A stretch of DNA of 62,098 nucleotides from Candidatus Zipacnadia bacterium (GTDB lineage Bacteria; Armatimonadota; Zipacnadia; Zipacnadales; UBA5352): assembly GCA_029820295.1 (NCBI GenBank), contig JALGVA010000007.1, forward strand, positions 1 through 62,098, written 5' to 3'. Both the position numbers and the translations under genes were made by a program. The notes under the pieces are model-generated. The model made no database searches. It had not been told where the DNA came from and saw nothing but the letters and a program-made list of their open reading frames with translations. Each line of letters opens with the position of its first letter. Within the stretch, counting starts at the first letter, position 1. Positions 1-62,098 of the stretch are shown in pieces.

Positions 1-115
1 CGAAGTTAAGCAGAAGCCCCAGGAATCGCTGCAACTCGACGAACAGATGCGCTGTCACGAGGTCCTTCTCATCGAGTTCAACGGTTCCACAACCTGGCCC
101 CCTTATCGCCAGCAC
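1..115 (-). CDS. Possible hypothetical protein, cut by left edge
   Basis: On the minus strand a frame opens with GTG at 113-115, just after a G-rich AGGGGGGGA stretch that could serve as a ribosome binding site. It stays open to the left edge and its last visible residues read ...VELDEKDLVTAHLFVELQ.... The composition looks protein-like but no family is recognised. It lies downstream of clpB on the same strand. The start is uncertain, and the run of eight G could hide a frameshift from a second short frame starting with ATG near 194. Very tentative. Confidence 0.25.
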   Translation of the reverse strand, partial: MLAIRGPGCGTVELDEKDLVTAHLFVELQRFLGLLLNF

Positions 116-233
116 TCCCCCCCTTTGCTGGGCTCTGGCCAAGCTCCCCGCCGCAGCGGCGTAGCTTGCGCGTGCCGTTGTCTCGAACTGCTGATACTTC
201 TCACATACGGTCATCTTGTGCCCTTCCGACGCA

Positions 234-2669
<2,436 letters not shown>

Positions 2670-2681
2670 CGCTCCACCCAC

Positions 2682-3152
2682 TTACCGCGTCTCGGCGGCC
2701 CCATCGCCGCCGATCATGTCGTCGGCCTGCTCATCTCCGTCCGGCTCGTCCGCCGGCTCCTCGAGGCCCAGCGCCGCACGCAACACCTGGCGCACCCGCT
2801 CCATGGCGTCGATGGCCTGAGTGGCAAGGAGATCGTCTGCCCACGCGTCCGGGTAGCGCATGTCCACCGCAAACTGGGTGAGCATCTCCAGCTCGTGCTG
2901 CAAAGCGTCGAGGTCCGGCACCCAATCGGCCGCCAATTGGCCCAAGACCACGAGATCGTGCGTCCGCGGCGGGACGACCTCGTGCGCCGAGAGTAGGGCC
3001 TTGAGGTGTTTCTCCACGCACTGTTGACAGTGGAAGCAGACGATCTCACTGAGAGTCGATCGGTCAAGCTGGTAGACGGTGATGTAGTCGAGGCGGGCGA
3101 TCCGGAGCCACGCCCTGACGTCATGCCCGTGCTCAGGCCGACTCCCGGTCAT
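2682..3152 (-). CDS. HEPN domain protein, partner of MNT
   Basis: A 156-residue HEPN-fold protein (PF05168-like). The conserved helix FHCQQCVEKHLKALL is followed by PPRTHDL and later by MRYPDAW, a pattern common to HEPN proteins paired with minimal nucleotidyltransferases. The RNase signature R-x(4-6)-H of active HEPN toxins is not evident after the MRYPD segment. The C-terminus is acidic. The start overlaps the end of the MNT gene by 20 nt, so the two are probably translationally coupled. In several systems such pairs act as toxin (HEPN) and antitoxin (MNT, which AMPylates its partner). Its placement between hspR and clpB is unusual. Family call is firm; the physiological role is unknown. 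Confidence 0.8.
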   Translation of the reverse strand: MTGSRPEHGHDVRAWLRIARLDYITVYQLDRSTLSEIVCFHCQQCVEKHLKALLSAHEVVPPRTHDLVVLGQLAADWVPDLDALQHELEMLTQFAVDMRYPDAWADDLLATQAIDAMERVRQVLRAALGLEEPADEPDGDEQADDMIGGDGAAETR

Positions 3153-3477
3153 AGGCAGCCACCCCCTCCTCGATGACGGTCCGCATGAACAGGCTGCGAT
3201 CCTTCAGCAGTTCCTCAACTTCCGCCGGCGTTCTCACCAGGATGTCCATCGGCAGCAATCGGGGCCGACAGAGGCTGGACACCTCGACCACGCGGTCAAT
3301 CCATCGGTCATCGGTGTCCTTGATGACCAGCACATCGAGGTCGCTGTCGGGCGAGGCGTCGCCGCGGGCGTACGAGCCGAAGATGATGATCTTGTCCGGG
3401 TCGTAGCCCTCGACGATGCGGTCGATGATGTCCCGCACCGCCTGAGGAAGCTCCACCGAACCCGCCGGCCTGGGCAT
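3133..3477 (-). CDS. MNT-type nucleotidyltransferase, partner of HEPN
   Basis: A 114-residue minimal nucleotidyltransferase (NTP_transf_2, DNA polymerase beta fold). The catalytic motif GSYARGDASPDSDLDVLV shows the G-S-x10-D-x-D signature, and a third acidic residue is likely in LLPMDILV. The ATG lies within the TGATG junction with the end of hspR, sharing one base, so translation should be coupled to the heat-shock regulator. Known relatives transfer AMP to a HEPN partner and silence it. All three catalytic acids appear present, so it is probably active. No homology search was possible, so the exact subfamily is not assigned. Confidence 0.82.
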   Translation of the reverse strand: MPRPAGSVELPQAVRDIIDRIVEGYDPDKIIIFGSYARGDASPDSDLDVLVIKDTDDRWIDRVVEVSSLCRPRLLPMDILVRTPAEVEELLKDRSLFMRTVIEEGVAAYDRESA

Positions 3478-3860
3478 CAGTTGTCTACCTCCCGCGCCTC
3501 CTCGATGCGCACCTCGATGCGGCGGCCACGCGGGCGCGTGCGACCCGGGCCCAGCGCCTTGGGGCCCTGCTGGATGTACGCGCGCATGCGGTCGATCTCG
3601 CCCTGCATGTCCTCAATCTGCTCCAGCAGCCGCAGAATGATCGCCACGCCCGCCAGGTTCACGCCCAGCTCCTGGGTGAAGCGCTGGATGCGCTGCAGCA
3701 GCTCAATGTCGGCATCGCAGTACATGCGCACACCGCTGGCGGAACGGGACGGCTCAATGAGCCCCTCGCGCTCGTACATGCGCAGCGTCTGCGGGTGGCA
3801 GTCGAGCATGCGCGCCGCCACGCCGATCTGGTATCGCGGCTCGTCTCGAGTGTGTCTCAC
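3477..3860 (-). CDS. hspR: HspR, MerR-family heat-shock repressor
   Basis: MerR-family DNA-binding protein of about 127 residues. It has the winged-helix segment YQIGVAARMLDCHPQTLRMYEREGLIEPSRS followed by a coiled coil with QRFTQELGVNLAGVAIILRL, typical of HspR. HspR represses dnaK and clpB operons by binding HAIR inverted repeats, with DnaK as corepressor in actinobacteria. A HAIR-like site overlaps the dnaK promoter at 8341-8361, which implies autoregulation of this operon. Translation could start at GTG 3860 (preceded by AGGTGAGAG) or at GTG 3869. It follows dnaJ with a gap of about 40 nt and its stop codon overlaps the MNT start. Confidence 0.9.
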   Translation of the reverse strand: MRHTRDEPRYQIGVAARMLDCHPQTLRMYEREGLIEPSRSASGVRMYCDADIELLQRIQRFTQELGVNLAGVAIILRLLEQIEDMQGEIDRMRAYIQQGPKALGPGRTRPRGRRIEVRIEEAREVDN

Positions 3861-3900
3861 GACTCTCACCTGCCAGGACCCGCCCCGCGCGGAGTCCGCG

Positions 3901-5034
3901 CTATCTCCTCATGGACTTGCGTGGGTCCTCGTCCCAGGTCTCGTCGAACTGCTCGAGCAGCTTGCGCTGCTGTCCCGTAAGCTTCTCGGGGACCGTGATC
4001 TCCACGTGCACGTACTGGTCGCCGCGGCCCCCCTCGCCCAGGTGGCGCACGCCCTTGCCCTTGAGGCGGAGCTGGTCGCCGGTCTGCGTGCCCGGCGGGA
4101 TGGTCATGGTCACGTTGCCATCGATGGTCGGCACCGTGACCTTGTCGCCCAGCGCCGCCTCGACGAAGGTGACCGGCAGGTCCAGATGGATATCGTCGCC
4201 CCGGCGCCGGAAGAGCCGGTGCGGCTGCACCTGCATGGTCAGAATCAGGTCGCCGGCCGGACCGCCGGCCACGCCGCGCCCGCCCTCGCCCGCCACGCGC
4301 ACCTTGCTGCCCGTCTCCACGCCGGGCGGGATCTTGACCCTGATGTGCCGGCGGCGCGTCGCCTCGCCCGAGCCGCGGCAGGTGGCGCAGCGGCTGGTCA
4401 CCACCTGCCCGGTCCCGTGGCACTGCGGGCAGGGGGCGCCCAGGTTGAAGAACCCCCCGCCGCTCTGCGCCTGGCCTGTGCCCCCGCAGGCGGGGCAGCT
4501 CTGCGTCTCCCCGCCCATGCCCTCGCACTCGGGGCAACGGTCGGCCAGCGTCAACGAGATCTCCTTCTCGCCGCCGTGCACCGCCTCGTCGAAGCTGATG
4601 GGCAGCTCGTACTCCACGTCATGGCCGCGGGTCGGCCCCGGCTCGGGACGCCTGCGGCTGCGGCCTGTGGTGAACTGCACGCCGCCGGGCCCCATGTCGC
4701 CGAACAGGTCGCCGAAGATGTCGCGGAACGAGCCGGCGCCGAAGTTGGTGTACACGAACTGGCCGAAGTCGCCGTTCTGCCACTGCCCACCCTCACGCGC
4801 CTGCTCCCACGCCTCACCGAACTGATCGTACTTGGCGCGCTTCTCCGGATCCTTGAGCGTCTGGTAGGCCTGGCTGATCTCCTTAAAGCGCTGCTCGGCC
4901 TGGTCATCGCCCGGGTTGACGTCCGGGTGATGCTGGCGCGCCAGCCGCCGGTAGGCCTTCGTGATCTCCTCCTGGGAGGCGTTGCGATCCACCCCCAGGA
5001 TGTCGTAGAAGTCAGGCTTGGAGTCAACCCGCAC
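3901..5034 (-). CDS. dnaJ: DnaJ co-chaperone with zinc fingers
   Basis: Hsp40 co-chaperone that delivers substrates to DnaK and stimulates its ATPase. The 377-residue protein starts with a J domain (DFYDILGVDRNAS, catalytic HPD in ARQHHPDVNPG). A Gly/Phe-rich linker follows, then four zinc-binding CxxCxGxG repeats (CPECEGMG, CPACGGTG, CPQCHGTG, CATCRGSG) and the C-terminal beta-sandwich substrate domains. This makes it a type I DnaJ. The start is GTG, six nt after the stop of the upstream hsp20. Second-to-last classical chaperone of the operon, followed by hspR. Confidence 0.95.
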   Translation of the reverse strand: MRVDSKPDFYDILGVDRNASQEEITKAYRRLARQHHPDVNPGDDQAEQRFKEISQAYQTLKDPEKRAKYDQFGEAWEQAREGGQWQNGDFGQFVYTNFGAGSFRDIFGDLFGDMGPGGVQFTTGRSRRRPEPGPTRGHDVEYELPISFDEAVHGGEKEISLTLADRCPECEGMGGETQSCPACGGTGQAQSGGGFFNLGAPCPQCHGTGQVVTSRCATCRGSGEATRRRHIRVKIPPGVETGSKVRVAGEGGRGVAGGPAGDLILTMQVQPHRLFRRRGDDIHLDLPVTFVEAALGDKVTVPTIDGNVTMTIPPGTQTGDQLRLKGKGVRHLGEGGRGDQYVHVEITVPEKLTGQQRKLLEQFDETWDEDPRKSMRR

Positions 5035-5040
5035 GATGGC

Positions 5041-5472
5041 TCACTGTCCGATCTCTATCCTGACGCGCCCGCCCGCCTGCCGCCGGCCCACACGGACCGT
5101 CAACACGCCGTCGGCGAGCGTGGCGCTGATCTCACTCATGGCCGCATCCGAGGGCAGCCGTACCGAGCGCGCGAAGCGTCCCAGCGAGCGCTCGCCGCGC
5201 AGCCGTCGGGCCTCCGCCATCTCACCGGGCATGCCCGTCTCCCCGCGCACGTGCAGCACCCCGTCCTCGGCGACCGCCTCCACGTCCTCGCGCCGGACCC
5301 CGGGCAGGTCCAGGCGCACGACGTAGGCGTCGTCGCTCGCCTGCAGGTCCATCGGCGGGCGCCACGCGACGGACGGCGCCATCGGCCGGCGGCGCTGAAG
5401 CTGCATGGCTTCGTGCATCCGGCGCATCAGCCGCCGCATCTCGTTGAACGGATGGTTGGTCGGTCTGCGCAC
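5041..5472 (-). CDS. hsp20: Hsp20/alpha-crystallin small heat-shock protein (second copy)
   Basis: Small heat-shock protein holdase of 143 residues when started at GTG 5472, which is preceded by GGAGGAGACGGAG. An upstream in-frame extension to 5688 is rejected because it reads through a palindromic intergenic repeat. The N-terminus is basic (MRRLMRRMHEAM), followed by the alpha-crystallin domain (PPMDLQASDDAYVVRLDLPGV, then ADGVLTVRV) and a short tail RVRIEIGQ. Its length equals that of the other Hsp20 in this operon but the sequences are clearly divergent, so this is an old duplication or separate acquisition. It lies between a repeat element and dnaJ. Confidence 0.9.
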   Translation of the reverse strand: MRRPTNHPFNEMRRLMRRMHEAMQLQRRRPMAPSVAWRPPMDLQASDDAYVVRLDLPGVRREDVEAVAEDGVLHVRGETGMPGEMAEARRLRGERSLGRFARSVRLPSDAAMSEISATLADGVLTVRVGRRQAGGRVRIEIGQ

Positions 5473-5514
5473 TGCTCTCCGTCTCCTCCACTCATGTTGC
5501 GGCCGCGTCGGGAC

Positions 5515-5684
5515 GGGCCTCCCCTGCCGACCGCTCCGCGGTCGTCTGCCCCCTCCGTTCCGGAGGGGGCTTGGGGCACGCGAAGACCATGGCTCTCTCA
5601 ACCGTCGCCATGGCGCGCCGTTGTCGTTGCCCTCTCCGGAACGGAGAGGGCGCCCCCGAGCAAGGCTCGGGGCGGGGGTGGCCC
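5515..5684. repeat. Palindromic intergenic repeat element, copy 1
   Basis: About 170 bp between the two hsp20 genes. Ends are inverted (GGGCCTCCCC at 5515, GGGGGTGGCCC ending at 5684). Inside are two 23-bp palindromes, 5548-5570 and 5629-5651, whose cores CTCCGTTCCGGAG and CTCCGGAACGGAG are reverse complements of each other, like paired REP units. Flanking mini-hairpins lie at 5529-5543 and 5656-5672. The same architecture recurs at 9984-10171, 11352-11462 and, as a half, 14608-14650. Here it would be transcribed inside the heat-shock operon. Confidence 0.75.
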
Positions 5685-5744
5685 GCACATCGCCATCCGC
5701 ACTGCGGGCTGGAAGCCCACCCCACAGATAAGCCTGCAGTCAAG

Positions 5745-6176
5745 CTACTGCTCCTGCGTCCCGCTGACCTCAATCTCCCGCGTGCCCGCGCGCCGCCGCA
5801 CGCTCACCTCCAGCAGCCCGTCCTCGAGCCGCGCATCGATCGTGTCGGGGTCGAGGTGCCAGGCCAGGGAGAACGAGCGGCTGAAGCTGCCCACCGGGCG
5901 CTCGCGCAGGTAGTACTGCCCGCCATCCTCGTCCGCGCGTTCGCCGCGGATGGTCACGACGTTGTCGTCCACGCTGACCGCGATCTGCTCCCGGCTCATC
6001 CCGGGCGCCTCCACCAGGATCACCACGCGGTCGTCGGTGGCGAGGATGTCCACGGGTGGGCTGAAGTCCGGCGCGCGCTCGGCCTGCTCGGGCACGAAGC
6101 TCTCGTCGAGCAGCCGGTAGAGCCGGTCCCTCAGCTCCAGAAACTGTTGTGTCGGGTCAGCCCATGTCGGACGCAT
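5745..6176 (-). CDS. hsp20: Hsp20/alpha-crystallin small heat-shock protein (first copy)
   Basis: Small heat-shock protein of 143 residues. The alpha-crystallin domain spans roughly residues 40-137: SPPVDILATDDRVVILVEAPGM, then RGERADEDGGQYYLRERPVGSFSRSFSL, then LEDGLLEVSVRRRAG. It forms oligomers that hold unfolding proteins for DnaK/ClpB. It sits directly downstream of dnaK (gap about 87 nt), in the place where grpE is found in many HspR-controlled operons. A 170-bp repeat separates it from the second hsp20. Confidence 0.93.
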   Translation of the reverse strand: MRPTWADPTQQFLELRDRLYRLLDESFVPEQAERAPDFSPPVDILATDDRVVILVEAPGMSREQIAVSVDDNVVTIRGERADEDGGQYYLRERPVGSFSRSFSLAWHLDPDTIDARLEDGLLEVSVRRRAGTREIEVSGTQEQ

Positions 6177-6263
6177 CTGGTGCCTCCGTCTGACGATTGC
6201 CTATCCGGGCCCCGGGCGGGCGGCGCAGGTCCTCGCCCGCCCGGGTATCTCAGGGCCGAGGCG

Positions 6264-8153
<1,890 letters not shown>

Positions 8154-8291
8154 TGTCTGTCACACCTTTCTGGTGATGTCACCGCCCGTCGCGTGGCCGG
8201 GATGGCCCGATACGGCGCGGCCTGTCGTCTCAGATGTATCCCCGGCGCCAGGCCCGGGCCGCCGGGGTCGATTTCGCTTTGATAGCCCTAC

Positions 8292-8310
8292 ACGCCCCGA
8301 TTCGGGGCGT
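8292..8310 (-). other. Hairpin in dnaK leader
   Basis: ACGCCCCGA/TTCGGGGCGT is a near-perfect palindrome lying about 15-35 nt downstream of the predicted dnaK transcription start, within the roughly 170-nt untranslated leader. It is followed by no T-run in either direction, so it is not an obvious terminator. It could affect mRNA stability or temperature-dependent translation; the role is unknown. Confidence 0.45.
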
Positions 8311-8331
8311 TTCCGGCTTGTATCGAGCGTT

Positions 8332-8360
8332 AGTATATCACTTGAGCGCAATGCTGTCAA
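8332..8360 (-). promoter_or_regulatory. Sigma-70 type promoter of the dnaK operon
   Basis: Reading the minus strand, TTGACA (8355-8360), a 17-nt spacer and TATACT (8332-8337) form a near-consensus housekeeping promoter. The predicted start lies near 8325, giving a leader of about 170 nt before the dnaK GTG. A HAIR-like inverted repeat covers the -35 box and most of the spacer. Confidence 0.85.
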
Positions 8361-8361
8361 C
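8341..8361. promoter_or_regulatory. HAIR-like operator for HspR
   Basis: CTTGAGC-N7-TGTCAAC matches the HAIR consensus CTTGAGT-N7-ACTCAAG perfectly in six of seven positions of the left arm and in four of seven of the right arm. The right arm is constrained by also being the -35 TTGACA box on the other strand. Position over the dnaK promoter and presence of hspR in the same operon support the call. Confidence 0.7.
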
Positions 8362-8542
8362 CCATCTGCAGCAGGAATCTGAAGGTGGTCGCCGCTCCTG
8401 TGAACGGCCAGGCCTGGCCGACGGGCGGACGCTCAAGCGCCATCCGGCGGGCAGGCCACTTGCCGGGCACGAAGGACCATCCCGCCCCGGCGCGGAACCC
8501 CTCCGCCGCAGACTACGCCTGCGCCCGCGAGAGGAGAGCATC

Positions 8543-9964
8543 GTGAACGTCGTCACCATCGTCCTCGACACCTTCCGCAACGACATCGTCGGGCCCGGCA
8601 AGAAGCTCAGCCACTGCCGCACGCCCTACCTCGATGACTTCTATGCGCGCTCGGTGGCCTTCGAGGGCGCCTACGGCGAGGGCCAGCCCACGCTGCAGAT
8701 GCGCCGCGCGTTCTTCACCGGCCGGCGCACCTTCCCGTGGGTCTACAACTTCGACCGCCGCGGCCACTGGCATCACCAGCCCGGCTGGCACGAGATCCCG
8801 CCCCACCAGGACACGCTCGCGGAGATCCTCACCAGGCGCGGCGTCTACACCGGCCTGGTCGCAGATGTGTATCACATGTTCAAGCCCACCATGAACTACT
8901 CGCGCGGCTTCGCGACGCTGGACTTCATCCGCGGCCAGGAGTCCGACAACTGGAAGCCCTGCCGCCCGGAGCTGATCGAGGACGAGATGCGCAGGCGCGT
9001 GCGCGAGCCCATCTCCTGGAAGCGCCACGCGACGCTGGTGCAGTATCTGTCCAACATGGTCGGGCGCGAGACCGAGGACGACTACCTGTGCGCGCGCGTG
9101 GCCACCAGCGCCTGCGAGTGGCTCGATGCCGCCCACCGCAATGCCCCGTTCCTCCTGTGGGTCGAGATGTTCGACCCGCACGAGCCCTGGGACCCGCCCA
9201 GGCGCTATGCCGACGAGTACACTCCCGGCTACGAGGGCATCGACCCGGTCTTCCCCGGCGCGGCCTGGGAGGGCGGTGACCCCAGCGACGAGGAGATCGA
9301 GCGCATCAAGGCGCTCTACCTCGGCGAGGTGACCTTCGTTGACAGGCAGGTCGGGCGCATCTTCGAGAAGCTCGATGAGCTGAAGCTGTGGGATGACACC
9401 GTCGTGCTGGTGCTGTCGGACCACGGCACCGAGCTGCTCGACCACACCGGCTTCGGCAAGGGTGGCGGCAACATGCGCACCTACAACACCGGCTTCGTCT
9501 GGTACATGCGCCATCCCGACGGCCCCGAGGGCGTGGTGGTCGATGCCTACGTGCAGAGCCACGACGTGATGCCCACGCTGCTGACCATGCTGGATGTGCC
9601 GCACCGCTGCGAGGGCATGGACATCTGGCCGCTGGCGACCGGCGAGGCGGAGGTATTGCGGCCCTTCATAGTGAACGGATGGGCCGGCGCGGCGACCGGC
9701 AACGCGGCGGGCTGGGCGTCGGTGATGGACGACGCGTGGCTCTACTCGTGCCCGGTCGGCCGCGATGACCCCGAACCGATGCTGTTCGCACTGCCGGATC
9801 AGGACACGAACGTGCACGACGCGCACCCGGACGTGGTCGCGCTGCAGCGGCGGCGCATCGAGGGCGTGGTCAATCAGCCGCTGGACAAGCTGCGCTTCAA
9901 CGAGGTCTGCGACCCGGCGCCGCCTCCCTTCCATCAGTGGCTGGACGCGGGCGGGTGGGATTGA
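8543..9964 (+). CDS. Sulfatase-fold hydrolase with Thr at the nucleophile position
   Basis: Alkaline phosphatase superfamily enzyme of 473 residues. The N-terminus NVVTIVLDTFRND carries a metal-binding Asp, and LSDHGTELLDHTGFGKGG near the middle to C-terminal part carries the conserved Asp-His and downstream His. The usual sulfatase signature C/S-x-P-x-R is replaced. Aligning on the following TGR places Thr50 (PTLQMRRAFFTGR) at the nucleophile, so no formylglycine can form. It may be a phosphodi- or monoesterase-like enzyme rather than a sulfatase. GTG start at 8543 with GAGGAGAG upstream; an in-frame extension to 8234 would cross the dnaK promoter and is rejected. No signal peptide, so cytoplasmic. 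Divergent from dnaK. Confidence 0.82.
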   Translation: MNVVTIVLDTFRNDIVGPGKKLSHCRTPYLDDFYARSVAFEGAYGEGQPTLQMRRAFFTGRRTFPWVYNFDRRGHWHHQPGWHEIPPHQDTLAEILTRRGVYTGLVADVYHMFKPTMNYSRGFATLDFIRGQESDNWKPCRPELIEDEMRRRVREPISWKRHATLVQYLSNMVGRETEDDYLCARVATSACEWLDAAHRNAPFLLWVEMFDPHEPWDPPRRYADEYTPGYEGIDPVFPGAAWEGGDPSDEEIERIKALYLGEVTFVDRQVGRIFEKLDELKLWDDTVVLVLSDHGTELLDHTGFGKGGGNMRTYNTGFVWYMRHPDGPEGVVVDAYVQSHDVMPTLLTMLDVPHRCEGMDIWPLATGEAEVLRPFIVNGWAGAATGNAAGWASVMDDAWLYSCPVGRDDPEPMLFALPDQDTNVHDAHPDVVALQRRRIEGVVNQPLDKLRFNEVCDPAPPPFHQWLDAGGWD

Positions 9965-10308
9965 CGACCGGGCGGCTCTGTTCGGGCCTCCCCCGCCCTC
10001 GCGCTTACGCTGGCCGATGCTTCGCATCGGGCGTTGCGCACTCGGGCACCCCCTCCGTTCCGGAGGGGGTCGGCGACGGGCTATCGGGCTGGCCGCGCCC
10101 TTCTCGCTGAGCCGAGAATGGTGGTGGGCTCCCCCTCTCCGGGACGGAGAGGGGGCCGGGGGGTGAGGCCCGGCCCACCTCTCAACTTGCGGGCGGTTTC
10201 GCAACCTGGTACTCGAACGGCGGGCGCGCCCGATGCTCTGTATCGGCGGGAAGCGCGCCCCTCCGTACGGCAAGGCACAACCGTCGGCACCAATCAGGAG
10301 GATGACGA
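9965..10308. other. Intergenic region holding repeat copy 2
   Basis: No gene is supported in these 344 bp. Most of it is the palindromic repeat at 9984-10171. The remaining 140 bp before the next start are GC-rich with an AGGAGG ribosome binding site at about 10297-10302 for the oxidoreductase. Confidence 0.7.
9984..10171. repeat. Palindromic intergenic repeat element, copy 2
   Basis: About 188 bp with inverted ends (GGGCCTCCCCC and GGGTGAGGCCC). It contains the same two oppositely oriented palindromes as copy 1, at 10048-10070 (CCTCCGTTCCGGAGG core) and 10131-10155 (CTCTCCGGGACGGAGAG core). The spacer between them differs from copy 1, so the palindromes and ends are what is conserved. Confidence 0.75.
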
Positions 10309-11352
10309 ATGAGCCATAAGGTGGCGTTTCTGGGCTGTGGCGGGCGTGCGAACGCGCACGCGTGGGTCTACGACCGCATCACCCGCGGCACACCGGTCGC
10401 CTGCTGCGACCTCGTCGAGGAGAAAGCGATCGCCTTCGCGGAGAAGTATGGCATCCCCAACTGGTATCTCGACCTCGACGAGATGGTCGAGCAGGAGCGG
10501 CCCGACCTGGTCCACATGTCGATGCCGCCCACCATCCGCCACTCGCTGATGAAGCGGCTGTCGGACCACGGCGTGCCCGCGGTCATTGTCGAGAAGCCCA
10601 TCGCCATCGGCGCGGCCGACTACAAGCGCCTGCGCGAGCTGGAGGCGTCCTCGGCGACCAAGTTCACGGTCAACCACCAGCTCCGCTACCACGAGCGCAT
10701 CCTCGAGATGCTCGACCACGTGGCCGCCGGCGAGATCGGCGCGGTGCGCTGCCTTGACGCCTCGGCGCGGCTGCCGCTCAACGGGCAGGGCGTGCACGTG
10801 CTCGACCTGCTCTTCGCCTTCGCCGACTACACGCCGGTGCGCGCGGTGCACGCGGCCTGTTCGGGCTTCGATGACATCAACGGCACTCACCCGAGCCCCG
10901 AGAGCCTGTCGGCGCTGATCACCTTTGCCGACGAGAAGCGCGGCGTGCTGCAGTCGGGCGCGGGCGTGCCGGAGATGGCGCCGGACGTGGCGCGGCATAT
11001 GCACAAGCGCATCGCCTGCTACGGCGAGACCGGCTTCGTGCACTGGACCATGTTCGGTTGGGAGAAGGGCATCGGCGGGAAGGTCGAGCGCGGCGAGCAC
11101 GAGTACCGCGTGGTCGATGACGTGGGGGAGATCAACCTGATCAACGCGGTCTTCGACTGGATCGAGGACGACTCGGCGGTCACGCCCACGAACCTGGCGA
11201 CCTCGCTCGATGAGTGGCTGGTGCTGCTGGCGTGCTACGCGAGCACGGTGCACCAGACGCCGATCGAGTTCCCGTTCGAGCCCGAGGACGATCTGCTGGA
11301 GCGCTACATCGAGTTGGCCGGTGCGAAGTGGACCAACCCGCACGGGGGATAG
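10309..11352 (+). CDS. Gfo/Idh/MocA family oxidoreductase
   Basis: NAD(P)-dependent dehydrogenase of 347 residues. The Rossmann start VAFLGCGGRANAHA has the dinucleotide loop, and the family's EKP motif appears as VIVEKPIAIG. The substrate domain begins around residue 120 (NHQLRYHERILEML). A usual histidine is present in GQGVHVLDLLFAF. Members oxidise or isomerise sugars and related polyols; the substrate here cannot be read. Strong AGGAGG upstream of the ATG. Neighbours suggest a role in sugar or polysaccharide breakdown. Confidence 0.88.
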   Translation: MSHKVAFLGCGGRANAHAWVYDRITRGTPVACCDLVEEKAIAFAEKYGIPNWYLDLDEMVEQERPDLVHMSMPPTIRHSLMKRLSDHGVPAVIVEKPIAIGAADYKRLRELEASSATKFTVNHQLRYHERILEMLDHVAAGEIGAVRCLDASARLPLNGQGVHVLDLLFAFADYTPVRAVHAACSGFDDINGTHPSPESLSALITFADEKRGVLQSGAGVPEMAPDVARHMHKRIACYGETGFVHWTMFGWEKGIGGKVERGEHEYRVVDDVGEINLINAVFDWIEDDSAVTPTNLATSLDEWLVLLACYASTVHQTPIEFPFEPEDDLLERYIELAGAKWTNPHGG

Positions 11353-11462
11353 GGCTGGCCTCCTCCGTCCCGCAGGGGGCTGAGGCGGGTCGCCGTGCCG
11401 TTCCCCCCTCTCCGGAACGGAAAGGGGAAGGAGGGCGCGCAGCGCCCTCAGGGGAGAGGCCC
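11352..11462. repeat. Palindromic intergenic repeat element, copy 3 (shorter)
   Basis: A degenerate copy starting at the stop codon of the oxidoreductase. The left palindrome is damaged (TCCGTCCCGCAGGGGG). The right one, CCCCTCTCCGGAACGGAAAGG (near 11405-11425), is nearly intact and is followed by a small hairpin GGGCGCGCAGCGCCC and the end GGGGAGAGGCCC. Confidence 0.65.
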
Positions 11463-11569
11463 GATCCGCAGCCAGCTTCGCCGTTGGCGCGCGGCGGCGA
11501 CAGACCGGGTGGGCCGCCACGACTGAGCCGATTGACGCAACGCCACTCCAGAACACACCGAGGGAGCCC

Positions 11570-13672
11570 ATGGCGACAGCGGACGCGATCCAGAGCCAGA
11601 GCAGCGAAGAGCAGGCGGCGATGCCCGGGGGCCAGCGCGTGCGCTTCGTCACCATCATCGTCGCGCTCATCCTCGCCTACGCCTCGGTGATCTGGACGCG
11701 CGAGGCCGAGTTGATGGCCTTCGCCTGCCAGATCAGCGAGTCGGTGCCGCCGATGACCTCGCTGGGCTGGCTGCTGCTGCTCACCGCCATCGCGGTGGTC
11801 TTCGGCGGGCTGGCGCGGCGCGCCGGCGAGCGCAGCCTGCTCGGGCGCCTGCTCGCCCACTTCGCCATGCCCGGGCGGCAGATGATGTACGTCTACGCGT
11901 TTATCACCATCGCGACCATCATCTTCTCGGTGGGCGTGATGTGCACCATCCTGCCCGAGCTGGCCACGCTGACCTACTACTCCGACGCCAGCAACGACTT
12001 CGCCGAGGCGTCGGAGTACGTCAACGGGGCGCTGCAGGTCACCGACGTCGAGGTGGTGCGCCAGCTCTACGAGGGCTCGGATGAGTCGCTCACCGGCGCG
12101 GGCGCGGGCAGCGGCCTGCGTGGCTTCCTCAACGGCCCCGTCTGGCGTACGAAGCTGGTCCCGTGGGGCGCGTGGCTGCCGCCGGTGCTCACCTGGTCGC
12201 TCTTCCTGCTGGTGATGTTCGGCACCATGCAGTGCATCGCCGCCATGGCCGAGCGCGAGTGGACTCTCTCCGAGCGCCTGCCCTACCCGCTGGTGGAGAT
12301 CCCGCTGGGCATCACCGAGCAGCGCAGCTTCGCCTCGGGCATCCCCTTCCTGCGCGACCCGGTCATGTGGGTAGGCTTCATCGTCGGTGCCAGCTACGGC
12401 ATCCACGAGATGATCGCCGCGACTACCTTCGCGTTCCCGCAGATGGGGCGCCAATACCCCATCAGCCGGCTGCTCACCGAGTACCCGTGGAGCGTGATCG
12501 GCGGCGGCTTCAACGTCTTCTTGATGCCCGAGGCCTACGGGCTGGCGTTCTTCGCCCCGCAGGACGTGCTGCTCACCGCGACGCTGGCGTGGATCTGCTA
12601 CAATCTGTTCAAGGTTGCGGTCGCGGCCGGGGGCGGGCAGATCCGCGCCGAGATCTACCGCGACACCGCCGCGGGCACCTTCGTGGGCGTGCTCCTCGCG
12701 GCGCTGTGGGTGGCGCGCCGGCCGATCTGGCAGGCGCTGCGTGGCGCCTTCGGCGTGCGCCATGACAGCGACGAGCTGCCGCCCGGCCACGTCTGGCTGA
12801 TGCGCGGCGCCATCCTGGGCATCCTGTTCATCTGCGGCTTCTGGTACTGGATGGGCCTGCCCGGCCACTACATCGTGGTCGCCATGTTCATCTTCATGGC
12901 CGGGGCCATCGGCCATGCGCGGGTGCGCGCGGTGGCGGGCGCGGCCACGCCCTGGATCTTCCCCCACAGCGCCATGACCGAGACTTACGTGCGCCTGTTC
13001 GGTGCCAACAGCATCGGCGGCGAGGGCAACTTCCGGCCGTTCGCGGCGCTGTTCAACGTGCGCTGGATCGACCGCGGCTACGTGCACTCGGGGCTGGCGG
13101 CGCAGCTTGAGAGCTACAACATGGCGCGGCGCGGCGGCATGGACTCCCGCGATATGTCCATGATGCTGGCCATCGCGGTGCCCATCGGCCTGGCGCTGGG
13201 ATGGTGGATGTACCTGGGCACCTACTACGACCACGGCGCCAACATCCTCGGCGGCAGCACCGGCGCGGGCGGCGTGCGCGTGCGCTACGCCGAGCAGGAT
13301 GCCACCTGGGCCATCGGCCTGGTGACCGCGCCCATGCCCGTCGAGCCCGCCTCGTGGTGGGGTTTCGGCATCGGCGTGCTCCTCGCCCTGGGCGGGCTGA
13401 TCGTGCGCAACATCGTGCTGCGCTTCCCCTTCCACCCGGTGGGCTTCCTGGTCGCGCTCACCTACGGCCAGCGCTTCTGGGCGCCCTTCGGGATCGTCTG
13501 GATCATCAAGGAACTGATCCTCAAGCTCGGCGGAGTGGGCGCCTACCGGCGCGCCATGCCCGGCTTCCTGGGCGTGGTCATCGGGCACTTCTTCTTCACC
13601 GGCATCGTCATGGGCCTGGCGAAGACGACCGGCCTGCCGATCTTCGATAATCTCCCAATCATCTGGTTCTGA
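11570..13672 (+). CDS. Large polytopic membrane protein (DUF6785-like)
   Basis: A 700-residue integral membrane protein with about 13-14 hydrophobic segments, starting with FVTIIVALILAYASVIW near residue 27 and ending with GFLGVVIGHFFFTGIVMGLAKT. The layout, with a long extracytoplasmic loop around residues 130-195 and the mid-protein ERLPYPLVEIPLG motif, resembles the DUF6785/DUF6784 proteins common in Planctomycetota and Armatimonadota, which look distantly like oligopeptide (OPT) transporters. It may transport products of the surrounding carbohydrate enzymes; that is inference. ATG preceded by GAGGGAG. Confidence 0.72.
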   Translation: MATADAIQSQSSEEQAAMPGGQRVRFVTIIVALILAYASVIWTREAELMAFACQISESVPPMTSLGWLLLLTAIAVVFGGLARRAGERSLLGRLLAHFAMPGRQMMYVYAFITIATIIFSVGVMCTILPELATLTYYSDASNDFAEASEYVNGALQVTDVEVVRQLYEGSDESLTGAGAGSGLRGFLNGPVWRTKLVPWGAWLPPVLTWSLFLLVMFGTMQCIAAMAEREWTLSERLPYPLVEIPLGITEQRSFASGIPFLRDPVMWVGFIVGASYGIHEMIAATTFAFPQMGRQYPISRLLTEYPWSVIGGGFNVFLMPEAYGLAFFAPQDVLLTATLAWICYNLFKVAVAAGGGQIRAEIYRDTAAGTFVGVLLAALWVARRPIWQALRGAFGVRHDSDELPPGHVWLMRGAILGILFICGFWYWMGLPGHYIVVAMFIFMAGAIGHARVRAVAGAATPWIFPHSAMTETYVRLFGANSIGGEGNFRPFAALFNVRWIDRGYVHSGLAAQLESYNMARRGGMDSRDMSMMLAIAVPIGLALGWWMYLGTYYDHGANILGGSTGAGGVRVRYAEQDATWAIGLVTAPMPVEPASWWGFGIGVLLALGGLIVRNIVLRFPFHPVGFLVALTYGQRFWAPFGIVWIIKELILKLGGVGAYRRAMPGFLGVVIGHFFFTGIVMGLAKTTGLPIFDNLPIIWF

Positions 13673-13737
13673 GACTGGAAGCCGCAAGCTGCAGGCCGCA
13701 AGCGACGACAACGGCAGGCCCCCCATGGGAGCTAACC

Positions 13738-14604
13738 ATGCCAGTGAGCAAGCTGGGTACGCTGCAGGACCATCTGGTCGAGACATCGCCCTTCGTCTAT
13801 CGCGGCGAGCTGCTCATCCTCGAGTCGGTGCGGCCGCGCACGCCGGACAACACGCATGGCGGCGAGCACTACCTGCGCGTGCGGCGGCTGGCGGATGGCA
13901 CCCGCGATGTGCGCGATCCCGAGGAGTTCGCCGCCTGTGAGGTGCTGTGCGAGTTCGGGGAGGGCTTGACCTTCGCGGCGCCGTTCGTGCGCGAGGATGA
14001 GGTGTTCGTCTACGCCTCGCTGGGCGTCAAGGAGACCCCGAGCGACGACATCCACGTCTTCCGCAGCGACGATCTGCGCACCTGGGAGCAGTCGGTGGCG
14101 ATTGCCGGCGTGGACGAGCGCCTGTTCAACTGCTCCGTGTGCGCCGATGGTGAGCGCTACGTGATGGCACTGGAGAGCAACGATGCGCGCTGGCCCGCGT
14201 TCACCATCAAGTTCGCCGTCTCAGAGGACCTGGTGAACTGGCGGGTGCTGCCGGTCGAGCAGGCCATCCTGGGCGCCGACCGCTACGCCGCCTGCCCGTC
14301 GATGCGCTGGCATGACGGACGCTACTACGTGTGGTACCTCGAGCACGCCGGGCCGTGGTGGTTCGAGACCTGGCTGACGCGCTCAGCGGACCTGCGGCAC
14401 TGGCAGCAGAGCCCGCAGAACCCGATCCTGCGCCCCTCCACCGGCGAGAACATCAACAACTCGGACATCGACTTCTGCGAGTTTGACGGCCGCGTGGTGG
14501 TCTACTACTCCTGGGGCAGCCAGAAGGGCGACGAGCACCTCGCCCACGCGGTCTACGACGGCACCCTCGCCGAGTGGATCGCGGAGAGCTATCCGGCCGG
14601 GTGA
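13738..14604 (+). CDS. Five-bladed beta-propeller glycosidase-like protein (GH43/GH130 type)
   Basis: A 288-residue protein without signal peptide. Repeated blades contain motifs such as DDIHVFRSDDLRTWEQ, AVSEDLVNWRVLP and TRSADLRHWQQSPQNPI, where the S-x-DL-x-W pattern is typical of GH43, GH32 and GH130 propellers. Candidate catalytic acids cannot be fixed from the sequence alone. It probably acts on oligosaccharides in the cytoplasm. It follows the membrane protein by 65 nt on the same strand and ends next to a hairpin, with the following gene convergent. Confidence 0.75.
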   Translation: MPVSKLGTLQDHLVETSPFVYRGELLILESVRPRTPDNTHGGEHYLRVRRLADGTRDVRDPEEFAACEVLCEFGEGLTFAAPFVREDEVFVYASLGVKETPSDDIHVFRSDDLRTWEQSVAIAGVDERLFNCSVCADGERYVMALESNDARWPAFTIKFAVSEDLVNWRVLPVEQAILGADRYAACPSMRWHDGRYYVWYLEHAGPWWFETWLTRSADLRHWQQSPQNPILRPSTGENINNSDIDFCEFDGRVVVYYSWGSQKGDEHLAHAVYDGTLAEWIAESYPAG

Positions 14605-14607
14605 GCG

Positions 14608-14650
14608 GGGAAGGAGACCGCGGAACGCGGTCTCGGGGGGTGAGGAGGCC
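14608..14650. terminator. Half copy of the palindromic repeat, hairpin between convergent genes
   Basis: GGGGAAGGAG, then a stem GACCGCG/CGCGGTC around a short loop, then GGGGGGTGAGGAGGCC. This matches the right half of copy 3. It starts four bases after the stop of the propeller gene and ends just before the stop of the convergent secreted protein, so it may act as a bidirectional transcript end, although no T-run is present. Confidence 0.5.
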
Positions 14651-14657
14651 GTTCCCC

Positions 14658-17585
14658 CTACCCCTCCGCCACCTCACCATCCTCGGTCAGCGCCACGAAC
14701 GACTCCTGCTGGTCCGCGTCGGTGATGAAGCGCGGCATCGACCACCAGATGCTGTCGGCGTTGTTCGAGCCGTTACTGTCGGTGGCGATGCTCACCAGCA
14801 GCGGCTGCCCGGCCATCGCCCCCACCGGCACGCGCCAGCGATGGAACGCGGTATCCCACACGGTCTCCTCGCCCTCAGTGCGCGGGCGCAGGTCCAGCTC
14901 GTGCACCATGCGCCCGTTCAGATAGAGGCGCACGGTCGCGCCGTCACCGTAGCGCTCCTGGGTGTTGCGCACGTAGAGGTCGAGCGTGCTCTGCGCGTCG
15001 GGCACGCGCACCAGGAAGTCCATGGTCACCTCGGCGTCCGAGCCGATCGCCAGGTAGCGGAAGAGCACCGCCTCGTCCTCGCCCGCGACCTCCCAGGTGC
15101 GCGTCAGGTCCCGGTCGTACTCACCGCCGCGGTCCAGCCCCGTCCCGCCCAGGATGTAGCGCACATCCTCCACGCCGCCCGCGAAGCGCTCGCCGATGGC
15201 CGGCTCGTCCACGCGCCCGTGGACGAACAGCAGGCTCGCGGGGAAGTCGGTGGCGTAGGTCGCCGGCTCGGACTGCGCCGCCTCCTCGGGCCAGGCGGGC
15301 GGCGTCGCCTCCCCGTCGTTGAGCACGACCTCGGCCGCCTTCGCGTTGGCGACCACGGTGACATCGCCCGAGGCCGGGCCGTCCTCGCCCACCGGCTCGA
15401 AGCCCAGCACAGTGTAGCGCTCGGTCTCGTAGAACCGCCGCACCAGCACGTCCTCGGGCAGCGACGTGACCTGCACCTGCGTGCGATCGGGCGAGCCCGG
15501 CACCAGCGCGTAGCGCACCTGCGGGTTGAGGCCGAGGAGCTGCCCATCGCCCACCGCCGGCCAGCCGGGGAGCTTGAGCGCGCTCGCGAAGCGGTTCAGA
15601 CCGGTCACGCGCTCATAGAGCGACCGCCCGTCCGGGCCGACCATGCGGTGGACCCGGTCGTTCGCGTAGTAGCGGTACTCGCGCCCGGCGTCGTCGCGGT
15701 AGACGCAGGCCAGGTCAGGCTCCCAGCGTTCGCGCGGCAGGTCGGCGGTGAGCTGGCGGGACGAGAACAGCAGCGCGCGCTGCTTCATCTGCACCAGCGC
15801 GCCGCTGGCCGCCTCGAGAGTCGAGCCGTAGGCGGGCATCTGCGCCATGCCGCCGAGCGCATCCGAGCACGCCATGACCACGTGGTGGCTGAAGTTGTCC
15901 TCGGCGCGGATGTTGGGGATCCAGGTGCGGTGGCCGAAGAGATACGCGCCGACCGGGCGCATGTGCGACATCCACCACTTGCGCGTGGCGGGCACCCCCC
16001 AGACCTGCTGGTAGTGCAGCGGCCAGCGCACCGCGAAGGCGATCGGGTGGGTGCCATACTCCGAGGCCATGGGCACGTCGGGATTGCGGCGCAGCAGGTC
16101 GCGGAACTGCTCGACCGATCCACGCCCGGCGAAGATCCCGTCGATGACGCCGTTGCCGAAGTCCCCGCAGGCGCCGGCGGTGTCCTCGTAGTTGGCGTCG
16201 GTGCCGGTCACGCGGTTCCATTCGATCATTGCGTTCGTGTGGTAGTCGCGCCAGCCCGGCGCCAGCGGGTCGAGGTAGACGAGCTGGCCGTCCTTGAGGC
16301 TTTCCCAGGTGATCGGCGGCCGCGTGTAGCGCCAGAAGCCGCGGATGGTCCGCGGCAGCGCGAACTCCTCGATGCGGTCGCGCACGAACACCGGCGAATT
16401 GTAGTTAACGCAGTAGGTGTTCACGTAGGCCATGGTGTGGAAGCCGTAGCTCTCGGCCAGTGCCACGGCCTCGGGATAGCTCGCGCGCGGGGTCATGTCC
16501 GGGTGCTCCTGGTCGAACTCGGGGGCGCGCGCGTTCCACTCGTGGATCAGCACCGTCTCGGGGTCGAAGGTCCCCGACAGCCTGTCGTACATGGCGGCGT
16601 TCTTCGAGCAGTGGTCGATGACCACGCGGATGCGGTCGGCCCACTCGATGGAGTCGCGCGCCGCCATCTCCTCGGCGAAGGTGCGCGCGTACCACTCCTT
16701 GTAGGGCGTCATGGCATCGACCCAGCCGCCCGGGAAGGCGTCCAGGCGCCAGGTGACCGACTCGACCCGCGTCAGCTCCTCGAACGGCATCAGGTTCAGG
16801 TGCTCGAAGGCCACGCCGAAGCTGTCGCCGCTGAAGCTCATGTAGAAGAAGTTCGGGTGGAACTGCTCGTCCTCGATCCACAGGCCCAGCGTGTCCTCAC
16901 GGCCTTCCAGGGCGACCACCGGGGCCTCCAGGAACGGCCCGCCCCCGAGCGTCACCAGCCCGGGACCCCGGTCGGCGTCGTAGAACAGGCCACCGAAGCT
17001 GTCCACGTAGATGCGGTGGTCGGGGTGCAGGTTGGCGATGGGGATCTGTACGCCGTAGACGCCGCCGGTGTCGCTCTCGCCCCACGCCCGGTACGCCAGG
17101 GCGCCGGTCTGCGCATCCACCGAGAACTCGACGCTGAGCGATTCGCCGGGGAACTGCCGCTCGCCATTGGTCAGCCCGGTCCAGGTCGCGCGCGCCCCCG
17201 CCTCGGTGGTCTCAATCTCGCAGGTCGAGCCCTCGTAGGGCCGGTGTACCGTCCGGTAATCGCCCGCGAGCGCCGTGTCCTGGCCCATCGACTGCGTGCC
17301 CCACGGCGTGTGGAGCGTGGCGGCCGCCTCGGGATCGCCGGTAAGGTGCCCCAGGCCGCGTGGCATGGGGTAGTCGGCCGTGTCCACGTCCGCGTGGGCC
17401 TCGCCGCGGATGGCGCTATGCAGCCCCACGATCATGCCATCCTGCACGGTCGCCGACAGGCGCGGACCAGTGATGGTGAACGAGCGATCGGTGGTCTCGA
17501 TCTGCGCGGAGTAGGGCTGGGCGAAGCTGGTCGCGGCGCATGTCACCGCCAGCGCGACCAGCGTTACCGTCGTGATGCGCTCCAT
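14658..17585 (-). CDS. Large secreted glycoside hydrolase-like protein (DUF6259-like)
   Basis: A 975-residue exported protein. ATG 17585 follows GGGAGG and opens a signal peptide (MERITTVTLVALAVTCAATSFAQ). An N-terminal beta-sandwich-like part (to about residue 330) precedes a probable TIM-barrel region, with ASYPEAVALAESYGFHTMAYVNTYCVNYN, then DPLAPGWRDYHTNAMIEWNRVTG, then DANYEDTAG, which contains candidate acidic catalytic residues. The C-terminus looks like another beta-rich module. The pattern is like uncharacterised Planctomycetota/Armatimonadota proteins grouped as DUF6259. An earlier start at 17708 is rejected because it lacks a signal peptide. Confidence 0.68.
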   Translation of the reverse strand: MERITTVTLVALAVTCAATSFAQPYSAQIETTDRSFTITGPRLSATVQDGMIVGLHSAIRGEAHADVDTADYPMPRGLGHLTGDPEAAATLHTPWGTQSMGQDTALAGDYRTVHRPYEGSTCEIETTEAGARATWTGLTNGERQFPGESLSVEFSVDAQTGALAYRAWGESDTGGVYGVQIPIANLHPDHRIYVDSFGGLFYDADRGPGLVTLGGGPFLEAPVVALEGREDTLGLWIEDEQFHPNFFYMSFSGDSFGVAFEHLNLMPFEELTRVESVTWRLDAFPGGWVDAMTPYKEWYARTFAEEMAARDSIEWADRIRVVIDHCSKNAAMYDRLSGTFDPETVLIHEWNARAPEFDQEHPDMTPRASYPEAVALAESYGFHTMAYVNTYCVNYNSPVFVRDRIEEFALPRTIRGFWRYTRPPITWESLKDGQLVYLDPLAPGWRDYHTNAMIEWNRVTGTDANYEDTAGACGDFGNGVIDGIFAGRGSVEQFRDLLRRNPDVPMASEYGTHPIAFAVRWPLHYQQVWGVPATRKWWMSHMRPVGAYLFGHRTWIPNIRAEDNFSHHVVMACSDALGGMAQMPAYGSTLEAASGALVQMKQRALLFSSRQLTADLPRERWEPDLACVYRDDAGREYRYYANDRVHRMVGPDGRSLYERVTGLNRFASALKLPGWPAVGDGQLLGLNPQVRYALVPGSPDRTQVQVTSLPEDVLVRRFYETERYTVLGFEPVGEDGPASGDVTVVANAKAAEVVLNDGEATPPAWPEEAAQSEPATYATDFPASLLFVHGRVDEPAIGERFAGGVEDVRYILGGTGLDRGGEYDRDLTRTWEVAGEDEAVLFRYLAIGSDAEVTMDFLVRVPDAQSTLDLYVRNTQERYGDGATVRLYLNGRMVHELDLRPRTEGEETVWDTAFHRWRVPVGAMAGQPLLVSIATDSNGSNNADSIWWSMPRFITDADQQESFVALTEDGEVAEG

Positions 17586-17855
17586 GATGGCCTCCCGAGG
17601 CGATGCGGTCCGGCAGGCTGAAGAGCACCCGCCCATTTGCCCGCACGCACCCCGATTCCCTCCGCCGCAGCGCGACAGGTCCGGCGGTGGGCGCCGGCGA
17701 ATCCGCACGCGCGCGGCTTCGCCGTCGAGCCGCCGCCGAGGTCATAGGTTCCCGGCGTCTGCGCGGCGAATACTGCGGCAACGCGGCTGACCCGCACGTG
17801 ACTATCATCCGCGGCGACCTGACGGCCGCCCGGTGGCGCACTCCTGGCTGGTGCC
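17586..17855. other. Divergent intergenic region
   Basis: 270 bp between the secreted protein and tatC, which are read away from each other. It must hold both promoters, but no convincing -35/-10 pair was found on either strand. No other structure was recognised. Confidence 0.5.
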
Positions 17856-18671
17856 ATGGCTGCAGACGAACAGGCGCAGATGACATTCTGGGAGCATCTG
17901 GAGGCGCTGCGCTGGCACATCGTGCGCATGGTCGCGTACGTCATCGTGGCTGCCGCCGCGTGCTGGGTCTTCCGCGAGCAGCTCCTGAGCATGTTGCGCT
18001 ACCCGGCGGAGGCGGGGGCGCACATGGCGGGAGTCGAGGACTTCAGCTTCCGCATCTTCGAAGCCGCCGGCGGCATCATCCTGATGATGCAGATCTCGCT
18101 GGTGGGCGGCCTGATCGCCGCCTCACCGCTGATCATGATGGAGCTGTGGCTGTTCGTGAAGCCGGCGCTGGAGCTCCACGAGCGCCGCTACGTCTACGCC
18201 GTGGTGCCCCTCGCGAGCTTCCTGTTCCTGGGTGGCGTGGCCTTCTGCTACTGGATCGCCCCCAAGGCCTTCGCGTTCTTCTTCCGCTTCAATGAGGGGC
18301 TGGGGGTCGAGGTCGAGCTGACCCTGCAGCCCTACCTCTACTTCCTCATGCGCCTGCTGCTGGTCTTCGGGCTGTCCTTCGAGCTGCCTCTGGTACTGAC
18401 GTTCCTGTCGGTGGTCGGGCTGGTGACGCAGGCCCGATTGCTGTCGTGGTGGCGGCACGCGATCGTGGTCATCCTGGTGTTCGCGGCCGTCGCCACGCCC
18501 ACCACCGACCCCGCGACCATGTCCTTCCTGGCCGCGCCCATGATCGCGCTCTACCTGCTGAGCGTCTTCCTGGCGGGCCTGGTGGAGAAGCGCCGCGCGC
18601 CAGAGGGCCTGCAGGACGCCGAGCTGCCTGATGACGAGGAGCCGCCGGTGTCTCGACCGCCGGTCGGGTGA
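17856..18671 (+). CDS. tatC: Sec-independent translocase subunit TatC
   Basis: Core of the Tat pathway, which exports folded proteins bearing twin-arginine signals. The 271-residue protein has six hydrophobic segments. The conserved N-terminal motif appears as MTFWEHLEALRWHIVR, and the late TPTTDPATM matches the family TP-x-DP motif. The cytoplasmic tail is acidic and proline-rich. Start at ATG 17856 has a weak ribosome binding site; ATG 17880 is an alternative. tatA/tatB are not in the window. The next gene starts 8 nt after its stop. Confidence 0.93.
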   Translation: MAADEQAQMTFWEHLEALRWHIVRMVAYVIVAAAACWVFREQLLSMLRYPAEAGAHMAGVEDFSFRIFEAAGGIILMMQISLVGGLIAASPLIMMELWLFVKPALELHERRYVYAVVPLASFLFLGGVAFCYWIAPKAFAFFFRFNEGLGVEVELTLQPYLYFLMRLLLVFGLSFELPLVLTFLSVVGLVTQARLLSWWRHAIVVILVFAAVATPTTDPATMSFLAAPMIALYLLSVFLAGLVEKRRAPEGLQDAELPDDEEPPVSRPPVG

Positions 18672-18678
18672 CACGCCC

Positions 18679-20982
18679 ATGGACCTCGGCCGCTTCATCG
18701 AGGAGATCCGAGAGGCCCCCGACTACCGCGGGCAGATACGCTGGCTGGCCGAGCTGCCCGCCCGCGAGGCCCGTCACGCCGACCTGCAGGTGGAACTGCA
18801 CGAGACTGTTGTACGCATCCTCGAGGACCTGGGCATCGAGCGGCTCTACGTGCACCAGGCGCGCGCGGTCGAGGCGGCGCTGAGCGGCGAGCACGTGGTG
18901 ACCGTCACCGGCACTGCCTCGGGCAAAACGCTCACTTACGTCATCCCGCTGGCACAGAGACTCTATGAGCGGCCGTCGCGGCGCGCGCTGCTGATGTATC
19001 CCACCAAGGCGCTCGCCCAGGACCAGCTCCGCAAGCTCGCCGACTTCGGCGCCGGCACGGCCTTCCGCGCGGCCACCTACGACGGCGACACCCCCGGCCG
19101 CGAGCGCCGGCGCATCAAGCGCGAGGCCCAGGTGGTGCTGACCAACCCCGACATGCTGCACATCGGCATCCTGCCCTATCATCACACCTGGGGCGACTTC
19201 TTCCGCAACCTCGAGTTCGTGGTACTCGACGAGGTGCACACCTACCGCGGCGTCTTCGGCTCGCACACCGCCAATGTGCTGCGGCGGCTGCGGCGCATCT
19301 GCGCGGGCTACGGCTCCAGCCCGCAGTTCGTCGCCTGCTCCGCCACCATCGGCAACCCGGGCGAGCTGTTCGCGAAGCTCACCGGCCTGCAGGCGACCGT
19401 GGTCGATGACGACGGCGCCCCGCAGGGCCGGCGCTTCCTGATGCTGTGGGAGCCGCCCGAGGTCGAGGGCCAGCCCATGCGCCGGCGCTCGGCCAACCTC
19501 GAGGCCGCCGAGCTGATGGTCGAGCTGGTGAAGGCGCACGTGCGCACCATCGTCTTCGTGCTGGCGCGCTCGGTCGCCGAGTTGATCCTGCGCTACGCCC
19601 GCGAGGGGCTGGAGGAGTTCGAGGACCTGGCCGAGCGCATCATGTCCTACCGCGGCGGCTACCTGCCCGAGGAGCGGCGCGAGATCGAGCGCCGGCTCTT
19701 CGAGGGCGAGCTGCTGGGCGTGATCTCGACCACCGCGCTGGAGGTGGGCGTGGACATCGGCGGCCTCGACGCGGCCATCCTCAACGGCTACCCGGGCACC
19801 ATCTCCTCCACCTGGCAGCAGATCGGGCGCTCAGGGCGCGGGCAGCAGGACTCGCTGGCGGCGCTGGTGGCGCTGCCCGGCGGCGTGCACCGCTATCTGC
19901 TCGACCACCCGGAGTACCTCCTGTCGGCCGAGAGCGAGCGCGCGCTGATCGACCCGGGCAACCGCTACATCCTCGCCGGGCACCTGCTGTGCGCGGCCTT
20001 CGAGCGGCCCATCGAGGACGCCGACCGCGCGCTCTTCGGCGACCAGATGGAGCCGATCCTCGAGATCCTCGCCGACCCCGACAACCGCGAGGGCTCCGAC
20101 CTGCCCTTCGTCACCAGGCGCACGAAGTGGTACTGGGTCGATCCCGACCTCTACCCGGCGGCGGAGATCTCGCTGCGCTCGGCCGGCGGGCCACCGTGGA
20201 GCATCCGCCTGCAGGGCCGCGGCGGGGGCGAGCTGCTGGGGACGGTGGACGCGGGCTCAGCCTTCCGCATCGTGCATCCGGGCGCGGTTTACCTGCACGC
20301 GGGCGAGAGCTACGTGGTGCAGGAGCTGGACCTTGAGGACCGCACCGCGTGGGTCAAGCGCCGCAAGGTGGACTACTACACGCAGCCGATGACCGCGTCG
20401 CAGATGCGGGTGCTGGGCTGGCAGCAGGAGCGCGGGCTGCCCTCAGGAGCGCGGGCGCTGCTGGGGGAGCTGGAGATCACCTCGGCGGTGATCGGCTACC
20501 GCAAGGTGCGGCAGGTGACCGAACAGGCCCTCGGCACCGAGGAGCTGGCGCTGCCGACCACGACCATCGAGACCGTCGGCATCGCACTGGCGCCGGGCGA
20601 GGCGGATGTGCGCGCCCTGCTGGAGGCCGGGCGCGACCTGATGGGCAGCCTGCATGCGCTGGAGCACGCCATGATCGCGCTGCTGCCGATCTTTGCCTTC
20701 TGCGATGCGCGCGACGTCGGCGGTGTCTCGGAGTCCGACCACGACGACCTGCAGGGCCCCGTGATCTCGGTCTATGACGGCTACAACGGCGGCGTGGGGA
20801 TCGCGGAGGCGGCCTACGACCGCCTCGACGACCTGCTGGCGGCGGTGGCGGAGCAGATCGCGGGGTGCGACTGCGAGGACGGCTGCCCGGCGTGCGTGCA
20901 GGCGCCCGACTGCGGCGACTTCAACGAGCCGCTGGACAAGGAGGGGGCGCTGCTGCTGGCGCGACGGCTGGTGGGGCAGTAA
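18679..20982 (+). CDS. mrfA: MrfA-like superfamily 2 helicase with DUF1998 zinc domain
   Basis: ATP-dependent helicase of 767 residues. The first RecA-like lobe has VTGTASGKTLTYVIPL (motif I), YPTKALAQDQ (Ia), VVLDEVHTYRGVFGSH (motif II, DEVH) and ACSATIGNP (motif III). The second lobe has ISTTALEVGVDIGGLDAAI and QIGRSGRG (motifs V, VI). The C-terminus carries cysteines CDCEDGCPACVQAPDC of the DUF1998/MZB zinc site. Bacillus MrfA acts in repair of mitomycin-type lesions. ATG 18679 is chosen over 18631, which lies inside tatC. An MrfB exonuclease is not adjacent. Confidence 0.88.
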   Translation: MDLGRFIEEIREAPDYRGQIRWLAELPAREARHADLQVELHETVVRILEDLGIERLYVHQARAVEAALSGEHVVTVTGTASGKTLTYVIPLAQRLYERPSRRALLMYPTKALAQDQLRKLADFGAGTAFRAATYDGDTPGRERRRIKREAQVVLTNPDMLHIGILPYHHTWGDFFRNLEFVVLDEVHTYRGVFGSHTANVLRRLRRICAGYGSSPQFVACSATIGNPGELFAKLTGLQATVVDDDGAPQGRRFLMLWEPPEVEGQPMRRRSANLEAAELMVELVKAHVRTIVFVLARSVAELILRYAREGLEEFEDLAERIMSYRGGYLPEERREIERRLFEGELLGVISTTALEVGVDIGGLDAAILNGYPGTISSTWQQIGRSGRGQQDSLAALVALPGGVHRYLLDHPEYLLSAESERALIDPGNRYILAGHLLCAAFERPIEDADRALFGDQMEPILEILADPDNREGSDLPFVTRRTKWYWVDPDLYPAAEISLRSAGGPPWSIRLQGRGGGELLGTVDAGSAFRIVHPGAVYLHAGESYVVQELDLEDRTAWVKRRKVDYYTQPMTASQMRVLGWQQERGLPSGARALLGELEITSAVIGYRKVRQVTEQALGTEELALPTTTIETVGIALAPGEADVRALLEAGRDLMGSLHALEHAMIALLPIFAFCDARDVGGVSESDHDDLQGPVISVYDGYNGGVGIAEAAYDRLDDLLAAVAEQIAGCDCEDGCPACVQAPDCGDFNEPLDKEGALLLARRLVGQ

Positions 20983-21187
20983 CGGAAGGGGCAGGGCGGA
21001 TAGGGCATGGGGCGCGGCGAACGGCGTCGGGTGACGGTGCCGGTTGTCCGCCCACCATTGTCGTGTCCCGATTGCGCATTGACCCTTCGCCATTGCGCAC
21101 TGTTCCCACAGGAGGGCAGCGCTGTGTCGGCCGCGAACTCCTCCCTGACGATGATGTCGCGCAGGGGGTAGAGAGCTGGGGCCGCGC
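20983..21187. other. Intergenic region with a short direct repeat
   Basis: 205 bp with no gene. ATTGCGCATTG and ATTGCGCACTG occur 20 bp apart near 21072-21103. No promoter hexamers were recognised. Confidence 0.4.
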
Positions 21188-22027
21188 ATGAGCTGTGACC
21201 TGCACATCCACTCCACGTACTCGGACGGGACGCAGACGCCCGAGGAGATCGTCGCCGAGGCCATCGACAAGAGCCTGTCCGCCATCGCCATCACCGACCA
21301 CGACACCGTGCAGGGCGTGATGCCCGCCATCGAAGCTGCGCGCGGCAGCGACCTGACCGTCATCCCGGCGTGCGAGATCAGCACCGAGTACGAGGGCGCC
21401 GAGGTGCACATCCTCGGCTACTGGATCGACCTCGATCACGAGGAGCTGCACGAGAAGTTTCGCTACGTGCGCAATGCCCGGCGGCTGCGGGCCGACGAGA
21501 TCGTGGGCAAGCTGCGCGCGCTCGGCGTGGAGATAACCATCGACGATGTGCTCGCCCGCAGCGACGGCGTGAGCCTGGGGCGGCCGCACGTGGCGCAGGC
21601 GCTGCTGGCCAAGGGCTACGTCAGCGGTCCGCAGGAGGCGTTCGACCGCTACCTGGGCCGCGACCGGCCCGCCTACGTGCCGCGCTACAAGCTCTCGCCC
21701 TTCGAGGCGATGCAGGCGGTGCGCGACGCCCACGGCTGCGCCGTGCTGGCGCATCCCGGCCTGGGCGTGGGCGATCACATCATTCACGCGCTGGTCGAGG
21801 CGGGCATCGAGGGCCTGGAGGCCTGGCACACCCATCACTCGCCCTCGAACACGCGCCGGGCGCTGCGCCTGGCCGAGGAGCATGGGCTGCTGGTCACCGG
21901 CGGGACCGATTCGCACGGCCCGGGCGGGAGCTACCCGGTTGAGGTCGGGGACCTGGATGTGCCCGACGAGTGCGCCGAGGCGCTGATCGCCTGGGCGCGC
22001 GAGCACAGCGCGCCGATGCCGACGTGA
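21188..22027 (+). CDS. PHP-domain phosphoesterase (YciV/RNase AM-like)
   Basis: A 279-residue metal-dependent phosphoesterase. Four PHP motifs are visible: DLHIHSTYSDGTQTPEE, AITDHDTVQG with the following PACEISTEY, AVLAHPGLGVG, and TGGTDSHGPGG. The inserted ILGYWID segment is typical of the YciV group, whose members hydrolyse 3',5'-nucleoside bisphosphates or trim RNA 5' ends. Cytoplasmic. It follows the MrfA-like helicase, but a 205-bp gap argues against strict coupling. Confidence 0.88.
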   Translation: MSCDLHIHSTYSDGTQTPEEIVAEAIDKSLSAIAITDHDTVQGVMPAIEAARGSDLTVIPACEISTEYEGAEVHILGYWIDLDHEELHEKFRYVRNARRLRADEIVGKLRALGVEITIDDVLARSDGVSLGRPHVAQALLAKGYVSGPQEAFDRYLGRDRPAYVPRYKLSPFEAMQAVRDAHGCAVLAHPGLGVGDHIIHALVEAGIEGLEAWHTHHSPSNTRRALRLAEEHGLLVTGGTDSHGPGGSYPVEVGDLDVPDECAEALIAWAREHSAPMPT

Positions 22028-22061
22028 GAATGCACGGTCGTACCGGGAGGGGGAATCTGCT

Positions 22062-23123
22062 ATGAAGCGCACGACAATGCTCACCGCGGCCCTCGTCGTA
22101 CTGGTGGCGGCTACCGCCGCGGCGTGGATGCCCCTTGGGCCGCGGAACCATGGGCCGGATGCGGTCACCATCCAGTTCGACGGCACACTGCATGAGCTGA
22201 CCGAGAAACTGCGTCAGGAACACGACGTGAATGTTCTCGGGGTCGGCCTCGTCGAAGATGTCCACGTGAGTCTGGACCTGCGGGCAGTCACGCCGGAGGA
22301 GGTCGTGGCGGCCGTGTGCCGGGAGGTCGGCTGTGTCTACGAGCGCATCGGGTTCGACGGGCGGGCCTTCATGCTCCGCGAGGGCGACTGGGATGCCGAC
22401 CCACGGCCGCAAGCGACCGCCGGCGACTACCGCCTCTACGTCCACAGAGTCGGCCTTGAGGACAGCAGCACCATCGACTTCCAGTGGGGTCAGGACGAGC
22501 CCGTCAGGACCAAGACCCACCGGCTGACCGTGTCGGTCTCCGCCCAGGCGCGAGACCAGGGGGGCGCCGGTCAGGTGTTCGGCCTCTCCGGCGGGGCGGA
22601 GGTCACCACCGACGCAGGCGAGACGTTGGCGCGAACGGGCGATCAGCGTTCAATCGTGCAGGAGTTCGGCACGCACCCGGTTCGGCTCAGCTTCCCGCGG
22701 CCCACACGCGAGGCTGAGACGATCGACTTCCACGGCAAGCTGGCCCTGTTCTCACGCGTGGTGGCGCTGGACGCGAGCTGGTCCCCTGATGAGGTCGGCG
22801 AGACCCGCGCCTCAGACGGCCTCCAGTGGCGACTGACGCGGTGGGGGATGGAGGATGGGGGCATCAGGGTCGCCATTGAGGCGGATGTGGCGCATCGGCC
22901 GGCATCGACGGACCACGTTCGGGCCACGCTGGTCGGCCCGGAGGATGAGATCGAGCTAGGCGCTCCGGGGGCGGCGACCTCACCCGACCATGTGCAGTTG
23001 CGTTGGCGGGTTGATGCGCCCCAGTGGCAGCCGCAGAAGCTTGTTGTCAGCGGTCACGTGGGCCTGGAGCCGCTGCGTTACGTCGAGTTCACCATCGAGG
23101 GCATTCCGCTCCCTGGGAACTGA
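22062..23123 (+). CDS. Exported protein with an STN-like domain
   Basis: A 353-residue protein with a signal peptide (TMLTAALVVLVAATAAAW). Residues about 34-100 (VTIQFDGTLHELTEKLRQEHDVNVL, then VHVSLDLRAVTPEEVVAAVCREVGC) resemble the STN domain at the periplasmic end of secretins and TonB receptors, but no secretin or barrel follows. The rest is beta-rich and unrecognised. Good GGGAGGGGG upstream. It may sense or scaffold in the envelope. It heads a run of same-strand genes leading to a STAS protein and a sigma factor. Confidence 0.6.
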   Translation: MKRTTMLTAALVVLVAATAAAWMPLGPRNHGPDAVTIQFDGTLHELTEKLRQEHDVNVLGVGLVEDVHVSLDLRAVTPEEVVAAVCREVGCVYERIGFDGRAFMLREGDWDADPRPQATAGDYRLYVHRVGLEDSSTIDFQWGQDEPVRTKTHRLTVSVSAQARDQGGAGQVFGLSGGAEVTTDAGETLARTGDQRSIVQEFGTHPVRLSFPRPTREAETIDFHGKLALFSRVVALDASWSPDEVGETRASDGLQWRLTRWGMEDGGIRVAIEADVAHRPASTDHVRATLVGPEDEIELGAPGAATSPDHVQLRWRVDAPQWQPQKLVVSGHVGLEPLRYVEFTIEGIPLPGN

Positions 23124-23140
23124 CGCAGGAGGCAAGCGCC

Positions 23141-23512
23141 GTGGAGACAACCATCTACTATCCCGAGCAACATCCGGACGTGACGGTGGTCGAAGTTCAT
23201 GGCGAGGTGGAGGTCGGCGAGTCCGGCTGCGGCGTGCTGTCGCGGCTGTTCGGCAGCCTGCTCGCGGGCGGCGACCGCTTCATGGTGGTCGATCTGCAGG
23301 AGGCCGGCCCCATCGCCGAGGGCGCCTACGCCGAGCTGCTGGGGCTCTACGGGCGCCTGCGCCTGCGCGGTGGCGACATGGTGCTGGTCGCGCCACCGGG
23401 CGAGGTGCTGAAGGCGCTCACTACCGTCGGCTTCGGTAATCTCACGCCGATCCTCGATGACGTCGAGAGGGCCATCGAGCAGGCGGCCGTGAAGGCAGGT
23501 GCTCTGCAGTGA
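23141..23512 (+). CDS. STAS-domain protein (anti-sigma factor antagonist-like)
   Basis: A 123-residue single-domain protein started at GTG 23141 behind AGGAGG. The pattern DVTVVEVHGEVEVGE, then GDRFMVVDLQEAGPIAEGAYAELLGLYGRLRLRGGDMVLVAPPGEVLKALTTVGF matches the STAS fold of SpoIIAA/RsbV proteins. The usual phosphorylated Ser in D-[LV]-x-x-x-x-x-[ID]-[DS]-S is not clear here (AGPIAEG instead). Partner-switch kinase genes are not adjacent. Its stop overlaps the SGNH start (GTGA). Confidence 0.8.
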   Translation: METTIYYPEQHPDVTVVEVHGEVEVGESGCGVLSRLFGSLLAGGDRFMVVDLQEAGPIAEGAYAELLGLYGRLRLRGGDMVLVAPPGEVLKALTTVGFGNLTPILDDVERAIEQAAVKAGALQ

Positions 23513-24216
23513 GCGAGGAGACCATCCTGCGGCGCAGCACCATCGTGTGCTTCGGCACATCGATCACGCAGGGCACGCCGCACGTGCCCGCCGAGGACAC
23601 CTATCCGGCGGTGCTCGAGCGCCGGCTCAACCGGCGGCTGCGGCGCGAGCAGGCCGCGGTCACGGTCATCAACTCCGGGGTGTCCGGGGAGAACTCCGCG
23701 GAGGGCCTGGCGCGCATCGAGCCGGATGTGATCGCACACCGGCCCGACCTGGTGGTCATCGAGTTCGGCTGCAACGACGTGCGCTACGAGCCGCACAAGC
23801 GCGTCGAGCTGGACGCCTTCCGAGCGAATCTCGAGAAGATGATCGAGCGCATCCATGAGGCGTGCTCGGAGCAGGTCCTGTGCACGCCCACGCCGATCAT
23901 CGACGCCTTCCACGTGTACTCGCAGGAGGTCGATTTCTACGAGCCGTGGGGCGGGTGCAACAACGCACTCAAGGAGTACGATGAGGTCATTCGTGAGGTG
24001 GCCGACGACACCGGGCTGATGCTGTGCGATCTGCAGCAGGCGTTCCTTGACCGCGCGGCGCTGGCCGAGTTCGAGGGCGCGACCGACGACGCCGACGACC
24101 TGACCTGCCTTGCGGACCTGATCAGCCGCTACGACGGCGTGCACCCGACCATCGCCGGCCAGGAGCTGATGGCGGCGGAACTCTACGGGGTCATCCGCAC
24201 CATTCCGCTGGGCTGA
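23509..24216 (+). CDS. SGNH/GDSL-type hydrolase
   Basis: A 235-residue esterase-fold protein. Block I is VCFGTSITQG with the nucleophile in GTS, block II has NSGVSGENS, block III IEFGCNDVRY with the oxyanion Asn, and block V DGVHPTIAG with the Asp-x-x-His pair. Substrates of relatives include acetylated sugars and lipids. It has no signal peptide. Translationally coupled to the STAS gene through a four-base GTGA overlap. Confidence 0.86.
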   Translation: MSEETILRRSTIVCFGTSITQGTPHVPAEDTYPAVLERRLNRRLRREQAAVTVINSGVSGENSAEGLARIEPDVIAHRPDLVVIEFGCNDVRYEPHKRVELDAFRANLEKMIERIHEACSEQVLCTPTPIIDAFHVYSQEVDFYEPWGGCNNALKEYDEVIREVADDTGLMLCDLQQAFLDRAALAEFEGATDDADDLTCLADLISRYDGVHPTIAGQELMAAELYGVIRTIPLG

Positions 24217-24261
24217 CTGGACGCGTGGGGGAGGCGTGCGCACGTATTAAGGTCATGTGAC

Positions 24262-24286
24262 GGAACCTTATGGGCACGAATGCGTT
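24262..24286 (+). promoter_or_regulatory. Candidate ECF-type promoter ahead of the sigma gene
   Basis: GGAACC at 24262-24267, 15 nt, then CGTT at 24283-24286, as in many promoters read by ECF sigma factors. It would place the start near 24293, upstream of GTG 24309 but downstream of ATG 24270. This supports autoregulation and the shorter reading frame. No second copy was noticed elsewhere in the window. Confidence 0.45.
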
Positions 24287-24308
24287 TGTTGATAGTGAGG
24301 ATCTCCCG

Positions 24309-24968
24309 GTGAAGGCCAATGATGCCGGGCCGAGCGGCAGTAACCGGGCCGATCAGGTGCTGGTTGAGGCGGCTCAGGAGGGCAACGCCGACGCCTTCGG
24401 GACCCTCGCCGAGCGGTACTACAGCAGCGTCTACGGTATCGTGTACCGCATGTGCGGGGCCGGGGAGGCCGCGGACCTGACCCAGGAGATATTCCTGCGG
24501 GCGCTGCGTGCCTTGCGCAAGTTCCAGTTTCACGGCGAGGCCAGCTTCCGCACCTGGCTCTACCGCATCGCGGTGAACGCGTGCATCAACGAGCTGCGCC
24601 GCCGCAAACGCCGGACCGACATCGAGGGGCCGTCGCTGGATGAGGATGTGCCGACGAACGACGGGACGGTGTCGCGCACCGTCCCGGACGAGACGCAGAG
24701 CCCGCACGTGCTCGCCGAGCGAGCTGAGGTGCAGCGGGCGGTGCACATGATAGTGGCGACGCTCACGCCCAAGCACCGTGCCGCGCTGACGCTGGTGGAC
24801 CTGCAGGAACTTGACTACGAGGAGGCGGCGCAGGTGCTCGAGTGCCCGTTGGGGACGCTCAAGTCCCGGCTGGCGCGGGCCCGCCGCCAGTTTGCCGAGA
24901 AGTGGCGGCAGTACGAGGAGGGCACGTTCTCGATCCAGGCCGCGCGCGGACAGGGCGAAGGTGGCTGA
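24309..24968 (+). CDS. ECF-family RNA polymerase sigma factor
   Basis: Sigma factor of about 219 residues. Region 2 runs from ADQVLVEAAQEGNADAFGTLAERYY through DLTQEIFLRALRALRKFQFHGEASFRTWLYRIAVNACINELRRRKRR, and region 4 is LTPKHRAALTLVDLQELDYEEAAQVLECPLGTLKSRLARARRQF. The linker is charged and of normal length. GTG 24309 is preceded by GTGAGG and leaves a short N-terminus. ATG 24270 is an alternative but would overlap the likely autoregulatory promoter. The anti-sigma gene follows 33 nt later. Confidence 0.92.
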   Translation: MKANDAGPSGSNRADQVLVEAAQEGNADAFGTLAERYYSSVYGIVYRMCGAGEAADLTQEIFLRALRALRKFQFHGEASFRTWLYRIAVNACINELRRRKRRTDIEGPSLDEDVPTNDGTVSRTVPDETQSPHVLAERAEVQRAVHMIVATLTPKHRAALTLVDLQELDYEEAAQVLECPLGTLKSRLARARRQFAEKWRQYEEGTFSIQAARGQGEGG

Positions 24969-25001
24969 TGACGCGTGTCGAGGAGCCCCGGAGAGAGCGA
25001 C

Positions 25002-26135
25002 ATGAAGCCGGACTGCAGCAGCATTGAGGCCATGCTCAGCGCGTCGCTGGACGGGGAGCTGACCCCGGACGAGGCGCGCGCATGCGCGGCGCATCTTGAG
25101 GCGTGCGACGCCTGTCGCGCGCAGCACGCGGCGCTGGTGTCGGCGCGCGCGGTGCTGCGCGGCGTGCCGCCTCCGCAGCCGCCGCCTGATCTGCTGCCCG
25201 CGATCCGCGCGGCGGCAGACGCCGAGATGCTCGGCGAAGACGCCGCGATCGCGCTACTGCACGCCATGCCCGCGCCCGAGCCGCCCCCCGATCTTCTGCC
25301 CGCCATCCGGATCGCCGTCGCCGCACAGACGCGCAGGGACCGTGCCACGCAGGCGTTCTGGGGGCGCTGGCGCACGGCGCTGGGTGTGGCCGCCGCCGCC
25401 GCGGTCTTGCTGGCGGCTGTCTTCGTGCCGCGCGGGCATGAGCCGATGACCGCGGCCGGACCGCACATCACGGCCGTCGCGCCCGAGACCCCCTCGACGC
25501 CTGCCGAGCCCGTGGCCGCCCCGGAGGAGGTCGCCGAGGCCGCGCCGGTCACGCCCAACAGCGTGGCGCTGGCGATGGCGTCGCCGCGCCGCCACCCGTC
25601 GTCCCGCGCCGTGGCGGACGTGAGACCCGACCGGGCTGAGCGCCCGGAGGAGCCCGCGCCGGTGGCGGAGGAGGTGGCTCCGAGGCCCGAGCCCGCCGCG
25701 CCGGTCGGCGAACCCGCGCTGGCCGTGGCCCCGCGGGAGGCCCCCACGGCCCCCTCGGCGGCGCCGATCGCGCCGGGGCAGATCACCAACGGAACGATGC
25801 TGGCGATGGCGCCGCGCACGACGCCTGCCCATGCTCCGGCCGAGACGCCGGCGTCACCTGTGGCCGAGGCGCCCGCGTCGCCGGTGGCCGGGGGGCCGTC
25901 GGCGCTGGAGACCGAGCTGGCGGCCGGCGTGGTCGCGCGCATGGTCGTGGACAGCTTCGTGGCCGAACATCTCATCGAGAGCGCGCCGACGCTCATGGCC
26001 GTGGTCACCGACTCGCCCACGGCTGAGGTCGGGCCGGTGCTCGCCGACGAGAGCGAGGACTCGGCGAACTTCGGCCTCAACTTCACCGAGAGCATGCGCC
26101 GCGCGCTGTCGCAGACGCACAACCAGCTCCCGTGA
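25002..26135 (+). CDS. Zinc-finger anti-sigma factor with long exported Ala/Pro-rich region
   Basis: Membrane anti-sigma factor of 377 residues. The cytoplasmic ZAS domain shows Cys5 and His31-x3-Cys35-x2-Cys38 (HLEACDAC). Next come two copies of PPPDLLPAIR (near residues 60 and 96), then a membrane segment (about 124-142, ALGVAAAAAVLLAAVFV). Beyond it is a roughly 235-residue low-complexity Ala/Pro/Glu-rich part ending in a more ordered tail (NFGLNFTESMRRAL). ATG 25002 has GGAGAGAG upstream. Its stop overlaps the start of the next gene, so the exported repeat protein is probably co-made and may be the signal-sensing partner. Confidence 0.85.
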   Translation: MKPDCSSIEAMLSASLDGELTPDEARACAAHLEACDACRAQHAALVSARAVLRGVPPPQPPPDLLPAIRAAADAEMLGEDAAIALLHAMPAPEPPPDLLPAIRIAVAAQTRRDRATQAFWGRWRTALGVAAAAAVLLAAVFVPRGHEPMTAAGPHITAVAPETPSTPAEPVAAPEEVAEAAPVTPNSVALAMASPRRHPSSRAVADVRPDRAERPEEPAPVAEEVAPRPEPAAPVGEPALAVAPREAPTAPSAAPIAPGQITNGTMLAMAPRTTPAHAPAETPASPVAEAPASPVAGGPSALETELAAGVVARMVVDSFVAEHLIESAPTLMAVVTDSPTAEVGPVLADESEDSANFGLNFTESMRRALSQTHNQLP

Positions 26136-26917
26136 TGCGCACCGCGTTCGCCGCCCTCCTGGCCGTGCTCCTGGTGACCTCGCTGGCCGCTGGCGACACG
26201 ACGCCGCCCGCGCCCGAGCCCGGAGAGGAGCCCGCAGCGGAGGAGGAGACCGCTCCGCCTGGCCCCGCCGAGGTCTGGCCGCCCGACGACACCAGCCTGA
26301 TGGCCCTGCTCGCGGGCGCCACCGAGGACCAGCGCACGCGCGTACTGCGCTTCCTGCGCAACCGCTACCCCGACCTGAGCGTGGAGTTGCCCGCACTGCT
26401 GCAGACGCACTGCCCGGGCATCTTCGTGGACCTCGACCACGAGCTGCAGACGCTCATCGCCGCCCGCTACCCGCGCCTGGGCGCGACCGTGCAGCGGCTG
26501 CTGCAGGAGGCCATCGCCCAGCGCTATCCGCAGGTGCGGCAGGAGATCAACACGCTGATCGCTGAGAAGTACCCGGACCTGCTGGCGGGGATCTCCGGCG
26601 CGCGGCAGGGCGACGCCGCGGAGGAGCACGCGCCGGAAGTGCAGGAGCGGTACCGCGCACTGCTCGATGACGTGCTGGCGCTGCTGCGTGACCGCTACCC
26701 GACGCTGCTCATCGAGGTCCAGCGCGATCTGCTGGTGAAGCACCCCGAGCTGCTGGCCGACGTCGCCGGGCTCATCGGCGAGCGCTACCCGGAGGTCGCG
26801 CGCAAGGTCAGCGGTGTGCTGGCCGCGAAGTACCCCGAGCTGATACCCGGCGTGCTGGAGATACTCGCTCCGGTGGCGGCCGACGAGCCGGCCGACCAGC
26901 CGCCTGCGCAGGAGTGA
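26132..26917 (+). CDS. Exported protein of about 15-residue YP repeats
   Basis: A 261-residue protein with a signal peptide (RTAFAALLAVLLVTSLAAG) and a Pro/Glu-rich linker to about residue 55. It then consists of repeats of the form [RK]-Y-P-x-[LV]-x3-[VIL]-x2-[LV]-[LI]. Prolines fall at residues 80, 95, 114, 133, 148, 190, 205, 220 and 235, i.e. spaced 15 or 19 apart, with a degenerate unit near 168. This predicts a solenoid of short amphipathic helices. No family is recognised. GTG 26132 or ATG 26135, overlapping the anti-sigma stop. Confidence 0.72.
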   Translation: MMRTAFAALLAVLLVTSLAAGDTTPPAPEPGEEPAAEEETAPPGPAEVWPPDDTSLMALLAGATEDQRTRVLRFLRNRYPDLSVELPALLQTHCPGIFVDLDHELQTLIAARYPRLGATVQRLLQEAIAQRYPQVRQEINTLIAEKYPDLLAGISGARQGDAAEEHAPEVQERYRALLDDVLALLRDRYPTLLIEVQRDLLVKHPELLADVAGLIGERYPEVARKVSGVLAAKYPELIPGVLEILAPVAADEPADQPPAQE

Positions 26918-26970
26918 GCCGCGCGAATCCCACGGCCCCGGCACGCCCATCCCGCGCCACGGCAGACGCC

Positions 26971-28044
26971 ATGAGTGAGATGCTGGCCGCGGTCCTCAAG
27001 GGCCCGGGCAACCTGTCGGTCGAGCGCGTTCCCATCCCCGAGCCCGCCGCGGATGAGGTGCTGTGCGAGGTCACGGCCTGCGGTATCTGCGGCAGCGACC
27101 TGCGATACCTCGCCGGCGAAAACCCCTGGGCGAAGCACACCCTGGGCGTCGAGAAGCCCAACCCGCCGGACATGATCCTCGGCCACGAGGTCGCGGGCGT
27201 GGTCGAGATGGACGGCCGGCGCGTACGCGCGGGGATGCTCGCCTTCCGCACCTGCGGGCGCTGCTCCGAGTGCCGGCGCGGTGCCATGCACCTGTGCCGG
27301 AACACTGCTCACCTCGGCCACGGCGCCGGCTGGGAGGATCGCGGCTTCAACCCGGGCGGGATGGCGGAGTTCATGCCCATCTGGCGCGACAACGTTCACC
27401 CGCTGCCCGACCACGTGAGCTTCGACCAGGCGACCTCCCTGGATGGCCTGGGCGTGGCGGTGCACGCGGTCAACCGTGCGGGTATCCGCCCCGGCGACCG
27501 CATCGCGGTGCTCGGCGCCGGACCGATCGGCCTGCTGGTCATGCAGGTCGCCCTCGCCGACGGCGCCACCGGGGCCATCGTGAGCGACCTCTACGATGCG
27601 GCGCTGGCCTGCGCGCTGGAGCTTGGGGCAGAGGCGGCCATCGACGGCCGCGAGGCATCGCCGGACGCAGTGGCGGCGGAGGTCCTGGCGCGTACCGGCG
27701 GTCGCGGCGTGGCGGCGGTCTTCGACAGCACGGGGGAGATCGCGGTGCAGCAGGCGGCCCTGGAAATGCTCGCGCCCGGCGCAACGTTGATGCTCATGGC
27801 GGGGGCCGCCGAAGGGCTGACGCTGAGCACCCGCGCGATGGCCGGCGAGCGCCTGGTCACCACGTCGAGCAACAACCTGCCGGGGGAGTTCGAGCGCGGG
27901 CTGGAGCTGCTGGCATCGGGGCGGGTACGCGTTGAGCCGATGATCACGCACACCTTCGACCTGGCGGATGCGCCGCGCGCCTTCGCGGTCGCGGCCGACA
28001 AGCACCGCACCGGCGCCATCAAGGTGATCATCCGCCCGAGCTGA
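26971..28044 (+). CDS. Zinc-dependent alcohol dehydrogenase family protein
   Basis: MDR-superfamily dehydrogenase of 357 residues. The catalytic zinc site is CGICGSD with GHEVAGVV. The structural zinc loop is CGRCSECRRGAMHLC with four cysteines. The Rossmann motif is VLGAGPIGLL. The overall pattern is like threonine or sorbitol dehydrogenases; the substrate is unknown. ATG 26971 is preferred; a GTG at 26914 overlaps the previous stop. It is followed by the convergent fmdB-like gene. Confidence 0.88.
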   Translation: MSEMLAAVLKGPGNLSVERVPIPEPAADEVLCEVTACGICGSDLRYLAGENPWAKHTLGVEKPNPPDMILGHEVAGVVEMDGRRVRAGMLAFRTCGRCSECRRGAMHLCRNTAHLGHGAGWEDRGFNPGGMAEFMPIWRDNVHPLPDHVSFDQATSLDGLGVAVHAVNRAGIRPGDRIAVLGAGPIGLLVMQVALADGATGAIVSDLYDAALACALELGAEAAIDGREASPDAVAAEVLARTGGRGVAAVFDSTGEIAVQQAALEMLAPGATLMLMAGAAEGLTLSTRAMAGERLVTTSSNNLPGEFERGLELLASGRVRVEPMITHTFDLADAPRAFAVAADKHRTGAIKVIIRPS

Positions 28045-28119
28045 GCGCGCGCGGGGGAGCGTACACACCAACCGACCGAGGCAGTCGCCCCGGCCGGCGC
28101 AGTCTGGCGGGCCCGTCGG

Positions 28120-28380
28120 TCAGTCCTTGCTCTCGACGGTCTCCTTGGCGCTTTCGGCGTCTTCGCTCTTCCTGCCGTTGCCGTTGCGCCCGTTGCCACG
28201 CCCGTAGTCTGTCACGTGCCAGCCGCTGCCCTTGAAGATGATTGTGGGCGGGCTGAAGACGCGATGCAGGCGGCCGTCACAGTCTTCGGCAAGACAGGTC
28301 TTCGGCGGCTTCTCGTCGAAACCGTGGCTCAACTCGACGACGGTCCCGCACTTGTCGCACTTGTAGTCGTAGGTCGGCAT
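28120..28380 (-). CDS. FmdB-family zinc ribbon protein
   Basis: An 86-residue protein started at ATG 28380 (MPTYDYKCDKCG), the standard FmdB start. The first zinc pair is YKCDKCG; the second is CLAEDC. The core ends with FSPPTIIFKGSGWHVTDYG, and the tail is rich in Gly, Asn and charged residues. FmdB proteins are small putative regulators of unknown mechanism. A near-consensus promoter lies upstream at 28426-28454. The in-frame extension to 28476 would run through that promoter and is rejected. Confidence 0.88.
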   Translation of the reverse strand: MPTYDYKCDKCGTVVELSHGFDEKPPKTCLAEDCDGRLHRVFSPPTIIFKGSGWHVTDYGRGNGRNGNGRKSEDAESAKETVESKD

Positions 28381-28425
28381 GAGGTCCGCGCGCCTCCCGA
28401 GCTTGCTGTAAGCGTGTCCGGGGAG

Positions 28426-28454
28426 AGTATATGCGGTTGCAGATGAGGAGTCAA
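28426..28454 (-). promoter_or_regulatory. Sigma-70 type promoter of the fmdB-like gene
   Basis: On the minus strand TTGACT (28449-28454), a 17-nt spacer and TATACT (28426-28431). The predicted start near 28418 gives a leader of about 40 nt. The CIRCE element lies about 16 bp upstream of its -35 box. Confidence 0.75.
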
Positions 28455-28469
28455 GGGCCGTGCGGGGTG

Positions 28470-28496
28470 TTAGCACTCTCCACCGAAGAGTGCTAA
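28470..28496. promoter_or_regulatory. Perfect CIRCE element (HrcA operator)
   Basis: TTAGCACTC-N9-GAGTGCTAA matches the CIRCE consensus at every position. HrcA binds CIRCE to repress groESL and sometimes dnaK operons. Here no groES, groEL, hrcA or grpE is adjacent. The site lies 24 bp before the Nif3-family start on the plus strand, the usual 5'-leader position, and upstream of the fmdB promoter on the minus strand. Confidence 0.93.
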
Positions 28497-28520
28497 CGCC
28501 CTCCTGCAGCCCGCGATAGC

Positions 28521-29306
28521 ATGGTCGTCGGCGACATCATCGAGGTGCTGGACGCAGTCGCCCCGCCCGAGACCGCGCAGGAGTGGGACAGCGTCGGCCT
28601 GCAGGTGGGCACGGCCGCGGGCCCGGTCAGCACGGTGCTGGTCTGCCTCGACGTCACCGACGCAGTGCTCGACGAGGCGGCGGCCACGGGCGCCGAGCTG
28701 ATCGTGGCGCACCATCCGCTGATCTTCCGGCCGCTGACGGCGGTGCTGACCGACCGGCCGGTGGGGCGGATGGTGCAGCGGCTGCTGTGCGCGGGCCGCT
28801 CGCTGTTCGTCGCGCACACGAACCTTGATGCCGCGCCCGAGATCGGCACCGCCGCGGTGCTGGGCGAGTTGCTGGGGCTGGGGGACCCCTCGCCGCTCCT
28901 GCCGGGCGAGCCCGGCCTGGGGCTGGTCGGCGAGATCGCCGACGCCCCGACCGTCGCCGCGCTGGCCGAGCGCGTGCGTGAGACGCTGAGGCCTGCTCGC
29001 CTGACGATCGTCGGGTCGCCGGAGCGGGCGGCGGGGCGCGTGGCGTTGATGCCCGGCGCGGGCGGCGATGCGGTGGCGGCCGCGGCCGGCGCCGACGCCG
29101 ACGCCCTGGTGTGCGGCGACCTCAAGCACCACGACGCGCTGGAGGCGCGCGCGCTGGGCGTGGCCGTGATCGACGCCGGGCACTACGCGACCGAGCGCCC
29201 GGTCGTGGGAAGCATCGCGCGCCATCTGCGCGCGCGCGTCGGCGAAGACGTCCGCGTGATCGAGTCGACGGTGGTGACCGACCCCTTCGCCGGCGGCCCG
29301 ACGTGA
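28521..29306 (+). CDS. Nif3-like dinuclear metal centre protein
   Basis: A 261-residue member of the Nif3/YqfO (GTP cyclohydrolase I type 2-like) family. Metal-ligand motifs are AHHPLIFRPL and FVAHTNLD near the N-terminus, and CGDLKHHDAL with DAGHYATE near the C-terminus. The central PII-like insert of longer relatives is absent. Its biochemical role is unsettled. ATG has only a weak ribosome binding site. It lies immediately behind a perfect CIRCE operator, so heat-shock control is likely. The zinc ribbon coiled-coil gene follows 55 nt later, a common pairing. Confidence 0.9.
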   Translation: MVVGDIIEVLDAVAPPETAQEWDSVGLQVGTAAGPVSTVLVCLDVTDAVLDEAAATGAELIVAHHPLIFRPLTAVLTDRPVGRMVQRLLCAGRSLFVAHTNLDAAPEIGTAAVLGELLGLGDPSPLLPGEPGLGLVGEIADAPTVAALAERVRETLRPARLTIVGSPERAAGRVALMPGAGGDAVAAAAGADADALVCGDLKHHDALEARALGVAVIDAGHYATERPVVGSIARHLRARVGEDVRVIESTVVTDPFAGGPT

Positions 29307-29361
29307 GCGACAACGGCCCTCACCGCGGGGGCCTGCTACGGCGGTTCGGAGTGATCAGACG

Positions 29362-30078
29362 ATGACCCGCGAGGACTTCCAGGCCCTCTACGAGCTGCAG
29401 CAGATAGACAGTGCCATCGACGCGCGTAATGCGCTGCTCAACGGGGCGGACGACGGCTCCGGTGCGCAGGCGGCGCTCGAGGCGGCGCAGGCGCGGCTGA
29501 GCGAACTCGAGGAGGATGTGAAGAAGAAGCAGACGCACCAGCGACAGCTCGAGCTGGACCTCGAGACCATCCTGGCCGAGCGCGCCGAGAAGAGCGAGCG
29601 CTGCTACGGCGGCACCGTCTCCGATCCGAAGGAGCTGAGCGCGCTCGCGGCGAAGATCGATGAGCTCACGCGCAACGCCGACCGCCACGAGGACATGATC
29701 CTGGAGCTGCTCGAGCGCCTAGAGGCGGCCGAGGCGGCGCTGGCGGAGCAGCAGGCGACGGTCGAGCGGCTGACCGCGGAGCATGCGCGGATCGTGGAGC
29801 ACTTCGACGGCTCGACCAGCCGGGCGCGGGAGGAGATCGCGGAGCTGCAGGCGCGCCGCGCGGAGCTGGTGCCGCAGATCGACCCCGGGCTGGTGCACGA
29901 GTACGAGAACCTGCGCGCGCGCTTCGACGGCATCGGCGTGGCGGCGCTGGTGGACGGCAAGTGCGCGGTGTGCAACGTGGCGGTCCCGCGGGTGCAGCAG
30001 CCGATGATCGAGCGCGGCGCCGCCGCCGTCAAGTGCGAGAGCTGCCGACGCATCCTGGTCATTCCGGAGGGCGGGTAG
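29362..30078 (+). CDS. Coiled-coil protein with C4 zinc ribbon (CT398-like)
   Basis: A 238-residue protein. A long coiled coil spans about residues 5-165 (LSELEEDVKKKQTHQRQLELDLETI and so on) and a C-terminal C4 zinc ribbon has CAVCNVAVP and CESCRRILVIPE. The family (zf-RING_7) is usually encoded next to Nif3-like proteins, as here, and has been linked to polymerase or flagellar regulation in some bacteria. Its role here is unknown. Confidence 0.87.
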   Translation: MTREDFQALYELQQIDSAIDARNALLNGADDGSGAQAALEAAQARLSELEEDVKKKQTHQRQLELDLETILAERAEKSERCYGGTVSDPKELSALAAKIDELTRNADRHEDMILELLERLEAAEAALAEQQATVERLTAEHARIVEHFDGSTSRAREEIAELQARRAELVPQIDPGLVHEYENLRARFDGIGVAALVDGKCAVCNVAVPRVQQPMIERGAAAVKCESCRRILVIPEGG

Positions 30079-30081
30079 CCG

Positions 30082-30498
30082 ATGAATGTCGACCGCGAGC
30101 TGCTCGAGCGCCTGCGCGCCTTCCACGGGCATCTGGGGCCGTTCGCCATGCTGGGCTACCGCGCCGGCAGGCTGGCGCTCGAGCGCCTGGGCGCGCGCTC
30201 GCACTTCGGCATCAGCGCGCGCGTCACGTGCCCCGATCACACCCCGCCCTCGTGCTTCGCCGACGGCATTCAGTTCAGCACGGGCTGCACGCTGGGGAAG
30301 GGCAACATCACGCTGACGCCCTCGGAGACGGTCTCGGTCACCGTGACCGTCAACAACAGTGGCGCCGCACTCACCGTCGTGCCGCGCCGCGAGGTCATGG
30401 CTCAGTTCGGCCCATGGATGGCGGAGGCCGACGACGAGACCGCCGCCCTGCGCGTGCTCGCCATGCCCGACGAGGAGCTGTTCGAGCCGATCAGTTAG
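30082..30498 (+). CDS. FmdE-like domain protein
   Basis: A 138-residue stand-alone FmdE domain, similar to subunit E of formylmethanofuran dehydrogenase. Motifs are FHGHLGPFAMLGYRAG and CFADGIQFSTGCTLGKGNI, with Cys and His that bind metal in relatives. No formylmethanofuran dehydrogenase subunits are near, so it is a bacterial family member of unknown use, perhaps in C1 or metal metabolism. It starts 3 nt after the zinc ribbon gene, and its TAG overlaps the stop of convergent phoU by three to four bases. Confidence 0.85.
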   Translation: MNVDRELLERLRAFHGHLGPFAMLGYRAGRLALERLGARSHFGISARVTCPDHTPPSCFADGIQFSTGCTLGKGNITLTPSETVSVTVTVNNSGAALTVVPRREVMAQFGPWMAEADDETAALRVLAMPDEELFEPIS

Positions 30499-31214
30499 CG
30501 CTCCTCGCCCCCCTCTTCCGTCTCGGTCCAGGACGCGGTGTGTGACAGCGCCAGGTCCTCGAACCGGCCGGTCTCCATGTACGACACGCGCTCGGCGACG
30601 TTTACCACGTGGTCGGCGATGCGCTCGAGATAGCGCGCCACCAGCAGCAGGTGCGTGGCCTGCAGGATCAGCTCCGGGTCCTGCTGCATGTACTGCACCA
30701 GCTCGTCGAGCAGGTGGTACCACAGCCGGTCCACCTCATCGTCCTGCTCGATGACCTCGCGCACCAGCCCCAGGTCCGCCCTGACGAAAGCCTGGGCGGC
30801 GGTGCGCACCATGCCGATGGTGATGTCACTCATGCGCGGGATGTCCACCAGCGCCTTGAAGTAGGGCTCGTCGGCGAGGGTCTTTGCGGAACGGGCAATG
30901 TCCACCGCATAATCGCCCACGCGCTCGAGGTCGGCGATGACCTTCATGGCGGTGCCGATGATGCGCAGATCCTTGGCCATCGGCTGCTGCAGCGCCAGCA
31001 GGCGCATGCACTCCTGCTCGATGTGCAGGTCGAGATCGTCGGCGACGTCGTCGTCGAGGATGACCTTGTCGGCGAGGGCCTCGTCCTGATCGACCAGCGC
31101 CCGCATGGCGTCCGACAGCATCTCCACCACGAAGCTGGCCAGGCGGGTCACGTCCACCCGGACCTGCTCGATCTGCTCCTCGAAGGTCTCCCTGATCCTG
31201 CGCATCTCGTGCAC
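30495..31214 (-). CDS. phoU: PhoU, phosphate signalling regulator
   Basis: A 239-residue all-helical protein with two PhoU repeats. Each carries the metal-binding E/D-x3-D type motif: DLERVGDYAVDIA near residue 95 and YLERIADHVVNVAERV near residue 195. PhoU links the Pst transporter to the PhoR/PhoB system and limits phosphate uptake. Last gene of the pst operon, 52 nt after pstB. Its stop codon overlaps that of the convergent fmdE-like gene. Confidence 0.95.
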   Translation of the reverse strand: MHEMRRIRETFEEQIEQVRVDVTRLASFVVEMLSDAMRALVDQDEALADKVILDDDVADDLDLHIEQECMRLLALQQPMAKDLRIIGTAMKVIADLERVGDYAVDIARSAKTLADEPYFKALVDIPRMSDITIGMVRTAAQAFVRADLGLVREVIEQDDEVDRLWYHLLDELVQYMQQDPELILQATHLLLVARYLERIADHVVNVAERVSYMETGRFEDLALSHTASWTETEEGGEER

Positions 31215-31266
31215 TTCCTTCGCAACACGAGTGTGGCGCGATGCCGTCTCCGTCGGCTCGCGCCGG

Positions 31267-32160
31267 CTACCCGAAGCGGCCTCTGACGTATGCGTCGGTG
31301 CGCTCGTCCTCGGGGTCCTCGAAGATCTTCGTGGTCAGGTCGAACTCGACCAGCTCACCGAGCAGGAAGAAGCCGGTGCGGTCCGACACGCGCGACGCCT
31401 GGTACATGTTGTGCGTGACGATGACGATGGCCAGGTGCTCCTTCAGCTCGATCATGAGTTCCTCGATGCGGAAGGTGGCCGTGGGATCGAGCGCGGAGCA
31501 CGGCTCGTCCATGAGCAGCACCTCGGGCCCGACCGCCAGCGTGCGCGCGATGCACAGTCGCTGCTGCTGGCCGCCCGAGAGGTCGAGGGCCGATTTGTGC
31601 AGGTCGTCCTTGACCTCATCCCACAGCGCCGCGCCGCGCAGGGAGCGCTCAACGATCTCGTCGGCCTCGGTGCGCGACAGCCGGGCCTGCAGGCGCGGCC
31701 CGTAGACCACGTTGTTGTAGATCGACATCGGGAACGGGTTGGGGTGCTGGAAGACCATGCCCACGCGGCGGCGCAGAGACACCAGGTCGGTGCCGGGGGC
31801 GAGGATGCTCTCGCCGTCGAGCAGCACCTGGCCTTCGGTGCGGGTGCCGGCGATCTCGTCGTTCATGCGGTTGAGCGAGCGCAGGAAGGTGGACTTGCCG
31901 CAGCCCGACGGGCCGATGAGCGCCGTGATCTCGCGGTCGCGCAGCGTGACGTCAACGCCCTTGATGGCCTCGAAATCGCCGTAGAAGATGCGCAGGTCGC
32001 GCGTCTCGATCTTGACGCGGTGCTCCTCGCCGCTCTGTACAGGGCCGGTGCGGCCTGGATCGAGTGCGGCCTGCAGGAAGTCGGGGTCGCCCGTCGGCCG
32101 CTCAGCGCTGTCCGTGATGTCCGGTGTGATTGGGGCCTGTGTGGTTGTATCCTTCTCCAT
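31267..32160 (-). CDS. pstB: PstB, phosphate ABC transporter ATPase
   Basis: ATPase of the high-affinity phosphate importer, 297 residues from ATG 32160, which has GAGGAA upstream. Walker A is GPSGCGKST, the signature [16 protein letters not shown], Walker [14 protein letters not shown], and the switch His is in [10 protein letters not shown]. It has an unusual acidic N-terminal extension of about 45 residues ([20 protein letters not shown]...) before the domain starts at [13 protein letters not shown]. It follows pstA by 28 nt. Confidence 0.95.
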
Positions 32161-32188
32161 GGACGGTTCCTCGCTGCGCATGTGCATC

Positions 32189-33031
32189 CTACCACCGTCG
32201 CCGGCGCAGGCGGGCGCGCACTACGATGGCGACGAGGTTCAGCCCGAGCACCAGCGCGACCAGCACGAAGGCCGTGGCCCACTTCTTCTCGATGGGCACC
32301 CCCGGGGCCTCGCTGGCCATGACGTAGAGTTGGTAGGGCATGGCGACGATCTCGTCAAAGAGCGAGTTCGGATAGGGGTCGCGCAGCCAGTAGAAGGCCG
32401 CCGTGAACAGGATCGGGGCGGTCTCGCCCGCCGCGCGCGCGATGGACAGGATCAGGCCGGTCATGATGCCCGGCAGCGCGTTGGGCAGCACGACGCGGCG
32501 AATGGTCTGCCACTTGCTCGCCCCCAACGCCAGCGAGCCCTCGCGCAGGCCGGCCGGGATCTGCCGCAATGCCTCCTCGGACGCGCTGATCACGAGTGGC
32601 AGCACCAGCAGCGCCAGCGTACACGCGCCCGCCGCCAGGCAGCGCCCGAAGCCCAGCATGATCACGAACAGCGCGAGGCCGAACAGGCCGTAGACCACCG
32701 ACGGCACGCCGGCCAGGTTGATGATGGCCAGGCGGATGATGCGCAGCAGCGGCCCGGGGCGGGCGTACTCGGACAGGTAGATGGCCGCGCCCACGCCCAG
32801 CGGGGCGGCGATCAGCGCGGTCAGGCCGACCAGCCAGGTCGTGCCCACGATGGCCGGCAGCAGGCCCTCCTCGGCGTCGGCGATGAGCTGCCAGTCAAGC
32901 GCCGAGGCGCCGCGGTAGAGCATGTAGCCCATGATGCCGACCACGGGCAGTGACACGACGATCATGACGATCCACAGGCTCGCGAAGGCGATATGCTCCT
33001 GGACCCGCGGGTCGAGCCACCGGCGCCTCAT
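32189..33031 (-). CDS. pstA: PstA, phosphate ABC transporter permease
   Basis: A 280-residue inner-membrane permease with about six hydrophobic segments. The family's EAA-type loop is visible as [42 protein letters not shown], which docks on PstB. It forms the membrane channel with PstC. Its start overlaps the pstC stop by four bases (ATGA), so the two are translationally coupled. Confidence 0.95.
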
Positions 33032-33927
33032 GCGATATCCTTCTCACTGCGCCGGATGATCAGGTCCGCGATGGTGTTAACCGCAAAGGTGATGACGAAA
33101 AGCAGCAGACCGATGGTGAAGAGCGCGAAGAAGTGTTCGCTGCGCTGCGCCGCCTCGCCCATCTCAGCGGCGATGGTCGCGGTCAGCGTGCGCACCGGCC
33201 TCAGGAAGCCCATCAGGCCGCGCGGGATGACCGCGGCGTTGCCGGTGACCATCAGCACGGTCATGGTCTCGCCGATGGCGCGCCCCAGGCCCAGCAGGCA
33301 GGCGGCGATCAGCCCCGAGCGCGCGGCGGGCAGCAGCGCGCGCGTGATGGTCTGCCAGCGCGTGGCGCCCAGGGCCAGCGAGCTGTTGACCAGCGCGCGC
33401 GGCACCGAATACAGCGCGTCCTCGCAGATGGAGACGATGGTGGGCAGGGCCATGAAGGCCAGCATGATTGAGCCCAGCGCGGCGAACGAGCCGACCGGGA
33501 TGTCGTCGAAGCTGCGGGCGAACCACGGGCCGACCACCATCAGGCCGATGAAGCCCAGGACCACCGACGGCACCGCCGCGATCAGCTCGACGGCCGGCTT
33601 GAGGATCTCGCGGGCGCGCGGCGGGGCGATCTCGGCGATGAAGATGGCCGTGGCGACGCCCAGCGGGATGGAGATCACCAGCGCCCCGGCGGTCACGTAC
33701 AGCGAGCCGAGAATGAGCGGCAGCATGCCGAAGCGCGGCGGCTCGCGGACCGGCCGCCACTCGCGGCCCGCCAGCAGGTCCGCGAGGGCGAAGTCGCGGA
33801 GGATGGGCAGGGAGTTGCGCAACAGGAAGAAGAAGATGAGGATGACCAGGATGATGCCGAGGATGCCGGCGATCTGGATCAGCCGCTCGATGCCCCACTC
33901 CCAGACGCGGGAGACCCGCTTCTTCAT
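33028..33927 (-). CDS. pstC: PstC, phosphate ABC transporter permease
   Basis: A 299-residue permease with six hydrophobic segments. The coupling loop reads CEDALYSVPRALVNSSLALGATRWQTITRALLPAARSGL. The periplasmic segment after the first membrane helix is short (LADLLAGREWRPVREPPRFGM). Separated from pstS by 87 nt that contain a strong hairpin. Confidence 0.94.
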   Translation of the reverse strand: MKKRVSRVWEWGIERLIQIAGILGIILVILIFFFLLRNSLPILRDFALADLLAGREWRPVREPPRFGMLPLILGSLYVTAGALVISIPLGVATAIFIAEIAPPRAREILKPAVELIAAVPSVVLGFIGLMVVGPWFARSFDDIPVGSFAALGSIMLAFMALPTIVSICEDALYSVPRALVNSSLALGATRWQTITRALLPAARSGLIAACLLGLGRAIGETMTVLMVTGNAAVIPRGLMGFLRPVRTLTATIAAEMGEAAQRSEHFFALFTIGLLLFVITFAVNTIADLIIRRSEKDIA

Positions 33928-33965
33928 AACGACCCCTTCACGTGGGTGTTGCTGCGCAATACATG

Positions 33966-33993
33966 GCCCGGCGCCCGCGAGCGGGTGCCGGGC
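33966..33993 (-). other. Strong hairpin between pstS and pstC
   Basis: GCCCGGC-GCCCG, a four-base loop, then CGGGT-GCCGGGC form a 12-bp stem in the pstS-pstC gap. With no T-run it is more likely an mRNA-stabilising or partial attenuating element that gives more PstS than PstCAB, as known in other binding-protein operons. Confidence 0.6.
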
Positions 33994-34014
33994 CGGGTCA
34001 GCACAGTCGTACGT

Positions 34015-34950
34015 CTAGTCTACCGGAACGAAGCCCTCTTCGGCAACCAGCTTCTGGCCGGCCTCGCTCATGCCCCAGTCGAGGAAGGCCCGGATGATGC
34101 CGGTCGGTCGGCCCCTGGTGTACATGTACAGCTCGCGCGAGATCGGGTACGAGCCGTCGGCGACGGTGGCCTCGGTCGGCGCGACCGCGTCGCCTCCGTC
34201 CAGCGGAACCACCGGCACGGTCCTGACGGTGTCGTCCAGGTAGCCCAGCCCGATGTAGCCGATGGCCCCCGGCGTGCTCGCGACCGTGCTCCTGACGGTC
34301 TCGTTGGACTGCATCTGCAGCATGGCGACGGTGTACTCGCGGGTGTCGTCCTCGGCCTGCACCACCAGCTCCTCCCAGCTCCCGTAGGTGCCGGAGCTGG
34401 CGTCGCGGCCGACCACCGTGATCTCGCCCACGCCGTCAACGCCGACCTCGGACCACTGCGTGACCTGGCCGGAGTAGATGTCGGAGAGCTGCTGCAGGGT
34501 GAGCTGCGACGCGGGGTTGCTCGGATGGACGACGGCCGCAATGCCGTCGTAGGCGATGACGTGCTCGACCGGCTCGACGCCGGCGGCCCGGGCCCGTTCC
34601 ATCTCGGAGTCCTTGATGGCGCGCGACGCGTCGCCGATGTCGGCGGTGCCGTTGATGAGCGCCTCGATGCCACTGCCCGAGCCGCCGCCGGCGACGTTGA
34701 CGCTGACATCGGGTGCGACCTCGGCATAGGCCTTCGCCCACGCGGTGGCAATCGGCAGGACGGTGGTTGAACCGATCACCTTGATAGTCTCGCCCTCACC
34801 GCCGCCCGCCGGGCGCTCGCCGGTGGGCTCTCGCGGCATGTCGATGACGGGCGGCTCCTCGACCGGCGGCTGCGGGCAGCCGGCCAGGGCCACGACTGTG
34901 GCGATCAGCGTAAGCGCCAGCGCGGCCAGGATGATCCTGTCAGTTGCCAT
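34015..34950 (-). CDS. pstS: PstS, phosphate-binding lipoprotein
   Basis: Substrate-binding protein of the Pst importer, 311 residues. Lipoprotein signal with lipobox LAGC (Cys25), then a Pro/Glu linker. The phosphate-binding domain starts with IKVIGSTTVLPIATAWA and includes VAGGGSGSGIEALINGTADIGDASRAIK and VVGRDASSGTYGSW, the loops that hold phosphate. Anchored in the membrane on the outer side. AAGGAG precedes the ATG by about 11 nt. The upstream truncated receiver gene ends at the base before its start. Confidence 0.95.
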   Translation of the reverse strand: MATDRIILAALALTLIATVVALAGCPQPPVEEPPVIDMPREPTGERPAGGGEGETIKVIGSTTVLPIATAWAKAYAEVAPDVSVNVAGGGSGSGIEALINGTADIGDASRAIKDSEMERARAAGVEPVEHVIAYDGIAAVVHPSNPASQLTLQQLSDIYSGQVTQWSEVGVDGVGEITVVGRDASSGTYGSWEELVVQAEDDTREYTVAMLQMQSNETVRSTVASTPGAIGYIGLGYLDDTVRTVPVVPLDGGDAVAPTEATVADGSYPISRELYMYTRGRPTGIIRAFLDWGMSEAGQKLVAEEGFVPVD

Positions 34951-35352
34951 CTATGTTCGTTGCTCCTTCCGTGCCCCACTCGGCTCAGGTGCGACATGGG
35001 CTATCGGGTGCTCAACTGAGAGATGCGCCGCCACTTCTGCGGCACCTGCCACCGCAGGTCGAGACCCGAGTCGCACAAACGACACGCGCTCGTGCGCACG
35101 GCGATGTAGTCCCGTCGGTCGGGGTGCTCCTGGTCGCCGGAGGCGGCGGAAGGCGGTGAAGAGTCGCCGGCCGCTGAGGCCGGGGAGCATGAGATCGAGC
35201 ATCACCAGCGAGGGCTCGGTGGCCTCAAGCGCGTCAAGCGCCTCGCGTCCGTCGGCGGCGATCTCGGTCTCGGAGCCCTCCTGCGAGAGGGTGCAGGCGA
35301 TGGCCTCGGCGACGGAGGGCTCGTCCTCCACGATCAGGATGCGCTCAGGCAT
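34951..35352 (-). CDS. Truncated response-regulator receiver (possible remnant)
   Basis: A 133-residue frame whose first 70 or so residues are a receiver domain (ILIVEDEPSVAEAIA, then PSLVMLDLMLPGLSG with the phosphorylatable Asp). After LFTAFRRL the receiver pattern stops: the conserved Thr/Ser and Lys of strands 4 and 5 are missing and the rest is Arg/Ala-rich. A different frame over 35003-35130 reads RRDYIAVRTSACRLCDSG..., which looks protein-like, so a frameshift is possible. It lies between the phoB-like gene and pstS. Confidence 0.6.
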   Translation of the reverse strand: MPERILIVEDEPSVAEAIACTLSQEGSETEIAADGREALDALEATEPSLVMLDLMLPGLSGRRLFTAFRRLRRPGAPRPTGLHRRAHERVSFVRLGSRPAVAGAAEVAAHLSVEHPIAHVAPEPSGARKEQRT

Positions 35353-35400
35353 GGGCCATCATGTGCCGCTGCGGGCATCGGCGGCCCGGCCGCGCCGCCG

Positions 35401-36090
35401 TCAGTCGCCGGTTACCAGCATGTAGCCCTGGCCGCGGATGGTGAGCAGCCGCTCGGGACTGCTCGGGTCCACCTCGAGCTTCTCACGCAGCCAGCGGATG
35501 TGCACGTCGAGTGTGCGCGCGTCGATGTACTCGTCGCTGCCCCAGACGCGCTCGAGCAGCCGGTCGCGGGCCACGATCCTGCCCGCGTTGCGCGCCAGGT
35601 ACTCCAGCAGGTCGAACTCCTTGGGCGTGAAGTCAACGCGCTCGTCGTGGAGGTACACCTCGCGCGCCGCCGGCCTGACCACCAGGTCGCCGACCACGAT
35701 CTCCTCGCGGTCATCGCTCGACCAGTGCCGGCTGCGGCGCAGCACCGCGCGCACCCGCGCCGCCAGCTCGCGCGCCCGGAATGGCTTGGTGATGTAGTCG
35801 TCGGCGCCGCGCGTCAGGCCCTCGACGCGGTCATCCTCGGCGGCCAGTCCGGTCAGCATGATTACCGGCACCTCGGAGTGTTCGCGGATGGCCGCGCACA
35901 CGTCCATGCCGTGAATCTTGGGCAGCATCAGGTCGAGCAGAACAAGGTCCGGGCGCTCCGAGATCAGCCGCTCCAGCCCCTCCTCCCCGTCCTCGGCCGT
36001 GATGACCTGATAGCCGCTGGACTCCAGCGCGGCAACGATCGCGTCGCGGACCGGCTCCTCGTCCTCTATCGCCAGTATCAGCTCAGACAT
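35401..36090 (-). CDS. phoB: PhoB-like OmpR-family response regulator
   Basis: Two-component regulator of 229 residues. Receiver: ILAIEDEEPVRDAI acidic pocket, LVLLDLMLP with the phospho-Asp, MLTG, and the Lys in DDYITKPF. C-terminal winged helix: DFTPKEFDLLEYLARNAGRIVARDRLLERVWG and RTLDVHIRWLREKLE. Position directly upstream of pst genes supports a PhoB role. No PhoR-type kinase is found in the window. Start at ATG 36090 or a GTG 9 nt earlier. Confidence 0.88.
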   Translation of the reverse strand: MSELILAIEDEEPVRDAIVAALESSGYQVITAEDGEEGLERLISERPDLVLLDLMLPKIHGMDVCAAIREHSEVPVIMLTGLAAEDDRVEGLTRGADDYITKPFRARELAARVRAVLRRSRHWSSDDREEIVVGDLVVRPAAREVYLHDERVDFTPKEFDLLEYLARNAGRIVARDRLLERVWGSDEYIDARTLDVHIRWLREKLEVDPSSPERLLTIRGQGYMLVTGD

Positions 36091-36141
36091 GGCCCCCACT
36101 GTCTCCTCTTGACTGCATGTTGGCTGCGTCCCCCGCCGGTG

Positions 36142-37758
36142 TCATGCACCGATGATGCGCGCGATGTTTCCCCCCAGCACCAGGCGCTTGTCTTCCAGTG
36201 CGATGCGCGCCCAGGCCGCCCAACCCAGCTGCGGTGCGGCGTCGCGCATCACGCAGTCGGTGCCGAACAGCACATGGTCGCGACCCAGCTCGCGCACCAG
36301 ATACTCCACAAGATTGTACATGATCGCCGTGTATGTGATCTCGGCGTATATGTTACCCCACCGCCGCGCCACCGGAACCAGCGCCTCCGCCAGCGCCCAG
36401 TTGCTACCGGCATGGGCGAGCAGGAACTTCGCGTTCGGGTACATCGGCGCCAGCCAGGCGAGTTGGTCGGGCGTGACCGCCGCACCCGGTGACATGCCGC
36501 CGTGGCACAGTACCGGGGCGCCGTGGGCATCGGCCCACTCGAGCATGGGCCGGTGCTTGCCGTCGGTCAGCGGCACCTGGTGGCGCGGCGGATAGGGCTT
36601 GTAGCCGACCACCCGCCGGGCGCGGAAGACCCGCTCCATCTCCCCCCACGCCTCGTCGGGATAGCGCGGGTTGACCGTGCCGTAGGCCAGCAGCCGGTCG
36701 GGATAGCGCTCGACCGCGCGCAGCGCGATGTCGTTGCTCCACGGGTCGCCCTCGGTGATGCCCGACCAGGTGCTCACGATGCAGCGGTCGATGCCCAGCC
36801 GGTCCATGGTGCCGACCAGGCCGTCGGCATCGTTGTAAGGCAGATGGTTGCGCGCGATGCCCATCGAGCCCTCGTGGGCGATGTGCCCGTGGGCGTCGAA
36901 GATGAACTCGTCGGTGAGCGGCCGGCCCTCGCGCAGCGTGGCGACGATCGGGTCATCGTCCTCCGGCAGGTCGGCCTCCGGCACTTCGTCGAAGGGCAGC
37001 GGCATGTCCGTCCTGACTTCGCGCAGCAGGCGCAGAAGGTTTCCCCCCGCTATTTTGCTTCGCGCCTCCTCCGGGATATCCTCGTAGAGCGACATCATCA
37101 CTGCGGCGCCGGGGGAGCAGTCGGGCAGACCGGTGCCGAAGATCAGCCGGTCGGGGCCGAAGTCGCGCACGAAGCGTTCGTAGGCGCGATGGCCCTGGAA
37201 GAAGTGCGTCTCGATGTACACATTCTCGGCGCCTTCGAGCGCGGGCTCAAGCTGGCGGTCCATGCCCCAGTTGGCGCCGCATACCACGATGGACAGCTCG
37301 GGGAAGCGTCGGCACAGCCCCGCCGCCTGATCGGCGGACATCTCCGTCAGATCGACGAAGACCGGGATGCGTTTCTCCTGCAGCGCCTCGAAGAGCGGCC
37401 CGCACACCTGGTCGGAGAGCGGGAAGTTGTGGGTCTTGGGGTAGATGCGCGCGGCACGCACGCCGCGCTCGAGCATCTCCGGGATCAGCTCATCGGGAGG
37501 CGCCATCTCGGCGGTATGATGGGGCATGACCACCCACTGTGGCAGCAGCCGCGGCAGGCCCTTGATCTCGTCGAGCAGCCGCCGGTTGCCCACATCCTGG
37601 TGGTACTCCACCGCCACGGCGTGGTGCACCAGCGCCGCCCCGATGCCGTAGTAGTCGTAGTCGCCGACGAAGTCTTCGGGTCGCCAGATGGTCTCGGGGT
37701 GGCGGTTGGCGCGCCAGCCGACCATCGCGCAGCCGTCAAGGAACCGCAGGCGGGGCAT
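36142..37758 (-). CDS. Tandem amidohydrolase_2 fusion, N-terminal half degenerate
   Basis: A 538-residue cytoplasmic protein made of two metal-dependent hydrolase (PF04909-like) barrels. The C-terminal half (from about residue 283) has the full site: DAHGH, LCHGGMS, LLAHAGSNW and LFGTDCV. The N-terminal half (residues 1-255) aligns in order but has FLDGCAM, VFVDLTEM, VVCGANW and IFGTGLP at those places, so the metal ligands are lost. It looks like an old duplication in which one half became structural. Substrate unknown. It lies between queC and the phoB-like gene on the same strand. Confidence 0.78.
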   Translation of the reverse strand: MPRLRFLDGCAMVGWRANRHPETIWRPEDFVGDYDYYGIGAALVHHAVAVEYHQDVGNRRLLDEIKGLPRLLPQWVVMPHHTAEMAPPDELIPEMLERGVRAARIYPKTHNFPLSDQVCGPLFEALQEKRIPVFVDLTEMSADQAAGLCRRFPELSIVVCGANWGMDRQLEPALEGAENVYIETHFFQGHRAYERFVRDFGPDRLIFGTGLPDCSPGAAVMMSLYEDIPEEARSKIAGGNLLRLLREVRTDMPLPFDEVPEADLPEDDDPIVATLREGRPLTDEFIFDAHGHIAHEGSMGIARNHLPYNDADGLVGTMDRLGIDRCIVSTWSGITEGDPWSNDIALRAVERYPDRLLAYGTVNPRYPDEAWGEMERVFRARRVVGYKPYPPRHQVPLTDGKHRPMLEWADAHGAPVLCHGGMSPGAAVTPDQLAWLAPMYPNAKFLLAHAGSNWALAEALVPVARRWGNIYAEITYTAIMYNLVEYLVRELGRDHVLFGTDCVMRDAAPQLGWAAWARIALEDKRLVLGGNIARIIGA

Positions 37759-37779
37759 GACGTGCCTCCTCAGCCGTAT

Positions 37780-38436
37780 TCAACCATCCAATGCGCGCCG
37801 GAGTTCCAGCCACGCCTCCCACCGTTCCGCCTCCTGCAGCGCCGCGCGCAGCCGCCGGCACGACGCACACTCCCAGCAGTGCTCCGGCCCCGCGCCGTAG
37901 CAGCTCCACACCAGGTGCAGCGGTGCGCCCAGCTCCCCTCCCAGCCGCACGATCTCGGCCTTGGTCAGCTCGAGGGTGGGGGAGACCACCTTCGGCGCGT
38001 TGCGCGTCGCCAGCTCCAGCATGGCGTCACAGCGGCGCACGAACTCGGGGGAGTTGTCCGGGAACGTGGCGGCCTCCTCTGCGTTGAAGCCGCAGACGAT
38101 GGCTTCGCAGCCGAGGGCCTCGGCGAACGAGGCGGCGATGCTGATGAACACCGCGTTGCGCGCCGGCACCCAGACGGACTCGTCGGTGGCGGCGGACAGG
38201 TCACTCGACGGATCGGCCACCGCCGGCGGCGCGAGCCTCGCCAGCCAGGGCAGCTTGATCAGCCGGTGCTGCGCGCCCAGGTCCGCGCACACTTCGAGCG
38301 CGGTGCGCAGCTCAGGCGCGGCGGCGCGCTGGCCGTAGTCGAAGGTGATGGCCAGCGCGGGCGGATGCTCGGCGCGTGCCGCATACGCCGCGACCAGCGA
38401 GTCCAGGCCGCCCGACAGCAGCAGCACGCTCGGCAT
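37780..38436 (-). CDS. queC: QueC, 7-cyano-7-deazaguanine synthase
   Basis: Makes preQ0, the precursor of queuosine in tRNA, from 7-carboxy-7-deazaguanine, ammonia and ATP. The 218-residue protein has the ATP-binding PP-loop SGGLDS at residues 8-13, DYGQR, the region VWVPARNAVFISIAASFAEA, GFNAEEAATFPDNS, and C-terminal zinc cysteines (WSCYGAGPEHCWECASC). A long upstream in-frame extension crosses queD and is rejected. It starts 5 nt after the queD stop. Confidence 0.94.
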   Translation of the reverse strand: MPSVLLLSGGLDSLVAAYAARAEHPPALAITFDYGQRAAAPELRTALEVCADLGAQHRLIKLPWLARLAPPAVADPSSDLSAATDESVWVPARNAVFISIAASFAEALGCEAIVCGFNAEEAATFPDNSPEFVRRCDAMLELATRNAPKVVSPTLELTKAEIVRLGGELGAPLHLVWSCYGAGPEHCWECASCRRLRAALQEAERWEAWLELRRALDG

Positions 38437-38441
38437 CGCCC

Positions 38442-38810
38442 CTACTCCTCGCGGTAGGTCACGCAACTGGTCCCGGATTCGCACACGGTCACGCGGCTGA
38501 CGCGCACCACCCCATCCAGCGCCTCGGCCGCCCGGCCGTACAGGTAGCGTGCGAGGTGCTCGCTGCTCGGGTTCACCTGCGTGAAGGGCTCCAGCTCGTT
38601 GAGGTTGCGGTGGTCGAGGTCGTCGAGGATCCGGTCGAAGACGCGGCGCAGGTCGGCGAAATCGACGAGGATGCCGGTCTCGTCCAGCTCCTCGCCCTCG
38701 ACGGTCAGCAGCACCCGGTAGTTGTGCCCGTGCAGGCGCGCACACGCACCCGGATGCCCCCGCATCATGTGGGCGGCGGAGAACTCGCGCTCGACCGTCA
38801 GCTCGTACAC
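38442..38810 (-). CDS. queD: QueD, 6-carboxytetrahydropterin synthase
   Basis: Converts dihydroneopterin triphosphate to 6-carboxytetrahydropterin, an early step to queuosine. The 122-residue protein started at GTG 38810 (preceded by GGAG) has zinc ligands His14, His27 and His29 (FSAAH, LHGH) and catalytic Cys23. Later motifs are VDFADLRRVF and LDHRNLNEL, then PSSEHLARYL, and a C-terminal CESGTSCVTY Glu. Forms an operon with queC. queE is not in the window. Confidence 0.93.
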   Translation of the reverse strand: MYELTVEREFSAAHMMRGHPGACARLHGHNYRVLLTVEGEELDETGILVDFADLRRVFDRILDDLDHRNLNELEPFTQVNPSSEHLARYLYGRAAEALDGVVRVSRVTVCESGTSCVTYREE

Positions 38811-38862
38811 ATCGATCTCCTGTCGCGATCGGCGCTGCAGCGCGATGCCGCAATCGAGATGG

Positions 38863-38891
38863 ATTATAGCACACGCCCCGGCGGGCCGCAA
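38863..38891 (-). promoter_or_regulatory. Extended -10 promoter of queD
   Basis: On the minus strand TTGCGG (38886-38891), 17 nt, TATAAT (38863-38868), with TGC just before the -10 box (extended -10). The leader to GTG 38810 is about 46 nt. Confidence 0.75.
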
Positions 38892-39202
38892 AAGGCGGAG
38901 CACGACAGCCAGCGGCCGGGCGTCGCGCGCGGCGGCAACGGGCCCGGCGACGGCAACGGCGCACCGACGAGATGGGCCGCGCCCTCGTGGCGGCGGCGCC
39001 CTCGCCGCCGGCCGCTATCGCTCGTCCGATCGACAAACGATCCGGCCGAGCTGAAGCCCGGCCGCTCCGAACGGCAAGCGACGCCCGTGCGGGACGCCCG
39101 TGCCACGGACGGGGCGGTGCGTCGGTCGCCACGTACGCTTGTCCGGAGAATCGACGATCCGCTGGCACGTGCCTGCGACATTCGTGGGCGGTGCGTAGCT
39201 CG

Positions 39203-39232
39203 TTGACAGTGCCGGTGCGGCCGGAATATACT
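39203..39232 (+). promoter_or_regulatory. Sigma-70 type promoter with very short leader
   Basis: TTGACA (39203-39208), 18 nt, TATACT (39227-39232). The start near 39239 leaves about 10 nt before ATG 39249, just enough for the AGGAGG ribosome binding site. Confidence 0.78.
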
Positions 39233-39248
39233 CGCACCAGGAGGCGAC

Positions 39249-39944
39249 ATGGAGCGCACACGCAAGCAGGGCGATACCACCATCGCGATCATCGTTGTCG
39301 TCGCCGGCCTCGCCGCCGGGGGTATCATCACCTGGCACTTCCTCACCCCGAAGCCCCAGCCGGTCTATGAGCCGCAGTACCGCGTGGTCAACTCGATGGC
39401 CGAGGCTGAGGCGCTGGCGCGGGCCGAGGCGGGCGTCGGGACCGACGCGCCCCAAGCCCCCGAGACTCCTGCGCCAGGGGAGGACGCGCCGACGGGCGGG
39501 GCCGATGATCGTGCCACGCAGACGGGCGACGGCTCTGAAGTCGTCGCCTCGACCCCCTACGACAACCAGATTCCCGATGAGGTCCAGAGGCGACGAGAGC
39601 AGGCGGGCATCACCGACACGGTCGAGCTGACCGAGGAGCTGTATATCCGGCTCTCTGCCCAGGTCGTGCTCATGGCCAACGCGCTGCAGAGCCACCCCGC
39701 GGCCGACGATCCCAACACTGTCCAGCGGCTCCTGGCCGAGTACACCGCTCAGTTGCTCGCGGAGAATGCGGTGGACGGGCAGGACTACCTCGAGTTCACG
39801 CAGTGGGTGGCTGATGACCATGACCGCGCCGAGCGCATCGGGGAGCTGATCCTGCGCGAGGCCGAGAAGCACACCAGGATGCGCATCAATGTGAGCGACG
39901 TCCCGGGCGTGGCGCCCGCTCCGGTGGCCCCGCCCGACGACTGA
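39249..39944 (+). CDS. Single-pass membrane protein of unknown function
   Basis: A 231-residue protein. An N-terminal membrane anchor (TIAIIVVVAGLAAGGIITWHF, about residues 11-31) is followed by an acidic Pro/Ala-rich stretch and a helical outer domain (VELTEELYIRLSAQVVLMANAL, then TVQRLLAEYTAQLLAENAVDGQDYLEF). No family is recognised. It has its own strong promoter and precedes a run of large secreted proteins by 19 nt. Confidence 0.72.
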   Translation: MERTRKQGDTTIAIIVVVAGLAAGGIITWHFLTPKPQPVYEPQYRVVNSMAEAEALARAEAGVGTDAPQAPETPAPGEDAPTGGADDRATQTGDGSEVVASTPYDNQIPDEVQRRREQAGITDTVELTEELYIRLSAQVVLMANALQSHPAADDPNTVQRLLAEYTAQLLAENAVDGQDYLEFTQWVADDHDRAERIGELILREAEKHTRMRINVSDVPGVAPAPVAPPDD

Positions 39945-39963
39945 TAGCCAAGGGGATGGGAGT

Positions 39964-42606
39964 ATGCTCCGCTGCACTCTCTGCGCGGCCGCCCTGGCCG
40001 CGCTGCTCGCCGCAACCGCCTGCGCCCAGCAGGTGCTCGTCTGGGACCCGCCCACCGACCGCTCCACCCTCGCCGCCGACCCCGCCGCGGTCGTCGCCCT
40101 GCTGTCCAGGAGCGGCCGGCAGGCCTCGACCATCACCACCGAGCAGCTCATCGACCCCGCCGCCCTGACGCCCGAGCGCGCCGACCTGCTGGTCGTGCCC
40201 ACGCGCGGCGTCTACCCCGCCGAGGGCATCGAGCCGCTGCAGGACTACCTGGCCGCGGGCGGCGCGGTGCTGAGCCTCGGCGGCGTGCCGTTCTCGCGCA
40301 CGCTCGCCCGGGCGCAGGGGCGGTGGGAGATCGCCCAGATCCCCACCGAGCCCCCGGGCGAGGTGCAGGTGATCGCGGACTTCGAGGCCGGCGTCCCGGA
40401 GGGCCTCTCGCGCAACTCCGGCGAGGGCGATGAGATCGCCTGGGAGATCGAATCCGAGGACGGCGGCGGCGTCCTGCGCGCCCGCGTCGAGGACCTGACC
40501 TCGTGGCAGTATGTGGTCTTCCCGGTGCCCGCGAGCGATGACGCGAGCCTGACGGTGCTGCGCTTCCGCGCGCGCGCCGACGCGAACACCCCGTTGCTTG
40601 GTATTGAGGCGAACGAGGCCGACGGCTCGCGCTGGAAGTACGTGGTGCCGCTCGCGACACAGTGGCGCGACTACCGCATCTTCATCCCGCACTTCATCTC
40701 CTACGCGACCGAGGAGCGCGGCGGGGAGGGCGACTTCCTGCACACCGAGCGCCTCGCCCGGATCGCCTTCGGTTTCCCGCGCGGCATGGTGGGCGAGGGC
40801 CCGCACACGCTGTGGCTGGACGACATCGAGCGCTGGCAGTTCGCCCCGCCCGACGCGGGCGCGGTGCCGCGCGACCAGGCCGCGATCGCCGCCGTCGAGC
40901 GGGCCTACGGCAGCAACCAGCTCAAGCTGCCGGGCGAGCAGATGCCGCCGCTGCTGCGCATGTTCGCGCAGGCGCGGCGCTTCGAGGGCGCGAGGCTGAC
41001 GGCGACCGGCGACGCGGGCATCCTGCAGGCCGGACAGGTGCTGCCCGGTGAGTGGGCCGGCTGGAGCCCCGATGTTCCCTGGACCGGCGGGCCGGCCTAC
41101 GGCTCGGTCGCCATGGCCAGGGAGCGCACCGCGCGCATCGTGCCGGTGCTGGAGGCGTCGGCGGACGGCGGGGCGGTCGGCCCGGCGGCGCTGGTGGCGC
41201 TGGTGCACGGCGGCGACCTGCTGCGCGGCAGCATCGGCTGCCTGTGCCTGGACAGCGAGGACGTGCTCACCGAGCCGATGCTGACGGAGGCGGTGGTCAC
41301 GATGGCCGACTACCTCACGCGTCGCCCGCGCATCATCTCACTCGAACCGAGCTTCGCCCTGGAGGACGGCCGCGCGGTGATGACCCTCACCGCGCAGGTC
41401 TCGGCCCCGGCGGGCGCGCCGGTGCGCTTCACCGTCGTCCACCTGGACGGAGCCTCCGTGCTCGATGAGGAGCGCCCGGTCGAGGTCGCGGAGGACGGCT
41501 CCGCCCGCGCGCAGGTGACGGTGGGCGCGGAGAACCTCGACGTCACGGGCTACCGTGCCGCGGCGCAGATCGCCTTCGCAGACGGCGGCGGGGACCGCGA
41601 GGAGTTCGTGGTCGATGTGCGCGCGAAGATGATCGAGCTGTGCGACTGGTTCGTCGAGATGCAGGCCGAAGACGGCGGCATCTCCGGCATCGGCTTCATG
41701 GACCAGCGGGCGATACGCGGGCTGCTGGGCATGTACGAGCTGACCGGCGAAGAGCGCTACCGGCAGGCCGCGATCGCATGGGGCGAGCATGAGCTGGCCA
41801 TCCAGCGCGAGGACGGCGGCTACCGCATGGGCTACGGCATCACCTCGCACGGCGAGGCCTGCTACGTCGCCGACGGCGGCGAAATCGCCATCGGCATGGC
41901 GCGGCTGGTCAACTACGTGCCCGAGGAGCGCCGCCGGGACTACCTCGACTCGCTGCGCGGCTACTACGACTACCGCGAGAGCTTCCGCCTGCCCGACGGC
42001 ACTATCGCCGTCGGCTGGGTGTTCAACGAGCGCTACTCGACCATCGGCGGTGACCGTCGGCGCGAGGAGCCCTTCCGGTCGGACAGGGGCTTCTCGTTCG
42101 TCTGCACCTGTACGCTGGCGGGGGCGTCGGCGTGGCAGCGCATCACCGGCGACCCGGAGGACCGGGCGATGGCGATCCACGATGCGCAGTGGTACCTGCG
42201 CGAGGACGTCAACGCCGCCAGCGTCTCGGGCGAGGCGGCGCAGTGGGCGCACTACTTCATCGACGATCCGGAGGTGCGCGCGGGCATGGAGCAGCGCATG
42301 CGCGAGACCACGGCTGCCTGGGTGGGGCGCAATCCGGGCTGGTGGATGGCCTCCGGTGGGCGCGCGGCCATCTCGCTGAGCGTGCTGAACTACTTCTACA
42401 CGCAGATCGAGCCCGCGCCCGAGGCGCTGGTGCATATCATGGATGGCGTCTACCACATGGTCTCGCCGCACTCGCCCTCGAGCCTCGACCTGGTGATGGC
42501 GCAGGCCGAGCCCGAGGGCGACGAGTGGCGCTACGCCTGCTACTGTGCGGCGGCGCTGGCCGAGGTGCTGGAGCCGCTGGTGACCATGCGCGGAATCGGG
42601 GAATGA
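39964..42606 (+). CDS. Large secreted multidomain protein with six-hairpin toroid
   Basis: An 880-residue exported protein. Signal peptide LCAAALAALLAATACAQ; the Cys in TAC could instead make it a lipoprotein. Residues about 22-110 resemble a glutamine-amidotransferase-like or ThuA-like fold (ADLLVVPTRGVYPAEGIEPLQDYLAAGGAVLSLGG). A beta-sandwich carbohydrate-binding-like module (about 135-290, ending in TLWLDDIERWQF) follows, then an Ig-like part. The C-terminal third (from about 555) is an alpha/alpha toroid (LCDWFVEMQAEDGG, YRQAAIAWGEHELA). Probably polysaccharide processing. The next start overlaps its stop (ATGA). Confidence 0.68.
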   Translation: MLRCTLCAAALAALLAATACAQQVLVWDPPTDRSTLAADPAAVVALLSRSGRQASTITTEQLIDPAALTPERADLLVVPTRGVYPAEGIEPLQDYLAAGGAVLSLGGVPFSRTLARAQGRWEIAQIPTEPPGEVQVIADFEAGVPEGLSRNSGEGDEIAWEIESEDGGGVLRARVEDLTSWQYVVFPVPASDDASLTVLRFRARADANTPLLGIEANEADGSRWKYVVPLATQWRDYRIFIPHFISYATEERGGEGDFLHTERLARIAFGFPRGMVGEGPHTLWLDDIERWQFAPPDAGAVPRDQAAIAAVERAYGSNQLKLPGEQMPPLLRMFAQARRFEGARLTATGDAGILQAGQVLPGEWAGWSPDVPWTGGPAYGSVAMARERTARIVPVLEASADGGAVGPAALVALVHGGDLLRGSIGCLCLDSEDVLTEPMLTEAVVTMADYLTRRPRIISLEPSFALEDGRAVMTLTAQVSAPAGAPVRFTVVHLDGASVLDEERPVEVAEDGSARAQVTVGAENLDVTGYRAAAQIAFADGGGDREEFVVDVRAKMIELCDWFVEMQAEDGGISGIGFMDQRAIRGLLGMYELTGEERYRQAAIAWGEHELAIQREDGGYRMGYGITSHGEACYVADGGEIAIGMARLVNYVPEERRRDYLDSLRGYYDYRESFRLPDGTIAVGWVFNERYSTIGGDRRREEPFRSDRGFSFVCTCTLAGASAWQRITGDPEDRAMAIHDAQWYLREDVNAASVSGEAAQWAHYFIDDPEVRAGMEQRMRETTAAWVGRNPGWWMASGGRAAISLSVLNYFYTQIEPAPEALVHIMDGVYHMVSPHSPSSLDLVMAQAEPEGDEWRYACYCAAALAEVLEPLVTMRGIGE

Positions 42607-44675
42607 GCGTGCGGGCGACGGGGCGCGCGTCGCTGTCCGCCGTACGGAGGGACCGGGTGAGTCCCTGCGAGCCGCAGGCGAGCAGGGCTCAGATTCCATC
42701 CCGGCCCGCCGTTCGCCAGCACACGCTCGTACGACCAACGGCAGGGCCGGCATGGAAGCTGAGCCCGCCGGGGCCGGCGCGCCGTGTGCGCCGACGGGGG
42801 AGGCCCGCACGGCCGCACGCGCATCTGCTCAACCTGGCACTGGTGGCCCTGATGGCGGCGACATCCGCCCACGCCGGTGAGTTCGTGGACCTCGGCGAGC
42901 CGGTGCACTACGCGCAGGTCATGAACGCCATGGTCGGCCCCGACGCCGACGGGCACATGACCAGGATCTATGCCAACATGATGGCCTCGGGGGAGCTGTC
43001 CTTCCTCCTCCAGATCGATCCCGCCACCGGCGAGATCAGCCGCTTCGAGCTGCCTGAGGGCAAGGGCGCGTGGAACTCGGCAGTCGGCCCCGACGGGCGC
43101 ATCTACCTGGGCGTGGCGGGCAGTGGGCCCGGTGTGGCGCTGTGGGCCTTCGACCCGGCACGCCCGGAGGAGAGCCTGCGGCACGTCGTCGACCTCTCGG
43201 ACACGGAGACGGTCATCTGGCGGCTGGCCGCCGACCACCACGCCATCTACGGCGGCACCTACCCGAACGCGCTCGTGCTGGAGTATGACATCGACACCGG
43301 CGCGGTGAAACGCCACGGGCCCTTCACCGAGACGGGAACCTACGCCCGGCCGATCTTCGCCGGCGCCGACGGCTGGGTCTACGCCGCCATCGGCACCGCC
43401 GAGTGGGACATGATCGCGCTGGACCCCGTGACCGGTGAGTTCCACTCGGTGCGCACCGACGAGCAGCGCCGCGCGGGCTCAATGCTCCCGCAGGGCTGGA
43501 CCGCGTGGGGGCGCATGTACCGCGCCCAGGATGGCACCGTCTACTACTGGGATAACGACGGCTGGCACCGGCTGTGGGAGGGCGAGAGCATCGCGGTGCC
43601 CGACGACCAGATCGGACGCTGGGGCAAGCAGCCAATGGAGGACGGGCGCGTGCTGGGCGTCTTTGAGCCCGGCGGCCGCTACAGCCTGGTCAACCGCGAC
43701 GCGGGCCAGATCACGTGGCACGACTACGCCTACGATGCCCCCGGCAGCCGCCTGTTCATGGTGGACGAGGGGCCCGGCGGGCTGATCTACGGCTCCAGCA
43801 TCATCCCGCTGGTCATGTTCCGCCACGACCCGGCGACCGGCGAGAGCGAGCAGCTCGGCAACCCCACCACGGTGGGCGGCGAGATCTACTCGATGGTGAC
43901 CCTCGACGAGCGCCTGTGGATCGCGGCCTACCCGGACTCCCACCTTTCGGTATACGACCCGTCCCTGCCCTGGGAGTTTGGCGCCGAGGCGGGCAGCAAC
44001 CCCCGCGCCTTCGGCCCGCTCGGCGACGGCCACTGTCGCCCGCAGGCGATGATCGTGGGGCCGGACGAACTGCTCTACATCGGCAGCGTCCCGGACTACG
44101 GGCAGCTCGGCGGCGCGATGGCGATCTTCGACCCGGCGCGTGGCGAGGTCGTCGCGAACTATCGCAACCTGGTGCCCGGCCAGTCGATCACCGCGCTGGC
44201 GTACGATCCGCGGACCGGTCTGGTCTTCGGCGGTACGAGCATCACCGGCGGCGGCGGATCGACGCCGACCGCCACCGAGGCGGTCATCTACGCCTGGGAC
44301 CCGGCGACGCGGGAGATCGTCTGGCAGGTCGCGCCCATCGAGAACTCGTCGGCGGTGACGGACCTGGCGCCGGCGAATGGGAAGCTGTTCGCGACAGTCA
44401 AAGGCAACAGCGTGTGCGTGCTCGACCCCGCGACCGGCGAGGTGCTCGATCGGCGCAGGGTGCCCGGCGGCTGGGTGCACTGGGCCGCGCTGGAGGCCCA
44501 CTCCGACGGCGCGCTCTACGGCCTGACCGGCTCGTGCATCTACCGTGTGGACGCGGAGACCAACGAGGTGACCGAGGTCGCACCTTTCGAGGGCGGCATC
44601 ACCTGCGGCCTCGCGGTCACCGACGAGGGCATATACTTCGGTTCAGGCACCCACCTGTGGGTATACCGTTGGTGA
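42603..44675 (+). CDS. Secreted beta-propeller protein
   Basis: Up to 690 residues. The body is a series of propeller blades with recurring LQIDPATGEISRFEL, VLEYDIDTGAVKRHGP, IALDPVTGEFHSV, FRHDPATGESEQLG and CVLDPATGEVLDRR motifs, as in PQQ-like or SMP-30-like propellers. ATG 42603 overlaps the previous stop but would give 60 or so low-complexity residues before the signal peptide (LLNLALVALMAATSAHAG). GTG 42786 is a more natural start and makes 42607-42785 intergenic. No catalytic site is recognised. Confidence 0.72.
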   Translation: MSVRATGRASLSAVRRDRVSPCEPQASRAQIPSRPAVRQHTLVRPTAGPAWKLSPPGPARRVRRRGRPARPHAHLLNLALVALMAATSAHAGEFVDLGEPVHYAQVMNAMVGPDADGHMTRIYANMMASGELSFLLQIDPATGEISRFELPEGKGAWNSAVGPDGRIYLGVAGSGPGVALWAFDPARPEESLRHVVDLSDTETVIWRLAADHHAIYGGTYPNALVLEYDIDTGAVKRHGPFTETGTYARPIFAGADGWVYAAIGTAEWDMIALDPVTGEFHSVRTDEQRRAGSMLPQGWTAWGRMYRAQDGTVYYWDNDGWHRLWEGESIAVPDDQIGRWGKQPMEDGRVLGVFEPGGRYSLVNRDAGQITWHDYAYDAPGSRLFMVDEGPGGLIYGSSIIPLVMFRHDPATGESEQLGNPTTVGGEIYSMVTLDERLWIAAYPDSHLSVYDPSLPWEFGAEAGSNPRAFGPLGDGHCRPQAMIVGPDELLYIGSVPDYGQLGGAMAIFDPARGEVVANYRNLVPGQSITALAYDPRTGLVFGGTSITGGGGSTPTATEAVIYAWDPATREIVWQVAPIENSSAVTDLAPANGKLFATVKGNSVCVLDPATGEVLDRRRVPGGWVHWAALEAHSDGALYGLTGSCIYRVDAETNEVTEVAPFEGGITCGLAVTDEGIYFGSGTHLWVYRW

Positions 44676-44689
44676 GGAGGCGTCGCGAG

Positions 44690-46813
44690 ATGAGGCTCGC
44701 CCTGGTAGTGACCGCGCTGGGGGCGCTGGCCGGTCAGGCCCTGGCGCAGGATACGCCCGATTGGGTGGCGCGTATCCGCCCCGATCACCCGCGCCTCTTT
44801 CTGAACGCCGACATGCTGCCTGAGGTGCGCGCCCGGGCGCGGGGCCCGCTGGCGGAACACTTCGCGGCGGTCAAAGCCAGGGTCGATGAGCGCGAGGGTG
44901 AGCTGTCGGCGGAGGGCGACTGGGGCGCGCACGCCATGTGCGCGGCCCTGGTCTGGCGCGTGACCGGTGACGAGCACTACCTCGAGCGTGCCCGCTACAT
45001 GCTCGACCGCAGCCTCGAGCACTACCACGGGCGCGTCGCCGCGGGCCGGTCGGTCAACTGGTACTCGAACACGCGCATCATGGCGCTCGCGGCCTTCGAC
45101 TGGATCTTCGACGCCGTGCCCGAGGAGTGGCGCGTCACGTGGGGCCGGTCGATGCTCGACCACCTTGCGGATGTGTTGCCCGGCGGGGTGCCCAACCTGG
45201 GCGTGCCTGAGATCTCGCCGGTCAACCGCAGCGGCATCACCACCGGCTTTTATGGGACGCCCAGCCTGATGTGGTATGCGGGCCTGGCGATGGTTGGGGA
45301 GGGCATCGACGACGAACGCGCCCTCGACTACCTCGTCCGCGGCCATGATCTCTACATCCAGTTGCTCGAGCACCGTCGCGCCGCCGCCGGCGACGACGGC
45401 GGCTCGGCCTCGGCCACGCTCCCCTATGCCATGGGTGCTTACCCGTGGGCCGAGTTCAACTTCTTCCACACCTGGGAGTCGGCCACCGGCGAGAACCTCG
45501 CCGAGCAGTGGCCCTACGTTGCGCTCTTCGCCAACTACGTCATGTGGAACTACCTGCCCGGCGGCCGCGAGTTCGGCTATGGCGACGCCTACCACACGAC
45601 CAACAAGATGCCGGCCGGACACATGCCCCTGCACATCGCGCAGATGATGCACTTCTACTCCCAGGTGCGCCCCCGCTGGGTCGCGCTCATGCGCCACATG
45701 CGCGCCGAGATGTTCCCCGGCGGCTACCCGACGCTCGACTGGGGCTGCCATCCGCTTCTGCTCACCCGCATGGATCTCGCCCCGCCGCCCATGGACCCGG
45801 GTGAGCTGCCGCACGCGCGCCACTTCGAGGGCATGGGGCAGGTGTTCATGCGCTCGGGCTCGGGGCCGGAGGACACCTACGCGCTGTTCAACGCCGGCGG
45901 GGTTCTGCGCCAGCATCGCCACTACGACAACCTCAACTTCTGGATATTCCGCCAGGGCTTCCTCACCGTGGACAGCGGCACGCGCGCCGGCGAGGACGCC
46001 GGCGAGCACCTGCAGAACTACTATGCCCAGACGGTCGCCCACAACTGCGTGCTCATCGACATGCCCGGCGAGCCGGTCTCGCCCTACTGGAACGGACCGG
46101 TGCACGTGCAAGAGGGCGGGCAGTACATCGCCGACGCCTCGGAGCTGGTCGCCTTCGAGACCAACGACCTGTACAGCTACGTGGCGGGCGACGCCACCGC
46201 GGCCTACCGGCCGGAGAAGTGCGAGCTGTGCACCCGCCAGATGGTTTTCGTCTACCCGGACCACTTCGTCATCTTCGACCGCGTGCGCTCGACGCAGGCC
46301 GACTACCGCAAGCGCTGGCTGCTCCACACCGCGCGCGAGCCGCGCATCGACGGGGCGACCATCATCGCCGACCACGAGGAGGGGCGCATGTTCTGCCGCA
46401 CGCTGCTGCCCGCCGACGCCGTGCTGACGGCCATCGGCGGCGAGGGGCAGCGCTTCATGGCCGGCGGGCGGAACTGGGAGCTGCCGCCGGGCGTTGAGTT
46501 CACCGAACTGATGGGCTGGGGACGCGTCGAGGTCGCCGCGCCCGAGCCCGCGCAGGAGCGGCTGTTCCTGCACCTGATCGAGGTGGGCGACCAGACGCGG
46601 CAGGCCATGTCCGCCGCCGAGCGCATCAGCGGCGAGGGCGGTGAGGGCGTGCGCTTCGCCGCCGGAAACCGGACCGTCGAAGTCAGCTTCGCCACCGCCG
46701 GCGACCTCGCGGGACACATCCGCATTGCCCGTGGCGATGAGGTGCTGGCAGATGCGGAGGTGACGCGCGAGGTACAGCCACAGGAGGGCCTGGCGACGCC
46801 GGACGGGCAGTGA
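44690..46813 (+). CDS. Secreted heparinase II/III-like protein
   Basis: A 707-residue exported protein, ATG 44690 with GAGGAGG upstream. Signal peptide RLALVVTALGALAGQALAQ. The N-terminal part is an alpha/alpha toroid (RLFLNADMLPEVRARA, VWRVTGDEHYLERARYML). The region HRHYDNLNFWIFRQGFLTVDSGT is the hallmark of the heparinase II/III beta-sandwich domain, with a central His. Relatives are lyases on uronic-acid polysaccharides. It follows the propeller gene by 14 nt. Confidence 0.82.
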   Translation: MRLALVVTALGALAGQALAQDTPDWVARIRPDHPRLFLNADMLPEVRARARGPLAEHFAAVKARVDEREGELSAEGDWGAHAMCAALVWRVTGDEHYLERARYMLDRSLEHYHGRVAAGRSVNWYSNTRIMALAAFDWIFDAVPEEWRVTWGRSMLDHLADVLPGGVPNLGVPEISPVNRSGITTGFYGTPSLMWYAGLAMVGEGIDDERALDYLVRGHDLYIQLLEHRRAAAGDDGGSASATLPYAMGAYPWAEFNFFHTWESATGENLAEQWPYVALFANYVMWNYLPGGREFGYGDAYHTTNKMPAGHMPLHIAQMMHFYSQVRPRWVALMRHMRAEMFPGGYPTLDWGCHPLLLTRMDLAPPPMDPGELPHARHFEGMGQVFMRSGSGPEDTYALFNAGGVLRQHRHYDNLNFWIFRQGFLTVDSGTRAGEDAGEHLQNYYAQTVAHNCVLIDMPGEPVSPYWNGPVHVQEGGQYIADASELVAFETNDLYSYVAGDATAAYRPEKCELCTRQMVFVYPDHFVIFDRVRSTQADYRKRWLLHTAREPRIDGATIIADHEEGRMFCRTLLPADAVLTAIGGEGQRFMAGGRNWELPPGVEFTELMGWGRVEVAAPEPAQERLFLHLIEVGDQTRQAMSAAERISGEGGEGVRFAAGNRTVEVSFATAGDLAGHIRIARGDEVLADAEVTREVQPQEGLATPDGQ

Positions 46814-46844
46814 TCATCGCAGCACTGAGGCGAGGTGACGGACG

Positions 46845-47678
46845 ATGCGCACGCTCTTCCTGGTGACGGTTGACTGCGACCTGCGCGCCGATGACCCACA
46901 CGCGCGCGCCGATGGGCTCTATGCGGTGCTCGACGTCCTCGGCGAGGAGGGCCTGGCCGGGCGGGTGACGTGGTTCCTCAACGAGAACGACTTCGGCTTC
47001 ACCGAGAACCACCAGGACTTCCTGGCCGAGGCCGCCGAGCGCGGCGACGCCATCGGCATCCACGACCACTTCGAGCCCTTCACCGCCCGGGCGGGGGAGA
47101 TCGCGGTCGGCTTTGAGACGCGCTCGGTACTGGCCTATTGCCGGGCCGCGCGCGACCGCGTCGCCGGCTGGCTGGAGCGTGAGGGCTACCGGGCGCAGGT
47201 GCGCGCGCATCGCAACGGCTACCTCGCCCAGACGGCGGAGATCTACGAGGCGCTCGCCGCGCTGGAGTACACGGTGCTGTCGGACATCTGGCCGCGGCAC
47301 CGCTCGGGCGACCGCACCGGCGCCTGGCTGGACAACTCCGAGATCCCGATGGGCATCGCCCCCTACCGCCACGACGCGCACAACTTCACCGACTACACGT
47401 CGAGGACGGGCCGCTTCCTGCAGGCGCCGATCGCGGCGATGTTCCTGGGGACGTTCCGCTACGAGCTGCTCGACCGGTGGCTGGAGGCGTCGGAGCAGCA
47501 GGAGGCCGATCCGGCGGTGTTCACCTGGTGTCTGCACCCCTACGAGGTGCTCAACGACGCGCGCGACGCGGTCTCGCCGGGGCTGGTAGAGGTGCTGCGC
47601 GACCACCTGCGCCACATCCAATCCGACTACGACCTGGAATTCGCCAGCCTCACGCAGCTCGAGGAGATCGTGGGATAG
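46845..47678 (+). CDS. Polysaccharide deacetylase-like (NodB fold) protein
   Basis: A 277-residue cytoplasmic protein. FLVTVDCD gives the Asp pair, and GRVTWFLNENDFG and DAIGIHDHFEPF with two His resemble the carbohydrate esterase 4 metal site; RAHRNGYLAQ is the next motif. Later strands read TVLSDIWPRH and VFTWCLHPYEVL. Substrate unknown. Last of the plus-strand secreted enzyme run; ends facing the prepilin gene. Confidence 0.75.
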   Translation: MRTLFLVTVDCDLRADDPHARADGLYAVLDVLGEEGLAGRVTWFLNENDFGFTENHQDFLAEAAERGDAIGIHDHFEPFTARAGEIAVGFETRSVLAYCRAARDRVAGWLEREGYRAQVRAHRNGYLAQTAEIYEALAALEYTVLSDIWPRHRSGDRTGAWLDNSEIPMGIAPYRHDAHNFTDYTSRTGRFLQAPIAAMFLGTFRYELLDRWLEASEQQEADPAVFTWCLHPYEVLNDARDAVSPGLVEVLRDHLRHIQSDYDLEFASLTQLEEIVG

Positions 47679-47696
47679 AGGCGGAGGCGTACGGCC

Positions 47697-47757
47697 AGGC
47701 CACCACTCCCGCCCGTCGCGGGCCGGGCCGAGACCCGGGAGGGGAGGAGTGGCGGCG
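47697..47757. terminator. Long imperfect hairpin between convergent genes
   Basis: GCCACCACTCCCG on the left pairs with CGGGAGGGGAGGAGTGGCGG on the right, with inner GC-rich stems. It sits between the ends of the deacetylase-like and prepilin genes and may end both transcripts. It also recalls the CCCTCC-type palindromic repeats, more weakly. Confidence 0.45.
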
Positions 47758-47778
47758 GTTGGCCCAAGGGTGCGGCGA

Positions 47779-48417
47779 TCAGGGCACGGTGGTGGGGCTG
47801 GGATGGCCCCAGAAACGCTGCACGTCCGCGGCGCTGCCGGTCAGGCCGTTGGTCATCCGCCACTTGGCGTGACCGTCGGCGAAGCCGAAGTTCGCGCCCT
47901 CGTTGTGGCGCGTGGCGATGACGTTGGTGGCGTCGCGGATGCCGGGCGGGAAGGGCCAGTGCCCGACGCAGGCGCAGTAGAGGTAGCGCCGGTAGCTGCC
48001 GTTGTTGCTGTCACCGAAGAGCATCATCTCGGCCGGATAGAGGATGTCGCTGCGGTTGAGCTGGTTGTGGTTGTCCAGCCGGTAGCCCGCGTGCGGGTAG
48101 TTCCAGCCGTAGCCGACGTCCTGGCGCGGGCTGGAGGGGCAGACCAGCACCTGCTGATTCTTCATGTAGGGCTCGCACACGTCGAACCAGTACCCGTAGA
48201 ACGTCGTCGCGCTGCGCATCTGCACGCAAGGCAGCGTATCGTCGTAGTCCTGGGCGTACATGTTGAGGGCGAGGTTGATCTGCTTGACGTTGCTCAGGCA
48301 CGAGGCCTGTCGCGCCTTCTCCCGCGCTCGTGCGAACACCGGAAACAGGATCGCCGCCAGAATGGCGATGATCGCTATAACGACGAGCAATTCGATGAGC
48401 GTAAAACCCTTGCGCAT
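47779..48417 (-). CDS. Type II/IV prepilin-like protein, DUF1559 type
   Basis: A 212-residue pseudopilin-like protein. The N-terminus [40 protein letters not shown] has the G/FTLIE prepilin peptidase site and hydrophobic helix. The C-terminus includes [22 protein letters not shown], the H-x-G...FADGH motif of DUF1559-like proteins. These are abundant in Planctomycetota and Armatimonadota, and the [13 protein letters not shown] form points to Armatimonadota. It would be an extracellular minor pilin. It has its own promoter at 48529-48556. Confidence 0.92.
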
Positions 48418-48528
48418 TGCAGTACCTCCCGTTGTCGTGATGGTACGCCGCGTCTGTCCCCCGACACGTGGCGCGGCCCGTGGCGTCGAGGCTGTTCACA
48501 GTTCGCCACGAGGTTAAGCTATGTTGAA

Positions 48529-48556
48529 CATATACTGCTGCGCAGCGTTATGTCAA
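48529..48556 (-). promoter_or_regulatory. Promoter of the prepilin gene with palindromic spacer
   Basis: On the minus strand TTGACA (48551-48556), 16 nt, TATATG (48529-48534). The spacer contains a perfect palindrome GCTGCGCAGC (48537-48546), a possible operator. The leader to the ATG at 48417 is about 105 nt. Confidence 0.7.
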
Positions 48557-48579
48557 GCCGCAGGTGCTGCGTCCGGCAC

Positions 48580-49605
48580 TCACCACACCATCTCGATGCG
48601 GCAACCCTCACGCTCGGACCGATACGCGGCCAGGACCGTCGCGAGCGCATCGCGCGCAAGCTGCGTCGGGGCCACCGGCTCGTGGCCCTCGATGATTGCC
48701 CCGATCAGGTCGTTGATGGTCAGCTCCACTGCAAGCGGCGCCACCTGCAGCGGGTTCCGCACGTGGACGGGGGCGATATCCTCATCGGCCATGAGCAGCA
48801 GCGGCAGCTCATCCTCGGGCATGTCGCGCACCAGCAGCGTGCCGGCGGTGCCCACGATGCGCCGCTCGGCGCGGTAGCGCGTGGCGTCGTCGGCGAAGGT
48901 CACCACGATCACGCCCAGCAGCCCGTCGCCGAGATCGAGGGCTACGGCGGCCGTGTCCTCGCCCGTGCCCTCGGTGTGGACGACCAGCGAGCGGCACATG
49001 GCGGTCACCGCGCGCGGGCGGCCCAGCAGATGGAGCATGTCGTAGACCGCGTGGTATCCCGCATCGATCAGCACGCCGCCCCCGGCGCGGTCGAGATCGC
49101 CCTTCCAGTGCTCCGGGTCGCTCATGCGCGCGACCTCGTCATCGTAGACCTCGAAGACCGCGAGGAACGGCCGGCCGATCTCGCCCGCCTCCAGCAGCTC
49201 CTTCGCGCGCGCGACGGCCGGGAAGTGCACCTGGGGCATGGAGATCAGCAGGCGCCGGCCGGCGCGTTCAGCCGCCGCAATCATCGCGTCGGCCTCGTCG
49301 AGGGTGCGCGCGATGGGCTTCTCGCAGATCACGTCCTTCCCGGCCTCGAGCGCCGTCACCGCGATCTCACAGTGGCTGTCGTGAGGGGTGATGATGTCGA
49401 CGATGTCCACCTCGTCGCTTCCCACGACCGCCCGCCAGTCGCTCTCCGCGCGCGCGATGATCCCGTAGCGCCGGTGCATCTCGGCCAGCGCGGCCTCGTC
49501 GGGGTCGGCCGCGACGACGCGTCGCACATGCTCATTGCGCACCAGCGCGTCGAGGTGCAGTGGCGCGAACTTCCCGCAACCGATGAGTCCGACCGTCAGA
49601 TCCAT
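48580..49605 (-). CDS. Gfo/Idh/MocA family oxidoreductase
   Basis: NAD(P)-dependent dehydrogenase of 341 residues. Rossmann start VGLIGCGKFAPLHLDAL, EKP motif in VICEKPIARTLDEADAM, and GGGVLIDAGYHAVYDML with the Asp and His of the active site. Only distantly similar to the enzyme at 10309-11352. Substrate not readable. Separated from the prepilin gene by its promoter region. Confidence 0.9.
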   Translation of the reverse strand: MDLTVGLIGCGKFAPLHLDALVRNEHVRRVVAADPDEAALAEMHRRYGIIARAESDWRAVVGSDEVDIVDIITPHDSHCEIAVTALEAGKDVICEKPIARTLDEADAMIAAAERAGRRLLISMPQVHFPAVARAKELLEAGEIGRPFLAVFEVYDDEVARMSDPEHWKGDLDRAGGGVLIDAGYHAVYDMLHLLGRPRAVTAMCRSLVVHTEGTGEDTAAVALDLGDGLLGVIVVTFADDATRYRAERRIVGTAGTLLVRDMPEDELPLLLMADEDIAPVHVRNPLQVAPLAVELTINDLIGAIIEGHEPVAPTQLARDALATVLAAYRSEREGCRIEMVW

Positions 49606-49723
49606 GAGCCGCCTCCCGTCTCGGCGGCGAAGGCCGCCGCTCGCTGTTCGCGGCGGCTGCCGTCCGGAGGGCGGCTCGCAGACCGGGACCGGTCTGACAG
49701 AGCCGCCGCCGATGTCGTCGCCG

Positions 49724-50746
49724 TCACGCCATCATGTCAAGCGCGAACTGCACCGGCTCGACGTGTCCGACCTCGTCGCGGTGGCAGTTGGTCACCGGCG
49801 GCCGGGCGAAGCGCGCCACCAGCTCCTCAGGCAACTCGACCTTCGCCCGGCGCAGGACCTCGATCGCGATGGGCGCATGCGGGCGGCCTGAGCCGTCCGC
49901 GGTCTTGAAGGCGATGCCGATCTCGCGCTCCGGCGCACCCATGCAGAACAGGCCTTCAGCGCCGCCCTTGGCGATGACCCGACCATCCGTCAGGCGCATC
50001 AGCTCGGTGTTGAACGAGCCGACCGAGCTGACCATCTCCGGGGCGGCTGCCATCGCCGCGGTGATGCGCATGGTGGCATCGACCAGGTCATCCGGCAGAC
50101 CGGTCGGCGCGACCAGCCGCGCGAAGGCCCGGGCCATCGCCCGCAGGGGCATCGCGACCGTGGGCGCGCCGCAGCCATCGCGGCCGATGTGCCAGGCCGC
50201 CCGCGAGACGCCGCTGAGCAGCTCGAGGTTCGTTGCGATGAGCCGCTGGACCGGATGGTCCATCTCCAGGTAGTCGTCCGCAGCGGCGCCCAGCGCCAGG
50301 CAGGTGGCGAGCATCCCCGCGTGCTTGCCCGAGCAGTTGTTGTGCACCGGCGAGGGCTCCTCGCCCGCCACGATCAGGCGGTTGCGCTCAGCGGCGTCGC
50401 CCGGTCGGTGCGTGCCGCACCGCAGCGCCGACTCGTTGAGGCCGAGTTTCGCGAGGATCCCCAGCACCGTCTGTACGTGCATCGCCGAGCCCGAGTGTGA
50501 CGCGCAGCACACCGCCAGCTCGCGCTCGGTCAGCCCGAAGCGGTCGATGGCGCCAGACGTGACGACGCTCAGCGCCTGGATGGGCTTGCTCGACGAGCGC
50601 CAGTACTGCACGCCGTCGGGATCGCCGGCGCTCGCCAGCAGCCGCCCGTCGGGGCTGCACACCGCGATGCGACCGAAGTGTGTACTCTCCACCACGCCGT
50701 CGCGCGTCACCTGCGCCAGCGCGACGCAGCCATCTGTCTCCGGCAT
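49724..50746 (-). CDS. L-asparaginase II family protein (PF06089)
   Basis: A 340-residue cytoplasmic amidohydrolase of the thermolabile L-asparaginase group. Motifs in order: YWRSSSKPIQAL, CASHSGSAMHVQTV, HNNCSGKHAGML, HIGRDGCGAPTVAM, and KGGAEGLFC. These match the family's conserved Ser/Lys/Cys-containing loops. ATG 50746 follows GGAGGG with a six-base gap. The extension to 50896 enters a dispersed repeat and is rejected. Confidence 0.87.
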   Translation of the reverse strand: MPETDGCVALAQVTRDGVVESTHFGRIAVCSPDGRLLASAGDPDGVQYWRSSSKPIQALSVVTSGAIDRFGLTERELAVCCASHSGSAMHVQTVLGILAKLGLNESALRCGTHRPGDAAERNRLIVAGEEPSPVHNNCSGKHAGMLATCLALGAAADDYLEMDHPVQRLIATNLELLSGVSRAAWHIGRDGCGAPTVAMPLRAMARAFARLVAPTGLPDDLVDATMRITAAMAAAPEMVSSVGSFNTELMRLTDGRVIAKGGAEGLFCMGAPEREIGIAFKTADGSGRPHAPIAIEVLRRAKVELPEELVARFARPPVTNCHRDEVGHVEPVQFALDMMA

Positions 50747-50824
50747 CTCGGACCCTCCGTGTCGTGCGTCCTGCCTGCCGCCACGGAGACAGTTGCGCGC
50801 CCGCGCCGGCAATCCTCCCTCACG

Positions 50825-50913
50825 CCCGCGGCCGGCTCTCGCGCTCCGTGCCGCCCTTGAGGCGGGCCTGCGCGCGCATCGCCAGTGCTGGCGCACAACG
50901 TGCGCCCGCGGGC
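50825..50913. repeat. Second dispersed intergenic repeat, copy A
   Basis: Begins CCCGCGGCCGGCTC and ends GTGCGCCCGCGGGC. The first 64 bp match 52561-52624 closely. It lies just upstream of the asparaginase gene. The CCCGCGG/CCCGCGGG ends are themselves palindromic. Confidence 0.65.
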
Positions 50914-50947
50914 GCTGCGTGGGTTCCGGGCGGGGGCCGACTGTGGC

Positions 50948-51382
50948 TCAGCCCTGCTTCGCCTGGCGACGCACGAAGTTCATGCGCAGGTTGGTCATGA
51001 TCTGCTCGAATTCGCGCTTCTCCTCGGCGGTCGCCTCATCGCCCAGCTTTTCGATCAGCAGGTGCGTCGTGTCGATGGCGATGCGGGCGCCGTGAAGGTC
51101 GGTGTGCACTTCGGTCGTGCCCGGCCGCGCCTGCACCCCCAGCGCGATCCACGCTTCCTGCACGAACAGCCCGATGGCCGCGCGCAGCATGTCGAAGACG
51201 TTCAGGTCATCCGGCGGCGGAGGCGTCCACTCCGCCTGGTCGTCGGCTGCGGATTCGGGCTCGGGCTTCGGCTCCGGCTCGGCCTCGGGTTCAGCTTCGG
51301 CCTCGGGTTGGGCCTCGGCCGCTTCCGCTTCGGGCTCGTCCCCCTCGTCGGTCTCCTCGTCCCGGCGATCCTCGTCGGTCAT
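50948..51382 (-). CDS. DUF1844 family protein
   Basis: A 144-residue protein. The first 55 residues are an acidic Glu/Ala/Pro repeat tract. The remainder is the DUF1844 domain (LFVQEAWIALGVQARPGT, TEVHTDLHGARIAIDTTHLLIEKLGD, LRMNFVRR), a small helical domain found across many phyla with unknown function. ATG 51382 lies behind GGAGG. It starts 14 nt after rtcA. Confidence 0.88.
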   Translation of the reverse strand: MTDEDRRDEETDEGDEPEAEAAEAQPEAEAEPEAEPEPKPEPESAADDQAEWTPPPPDDLNVFDMLRAAIGLFVQEAWIALGVQARPGTTEVHTDLHGARIAIDTTHLLIEKLGDEATAEEKREFEQIMTNLRMNFVRRQAKQG

Positions 51383-51396
51383 GTGTTCCACCTCCG

Positions 51397-52443
51397 TCAG
51401 ATGGCTCCGCCGCCGGCGGGCAGGCCCACGCCCTGGACCGTCACCCGCCCGGTGGCCTCATCGATCTCGATCTCCGCCTCCAGGAACTGCCCGATCACCC
51501 ACGCGTTGGTGCGCAGGTGCTCGGTGATCTGCTCGGTCACGTAGACGGTCTCCCCCCCGGCGATGGCCGCGTAGAGCAGGAGCTGGTCGGCGAGGTGCAG
51601 GTCCACGGACGCCGTACGCTCGAGGAAGCACGCGGCCTGCTCGCCGGCCTCGCGGCCGACGGTCTCGGCCGGCTTGCCACGCTCGCCCGCGGCGCTGAAG
51701 CCCGCCGCGCCGCACTCGAAGCGCGCGGCGATGGTCAGCATCGTCCCCGGCGAGGCCGACTCGGGGTGCGCGGTCTCTGCGCGCAGGCCGACGGGCCCGA
51801 GCGCCTCGCGCGCGCCCTCGATCTGCCGGCGCAGGATGTGTGCGGGCAGACGCCCCTCCGCCACGCTGAACGCGGTCAGCGAGCGCAACTCCCCGCGCTC
51901 GGCCCACGCCAGCGGCCGCAGCGGCGCGGCGAGCGGCGTCACGCGCGCCTCGAGGCGGCCGCCGCCCTTCGGGTAGAAGCCCGGGCGCAGGCACTTGATG
52001 CAGGCGTCCGCGCCCATGGCGCCGATGGCGGGCAGGAAGACGTGGGCGATGTACTCCTGCGGCGGGCTCCACAACACATTGGTGCCACCGGTGATCTGCA
52101 CCGCCGACGCCTCGCGCGCGACCAGCAGGCAGGGGAGGATGGTCTGCAGCACCAGCGTGGTCGCGCCGGCCGTGCCGACATCGAAGCGGAAGGCCCCGCC
52201 GCGAATGCGCCCCGGAGCGAACTCCAGCTCCATCGAGCCGATGCGCGCGCCATCGACGCGCGCGTCGCAGACCTTCGCAGTGGCCTGCACGCCGGCGAGG
52301 TGCTGGGCGGCCAGGCCGGGCTTCGCGCGCCCCGCGCGGATGTTCTCGATGCGCACCTCACGCCCGAGCAGCGCCGACAGCGCGAGGCTGGTGCGCAGCA
52401 CCTGTCCACCGCCCTCGCCGTAGGAGCCGTCGATCACCAGCAT
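51397..52443 (-). CDS. rtcA: RtcA, RNA 3'-terminal phosphate cyclase
   Basis: Uses ATP to convert RNA 3'-phosphates to 2',3'-cyclic phosphates, via a protein-AMP step. The 348-residue protein has IDGSYGEGGGQVLRTSLALSALLG at the start, GTAGATTLVLQTILP, RPGFYPKGGG, and the C-terminal DLHLADQLLLYAA with EHLRTN, whose His is the likely AMP-accepting residue. RtcB ligase and the RtcR activator are not in the window. A dispersed repeat lies upstream. Confidence 0.94.
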   Translation of the reverse strand: MLVIDGSYGEGGGQVLRTSLALSALLGREVRIENIRAGRAKPGLAAQHLAGVQATAKVCDARVDGARIGSMELEFAPGRIRGGAFRFDVGTAGATTLVLQTILPCLLVAREASAVQITGGTNVLWSPPQEYIAHVFLPAIGAMGADACIKCLRPGFYPKGGGRLEARVTPLAAPLRPLAWAERGELRSLTAFSVAEGRLPAHILRRQIEGAREALGPVGLRAETAHPESASPGTMLTIAARFECGAAGFSAAGERGKPAETVGREAGEQAACFLERTASVDLHLADQLLLYAAIAGGETVYVTEQITEHLRTNAWVIGQFLEAEIEIDEATGRVTVQGVGLPAGGGAI

Positions 52444-52843
52444 CGTCGCTCACCGCGACGAGTATACCAACGCTCGTGGGCACCGTCAAAGATGGCGATC
52501 TGCGGCAACGGCGATGGCGATGGGGACTGCAAAGGCATGGGGGAAGCGGGGCGGTCGGTGCCCGCGGCCGGCTCGCGCGCTCCGCCCCGCCCTCCGGGCG
52601 GACCTGCGCGCGCGTCGCCGGTGGGGGCGGGGTCTCGCGCCTCCCTGCGGTCGGCACGACGACCGCGCCCCAGCGCACTCCGTGCGCCCGCGGGCACGTG
52701 CCGGTGGAGGGCGGCGGTGGCCGTGCCGTTGCCGCGGCCGGCGGCCGGTAGCCGGCCGCTACCGGCGACCGGAAGGAGCGGCGCCTGTCGGCCGCGAACT
52801 ATCGCGCACGATGTGTGCGTCGAGGTGCGTCGAGTACGCGGAG
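52444..52843. other. Divergent intergenic region holding repeat copy B
   Basis: 400 bp between rtcA and tsaE, mostly the repeat at 52561-52697 and further GC-rich palindromic sequence (GGCCGGCGGCCGGTAGCCGGCC near 52736-52757). No clear promoter hexamers were found for tsaE or rtcA. Confidence 0.5.
52561..52697. repeat. Second dispersed intergenic repeat, copy B
   Basis: Same start (CCCGCGGCCGGCTC) and end (GTGCGCCCGCGGGC) as the copy at 50825-50913, with about 48 extra bp in the middle. Shared internal stretch includes CCTGCGCGCGC-N-TCGCC. Confidence 0.65.
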
Positions 52844-53308
52844 ATGGCCGTGGAGACGCCGGCGCCCGAGGACACCCGTGCGGTGGCCGGGCGGCTTGCG
52901 GAGCTGCTGCGGCCGGGCGATCTCGTGGCGCTGGTCGGGCCGCTGGGCGCGGGCAAGACCTGCTTCGTGCAGGGCCTGGCCGAGGGACTGGGGATCACCG
53001 GGCCGGTGACCAGCCCGACCTTCGTGCTCATGCGCCTGCATCGCGGCGCGACGCCCCTGTGTCACGTGGACGCCTATCGGCTTTCGGGCGCGGAGGAGCT
53101 GGTGGACCTCGGCTTCGACGACTGGCTGCAGGAGAGCGTGGTCGCGCTCGAGTGGGCGGACACGGTCTGCGACGCCCTGCCGCCCGAGCGCATCGAGGTG
53201 CTCATCGACTACGCGGTGGAGGGCCGCGTGCTGCGCCTGCGCGGCATCGGGCCGCGGTCGGCGCGCATCATCGAGCGGATGAAGAGCGATGACGATCCTC
53301 GCGATTGA
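52844..53308 (+). CDS. tsaE: TsaE, t6A tRNA-modification ATPase
   Basis: ATPase needed for N6-threonylcarbamoyladenosine at position 37 of ANN-decoding tRNAs. The 154-residue protein has Walker A VGPLGAGKT, then VTSPTFVLM, HVDAYRLSG and a late ALEWADTV motif, all usual for TsaE. ATG 52844 gives a family-typical length; ATG 52811 is possible. It overlaps tsaB by 20 nt. Confidence 0.93.
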   Translation: MAVETPAPEDTRAVAGRLAELLRPGDLVALVGPLGAGKTCFVQGLAEGLGITGPVTSPTFVLMRLHRGATPLCHVDAYRLSGAEELVDLGFDDWLQESVVALEWADTVCDALPPERIEVLIDYAVEGRVLRLRGIGPRSARIIERMKSDDDPRD

Positions 53309-54005
53309 GAGTTCGGCGAAGCTCGCGGGCGTTGCGCTGATGCGCGACGGCGCGGTCGTCGCCGAGCGGGAGTTCCCCGCGCGCATGACGCTGAACCGGC
53401 GCCTGGCGGACGAGGTGCTGGGCGTGCTCGCAGGTGACGCGCGCGCGGCCGGGCTGAGTGCCATCGCGGTGGGCATCGGCCCGGGCTCGTTCACCGGGGT
53501 GCGCATGGGTGTGGCGCTGGCCAAGGCGCTGGCGCACGCGCTGGAGCTGCCGCTGGTCGGCGTGAGCGCGCCCGAAGCGATCGTCGCCGGGCTGGGCGCG
53601 CCCGCCGGCGCTGCCGTGTGCGTGCTCCAGCCCGCGCGCGCGGAGGAGGTCTACGTGACCGCGCTGGAGGTGGGGGAGGGCAGTGTGCCGGTCGAGCGCG
53701 GGCCGACGCAGGCGCTGACGTTTGCGCGTGCGCTGCGCACCGCCGAGCAGCAGCTCGGACGGGCTCCGGACACCGTATGCGGCGGAGCCGCCATCGCGGC
53801 CGCGCAGCGGATCGGTACGGTCTTTCCGGACGCGCGCGTCGCGGGCGAGGAGCACGAGCTGCCGCGCGCGGCCCAGGTGGGGCGCGTGGGTGCGATGCGC
53901 ATCGGTGACGCGGCACCGACCGCCGCGCTGACGCTCACGCCACGCTACGGACGGCTTTCACAGGCCGAGCGCGAGTTCGGCCTGGATCTCGGTCTGCGGG
54001 GATAG
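53289..54005 (+). CDS. tsaB: TsaB, t6A complex scaffold subunit
   Basis: Pseudo-kinase partner of TsaD. The 238-residue protein starts ILAIESSAKLAGVAL and contains the hallmark GIGPGSFTGVRMGVALAKALA. ATP-binding residues of the fold are only partly kept, as usual for TsaB. Start lies within the end of tsaE; rimI follows by 4 nt. Confidence 0.94.
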   Translation: MTILAIESSAKLAGVALMRDGAVVAEREFPARMTLNRRLADEVLGVLAGDARAAGLSAIAVGIGPGSFTGVRMGVALAKALAHALELPLVGVSAPEAIVAGLGAPAGAAVCVLQPARAEEVYVTALEVGEGSVPVERGPTQALTFARALRTAEQQLGRAPDTVCGGAAIAAAQRIGTVFPDARVAGEEHELPRAAQVGRVGAMRIGDAAPTAALTLTPRYGRLSQAEREFGLDLGLRG

Positions 54006-54009
54006 GGCG

Positions 54010-54567
54010 ATGGATGACCAGGCCAGCAGCAGAGCCGTGCCCACTGAGGTCGTGCTGCGCCGCGCGCGGCAGTCGGACCTCAAGACCATGTGCGCCATCG
54101 AGCGCGCCAGCTTCCCCACGCCGTGGAGCGAGCGGCTGATCGCAGGCGAACTGCGCCAGCCGGATGCGACCTATCTGGTGGCCACGCTCGACGACGAGGT
54201 CGTGGGCTTCATCGGCCTGTGGCATGTGCTGGACGACGGCCACATCTGCACGCTGGCCGTCGATCCGCAACACCGCCGGCGCGGCTTGGGTGAGCTGCTG
54301 GTGCTGGCGGCCATGCGCCAGGCCCTCGAGATCGGCGCCGACGTGGTGCACCTGGAGTACCGCGTGGGTAACGAGGCGGCGGCCCGGCTCTACGACAAGC
54401 TGGGCTTCGAGCGCGTGGGGGTGCGCGAGCGCTACTACTCCGACACCGGAGAGGACGCCGTGCTCGCGCGCATCGACGGCATCACCACGGCCGAGGGGCG
54501 CGCCCGGCTCGACCAGGCGTGGGAGCGGTGGCTGGCTGAGAGGGGCATGACGGTTGTCGCTCAGTGA
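54010..54567 (+). CDS. rimI: RimI-type ribosomal protein N-acetyltransferase
   Basis: GNAT acetyltransferase of 185 residues, expected to acetylate ribosomal protein S18 or related N-termini. Motifs: MCAIERASFPTPWSERL, ICTLAVDPQHRRRGLGELLVLAAM (acetyl-CoA loop R/Q-x-x-G-x-G/A) and LEYRVGNEAAARLYDKLGFERVGVRERYY. Longer than E. coli RimI by a C-terminal helix. It overlaps tsaD by 14 nt. The tsaB-rimI-tsaD order is a common bacterial arrangement. Confidence 0.92.
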   Translation: MDDQASSRAVPTEVVLRRARQSDLKTMCAIERASFPTPWSERLIAGELRQPDATYLVATLDDEVVGFIGLWHVLDDGHICTLAVDPQHRRRGLGELLVLAAMRQALEIGADVVHLEYRVGNEAAARLYDKLGFERVGVRERYYSDTGEDAVLARIDGITTAEGRARLDQAWERWLAERGMTVVAQ

Positions 54568-55594
54568 TCCCGGCCTCGTGCTGGGCATCGAGACGTCCTG
54601 CGACGAGACCGCCGCGGCGGTGGTGCGCAACGGCCGCGGGATCGTGAGCAACGTGGTGGCCTCGCAGGAGGACATCCACGCGCACTTCGGCGGCATCGTG
54701 CCCGAGGTGGCGTCGCGGCGTCACGCGGAGCTGATCACCGCGGTTGTGGACGAGGCCATGCGCCGGGCCGAGGCGCGCTGGGATGACCTCGAGCTGCTCG
54801 CGGTGACGCGCGGCCCTGGGCTGGTTGGCTCCCTCCTGGTCGGGGTAAGCGCCGCCAAGGGCTACGCGCTGGCGACGGGGCTGCCCCTGGTGGGCATCAA
54901 TCACATCGCCGGGCACATCACCTCCTCGTTCCTGTTGACCGAGGGCGACCACGAGCCGGCTCCGCTGCACTTCCCGGCACTGGCGCTGATCGCCTCCGGC
55001 GGGCACTCCGACCTCGCGCTGGTGAACGACCTCGGCGACTACCACCTGGTCGGCTTCACCCGCGACGACGCCGCGGGTGAGGCGCTCGACAAGGCCGCGC
55101 GCCTGCTCGGCCTGGGCTACCCCGGCGGTCCCGCCATCGAGCGTGCCGCCCGAGATGGCGATCCCAAGGCGATCGAGCTGCCCCGCCCGGACACGAAGGA
55201 AGGCTTCGAGTTCAGCTTCGCGGGGCTGAAGACCGCGCTGGTGCGCATCGTCGAGCCCGAGGGCCCCGGGGGCGGCGGGCACTCAGTGGCCGACCTGGCC
55301 GCGGCCTTCCAGCAGGCGGTGGTCGATTGCCTGGTGCGCGAGACGATCGAGGCGGCCACGCACTTCGGCGTCCGGCAGATTGTGGTCGCCGGCGGCGTCG
55401 CGGCCAACGACACGCTGCGCCGCCAGATGACTGTGGCGGCGCGTGCCGGCGGACTGACCGCCTACTTCCCGCCGATGTCGCTGTGCACCGACAACGCCGC
55501 TATGGTCGCCGCCGCGGGCTACTACGAGATGTCTCGCCACGGTCCGGCTTCCCTGTCCATGGAGGTCGATTCGGCCCTGCAACTGCCCTCGTAG
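54554..55594 (+). CDS. tsaD: TsaD, t6A threonylcarbamoyltransferase
   Basis: Catalytic subunit that moves threonylcarbamoyl to A37 of tRNA. The 346-residue protein has LGIETSCDETAAAVV, FGGIVPEVASRRHAE, NHIAGHI with the two metal His, ALIASGGHSDLALV, EFSFAGLKTALVR and VAGGVAANDTLR. TTG start at 54554, after GAGAGGGG, overlapping rimI. TsaC, which makes the threonylcarbamoyl-AMP, is not in the window. Confidence 0.96.
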   Translation: MSLSDPGLVLGIETSCDETAAAVVRNGRGIVSNVVASQEDIHAHFGGIVPEVASRRHAELITAVVDEAMRRAEARWDDLELLAVTRGPGLVGSLLVGVSAAKGYALATGLPLVGINHIAGHITSSFLLTEGDHEPAPLHFPALALIASGGHSDLALVNDLGDYHLVGFTRDDAAGEALDKAARLLGLGYPGGPAIERAARDGDPKAIELPRPDTKEGFEFSFAGLKTALVRIVEPEGPGGGGHSVADLAAAFQQAVVDCLVRETIEAATHFGVRQIVVAGGVAANDTLRRQMTVAARAGGLTAYFPPMSLCTDNAAMVAAAGYYEMSRHGPASLSMEVDSALQLPS

Positions 55595-56053
55595 CGCCAC
55601 GGTTCGCGCACCTTAAGAGGGTTTTTCCACTTCAGATGCGCAGGCGCAGAGGCTGTGAGCACAAGGCACATCTGCACTTGCGGGCCTTTCCCCAGCATCG
55701 GCCAAATGTGGAAAACCAGGTGGATAACCCCATGTCCCGGGTGCGCTTTCGTGGAAAACGGGTGGGAGTACCCGCTCGTCAGGGGAATCACTCACCGCGA
55801 ACCGGGCAGAGTCCCCCACGTCGCCAGATTGGCTCGTAAGCGTCGGTTCTGTGAACTTGGCACGAACATCCCTGGGGTCTCTTGAGATCGTGGCGCGCGA
55901 TTCTTCAGGGCCTCTGCGCGCGCGGCGCGGTCTACCTTCAGCGCCACTCTTCAGGCGGTTGCCGCTTGACTTGCCCTGCCCTTCCCGTGTTGAATACGTG
56001 CGGCTGCCACCAGAACGCACCTCGCCGCATCCCGGGAGGGCCCTCGCGCGCCC
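55595..56053. other. Intergenic region with four DnaA-box-like motifs
   Basis: 459 bp without a supported gene. Four 9-mers resemble DnaA boxes (TTATCCACA or TTTTCCACA): TTTTCCACT 55623-55631 (plus), TGTGGAAAA 55707-55715, GGTGGATAA 55719-55727 and CGTGGAAAA 55750-55758 (minus). Boxes two and three start 12 bp apart. No dnaA, dnaN or parAB is near, so an origin role is not established. Confidence 0.5.
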
Positions 56054-58222
56054 ATGGGCGAACCGGTTATCGACACCAACCTCGTGTTCGCACTGAGCCT
56101 GCTGCTGACGGTGGGCTTCGCGCTCGCGCGCCTGGCCAAGGCGCTGCATTTGCCATCGGTGACGGGCTACATCGTCGCCGGCATCGCGCTCGGGCCCTCT
56201 TGGCTGAACCTCATCAGCACCGAGGTGCTGGAGACCCGCCTGCAGGTGTTCACCCACATCGCTCTGCTGCTGGTCGCCTTCGGCATCGGTGAGCGCTTCG
56301 ACCTGCAGCAGTTGCGGGCCCAGGCGCGGGCGCTGGTGCGCGTCAGCCTGGGGGAGACGCTGGGCACCTTTGTGCTGGTGGGCACCGGGGTGGGGCTGGT
56401 GGCGTGGGGCACCGGCCGGGGCGACGTCTCGTTCGCCATCGCCGTGGGGCTGGTATGTGCCTCCATCGCGGTGGCGACCGCGCCGGCGGCGACCGTGATG
56501 GTCATCCGCGAGCTGGAGGCCACCGGGCCGGTGTCGCGCCTGGTGCTGTCCAGCGTGGTGGTCAACAACGCGCTGAGCGTCACGCTCTTCGGGATCGCGG
56601 TGGCGGCGGCCCAGGTGCTGCTGGGCACCGGCGGCGGCTCGCCCCTGGCCAACGCCACACGGCCCCTTGTGATCACCCTCGGCTCGCTGCTGCTGGGCAT
56701 CGCCGTGGGCCTCGTCTGCGACTTCGTCGTCCACCGTCTGCGCCAGCGCGCCGATGTGCTGGTCGTGGCCCTGGCGGCCATCTTCTTCTGCGGCGGCTTC
56801 GCCGAGTACCTGGGGCTGTCGTCGCTGCTGGCGGGCGTGGCGGCCGGCTTCGCGGTGGTCAACCGCGACCGCCGCGACGTACGCGCCTTCCGCGCGGTCA
56901 ACGACTTCGAGCCACCGATCTACGGCATCTTCTTCACCCTCGCCGGGGCGCAGCTTCACCTCGACGAACTCATTGCCGCCGGCCTGCTCGGCGCGATATT
57001 CGTGCTCGCGCGCGCCGCGGGCAAGTACTTCGGCGCCTGGCTGGGCGCGCGCTCGGTGCCCATGGAGCCCCGCCGCGCCCGCTCCATCGGCCTGGGCCTG
57101 CTCCCCCAGGCCGGCCTGGCCATCGGCCTGGCCTACCTGGTGCGCCAGGACCCCACCCTCGAGCCCATCCGCACCCTGGTCATCAACCTGGTGATCGCCA
57201 GCGTCGTGGTCAACGAGCTGCTCGGGCCGCCGCTGGTGCGCGCGATGCTCATGCGCGTGGGCGAGGTCGGGACGCCGGCCGCCGAGGCCGAGGCCCGTCC
57301 CGAGGTCGAGCCCGGCGAGCTGGACAGCCTCGACGTGGTGCCCTGGACCTGGCCGAAGCTTGAGCCGCACCGAACTGCGAGAGGCAGCGTGCTGGTGGGC
57401 GTCAGCCACCCGACCACCACCGCGGGCCTGACGCGCATTGGCGTGCTGCTCGCGCACCACTACGCGGCCCGACCCACGGCCGTACACGTCGCCACCGCCG
57501 AGCATCCCGACGACTTCTGGGACAGCCTCCGCGACCAGGAGGCTGTCGGCCTCTTCCGCATCGCCGACGAGGAGGCGCAGAGCCTCGGCTACCCGCTCGA
57601 CACCGAGGTCGAGTTCGCCGGCGACGCGGCCCTGGGCATGCTGCGGGCGGCGGAGGAGATCGATGGTCAGGCGATCGTGGTCGGCCACCCGCTGGTGCGC
57701 ACGGCCCCGCGCTTCGGGCGCATCGTGGACGCTCTGGCGCGCGACGCTCTGTGTCCCGTGGTCGTGGTGAAGTTCGCGGGGCCGCTGCACACCGAGCGCA
57801 TCCTGGTGCCGCTGAGCGGGCCGGAGGACTACCTGACCGTGCGGCCGGTGGTCGCGGCGCTGGGCGCGGTGGAGGAGCATCAGATCACCTTCCTGCGCCT
57901 CATGCCCGCCGAGTGCGGCCCGACCGAGTTGCAGGATGCCGAGCTGGAGGTGCAGGACTACGCTCACTGTGACGCCATGCCCGGCCACTGCCGCTGTCGC
58001 GCGGTCGCGGCGGACTCGCGCGTGCACGAGGTGCTGGAGGCCGCCCGCTACCACGACATCATCGTCATGGCCTCGAGCAACCAGCGTGGGCTGCGCCGCG
58101 CGTTCTTCGGCTCGCTGGCCGAGGATGTGGCGCTGCGCTCGCCGCGCTCGATGCTGCTGGTGGCCGGCGGCCTGGAGTCTCGCTCGATCGAGGAGATGGG
58201 ATCGGCAGTCCGCGACGTTTGA
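56054..58222 (+). CDS. CPA-family cation/proton antiporter with UspA-like tail
   Basis: A 722-residue protein. The first 400 residues are a Na+/H+ exchanger-like membrane domain with about 12 segments (ARLAKALHLPSVTGYIVAGIALGP, VVVNNALSVTLFGIAV, EYLGLSSLLAGVAAGFAVV, SIGLGLLPQAGLAIGLAYL). The last 280 residues hold two universal-stress-like domains (SVLVGVSHPTTTAGLTRIGVLLA..., then RILVPLSGPEDYLTVRPVVAAL...ADSRVHEVLEAARYHDIIVMASS), which may bind nucleotides. The second has an odd Cys/His cluster, HCDAMPGHCRC. Confidence 0.86.
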   Translation: MGEPVIDTNLVFALSLLLTVGFALARLAKALHLPSVTGYIVAGIALGPSWLNLISTEVLETRLQVFTHIALLLVAFGIGERFDLQQLRAQARALVRVSLGETLGTFVLVGTGVGLVAWGTGRGDVSFAIAVGLVCASIAVATAPAATVMVIRELEATGPVSRLVLSSVVVNNALSVTLFGIAVAAAQVLLGTGGGSPLANATRPLVITLGSLLLGIAVGLVCDFVVHRLRQRADVLVVALAAIFFCGGFAEYLGLSSLLAGVAAGFAVVNRDRRDVRAFRAVNDFEPPIYGIFFTLAGAQLHLDELIAAGLLGAIFVLARAAGKYFGAWLGARSVPMEPRRARSIGLGLLPQAGLAIGLAYLVRQDPTLEPIRTLVINLVIASVVVNELLGPPLVRAMLMRVGEVGTPAAEAEARPEVEPGELDSLDVVPWTWPKLEPHRTARGSVLVGVSHPTTTAGLTRIGVLLAHHYAARPTAVHVATAEHPDDFWDSLRDQEAVGLFRIADEEAQSLGYPLDTEVEFAGDAALGMLRAAEEIDGQAIVVGHPLVRTAPRFGRIVDALARDALCPVVVVKFAGPLHTERILVPLSGPEDYLTVRPVVAALGAVEEHQITFLRLMPAECGPTELQDAELEVQDYAHCDAMPGHCRCRAVAADSRVHEVLEAARYHDIIVMASSNQRGLRRAFFGSLAEDVALRSPRSMLLVAGGLESRSIEEMGSAVRDV

Positions 58223-58257
58223 CCACCGCGCCACCCGCGCACGACCGGAGGCTGACC

Positions 58258-59097
58258 ATGGACAGCGCCCGCATCGCCGCGAAGGACAACAACCTGCGCA
58301 TGGACCGCTATGAAGCCATGGAGATCATCGCGAGCTGGGGCATCGGCGGCGTGCACATCACCGCCCGTGACCCGTTCGGCCCCGAGCAGCTCAGCAAGCA
58401 GGACCGCCGGAAGCTGGTGCGCCACGTCGAGTCGCTGGGCATGACCATCTCGGCGATCATGCGCTGGGGCGGGGAGGTCGATCTCGCCGAGGAGGAGGGC
58501 TGGGAGGAGGCCATCGAGCAGGGCAAGGCGCTGCTCGAACTGGCCGCCGACCTCGAGTGCGGCATCTGGGGCGCGCACGTGGGCGTCATGCCCTGGGAGA
58601 CCGACGATCCCGGCTGGGAGCGCATGGTGCGCGGCATGGCGCAGCTCGCCGAGCATGGCGAGCAGGTGGGCGCGTGCGTGGCCATCGAGACCGGCCCCGA
58701 GCCGCCGCGCATCGTGCGCCGGCTCATCGAGACCATCGGCAGCGAGGCCATCCGCGTGAACTATGACCCCGCCAACCTGGTGATCTGGCCGGCGTTGCTG
58801 GCCCGCAAGCGCGGCGAGCAGTACGATCGCGACCGGGCGTGGGAGCAGTATGAGCCGGTCGAGGGCGCGGAGACGCTGGGGGAGTTCGTGGTGCACTGCC
58901 ACGCGAAAGACGCGATTGTGAGGTGTGACGGGCAGTACCAGGAGGTCCCGCTGGGCACGGGCTGGATCGACTTCGAGCGCTGGGTGTCCCTGCTCGACGA
59001 GGCCGGCTTCGACGGCTTCTACGCCATCGAGCGCGAGGTGGGGGACGACCCGGTGCGCGACATCCGCGAGGCCGTGGAGTTCCTGCGCGGACTGTAA
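58258..59097 (+). CDS. Sugar phosphate isomerase/epimerase-like TIM barrel
   Basis: A 279-residue xylose-isomerase-like barrel (AP_endonuc_2). Likely metal ligands lie in VAIETGPEPPRIV (Glu), RVNYDPANLVIW (Asp), HCHAKDAIV (His) and YAIEREVG (Glu). Substrate unknown; relatives epimerise ketoses or act on inositol derivatives. ATG 58258 follows CGGAGG. It lies 35 nt after the antiporter gene and ends 4 nt before the stop of the convergent TPR gene. Confidence 0.86.
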   Translation: MDSARIAAKDNNLRMDRYEAMEIIASWGIGGVHITARDPFGPEQLSKQDRRKLVRHVESLGMTISAIMRWGGEVDLAEEEGWEEAIEQGKALLELAADLECGIWGAHVGVMPWETDDPGWERMVRGMAQLAEHGEQVGACVAIETGPEPPRIVRRLIETIGSEAIRVNYDPANLVIWPALLARKRGEQYDRDRAWEQYEPVEGAETLGEFVVHCHAKDAIVRCDGQYQEVPLGTGWIDFERWVSLLDEAGFDGFYAIEREVGDDPVRDIREAVEFLRGL

Positions 59098-59101
59098 CGG
59101 C

Positions 59102-60883
59102 TCACGGTTCGGGCGCGCCCGGCGCCTGCTCCAGCAGGTCCACGTCCAGGCCCAGCCACCGGGACTGGTTGAGGGCGCGCCGGGCCTCATCCTCGCGACC
59201 GGCCTCTCGCAGCGCCAGGCCCAGGGCCGCATATCCCAGCGCGTACCCGGGCGCCGCCTCCGTCACGACCCGGAAGTGCTCGATGGCCGCGTCGGTCTCG
59301 CCCAGATCCTGCAGGGCCACGCCGAGGTTGTAGTGCGCCTTCCACATGTCCGGCGCCAGTTCGAGGGCGCGCTGCAGCTCCGGCAGGGCCTCCCGCGGCC
59401 GGCCGTCCTGCAGCAGCGCCGCGCCCAGGCTGTAATGCGCCATGGCGTGCAGGTCGTTGACCGCCACCGCAGCCCGGAAGTGCTCAACGGCCTCCTCAGT
59501 GCGCCCGGAATTCAGCAGCAGCGTGCCCAGGTCCAGGTGCGGCACGACCTGATCGGGATCGGCCTCGATGGCGGCGCGGTAATGTGCCTCGGCCACCGCC
59601 AGGTCACCGCGCGCCCCGGCGTACTTGCCGAGCACGCTGTGGGCCGCCCAGCTTCGCGGATTCAGCTCCAGATTGCGCTCGAACAGCGGCACCGAGCCGT
59701 GCCAGTAGAAGCTCTCGAGGGTGCTGTCGGCCGCGCACAGCGCCAGCACCGCGACCATGGCGTAGGTCATGGGCCGTAGCGGCCGGCGGCGCGCGACCCA
59801 CGCAAAGGCGAGCGCCGCCCCGACCATCGACATGTACATGTAGCGCGTGCCCGGGTCCTGGTTGTAGTACGGCACGAGCCCCAGCACCGGCGAGACCCCG
59901 ACGATGAAGACGGCGCCCGCCGCCACCAGCTCGGGCGTCCGGCGTCGCATCAGCACCAGTAGCGCGATGAACGCCGCCGCCGCCAGCCAGGTCACGTAGC
60001 CCCACCACTGTTGCACGACCACCGCGGGGTTGCGCCCGTAGTGAGCCATCTGGCGTATGGGGACGAAGAGCTTGCCGAGGTAGAAGGCGAGGCTGTCGCC
60101 GGCCACGAACAGCCGCTGCCACCATGCCACACGATCGCCGGGCAGCAGTCCGACGTCGATCCAGATGGTCGTGAGGGCGCCCACCAGCGCCGGCGCCAGC
60201 CAGGGCGCGAGCGCCACGGCCGAGCGCCGCCAGGGCCGCCTGAGCACGCCCACATCCAGCGCCAGGGCGATCGCGGGCAGCACGACCATGGTCTGCTTCG
60301 ACAGCACCGCCAGCGTGAAGCACACCAGCGCGACGCCGTAGCGCCAGCGCGGCACGGGGCGCTCCTCGCTCTTCGCGCGTGCCCATGCCAGGAAGTGCCA
60401 CAGCGCCAGCAGCGCGAAGAAGCCGCTGAAGACGTCTTTGAAGGCGGTCGCCCACGCGACCGCCTCGACCTGCGCCGGGTGAACGGCGAACAACGCCGCG
60501 CCCGCCGCCGACGGCCAGTTGCCCATCCCCAGCAGCCGCAGGAGCCCGAACACCAGCAGCACGTTGGCGGCGTGCATGACCAGGTTGGCCGCATGGAAGA
60601 CGCCCGGGTTGAAGGGCTGCATGTCGCGGGTGACATCGGCGCCGGGCGAGATGGCGATGGCGGCGAGGCCCGCCCACGCCGTGTGAGTGAGCGGGATGTA
60701 GTGCCCCAGCGCGGGCCGGCGCCAGAAGTCGAGGACGTTCTCCAGGCTCGGCGGGCGGTAGTGCGCGTTGTCGAAGATGTAGCCGGGATCGTCCCAATCC
60801 ACGAAGTCCATCTGCGGGACCTCGAAGAAGGTCACCGCGACGAGGACGATCAGCCCCAGCCCGATAAGGTGATGGCGTTGCAT
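59102..60883 (-). CDS. TPR-containing multi-pass membrane protein (GT-C/TMTC-like)
   Basis: A 593-residue protein. After a first membrane helix (LIGLGLIVLVAVTFF) comes PQMDFVDWDDPGYI, the acidic loop typical of GT-C glycosyltransferases of the TMTC type. About ten hydrophobic segments follow up to residue 395. The C-terminal 190 residues are about five TPR repeats (AEAHYRAAIEADPDQVVPHLDLGTLLLNSGRTEEAVEHF and so on). It may glycosylate exported proteins. ATG 60883 is chosen; upstream in-frame sequence has no signal. Confidence 0.78.
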   Translation of the reverse strand: MQRHHLIGLGLIVLVAVTFFEVPQMDFVDWDDPGYIFDNAHYRPPSLENVLDFWRRPALGHYIPLTHTAWAGLAAIAISPGADVTRDMQPFNPGVFHAANLVMHAANVLLVFGLLRLLGMGNWPSAAGAALFAVHPAQVEAVAWATAFKDVFSGFFALLALWHFLAWARAKSEERPVPRWRYGVALVCFTLAVLSKQTMVVLPAIALALDVGVLRRPWRRSAVALAPWLAPALVGALTTIWIDVGLLPGDRVAWWQRLFVAGDSLAFYLGKLFVPIRQMAHYGRNPAVVVQQWWGYVTWLAAAAFIALLVLMRRRTPELVAAGAVFIVGVSPVLGLVPYYNQDPGTRYMYMSMVGAALAFAWVARRRPLRPMTYAMVAVLALCAADSTLESFYWHGSVPLFERNLELNPRSWAAHSVLGKYAGARGDLAVAEAHYRAAIEADPDQVVPHLDLGTLLLNSGRTEEAVEHFRAAVAVNDLHAMAHYSLGAALLQDGRPREALPELQRALELAPDMWKAHYNLGVALQDLGETDAAIEHFRVVTEAAPGYALGYAALGLALREAGREDEARRALNQSRWLGLDVDLLEQAPGAPEP

Positions 60884-61022
60884 GGCGCCCACCCGATGAA
60901 GCGATGAGTGATGGCGGAAGGTTCGCGCGCCCTGCGCGTGCCCCCTTCCTGTGGGAGGTCGTTGCGCGGCCATCGGCGAAGAGGCCCGCGAAGCGCAGAC
61001 GCCGCCGGACAGGGGTGCTGTC

Positions 61023-62098
61023 ATGGCTCGGACGTTGAGATACCGCTGGAGCGTGCTCGTGCTCATCGCGCTGCTCGCACTGGCCGCCACGATCGGCGGC
61101 CTCCAGGGCATCGCCCAGGAGCCCGACGCGGTCGTCGCTTACGATGGCGCGCAGCCATGGCTGGAGGTCGATGGCGTCGTGTACGGCGCGCAGCCGGACG
61201 AGCGCGGGCCCATCGGCGGCGGCGAGGGCTACGCGGCCATCGTGACCGAGGGCGACTACACGGTGCAGACGCTCGAGGAGCTGATCGACGCCCTCGGCCA
61301 GGCGCAGCCGGGACAGGTCGTCTTCATCCCGGGCGAGACCGAGATCGACCTGACCACCTTCATCTACATCGACCAGTTCGTGCTCGAGATCCCCGGCGGC
61401 GTGACGCTGGCGGGCGAGCGGGGCAACGGCGGCTCCCTCGGCGCCATCCTCACCAGCGACGCGCTCAAGACGCCGGTGATGATCCGCGCGCTGGGGCCGG
61501 GGGTGCGCATAACCGGCCTGCGCATCCGCGGCCCCAACCCCAAACGCTACCTCGACCACCACCGGCGGGCCTTCCGGGAGGGCTACGGCGGCCACAGCTA
61601 CTACTACAAGTTCCCGACGCAGAACGGGATCTCTACCGAGTTCGATGGCCTGGAGGTGGACAACTGCGAGATCTCAGCCTTCGGCCACGGCGGGGTCTAC
61701 CTGATCGGCGGGGTCGATCACCACATCCACCACAACTACATCCACCACTGCCAGTACAACGGCCTGGGCTACGGCATCTCGCACAACACTTCGTCGTCGC
61801 TGATCGAGTGCAACCTGTTTGACTGGAACCGGCACTCGATCGCCGGGACCGGGCGGCCCGGCTGCGGCTATGTGGCGCGCAACAACATCGAACTCGGGAC
61901 CTCGCTCAGCCACTGCTTCGACATGCATGGCGGGCGCGACCGTGGTGACGGCACCGACATCGCAGGCACGCGCATCGAGATCTACAACAACACCTTCCGC
62001 GCGCCCCAGCCGGCGGTGGTCATTCGCGGCGTGCCGCAGGACGTGTGCGACGTGCACCACAACTGGTTCGCGGCGCACGCCGACGAGAGCGCCGCCGT
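61023..62098 (+). CDS. Secreted right-handed beta-helix protein, cut by right edge
   Basis: An open frame from ATG 61023 to the window end, 358 residues so far, no stop. Signal peptide RWSVLVLIALLALAATIGGLQGIAQ. The body has repeated short beta-helix rungs: GVRITGLRIRGPN, LEVDNCEISAFGHGGVYLIGG, HHIHHNYIHHCQYNGLGYGI, and IEIYNNTFRAPQPAVVIRGV, as in pectate-lyase-like and PbH1-repeat proteins. Probably acts on or binds polysaccharide outside the cell. The remaining C-terminus lies outside the window. Confidence 0.8.
   Translation, partial: MARTLRYRWSVLVLIALLALAATIGGLQGIAQEPDAVVAYDGAQPWLEVDGVVYGAQPDERGPIGGGEGYAAIVTEGDYTVQTLEELIDALGQAQPGQVVFIPGETEIDLTTFIYIDQFVLEIPGGVTLAGERGNGGSLGAILTSDALKTPVMIRALGPGVRITGLRIRGPNPKRYLDHHRRAFREGYGGHSYYYKFPTQNGISTEFDGLEVDNCEISAFGHGGVYLIGGVDHHIHHNYIHHCQYNGLGYGISHNTSSSLIECNLFDWNRHSIAGTGRPGCGYVARNNIELGTSLSHCFDMHGGRDRGDGTDIAGTRIEIYNNTFRAPQPAVVIRGVPQDVCDVHHNWFAAHADESAA

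What the first reader, a model, noticed from the sequence alone, without database searches (positions are those of the whole stretch)
2682..3477. HEPN/MNT pair embedded in the heat-shock operon
A nucleotidyltransferase and a HEPN protein, a pair best known as a toxin-antitoxin module, lie between hspR and clpB on the same strand. The MNT start overlaps the hspR stop (TGATG) and the HEPN start overlaps MNT by 20 nt, so they look built into the operon rather than dropped in. Expression would then rise on heat shock. The HEPN lacks an obvious R-x(4-6)-H RNase motif, so the pair may have a regulatory rather than toxic role, possibly tuning the chaperone response by nucleotidylation.
Basis: partly seen in the sequence, partly recalled or inferred. 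Interest (0 to 1): 0.72.

Follow-up and report, generated by a model that had tools for sequence, protein, structure and literature searches.

The report
RNase–nucleotidyltransferase pair inside heat-shock operon
In one family of uncultured bacteria (Candidatus Zipacnadia), a gene pair that looks like a toxin and its neutralising enzyme has been built into the operon that makes the protein-repair chaperones, so a brake on protein synthesis may be switched on together with the repair crew when proteins unfold.

Summary
On the minus strand the window carries dnaK–hsp20–hsp20–dnaJ–hspR–MNT–HEPN–clpB. MNT overlaps the hspR stop by 1 nt, and HEPN overlaps MNT by 20 nt. The order is not unique: it occurs in 7 of 10 genomes of the family (Ca. 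Zipacnadia / WS1, Armatimonadota). It is tandemly duplicated in one, duplicated with the second HEPN lost in another, decayed in an eighth, and absent in two. Eight of nine linked MNTs form one clade (100/99). A HAIR-like HspR operator lies in the dnaK promoter; no site of that exact core lies between hspR and clpB, so the pair is probably under heat-shock control. MNT keeps its full catalytic set. HEPN belongs to Pfam PF05168 (HEPN-T, the sacsin/TT1696 type), which as a family often lacks R-x(4-6)-H. Lack of that motif is therefore no sign of a non-toxic, regulatory role. Best reading: a captured toxin–antitoxin-type pair acting as a chaperone-coupled translation brake, as Anantharaman et al. 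(2013) predicted in general terms. Toxicity, AMPylation and co-transcription are untested. The main rival is a hitch-hiking addiction cassette in a slot that also takes other genes in sister families.

The parts
8332..8361 (-). Promoter of the dnaK operon: TTGACA-N17-TATACT with extended -10 (TG), overlapped by the HAIR-like HspR operator GTTGACA-N7-GCTCAAG (8341-8361)
   Evidence: sigma-70 scan 11/12, the only hit in 2000-8700; only perfect TTGA-N11-TCAAG in 62 kb; aligned and conserved in nine dnaK promoters; HAIR consensus CTTGAGT-N7-ACTCAAG from PMC6102357
6264..8153 (-). dnaK
   Evidence: 80-88% identical to the other family loci
5745..6176 (-). hsp20 (first)
   Evidence: PF00011 E=9e-19
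5041..5688 (-). hsp20 (second); true start probably further downstream, near 5473
   Evidence: PF00011 E=6.6e-18, matching residues 116-206 of the long ORF
3901..5034 (-). dnaJ
   Evidence: PF01556, PF00226, PF00684
3477..3869 (-). hspR; its 3' end carries the Shine-Dalgarno-like GGGAGGT for MNT
   Evidence: MerR_1 6.8e-19, HspR NCBIfam 103.6 bits; junction sequences
3133..3477 (-). MNT: minimal nucleotidyltransferase, catalytic GSX10DXD (G34 S35 ... D46 D48) plus D78
   Evidence: PF01909; invariant or >=90% residues in 43 MNTs; AF2 pLDDT 92.6, best matches L. pneumophila MNT 8xeo Z 11.3, 1no5 Z 10.5
2682..3152 (-). HEPN, HEPN-T type; conserved Q43 Q44 E47 K48 K51 H65 R99 Y100
   Evidence: PF05168; 49-sequence alignment; AF2 pLDDT 87.8, TT1696 Z 17.1, sacsin HEPN Z 15.6
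234..2669 (-). clpB
   Evidence: ClpB domains, PF07724 5.5e-71 and others

Best explanation
A HEPN–MNT toxin–antitoxin-type pair was captured between hspR and clpB in the ancestor of this family, or of most of it, and kept there as a heat-shock gene. Transcription starts at the HspR-repressed dnaK promoter. When unfolded protein occupies DnaK, HspR lets go and the chaperones, hspR, MNT, HEPN and clpB are made together. MNT is translated from a ribosome-binding site inside the hspR 3' end, and HEPN from one inside MNT, so the antitoxin comes first. MNT keeps HEPN silent by adding AMP, perhaps on Y100 of the R-Y-P loop. If MNT misfolds, aggregates or runs short of ATP under severe stress, free HEPN cuts or blocks RNA and slows translation until DnaK and ClpB restore MNT. 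Shown by sequence: gene order, overlaps, operator, intact MNT catalytic residues, purifying selection, mostly single-clade inheritance. Inferred: a single transcript, heat induction, AMPylation, RNase activity, the brake and its release.
For: Conserved order in 7 of 10 family genomes. Eight crown-group linked MNTs form one clade, support 100/99. A HAIR-like operator is embedded in the dnaK promoter of nine genomes; exact-core searches of the operons found it nowhere else. A second near-perfect copy lies just upstream of a lone hsp20 gene elsewhere in the genome. The coupling junction was itself duplicated: 26-28 nt of hspR tail plus TGATG precede the second MNT in G091 and G152. MNT is catalytically complete. 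HEPN keeps family-conserved residues. dN is below dS in all pairs. An MNT without HEPN occurs (G091 second copy, G098 remnant) but never the reverse, as expected if HEPN is the toxin. Published hypothesis: MNT–HEPN gives translational arrest while chaperones clear aggregates (PMC3710099).
Against: No expression, toxicity or modification data exist for these organisms. The pair is lost or decayed in 3 of 10 family genomes, so it is not essential to the operon. HEPN lacks the RX4HXY motif of the characterised type VII toxins, and MNT is below the MntA model cut-off (31.7 vs 60 bits). MNT and HEPN do not follow the species tree closely: G156 and G024 have 89% identical ClpB but only 55% MNT and 36% HEPN. 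The G208 pair may be a separate insertion.
Confidence: 0.45

Rival explanations
1. Hitch-hiking addiction or defence cassette: the gap between hspR and clpB tolerates insertions, a mobile MNT–HEPN pair landed there, and it persists by its own addiction or anti-phage value with no heat-shock role.
For: In sister families the same slot holds other genes: DUF2007 proteins, alpha-acetolactate decarboxylase, a 468-aa ORF without a Pfam match. The pair is duplicated, recombined, decayed or lost within the family, and HEPN evolves fast. Six more HEPN genes lie elsewhere in this genome. MNT resembles PADLOC candidate PDC-S09.
Against: One clade at one site across the crown of the family, dN below dS, translational coupling to hspR and duplication of that very junction. 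No mobile-element genes were seen at the junctions.
Confidence: 0.33
2. Chaperone-tuning nucleotidyltransferase: HEPN is a substrate-binding subunit and the complex AMPylates HspR, DnaK or ClpB to tune the response.
For: MNT is catalytically complete; HEPN is used as a substrate-binding domain in kanamycin nucleotidyltransferase-like enzymes (PMC3710099); the genes neighbour HspR and ClpB.
Against: In the studied HEPN–MNT systems the substrate is HEPN itself (PMC11586414, PMC7641770). hspR and clpB are equally conserved where the pair is missing. MNT occurs without HEPN in G091.
Confidence: 0.1
3. Non-catalytic RNA-binding brake: HEPN binds rRNA, tRNA or mRNA without cutting, and MNT controls its binding.
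For: No R-x(4-6)-H. PMC3710099 proposes this mode for such HEPNs. Invariant basic residues K48, K51, H65, R99.
Against: Q44 and E47, the catalytic metal residues named for L. pneumophila HEPN, are conserved at the same numbering in helix 2. The two proteins were not aligned residue by residue here.
Confidence: 0.12

Closest known systems
Type VII HEPN–MNT (HepT/MntA) toxin–antitoxin, Shewanella SO_3166/SO_3165, Aphanizomenon, Legionella lpg
   Same: MNT gene directly 5' of and overlapping HEPN; MNT with GSX10DXD; the MNT model matches L. pneumophila MNT 8xeo (Z 11.3) best; the HEPN fold is shared at Z 9-10
   Different: HEPN is PF05168/HEPN-T, not the DUF86 type; no RX4HXY; the pair sits inside an HspR-controlled chaperone operon rather than standing alone
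HEPN-T (PF05168) proteins with structures TT1696, ST0689, TM0613, and the sacsin HEPN domain
   Same: Closest by sequence (TT1696 E=1.7e-21 with profile A3) and fold (TT1696 Z 17.1; sacsin Z 15.6). In sacsin a HEPN is joined to a DnaJ domain, another HEPN–chaperone link
   Different: Those HEPNs are not in an hspR/clpB operon, and no function is shown for the prokaryotic ones in the sources read here
HspR/HAIR-controlled dnaK operons (Streptomyces, Helicobacter, Campylobacter)
   Same: HspR encoded in its own chaperone operon; HAIR-type inverted repeat in the dnaK-operon promoter (PMC6102357)
   Different: Those descriptions mention no toxin–antitoxin pair in the operon; here MNT–HEPN is inserted between hspR and clpB

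Membership tests
PF05168 HEPN (HEPN-T) | Profile match above the gathering score | tested here: met
   79.5 bits vs 22
PF05168 HEPN (HEPN-T) | Five-helix HEPN fold | tested here: met
   AF2 model helices 12-28, 35-56, 67-74, 79-97, 107-127; TT1696 Z 17.1, rmsd 2.1, 119 aligned
Minimal nucleotidyltransferase (PF01909) | GSX10DXD plus third carboxylate | tested here: met
   G34 S35 D46 D48 invariant, D78 >=90% in 43 sequences
Type VII HEPN–MNT toxin–antitoxin | Two-gene module, MNT 5' of HEPN, overlapping or adjacent | tested here: met
   20-nt overlap, the same order in every linked locus that has both genes
Type VII HEPN–MNT toxin–antitoxin | RX4HXY motif in HEPN | tested here: not met
   R99-Y-P-D-A-W-A-D106; no H at 104-106
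Type VII HEPN–MNT toxin–antitoxin | MntA model NF047752 above cut-off | tested here: not met
   31.7 bits vs cut-off 60
Type VII HEPN–MNT toxin–antitoxin | Acceptor tyrosine in the loop before the last helix | tested here: inconclusive
   Y100 is invariant in 49 HEPNs and lies in a loop before helix 107-127, but equivalence to Y105 of 8XDJ was not shown
Type VII HEPN–MNT toxin–antitoxin | HEPN toxic, neutralised by AMPylation by MNT | not testable with these tools
   Needs expression and biochemistry
HspR regulon | HAIR-like inverted repeat at the operon promoter | tested here: met
   TTGA-N11-TCAA over the -35/spacer of PdnaK in nine genomes; HspR binding itself not tested
HspR regulon | MNT–HEPN on the same transcript as dnaK/clpB | tested here: inconclusive
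   Tight same-strand spacing, no internal sigma-70-like promoter or terminator found by consensus scan; no RNA data

The most novel reading that the evidence does not exclude
A proteostasis-gated toxin–antitoxin: the folding state of MNT, maintained by the DnaK and ClpB made from the same operon, is the sensor. The operon makes its own translation brake and its own release mechanism, and tandem copies diversify the RNA targets.
Probability: 0.25. Interest if true: 0.82.

Novelty: new variant of a known kind. Interest (0 to 1): 0.58.

Why it matters
HEPN–MNT is described as probably the most abundant toxin–antitoxin type in prokaryotes, with an obscure physiological role (PMC7641770). In 2013 a link to heat and unfolded-protein stress was proposed from general distribution only (PMC3710099). 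This locus ties such a pair to a chaperone operon and an HspR operator, across a family. It makes the proposal directly testable: does the pair slow translation on heat shock, and do the co-encoded chaperones release it?

Tried and rejected
Consensus HAIR search with the full Streptomyces pattern found nothing at dnaK; the relaxed TTGA-N11-TCAAG core did. The genome-wide count of the one-mismatch core in this genome is no higher than its control, 99 vs 127, so single sites elsewhere mean little. The argument rests on position and conservation. Rfam: no RNA family in the window. A HEPN match to NCBIfam or PADLOC: none. MNT–HEPN next to hspR outside this family: not seen in the 41-genome order sample or the 201-genome phylum sample, in 74 more distant MNT loci, or in 30 Chloroflexota hspR loci. 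That is a sample and does not exclude other lineages. One origin of all linked pairs including G208 is neither shown nor rejected (AU p 0.32 for MNT, 0.40 for HEPN). No literature on HspR together with HEPN was found. Residue-level superposition of Q44/E47 on the L. pneumophila HEPN could not be made; only the shared numbering and helix were noted.

Full report
What is there. The minus strand of the first 8.4 kb reads dnaK (8153-6264), two hsp20 genes, dnaJ (5034-3901), hspR (3869-3477), MNT (3477-3133), HEPN (3152-2682) and clpB (2669-234). MNT is a PF01909 minimal nucleotidyltransferase and HEPN a PF05168 protein. HspR scores 103.6 bits against the curated cut-off of 105, so 'HspR' rests on this near-miss plus its setting. 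The hspR stop and MNT start share one base (TGATG), and HEPN starts 20 nt before the MNT stop; the finding is exact on both points.

How widespread it is. In the ten genomes of the same family held here, the order hspR–MNT–HEPN–clpB is present in seven: the window genome G000, G024, G091, G152, G156, G207 and G208. Six of these are named in the public genome collection as Candidatus Zipacnadia, candidate division WS1 or Armatimonadetes UBA5352. G152 has MNT–HEPN–MNT–HEPN, G091 has MNT–HEPN–MNT, G098 has a truncated MNT and no HEPN, and G069 and G206 have neither. In the rest of the order and phylum samples, HEPN and hspR places never coincide. Profile searches found no MNT or HEPN within about 1.5 kb of hspR in 30 Chloroflexota loci.

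Sister families use the same slot for other genes: DUF2007 proteins, an alpha-acetolactate decarboxylase and a 468-aa ORF of no known family. The slot is therefore permissive, and position alone does not prove function.

How it got there and stayed. On a tree of concatenated DnaK, DnaJ, HspR and ClpB, the losses in G069 and G098 lie inside the crown group. G069 still carries the hspR tail with the ribosome-binding-site-like GTGAGGT and a TGA, which looks like a relic, although conservation of the HspR C-terminus is an alternative. Eight linked MNTs from six genomes, including both copies of G152 and G091, form one clade with 100/99 support against 48 others. The G208 pair falls outside, but one clade is not rejected (AU p=0.32 for MNT, 0.40 for HEPN).

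In G091 and G152 the second MNT is preceded by a copy of the hspR 3' end (GAGGACGCGCGGGAGGT...CTGATG), so the duplicated unit was hspR-tail+MNT+HEPN, coupling signal included. The pair turns over faster than its host operon. G156 and G024, the closest pair by ClpB (89%), have MNT at 55% and HEPN at 36%, while dN stays below dS throughout. I read this as differential retention or exchange of tandem copies under purifying selection. dS is near saturation, so these ratios are rough.

Control. A sigma-70-type promoter (TTGACA-17-TATACT) lies about 180 nt before dnaK and is the only such match in 2000-8700. It is overlapped by an inverted repeat whose core, TTGA-N11-TCAA, has the spacing of the HAIR element CTTGAGT-N7-ACTCAAG (PMC6102357). 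It is the only perfect TTGA-N11-TCAAG in the 62-kb window. It is found at the dnaK promoter in nine genomes, two of them from a sister family and one (G206) without MNT–HEPN, and nowhere else in the stretches searched with that exact core. One-mismatch versions do occur, including one inside the MNT gene at 3319-3339, as expected by chance. A near-perfect copy also stands just before a lone hsp20 gene on another contig. No internal promoter-like or terminator-like match was found between dnaK and clpB. One HspR-repressed transcript is the simplest reading, but it is inferred.

The proteins. MNT keeps GSX10DXD and the third aspartate, invariant or nearly so in 43 homologues; its model (pLDDT 92.6) is closest to the L. 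pneumophila MNT antitoxin (8xeo, Z 11.3, rmsd 2.7, 96 aligned). HEPN (pLDDT 87.8) is closest to TT1696 (Z 17.1) and the sacsin HEPN (Z 15.6), and less close to HepT-type toxins (Z 9-10). In 49 HEPNs K48, K51, H65, R99 and Y100 are invariant, and Q43, Q44 and E47 are at 90% or more.

The missing R-x(4-6)-H is a trait of this HEPN branch: Table 1 of PMC3710099 notes D in place of H in several PF05168 members, with another conserved H that could contribute. The same paper says that HEPNs without the motif scored as toxins. In L. pneumophila HEPN the R and H are dispensable and a Q44/E47 magnesium site is catalytic (PMC11586414). The identical residues and numbers here are suggestive only, since the two proteins were not aligned residue by residue.

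What it most likely does. PMC3710099 proposed that MNT–HEPN pairs arrest translation during unfolded-protein stress, when HEPN is unmasked by misfolding or loss of MNT, so that chaperones can clear aggregates. This locus has the layout that idea would predict: antitoxin-type gene first, toxin-type gene second, chaperones on both sides, a heat-shock operator in front. That MNT survives without HEPN (twice, once only as a remnant) but HEPN never without MNT agrees with HEPN being the harmful partner, on few cases. That HspR needs DnaK as its partner, so that unfolded protein releases it, is general knowledge from Streptomyces and was not tested here. The main rival is a cassette that lives in a permissive slot for its own sake.

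Standing. As a protein pair it is a known kind. It does not meet the RX4HXY or MntA-model criteria of characterised type VII systems, so I do not file it there, though it may work like one. What is new is the fixed place in an HspR-controlled chaperone operon with duplication of the coupling junction; I found no report of this in the library searched.

Noticed in passing
L050, L051, L052, L053, L054, L055, L056, L061, L064, L065, L067 (gap between hspR and clpB): Sister families of the order carry one to four small DUF2007-like genes ('putative prokaryotic signal transducing protein'; three tested above the Pfam cut-off) in the slot where this family has MNT–HEPN; two also have a long ORF, an alpha-acetolactate decarboxylase in the one tested (L050).
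   Followed up: partly
G000:C86:17996-18016 (L194:2497-2517): Second near-perfect HAIR-like repeat, CTTGATAGTATTGCTATCAAT, directly upstream of a lone hsp20 gene elsewhere in the genome.
   Followed up: partly
L148 (G152), about 1927-2339, minus strand: hspR of the same-genus genome is split by a frameshift with a short direct duplication (..IDRMREHIE..); could be real or an assembly error.
   Followed up: no
L039/L155 (G091): second MNT at L039:2622-2963: An MNT without a HEPN partner; its N-terminal part resembles the first MNT of the same genome and its C-terminal part the G207 MNT, as if recombined.
   Followed up: partly
window 5510-5740: GC-rich inverted-repeat-like sequence between the two hsp20 genes (CCCCCTCCGTTCCGGAGGGGG and a related copy); similar wording appears near 10200, perhaps a dispersed palindromic element. 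It could affect the operon's transcript.
   Followed up: no
L058:78-1484 (-): A 468-aa ORF with no Pfam match fills the hspR–clpB slot in G077.
   Followed up: no
G000 contigs C40, C172, C271: Six further PF05168 HEPN genes lie elsewhere in the same genome, several side by side.
   Followed up: no

Follow-up and report, generated by a model that had tools for sequence, protein, structure and literature searches.

The window, a stretch of 62,098 nucleotides, carries a gene for an exported protein built of 15-residue repeats, which forms a conserved triad with the genes of an ECF sigma factor and its anti-sigma factor. Here we refer to it as the YP protein. Its family is genuinely undescribed as far as the searched libraries reach, and the signalling unit in which it sits is of a known kind. 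ECF sigma factors are a major bacterial signalling route, and we know of few extracytoplasmic sensors acting on ECF anti-sigma factors. Our computations revealed the conserved triad, a co-distribution of YP with a helix in the outer part of the anti-sigma factor, a promoter motif, a predicted array of short helices and an RseB-like gene in the same slot of a sister operon. We propose, and give it an even chance, that YP could act as the third, extracytoplasmic partner in an autoregulated ECF system, RseB/MucB-like in role and unrelated in origin, which would dock on the outer helix of the anti-sigma factor and control its proteolysis.

The 15-residue repeat and its predicted structure

The YP open reading frame occupies positions 26132-26917 of the + strand, where a GTG at 26132 is directly followed by an ATG at 26135. 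The protein and its parts are as follows.

26135..26917, + strand: exported YP-repeat protein of 260 aa (homologs found in 27 of the phylum's 291 genomes)
26135..26194, + strand: putative signal peptide, about residues 1-20, no conserved lipobox (sequence by eye)
26288..26878, + strand: repeat core, residues 52-248, with 13 predicted short helices (AlphaFold2 and lag-15 autocorrelation, z = 8.7)

The repeat unit is P-x-L-L-x-D-V-x-x-L-[IVL]-x-E-[KR]-[YHF] in the window protein and P-x-L-L-x-[DE]-V-x-x-L-[IVL]-x-E-[KR]-[YHF] in the family, the strongest hydrophobic positions being 3, 7 and 11. The prolines heading the helices are P79, P94, P113, P132, P147, P189, P204, P219 and P234. Their spacings of 15, 19, 19 and 15, and then of 15, 15 and 15, are exactly those read from the sequence in the preliminary description; the 42-residue gap between the two series is made up of a loop and a degenerate unit headed by R174, a position at which many relatives have proline. 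Among 28 family members, the spacing of 15 dominated, with 107 of about 190 intervals, and 19 came next with 27.

The 15-residue repeat is real and beyond chance. Self-similarity at lag 15 reached z = 8.7, a value attained by none of 2000 shuffles at any tested lag, and it was raised at lags 19, 30 and 34 as well. The Tyr-Pro motif ascribed to the prolines held for the core as a whole, with seven YP dipeptides (a count that 0 of 20000 shuffles reached), but not for P94, which is preceded by Cys. Pro, Tyr, Leu and Asp are the nearly invariant residues of the family, and there is no conserved set of metal ligands among them. Export, the other property that had been claimed for the protein, agrees with its hydrophobic N-terminus, recognised by eye as a signal peptide and seen also in those relatives whose genes are complete at the 5′ end.

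AlphaFold2 was run with 26 family sequences, both on the full-length protein and on the core alone. The same 13 short helices were predicted in the two models, with a mean pLDDT of 82 for the full-length protein and of 87.9 (pTM 0.75) for the core, and no beta strand appeared in either. Each repeat helix is predicted to begin at its proline or at most two residues from it, and in the C-terminal half only one residue, aromatic or His and just before the proline, stands between successive helices. The idea of short helix units is thus borne out by the models, whereas their supposed ending in hydrophobic pairs is slightly off: the hydrophobic residues lie at positions 3, 4, 7, 10 and 11, and the unit ends in Lys or Arg plus an aromatic residue. 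Foldseek gave no match for YP at E ≤ 0.001 against PDB or against viral models, and the best VIA-align comparison with PDB had a Z of 4.2 at an rmsd near 10 Å. A lack of matches in these comparisons is no proof of novelty, as the tools themselves caution, and the YP core may or may not represent a new fold.

A profile search detected homologs in 27 of the phylum's 291 genomes, each of them in the one class, and a single-sequence search found YP in 27 of 61 genomes, its own genome counted. The identity of family members to the window protein ranged from 56% down to 23%. No Pfam or NCBIfam model matched the window protein convincingly, and no Pfam repeat model matched it at E up to 1; no TPR, HEAT, ARM or other repeat model was among the 25 families listed for the 26-member alignment. 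A PDB profile search returned chance-level matches only (best E 0.058), so the view that the protein belongs to no recognised family outlasted the Pfam, NCBIfam and PDB sequence searches. YP was not found by tblastn in plasmid and phage records. A limited contig search reaching beyond the phylum gave nothing with the single protein, and with the family f1 alignment it gave f1 relatives only, apart from a chance hit to a gene of hydantoinase type (L083). Literature searches turned up neither a described family of 15-residue helical repeats nor any study of WS1 ECF factors.

Operon, promoter and sister operon

The locus lies on contig C170 of a 5.63 Mb MAG of Candidatus Zipacnadia (WS1, Armatimonadota), a little-known, uncultivated class described in PMC10290634. 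The local gene order is GDSL esterase, ECF sigma factor, zf-HC2 anti-sigma factor, YP-repeat gene, alcohol dehydrogenase-like gene, zinc ribbon (minus strand), NIF3 and CT398-like gene. The elements upstream of YP are as follows.

24262..24286 (-35/-10 pair within 24262-24290), + strand: ECF-type promoter-like site, GGAACCTT-N12-GCGTT, which overlaps the start codon annotated for the sigma gene (motif counts, codon usage)
24270..24968, + strand: ECF sigma factor (Sigma70_r2 76 bits, Sigma70_r4_2 50 bits; NCBIfam sigma70-ECF above cut-off)
25002..26135, + strand: membrane anti-sigma factor, 377 aa from the ATG at 25002 (zf-HC2 38.6 bits)

The HMM matches, Sigma70_r2 and r4_2 in the first protein and zf-HC2 in the second, identify an ECF sigma/ZAS pair. 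As had been noticed, the YP start overlaps the stop of the anti-sigma gene: in the sequence TGATG, the ATG at 26135 shares a base with the TGA at 26133-26135, and such an overlap is present in most of family f1. The suggested coupling to an ECF/ZAS pair extends to the relatives, with the anti-sigma gene directly 5′ of YP in all 26 related loci that have upstream sequence and an ECF sigma gene 5′ of it in all 23 with enough contig. The preliminary description, which is supported in part overall, came through on both points on which it could have failed, as the sigma coupling is unbroken in relatives and no described repeat family was matched. Genes 4 onward at the YP loci are an ordinary, partly conserved neighbourhood, and thus the unit is the triad of sigma factor, anti-sigma factor and YP. 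Homologs of RseP and HtrA were found in the same genome.

One other genome (G006) carries two divergent whole triads (L028 on G006:C27 and L029 on G006:C5), each with its own promoter, which reflect either a duplication or contamination of the bin. Further upstream in the window, positions 22062-23123 encode an exported 353-aa protein, 5′ of STAS and esterase genes, whose N-terminal part looked STN-like by eye and which was without any Pfam model match. Genes resembling PhoU, PstB and PstA were seen by eye nearby on the minus strand (30495-33031).

A GGAAC...[CT]GTT pattern with ECF-like spacing precedes 25 of 26 YP-type sigma genes, versus 1.4% of random 260-nt windows, and the site in the window is the only perfect match in this genome. 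The region is 70% GC, and the -10 part uses TTT and GTT, which account for 7% of the Phe and 5% of the Val codons in neighbouring genes; since these codons are rare, the site is probably constrained as DNA. As the promoter straddles the annotated sigma start, that start was probably placed too far upstream. The conserved core of the sigma factor begins near residue 28. Among nine f1 operons with a sigma gene, the strict pattern was perfect in seven and had one mismatch in two. It gave no consistent second target in the f1 genomes, degenerate promoters lying outside its reach. These sequence patterns suggest that the operon is autoregulated, perhaps with a small regulon.

The promoter would also suit a different reading, in which YP is an output of the response, such as an envelope chaperone or a membrane-coating protein, that is merely co-transcribed and regulates nothing. 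The ECF-type promoter is conserved and its consistent f1 matches are confined to the YP operon, so YP could be the main target; in addition, Pro-headed amphipathic helices of 15 residues recall, from general knowledge, lipid-binding helix arrays. However, the model of the core is confidently folded (pTM 0.75) and is not an open helix chain.

A paralogous operon in the same genome also bears on this. This second ECF operon (G000:C238, L175:1859-4197) encodes a sigma factor, a short zf-HC2-like anti-sigma factor and an exported LolA/RseB-like protein (PF17131 39 bits, PF03888 21 bits). Its gene order is like that of the YP operon, the two sigma factors are 45% identical, and its anti-sigma factor, like the YP-type one, ends in a conserved C-terminal segment. 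In contrast, its third protein is of the LolA_like/MucB_RseB type and not made of YP repeats, and the outer region of its anti-sigma factor is short. PF03888 matches were present behind 12 of the 21 paralogous sigma genes of the class. As a LolA/RseB-like gene is third in this operon, YP fills the slot of an RseB-like protein in the sister operon, which would not be expected of a mere output.

Two further families, f5 and f8, have the orthologous sigma/anti-sigma pair followed by a different exported protein (L117:5851-6774 and L119:3386-4462). The one in L117 showed a weak STN match and a helical-looking C-terminus. Both were considered as YP relatives and dismissed, as no significant match was obtained.

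The outer segment of the anti-sigma factor

Three parts of the anti-sigma factor were delimited in the window.

25014..25118, + strand: zf-HC2 (ZAS) domain (zf-HC2 HMM match)
25374..25430, + strand: likely single transmembrane segment, TALGVAAAAAVLLAAVFVP (by eye)
25896..26018, + strand: conserved C-terminal outer segment, PSALETELAAGVVARMVVDSFVAEHLIESAPTLMAVVTDSP, proposed docking helix (alignment and cross-family HMM tests)

The same plan is found across the YP families, namely a zinc finger, a membrane segment, a long variable linker and, at the C-terminus, a conserved segment of some 40 residues. HMMs for this outer helix were built from the last 95 residues of the anti-sigma factors. Trained on f1, the HMM detected the helix in every f3a member, at 26-37 bits, and in the sole YP-bearing member of f6 (38 bits), and the converse training recognised f1 and f6. 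At E < 0.01, an HMM of f1 and f3a together found 6 of the 7 YP partners kept out of training and none of 10 anti-sigma factors without YP (Fisher p = 0.0006, kinship uncorrected). The partner that it missed belongs to the most divergent YP locus (L046, family f7), where the helix went undetected and 185 bases separate the YP gene from the anti-sigma gene. Scores were weak in f2 and f3b (8-15 bits).

Nine of the ten YP-less loci are the best sigma match of their genome, and the tenth (L126) is a paralog. The orthologous YP-less loci retain both the sigma and the anti-sigma gene, several of them with the same ADH, NIF3 and CT398 neighbours. On the sigma tree, the presence of YP changes four times, three of these changes being forced by well-supported branches, and within f6 the outer helix and YP are either both present or both absent. 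This co-distribution is the pattern expected of a docking segment, and it lends indirect support from sequence comparison to the binding of YP to the outer region, one of the possibilities raised in the preliminary description. It is not what would be expected if YP were only an output of the response, and we consider that reading rather unlikely.

Perhaps YP and the anti-sigma helix are instead old features of a single lineage, independent of each other and lost jointly without any contact between them. The family tree is mostly vertical, the independent losses are few (at least three), and one YP-positive locus (L046) is without the helix, all of which would fit. On the other hand, the helix stays conserved from family to family, the linker next to it varies freely, and the split inside f6 tracks the presence of YP, which makes linked inheritance very improbable in our judgement.

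We also considered the anti-sigma helix as a homolog of the YP repeat that completes the array, and rejected this, as PSSM scores were no higher than those of shuffles in most members and hhalign gave nothing. In family f4, the anti-sigma factors without YP (L121:1708-2304, L123:4832-5458 and L124:4716-5375) have a short outer region with a conserved stretch of their own, VVTSGGGVI..LTD..DPMR, which is possibly another partner site.

Proposed role and comparison with known systems

In the role that we propose, YP would be made together with the anti-sigma factor and then exported, and would bind its partner by the conserved C-terminal helix in which the long flexible outer region of the latter ends. 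Bound YP would keep the anti-sigma factor intact or in an inhibiting state. YP would be released by an envelope signal, perhaps a ligand such as a lipid or an unfolded protein that the array holds by its hydrophobic faces, after which HtrA and RseP-type proteases could cleave the anti-sigma factor. Transcription of its own operon by the freed sigma factor would in turn restore the brake. Here we infer the binding, the action as a brake rather than an activator, the signal and the proteolysis.

In E. coli and Pseudomonas, binding of RseB/MucB shields the anti-sigma factor from the site-1 protease (PMC7400510, PMC8103513), and MucA and RseA bind their partners mainly via a helix that lies C-terminally in their flexible periplasmic region (PMC7400510). 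The outer region of the YP-type anti-sigma factor is likewise flexible and contains a helix towards its C-terminus. As in the RseA-RseB and MucA-MucB systems, the product of the third gene of an ECF sigma/anti-sigma operon is exported, and YP is such a protein encoded behind the anti-sigma gene, its signal peptide being recognised by eye. RseB and MucB are, however, two-domain, beta-rich proteins with a PF03888 N-terminal domain, whereas YP is predicted to be all-helical and repetitive. PF03888 had no match in the YP protein of the window, even at E values as high as 1, and was not among the 25 families listed for the alignment, and all PF03888 matches of the class are at loci other than YP. 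The role assigned to YP therefore rests on position and co-distribution, as it has neither sequence nor predicted fold in common with RseB.

A more specific version, which we put forward tentatively and regard as somewhat doubtful, is that a new all-helical fold of Pro-started 15-residue helices replaced an RseB-type sensor in one branch of ECF systems, where it would read the state of the envelope and hold the anti-sigma factor via a dedicated C-terminal helix. If YP does bind that helix, the sensor of such a switch would be exchangeable for an unrelated one. The YP core (about 200 residues) and the anti-sigma segment (about 40 residues) make a defined pair.

The small all-helical periplasmic protein CnrX, which is encoded by CnrYXH together with an ECF sigma factor and an anti-sigma factor, offers another model. 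YP might be a ligand sensor of this sort: on binding a metal or a small ligand it would alter its contact with the anti-sigma factor, with a positive or allosteric effect that involves no shielding from a protease. YP resembles CnrX and the LTXXQ/Spy/CpxP proteins in being all-helical (as predicted) and exported, and its gene shares an operon with those of an ECF sigma factor and its anti-sigma factor, as in CnrYXH. Yet CnrX and Spy are hooked hairpins, whereas YP is an array of 15-residue repeats with about 13 short helices and without conserved metal ligands. No LTXXQ/CnrX-type match was obtained: PF07813 matched nothing in the window protein and was absent from the families listed for the YP alignment, and its seven matches in the class are all away from YP loci. 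Thus, we think a CnrX-like sensor unlikely. Membership in LTXXQ/Spy itself had been considered for an N-terminal AT-x-EQR that resembles LTxxQ by eye, and it was discarded as the HMMs gave nothing.

With TPR, HEAT and ARM proteins, YP shares an array of short helices and a regular hydrophobic pattern. Their repeat, however, comprises two or three helices over 30-40 residues, whereas that of YP is predicted to be one Pro-headed helix of 15 residues.
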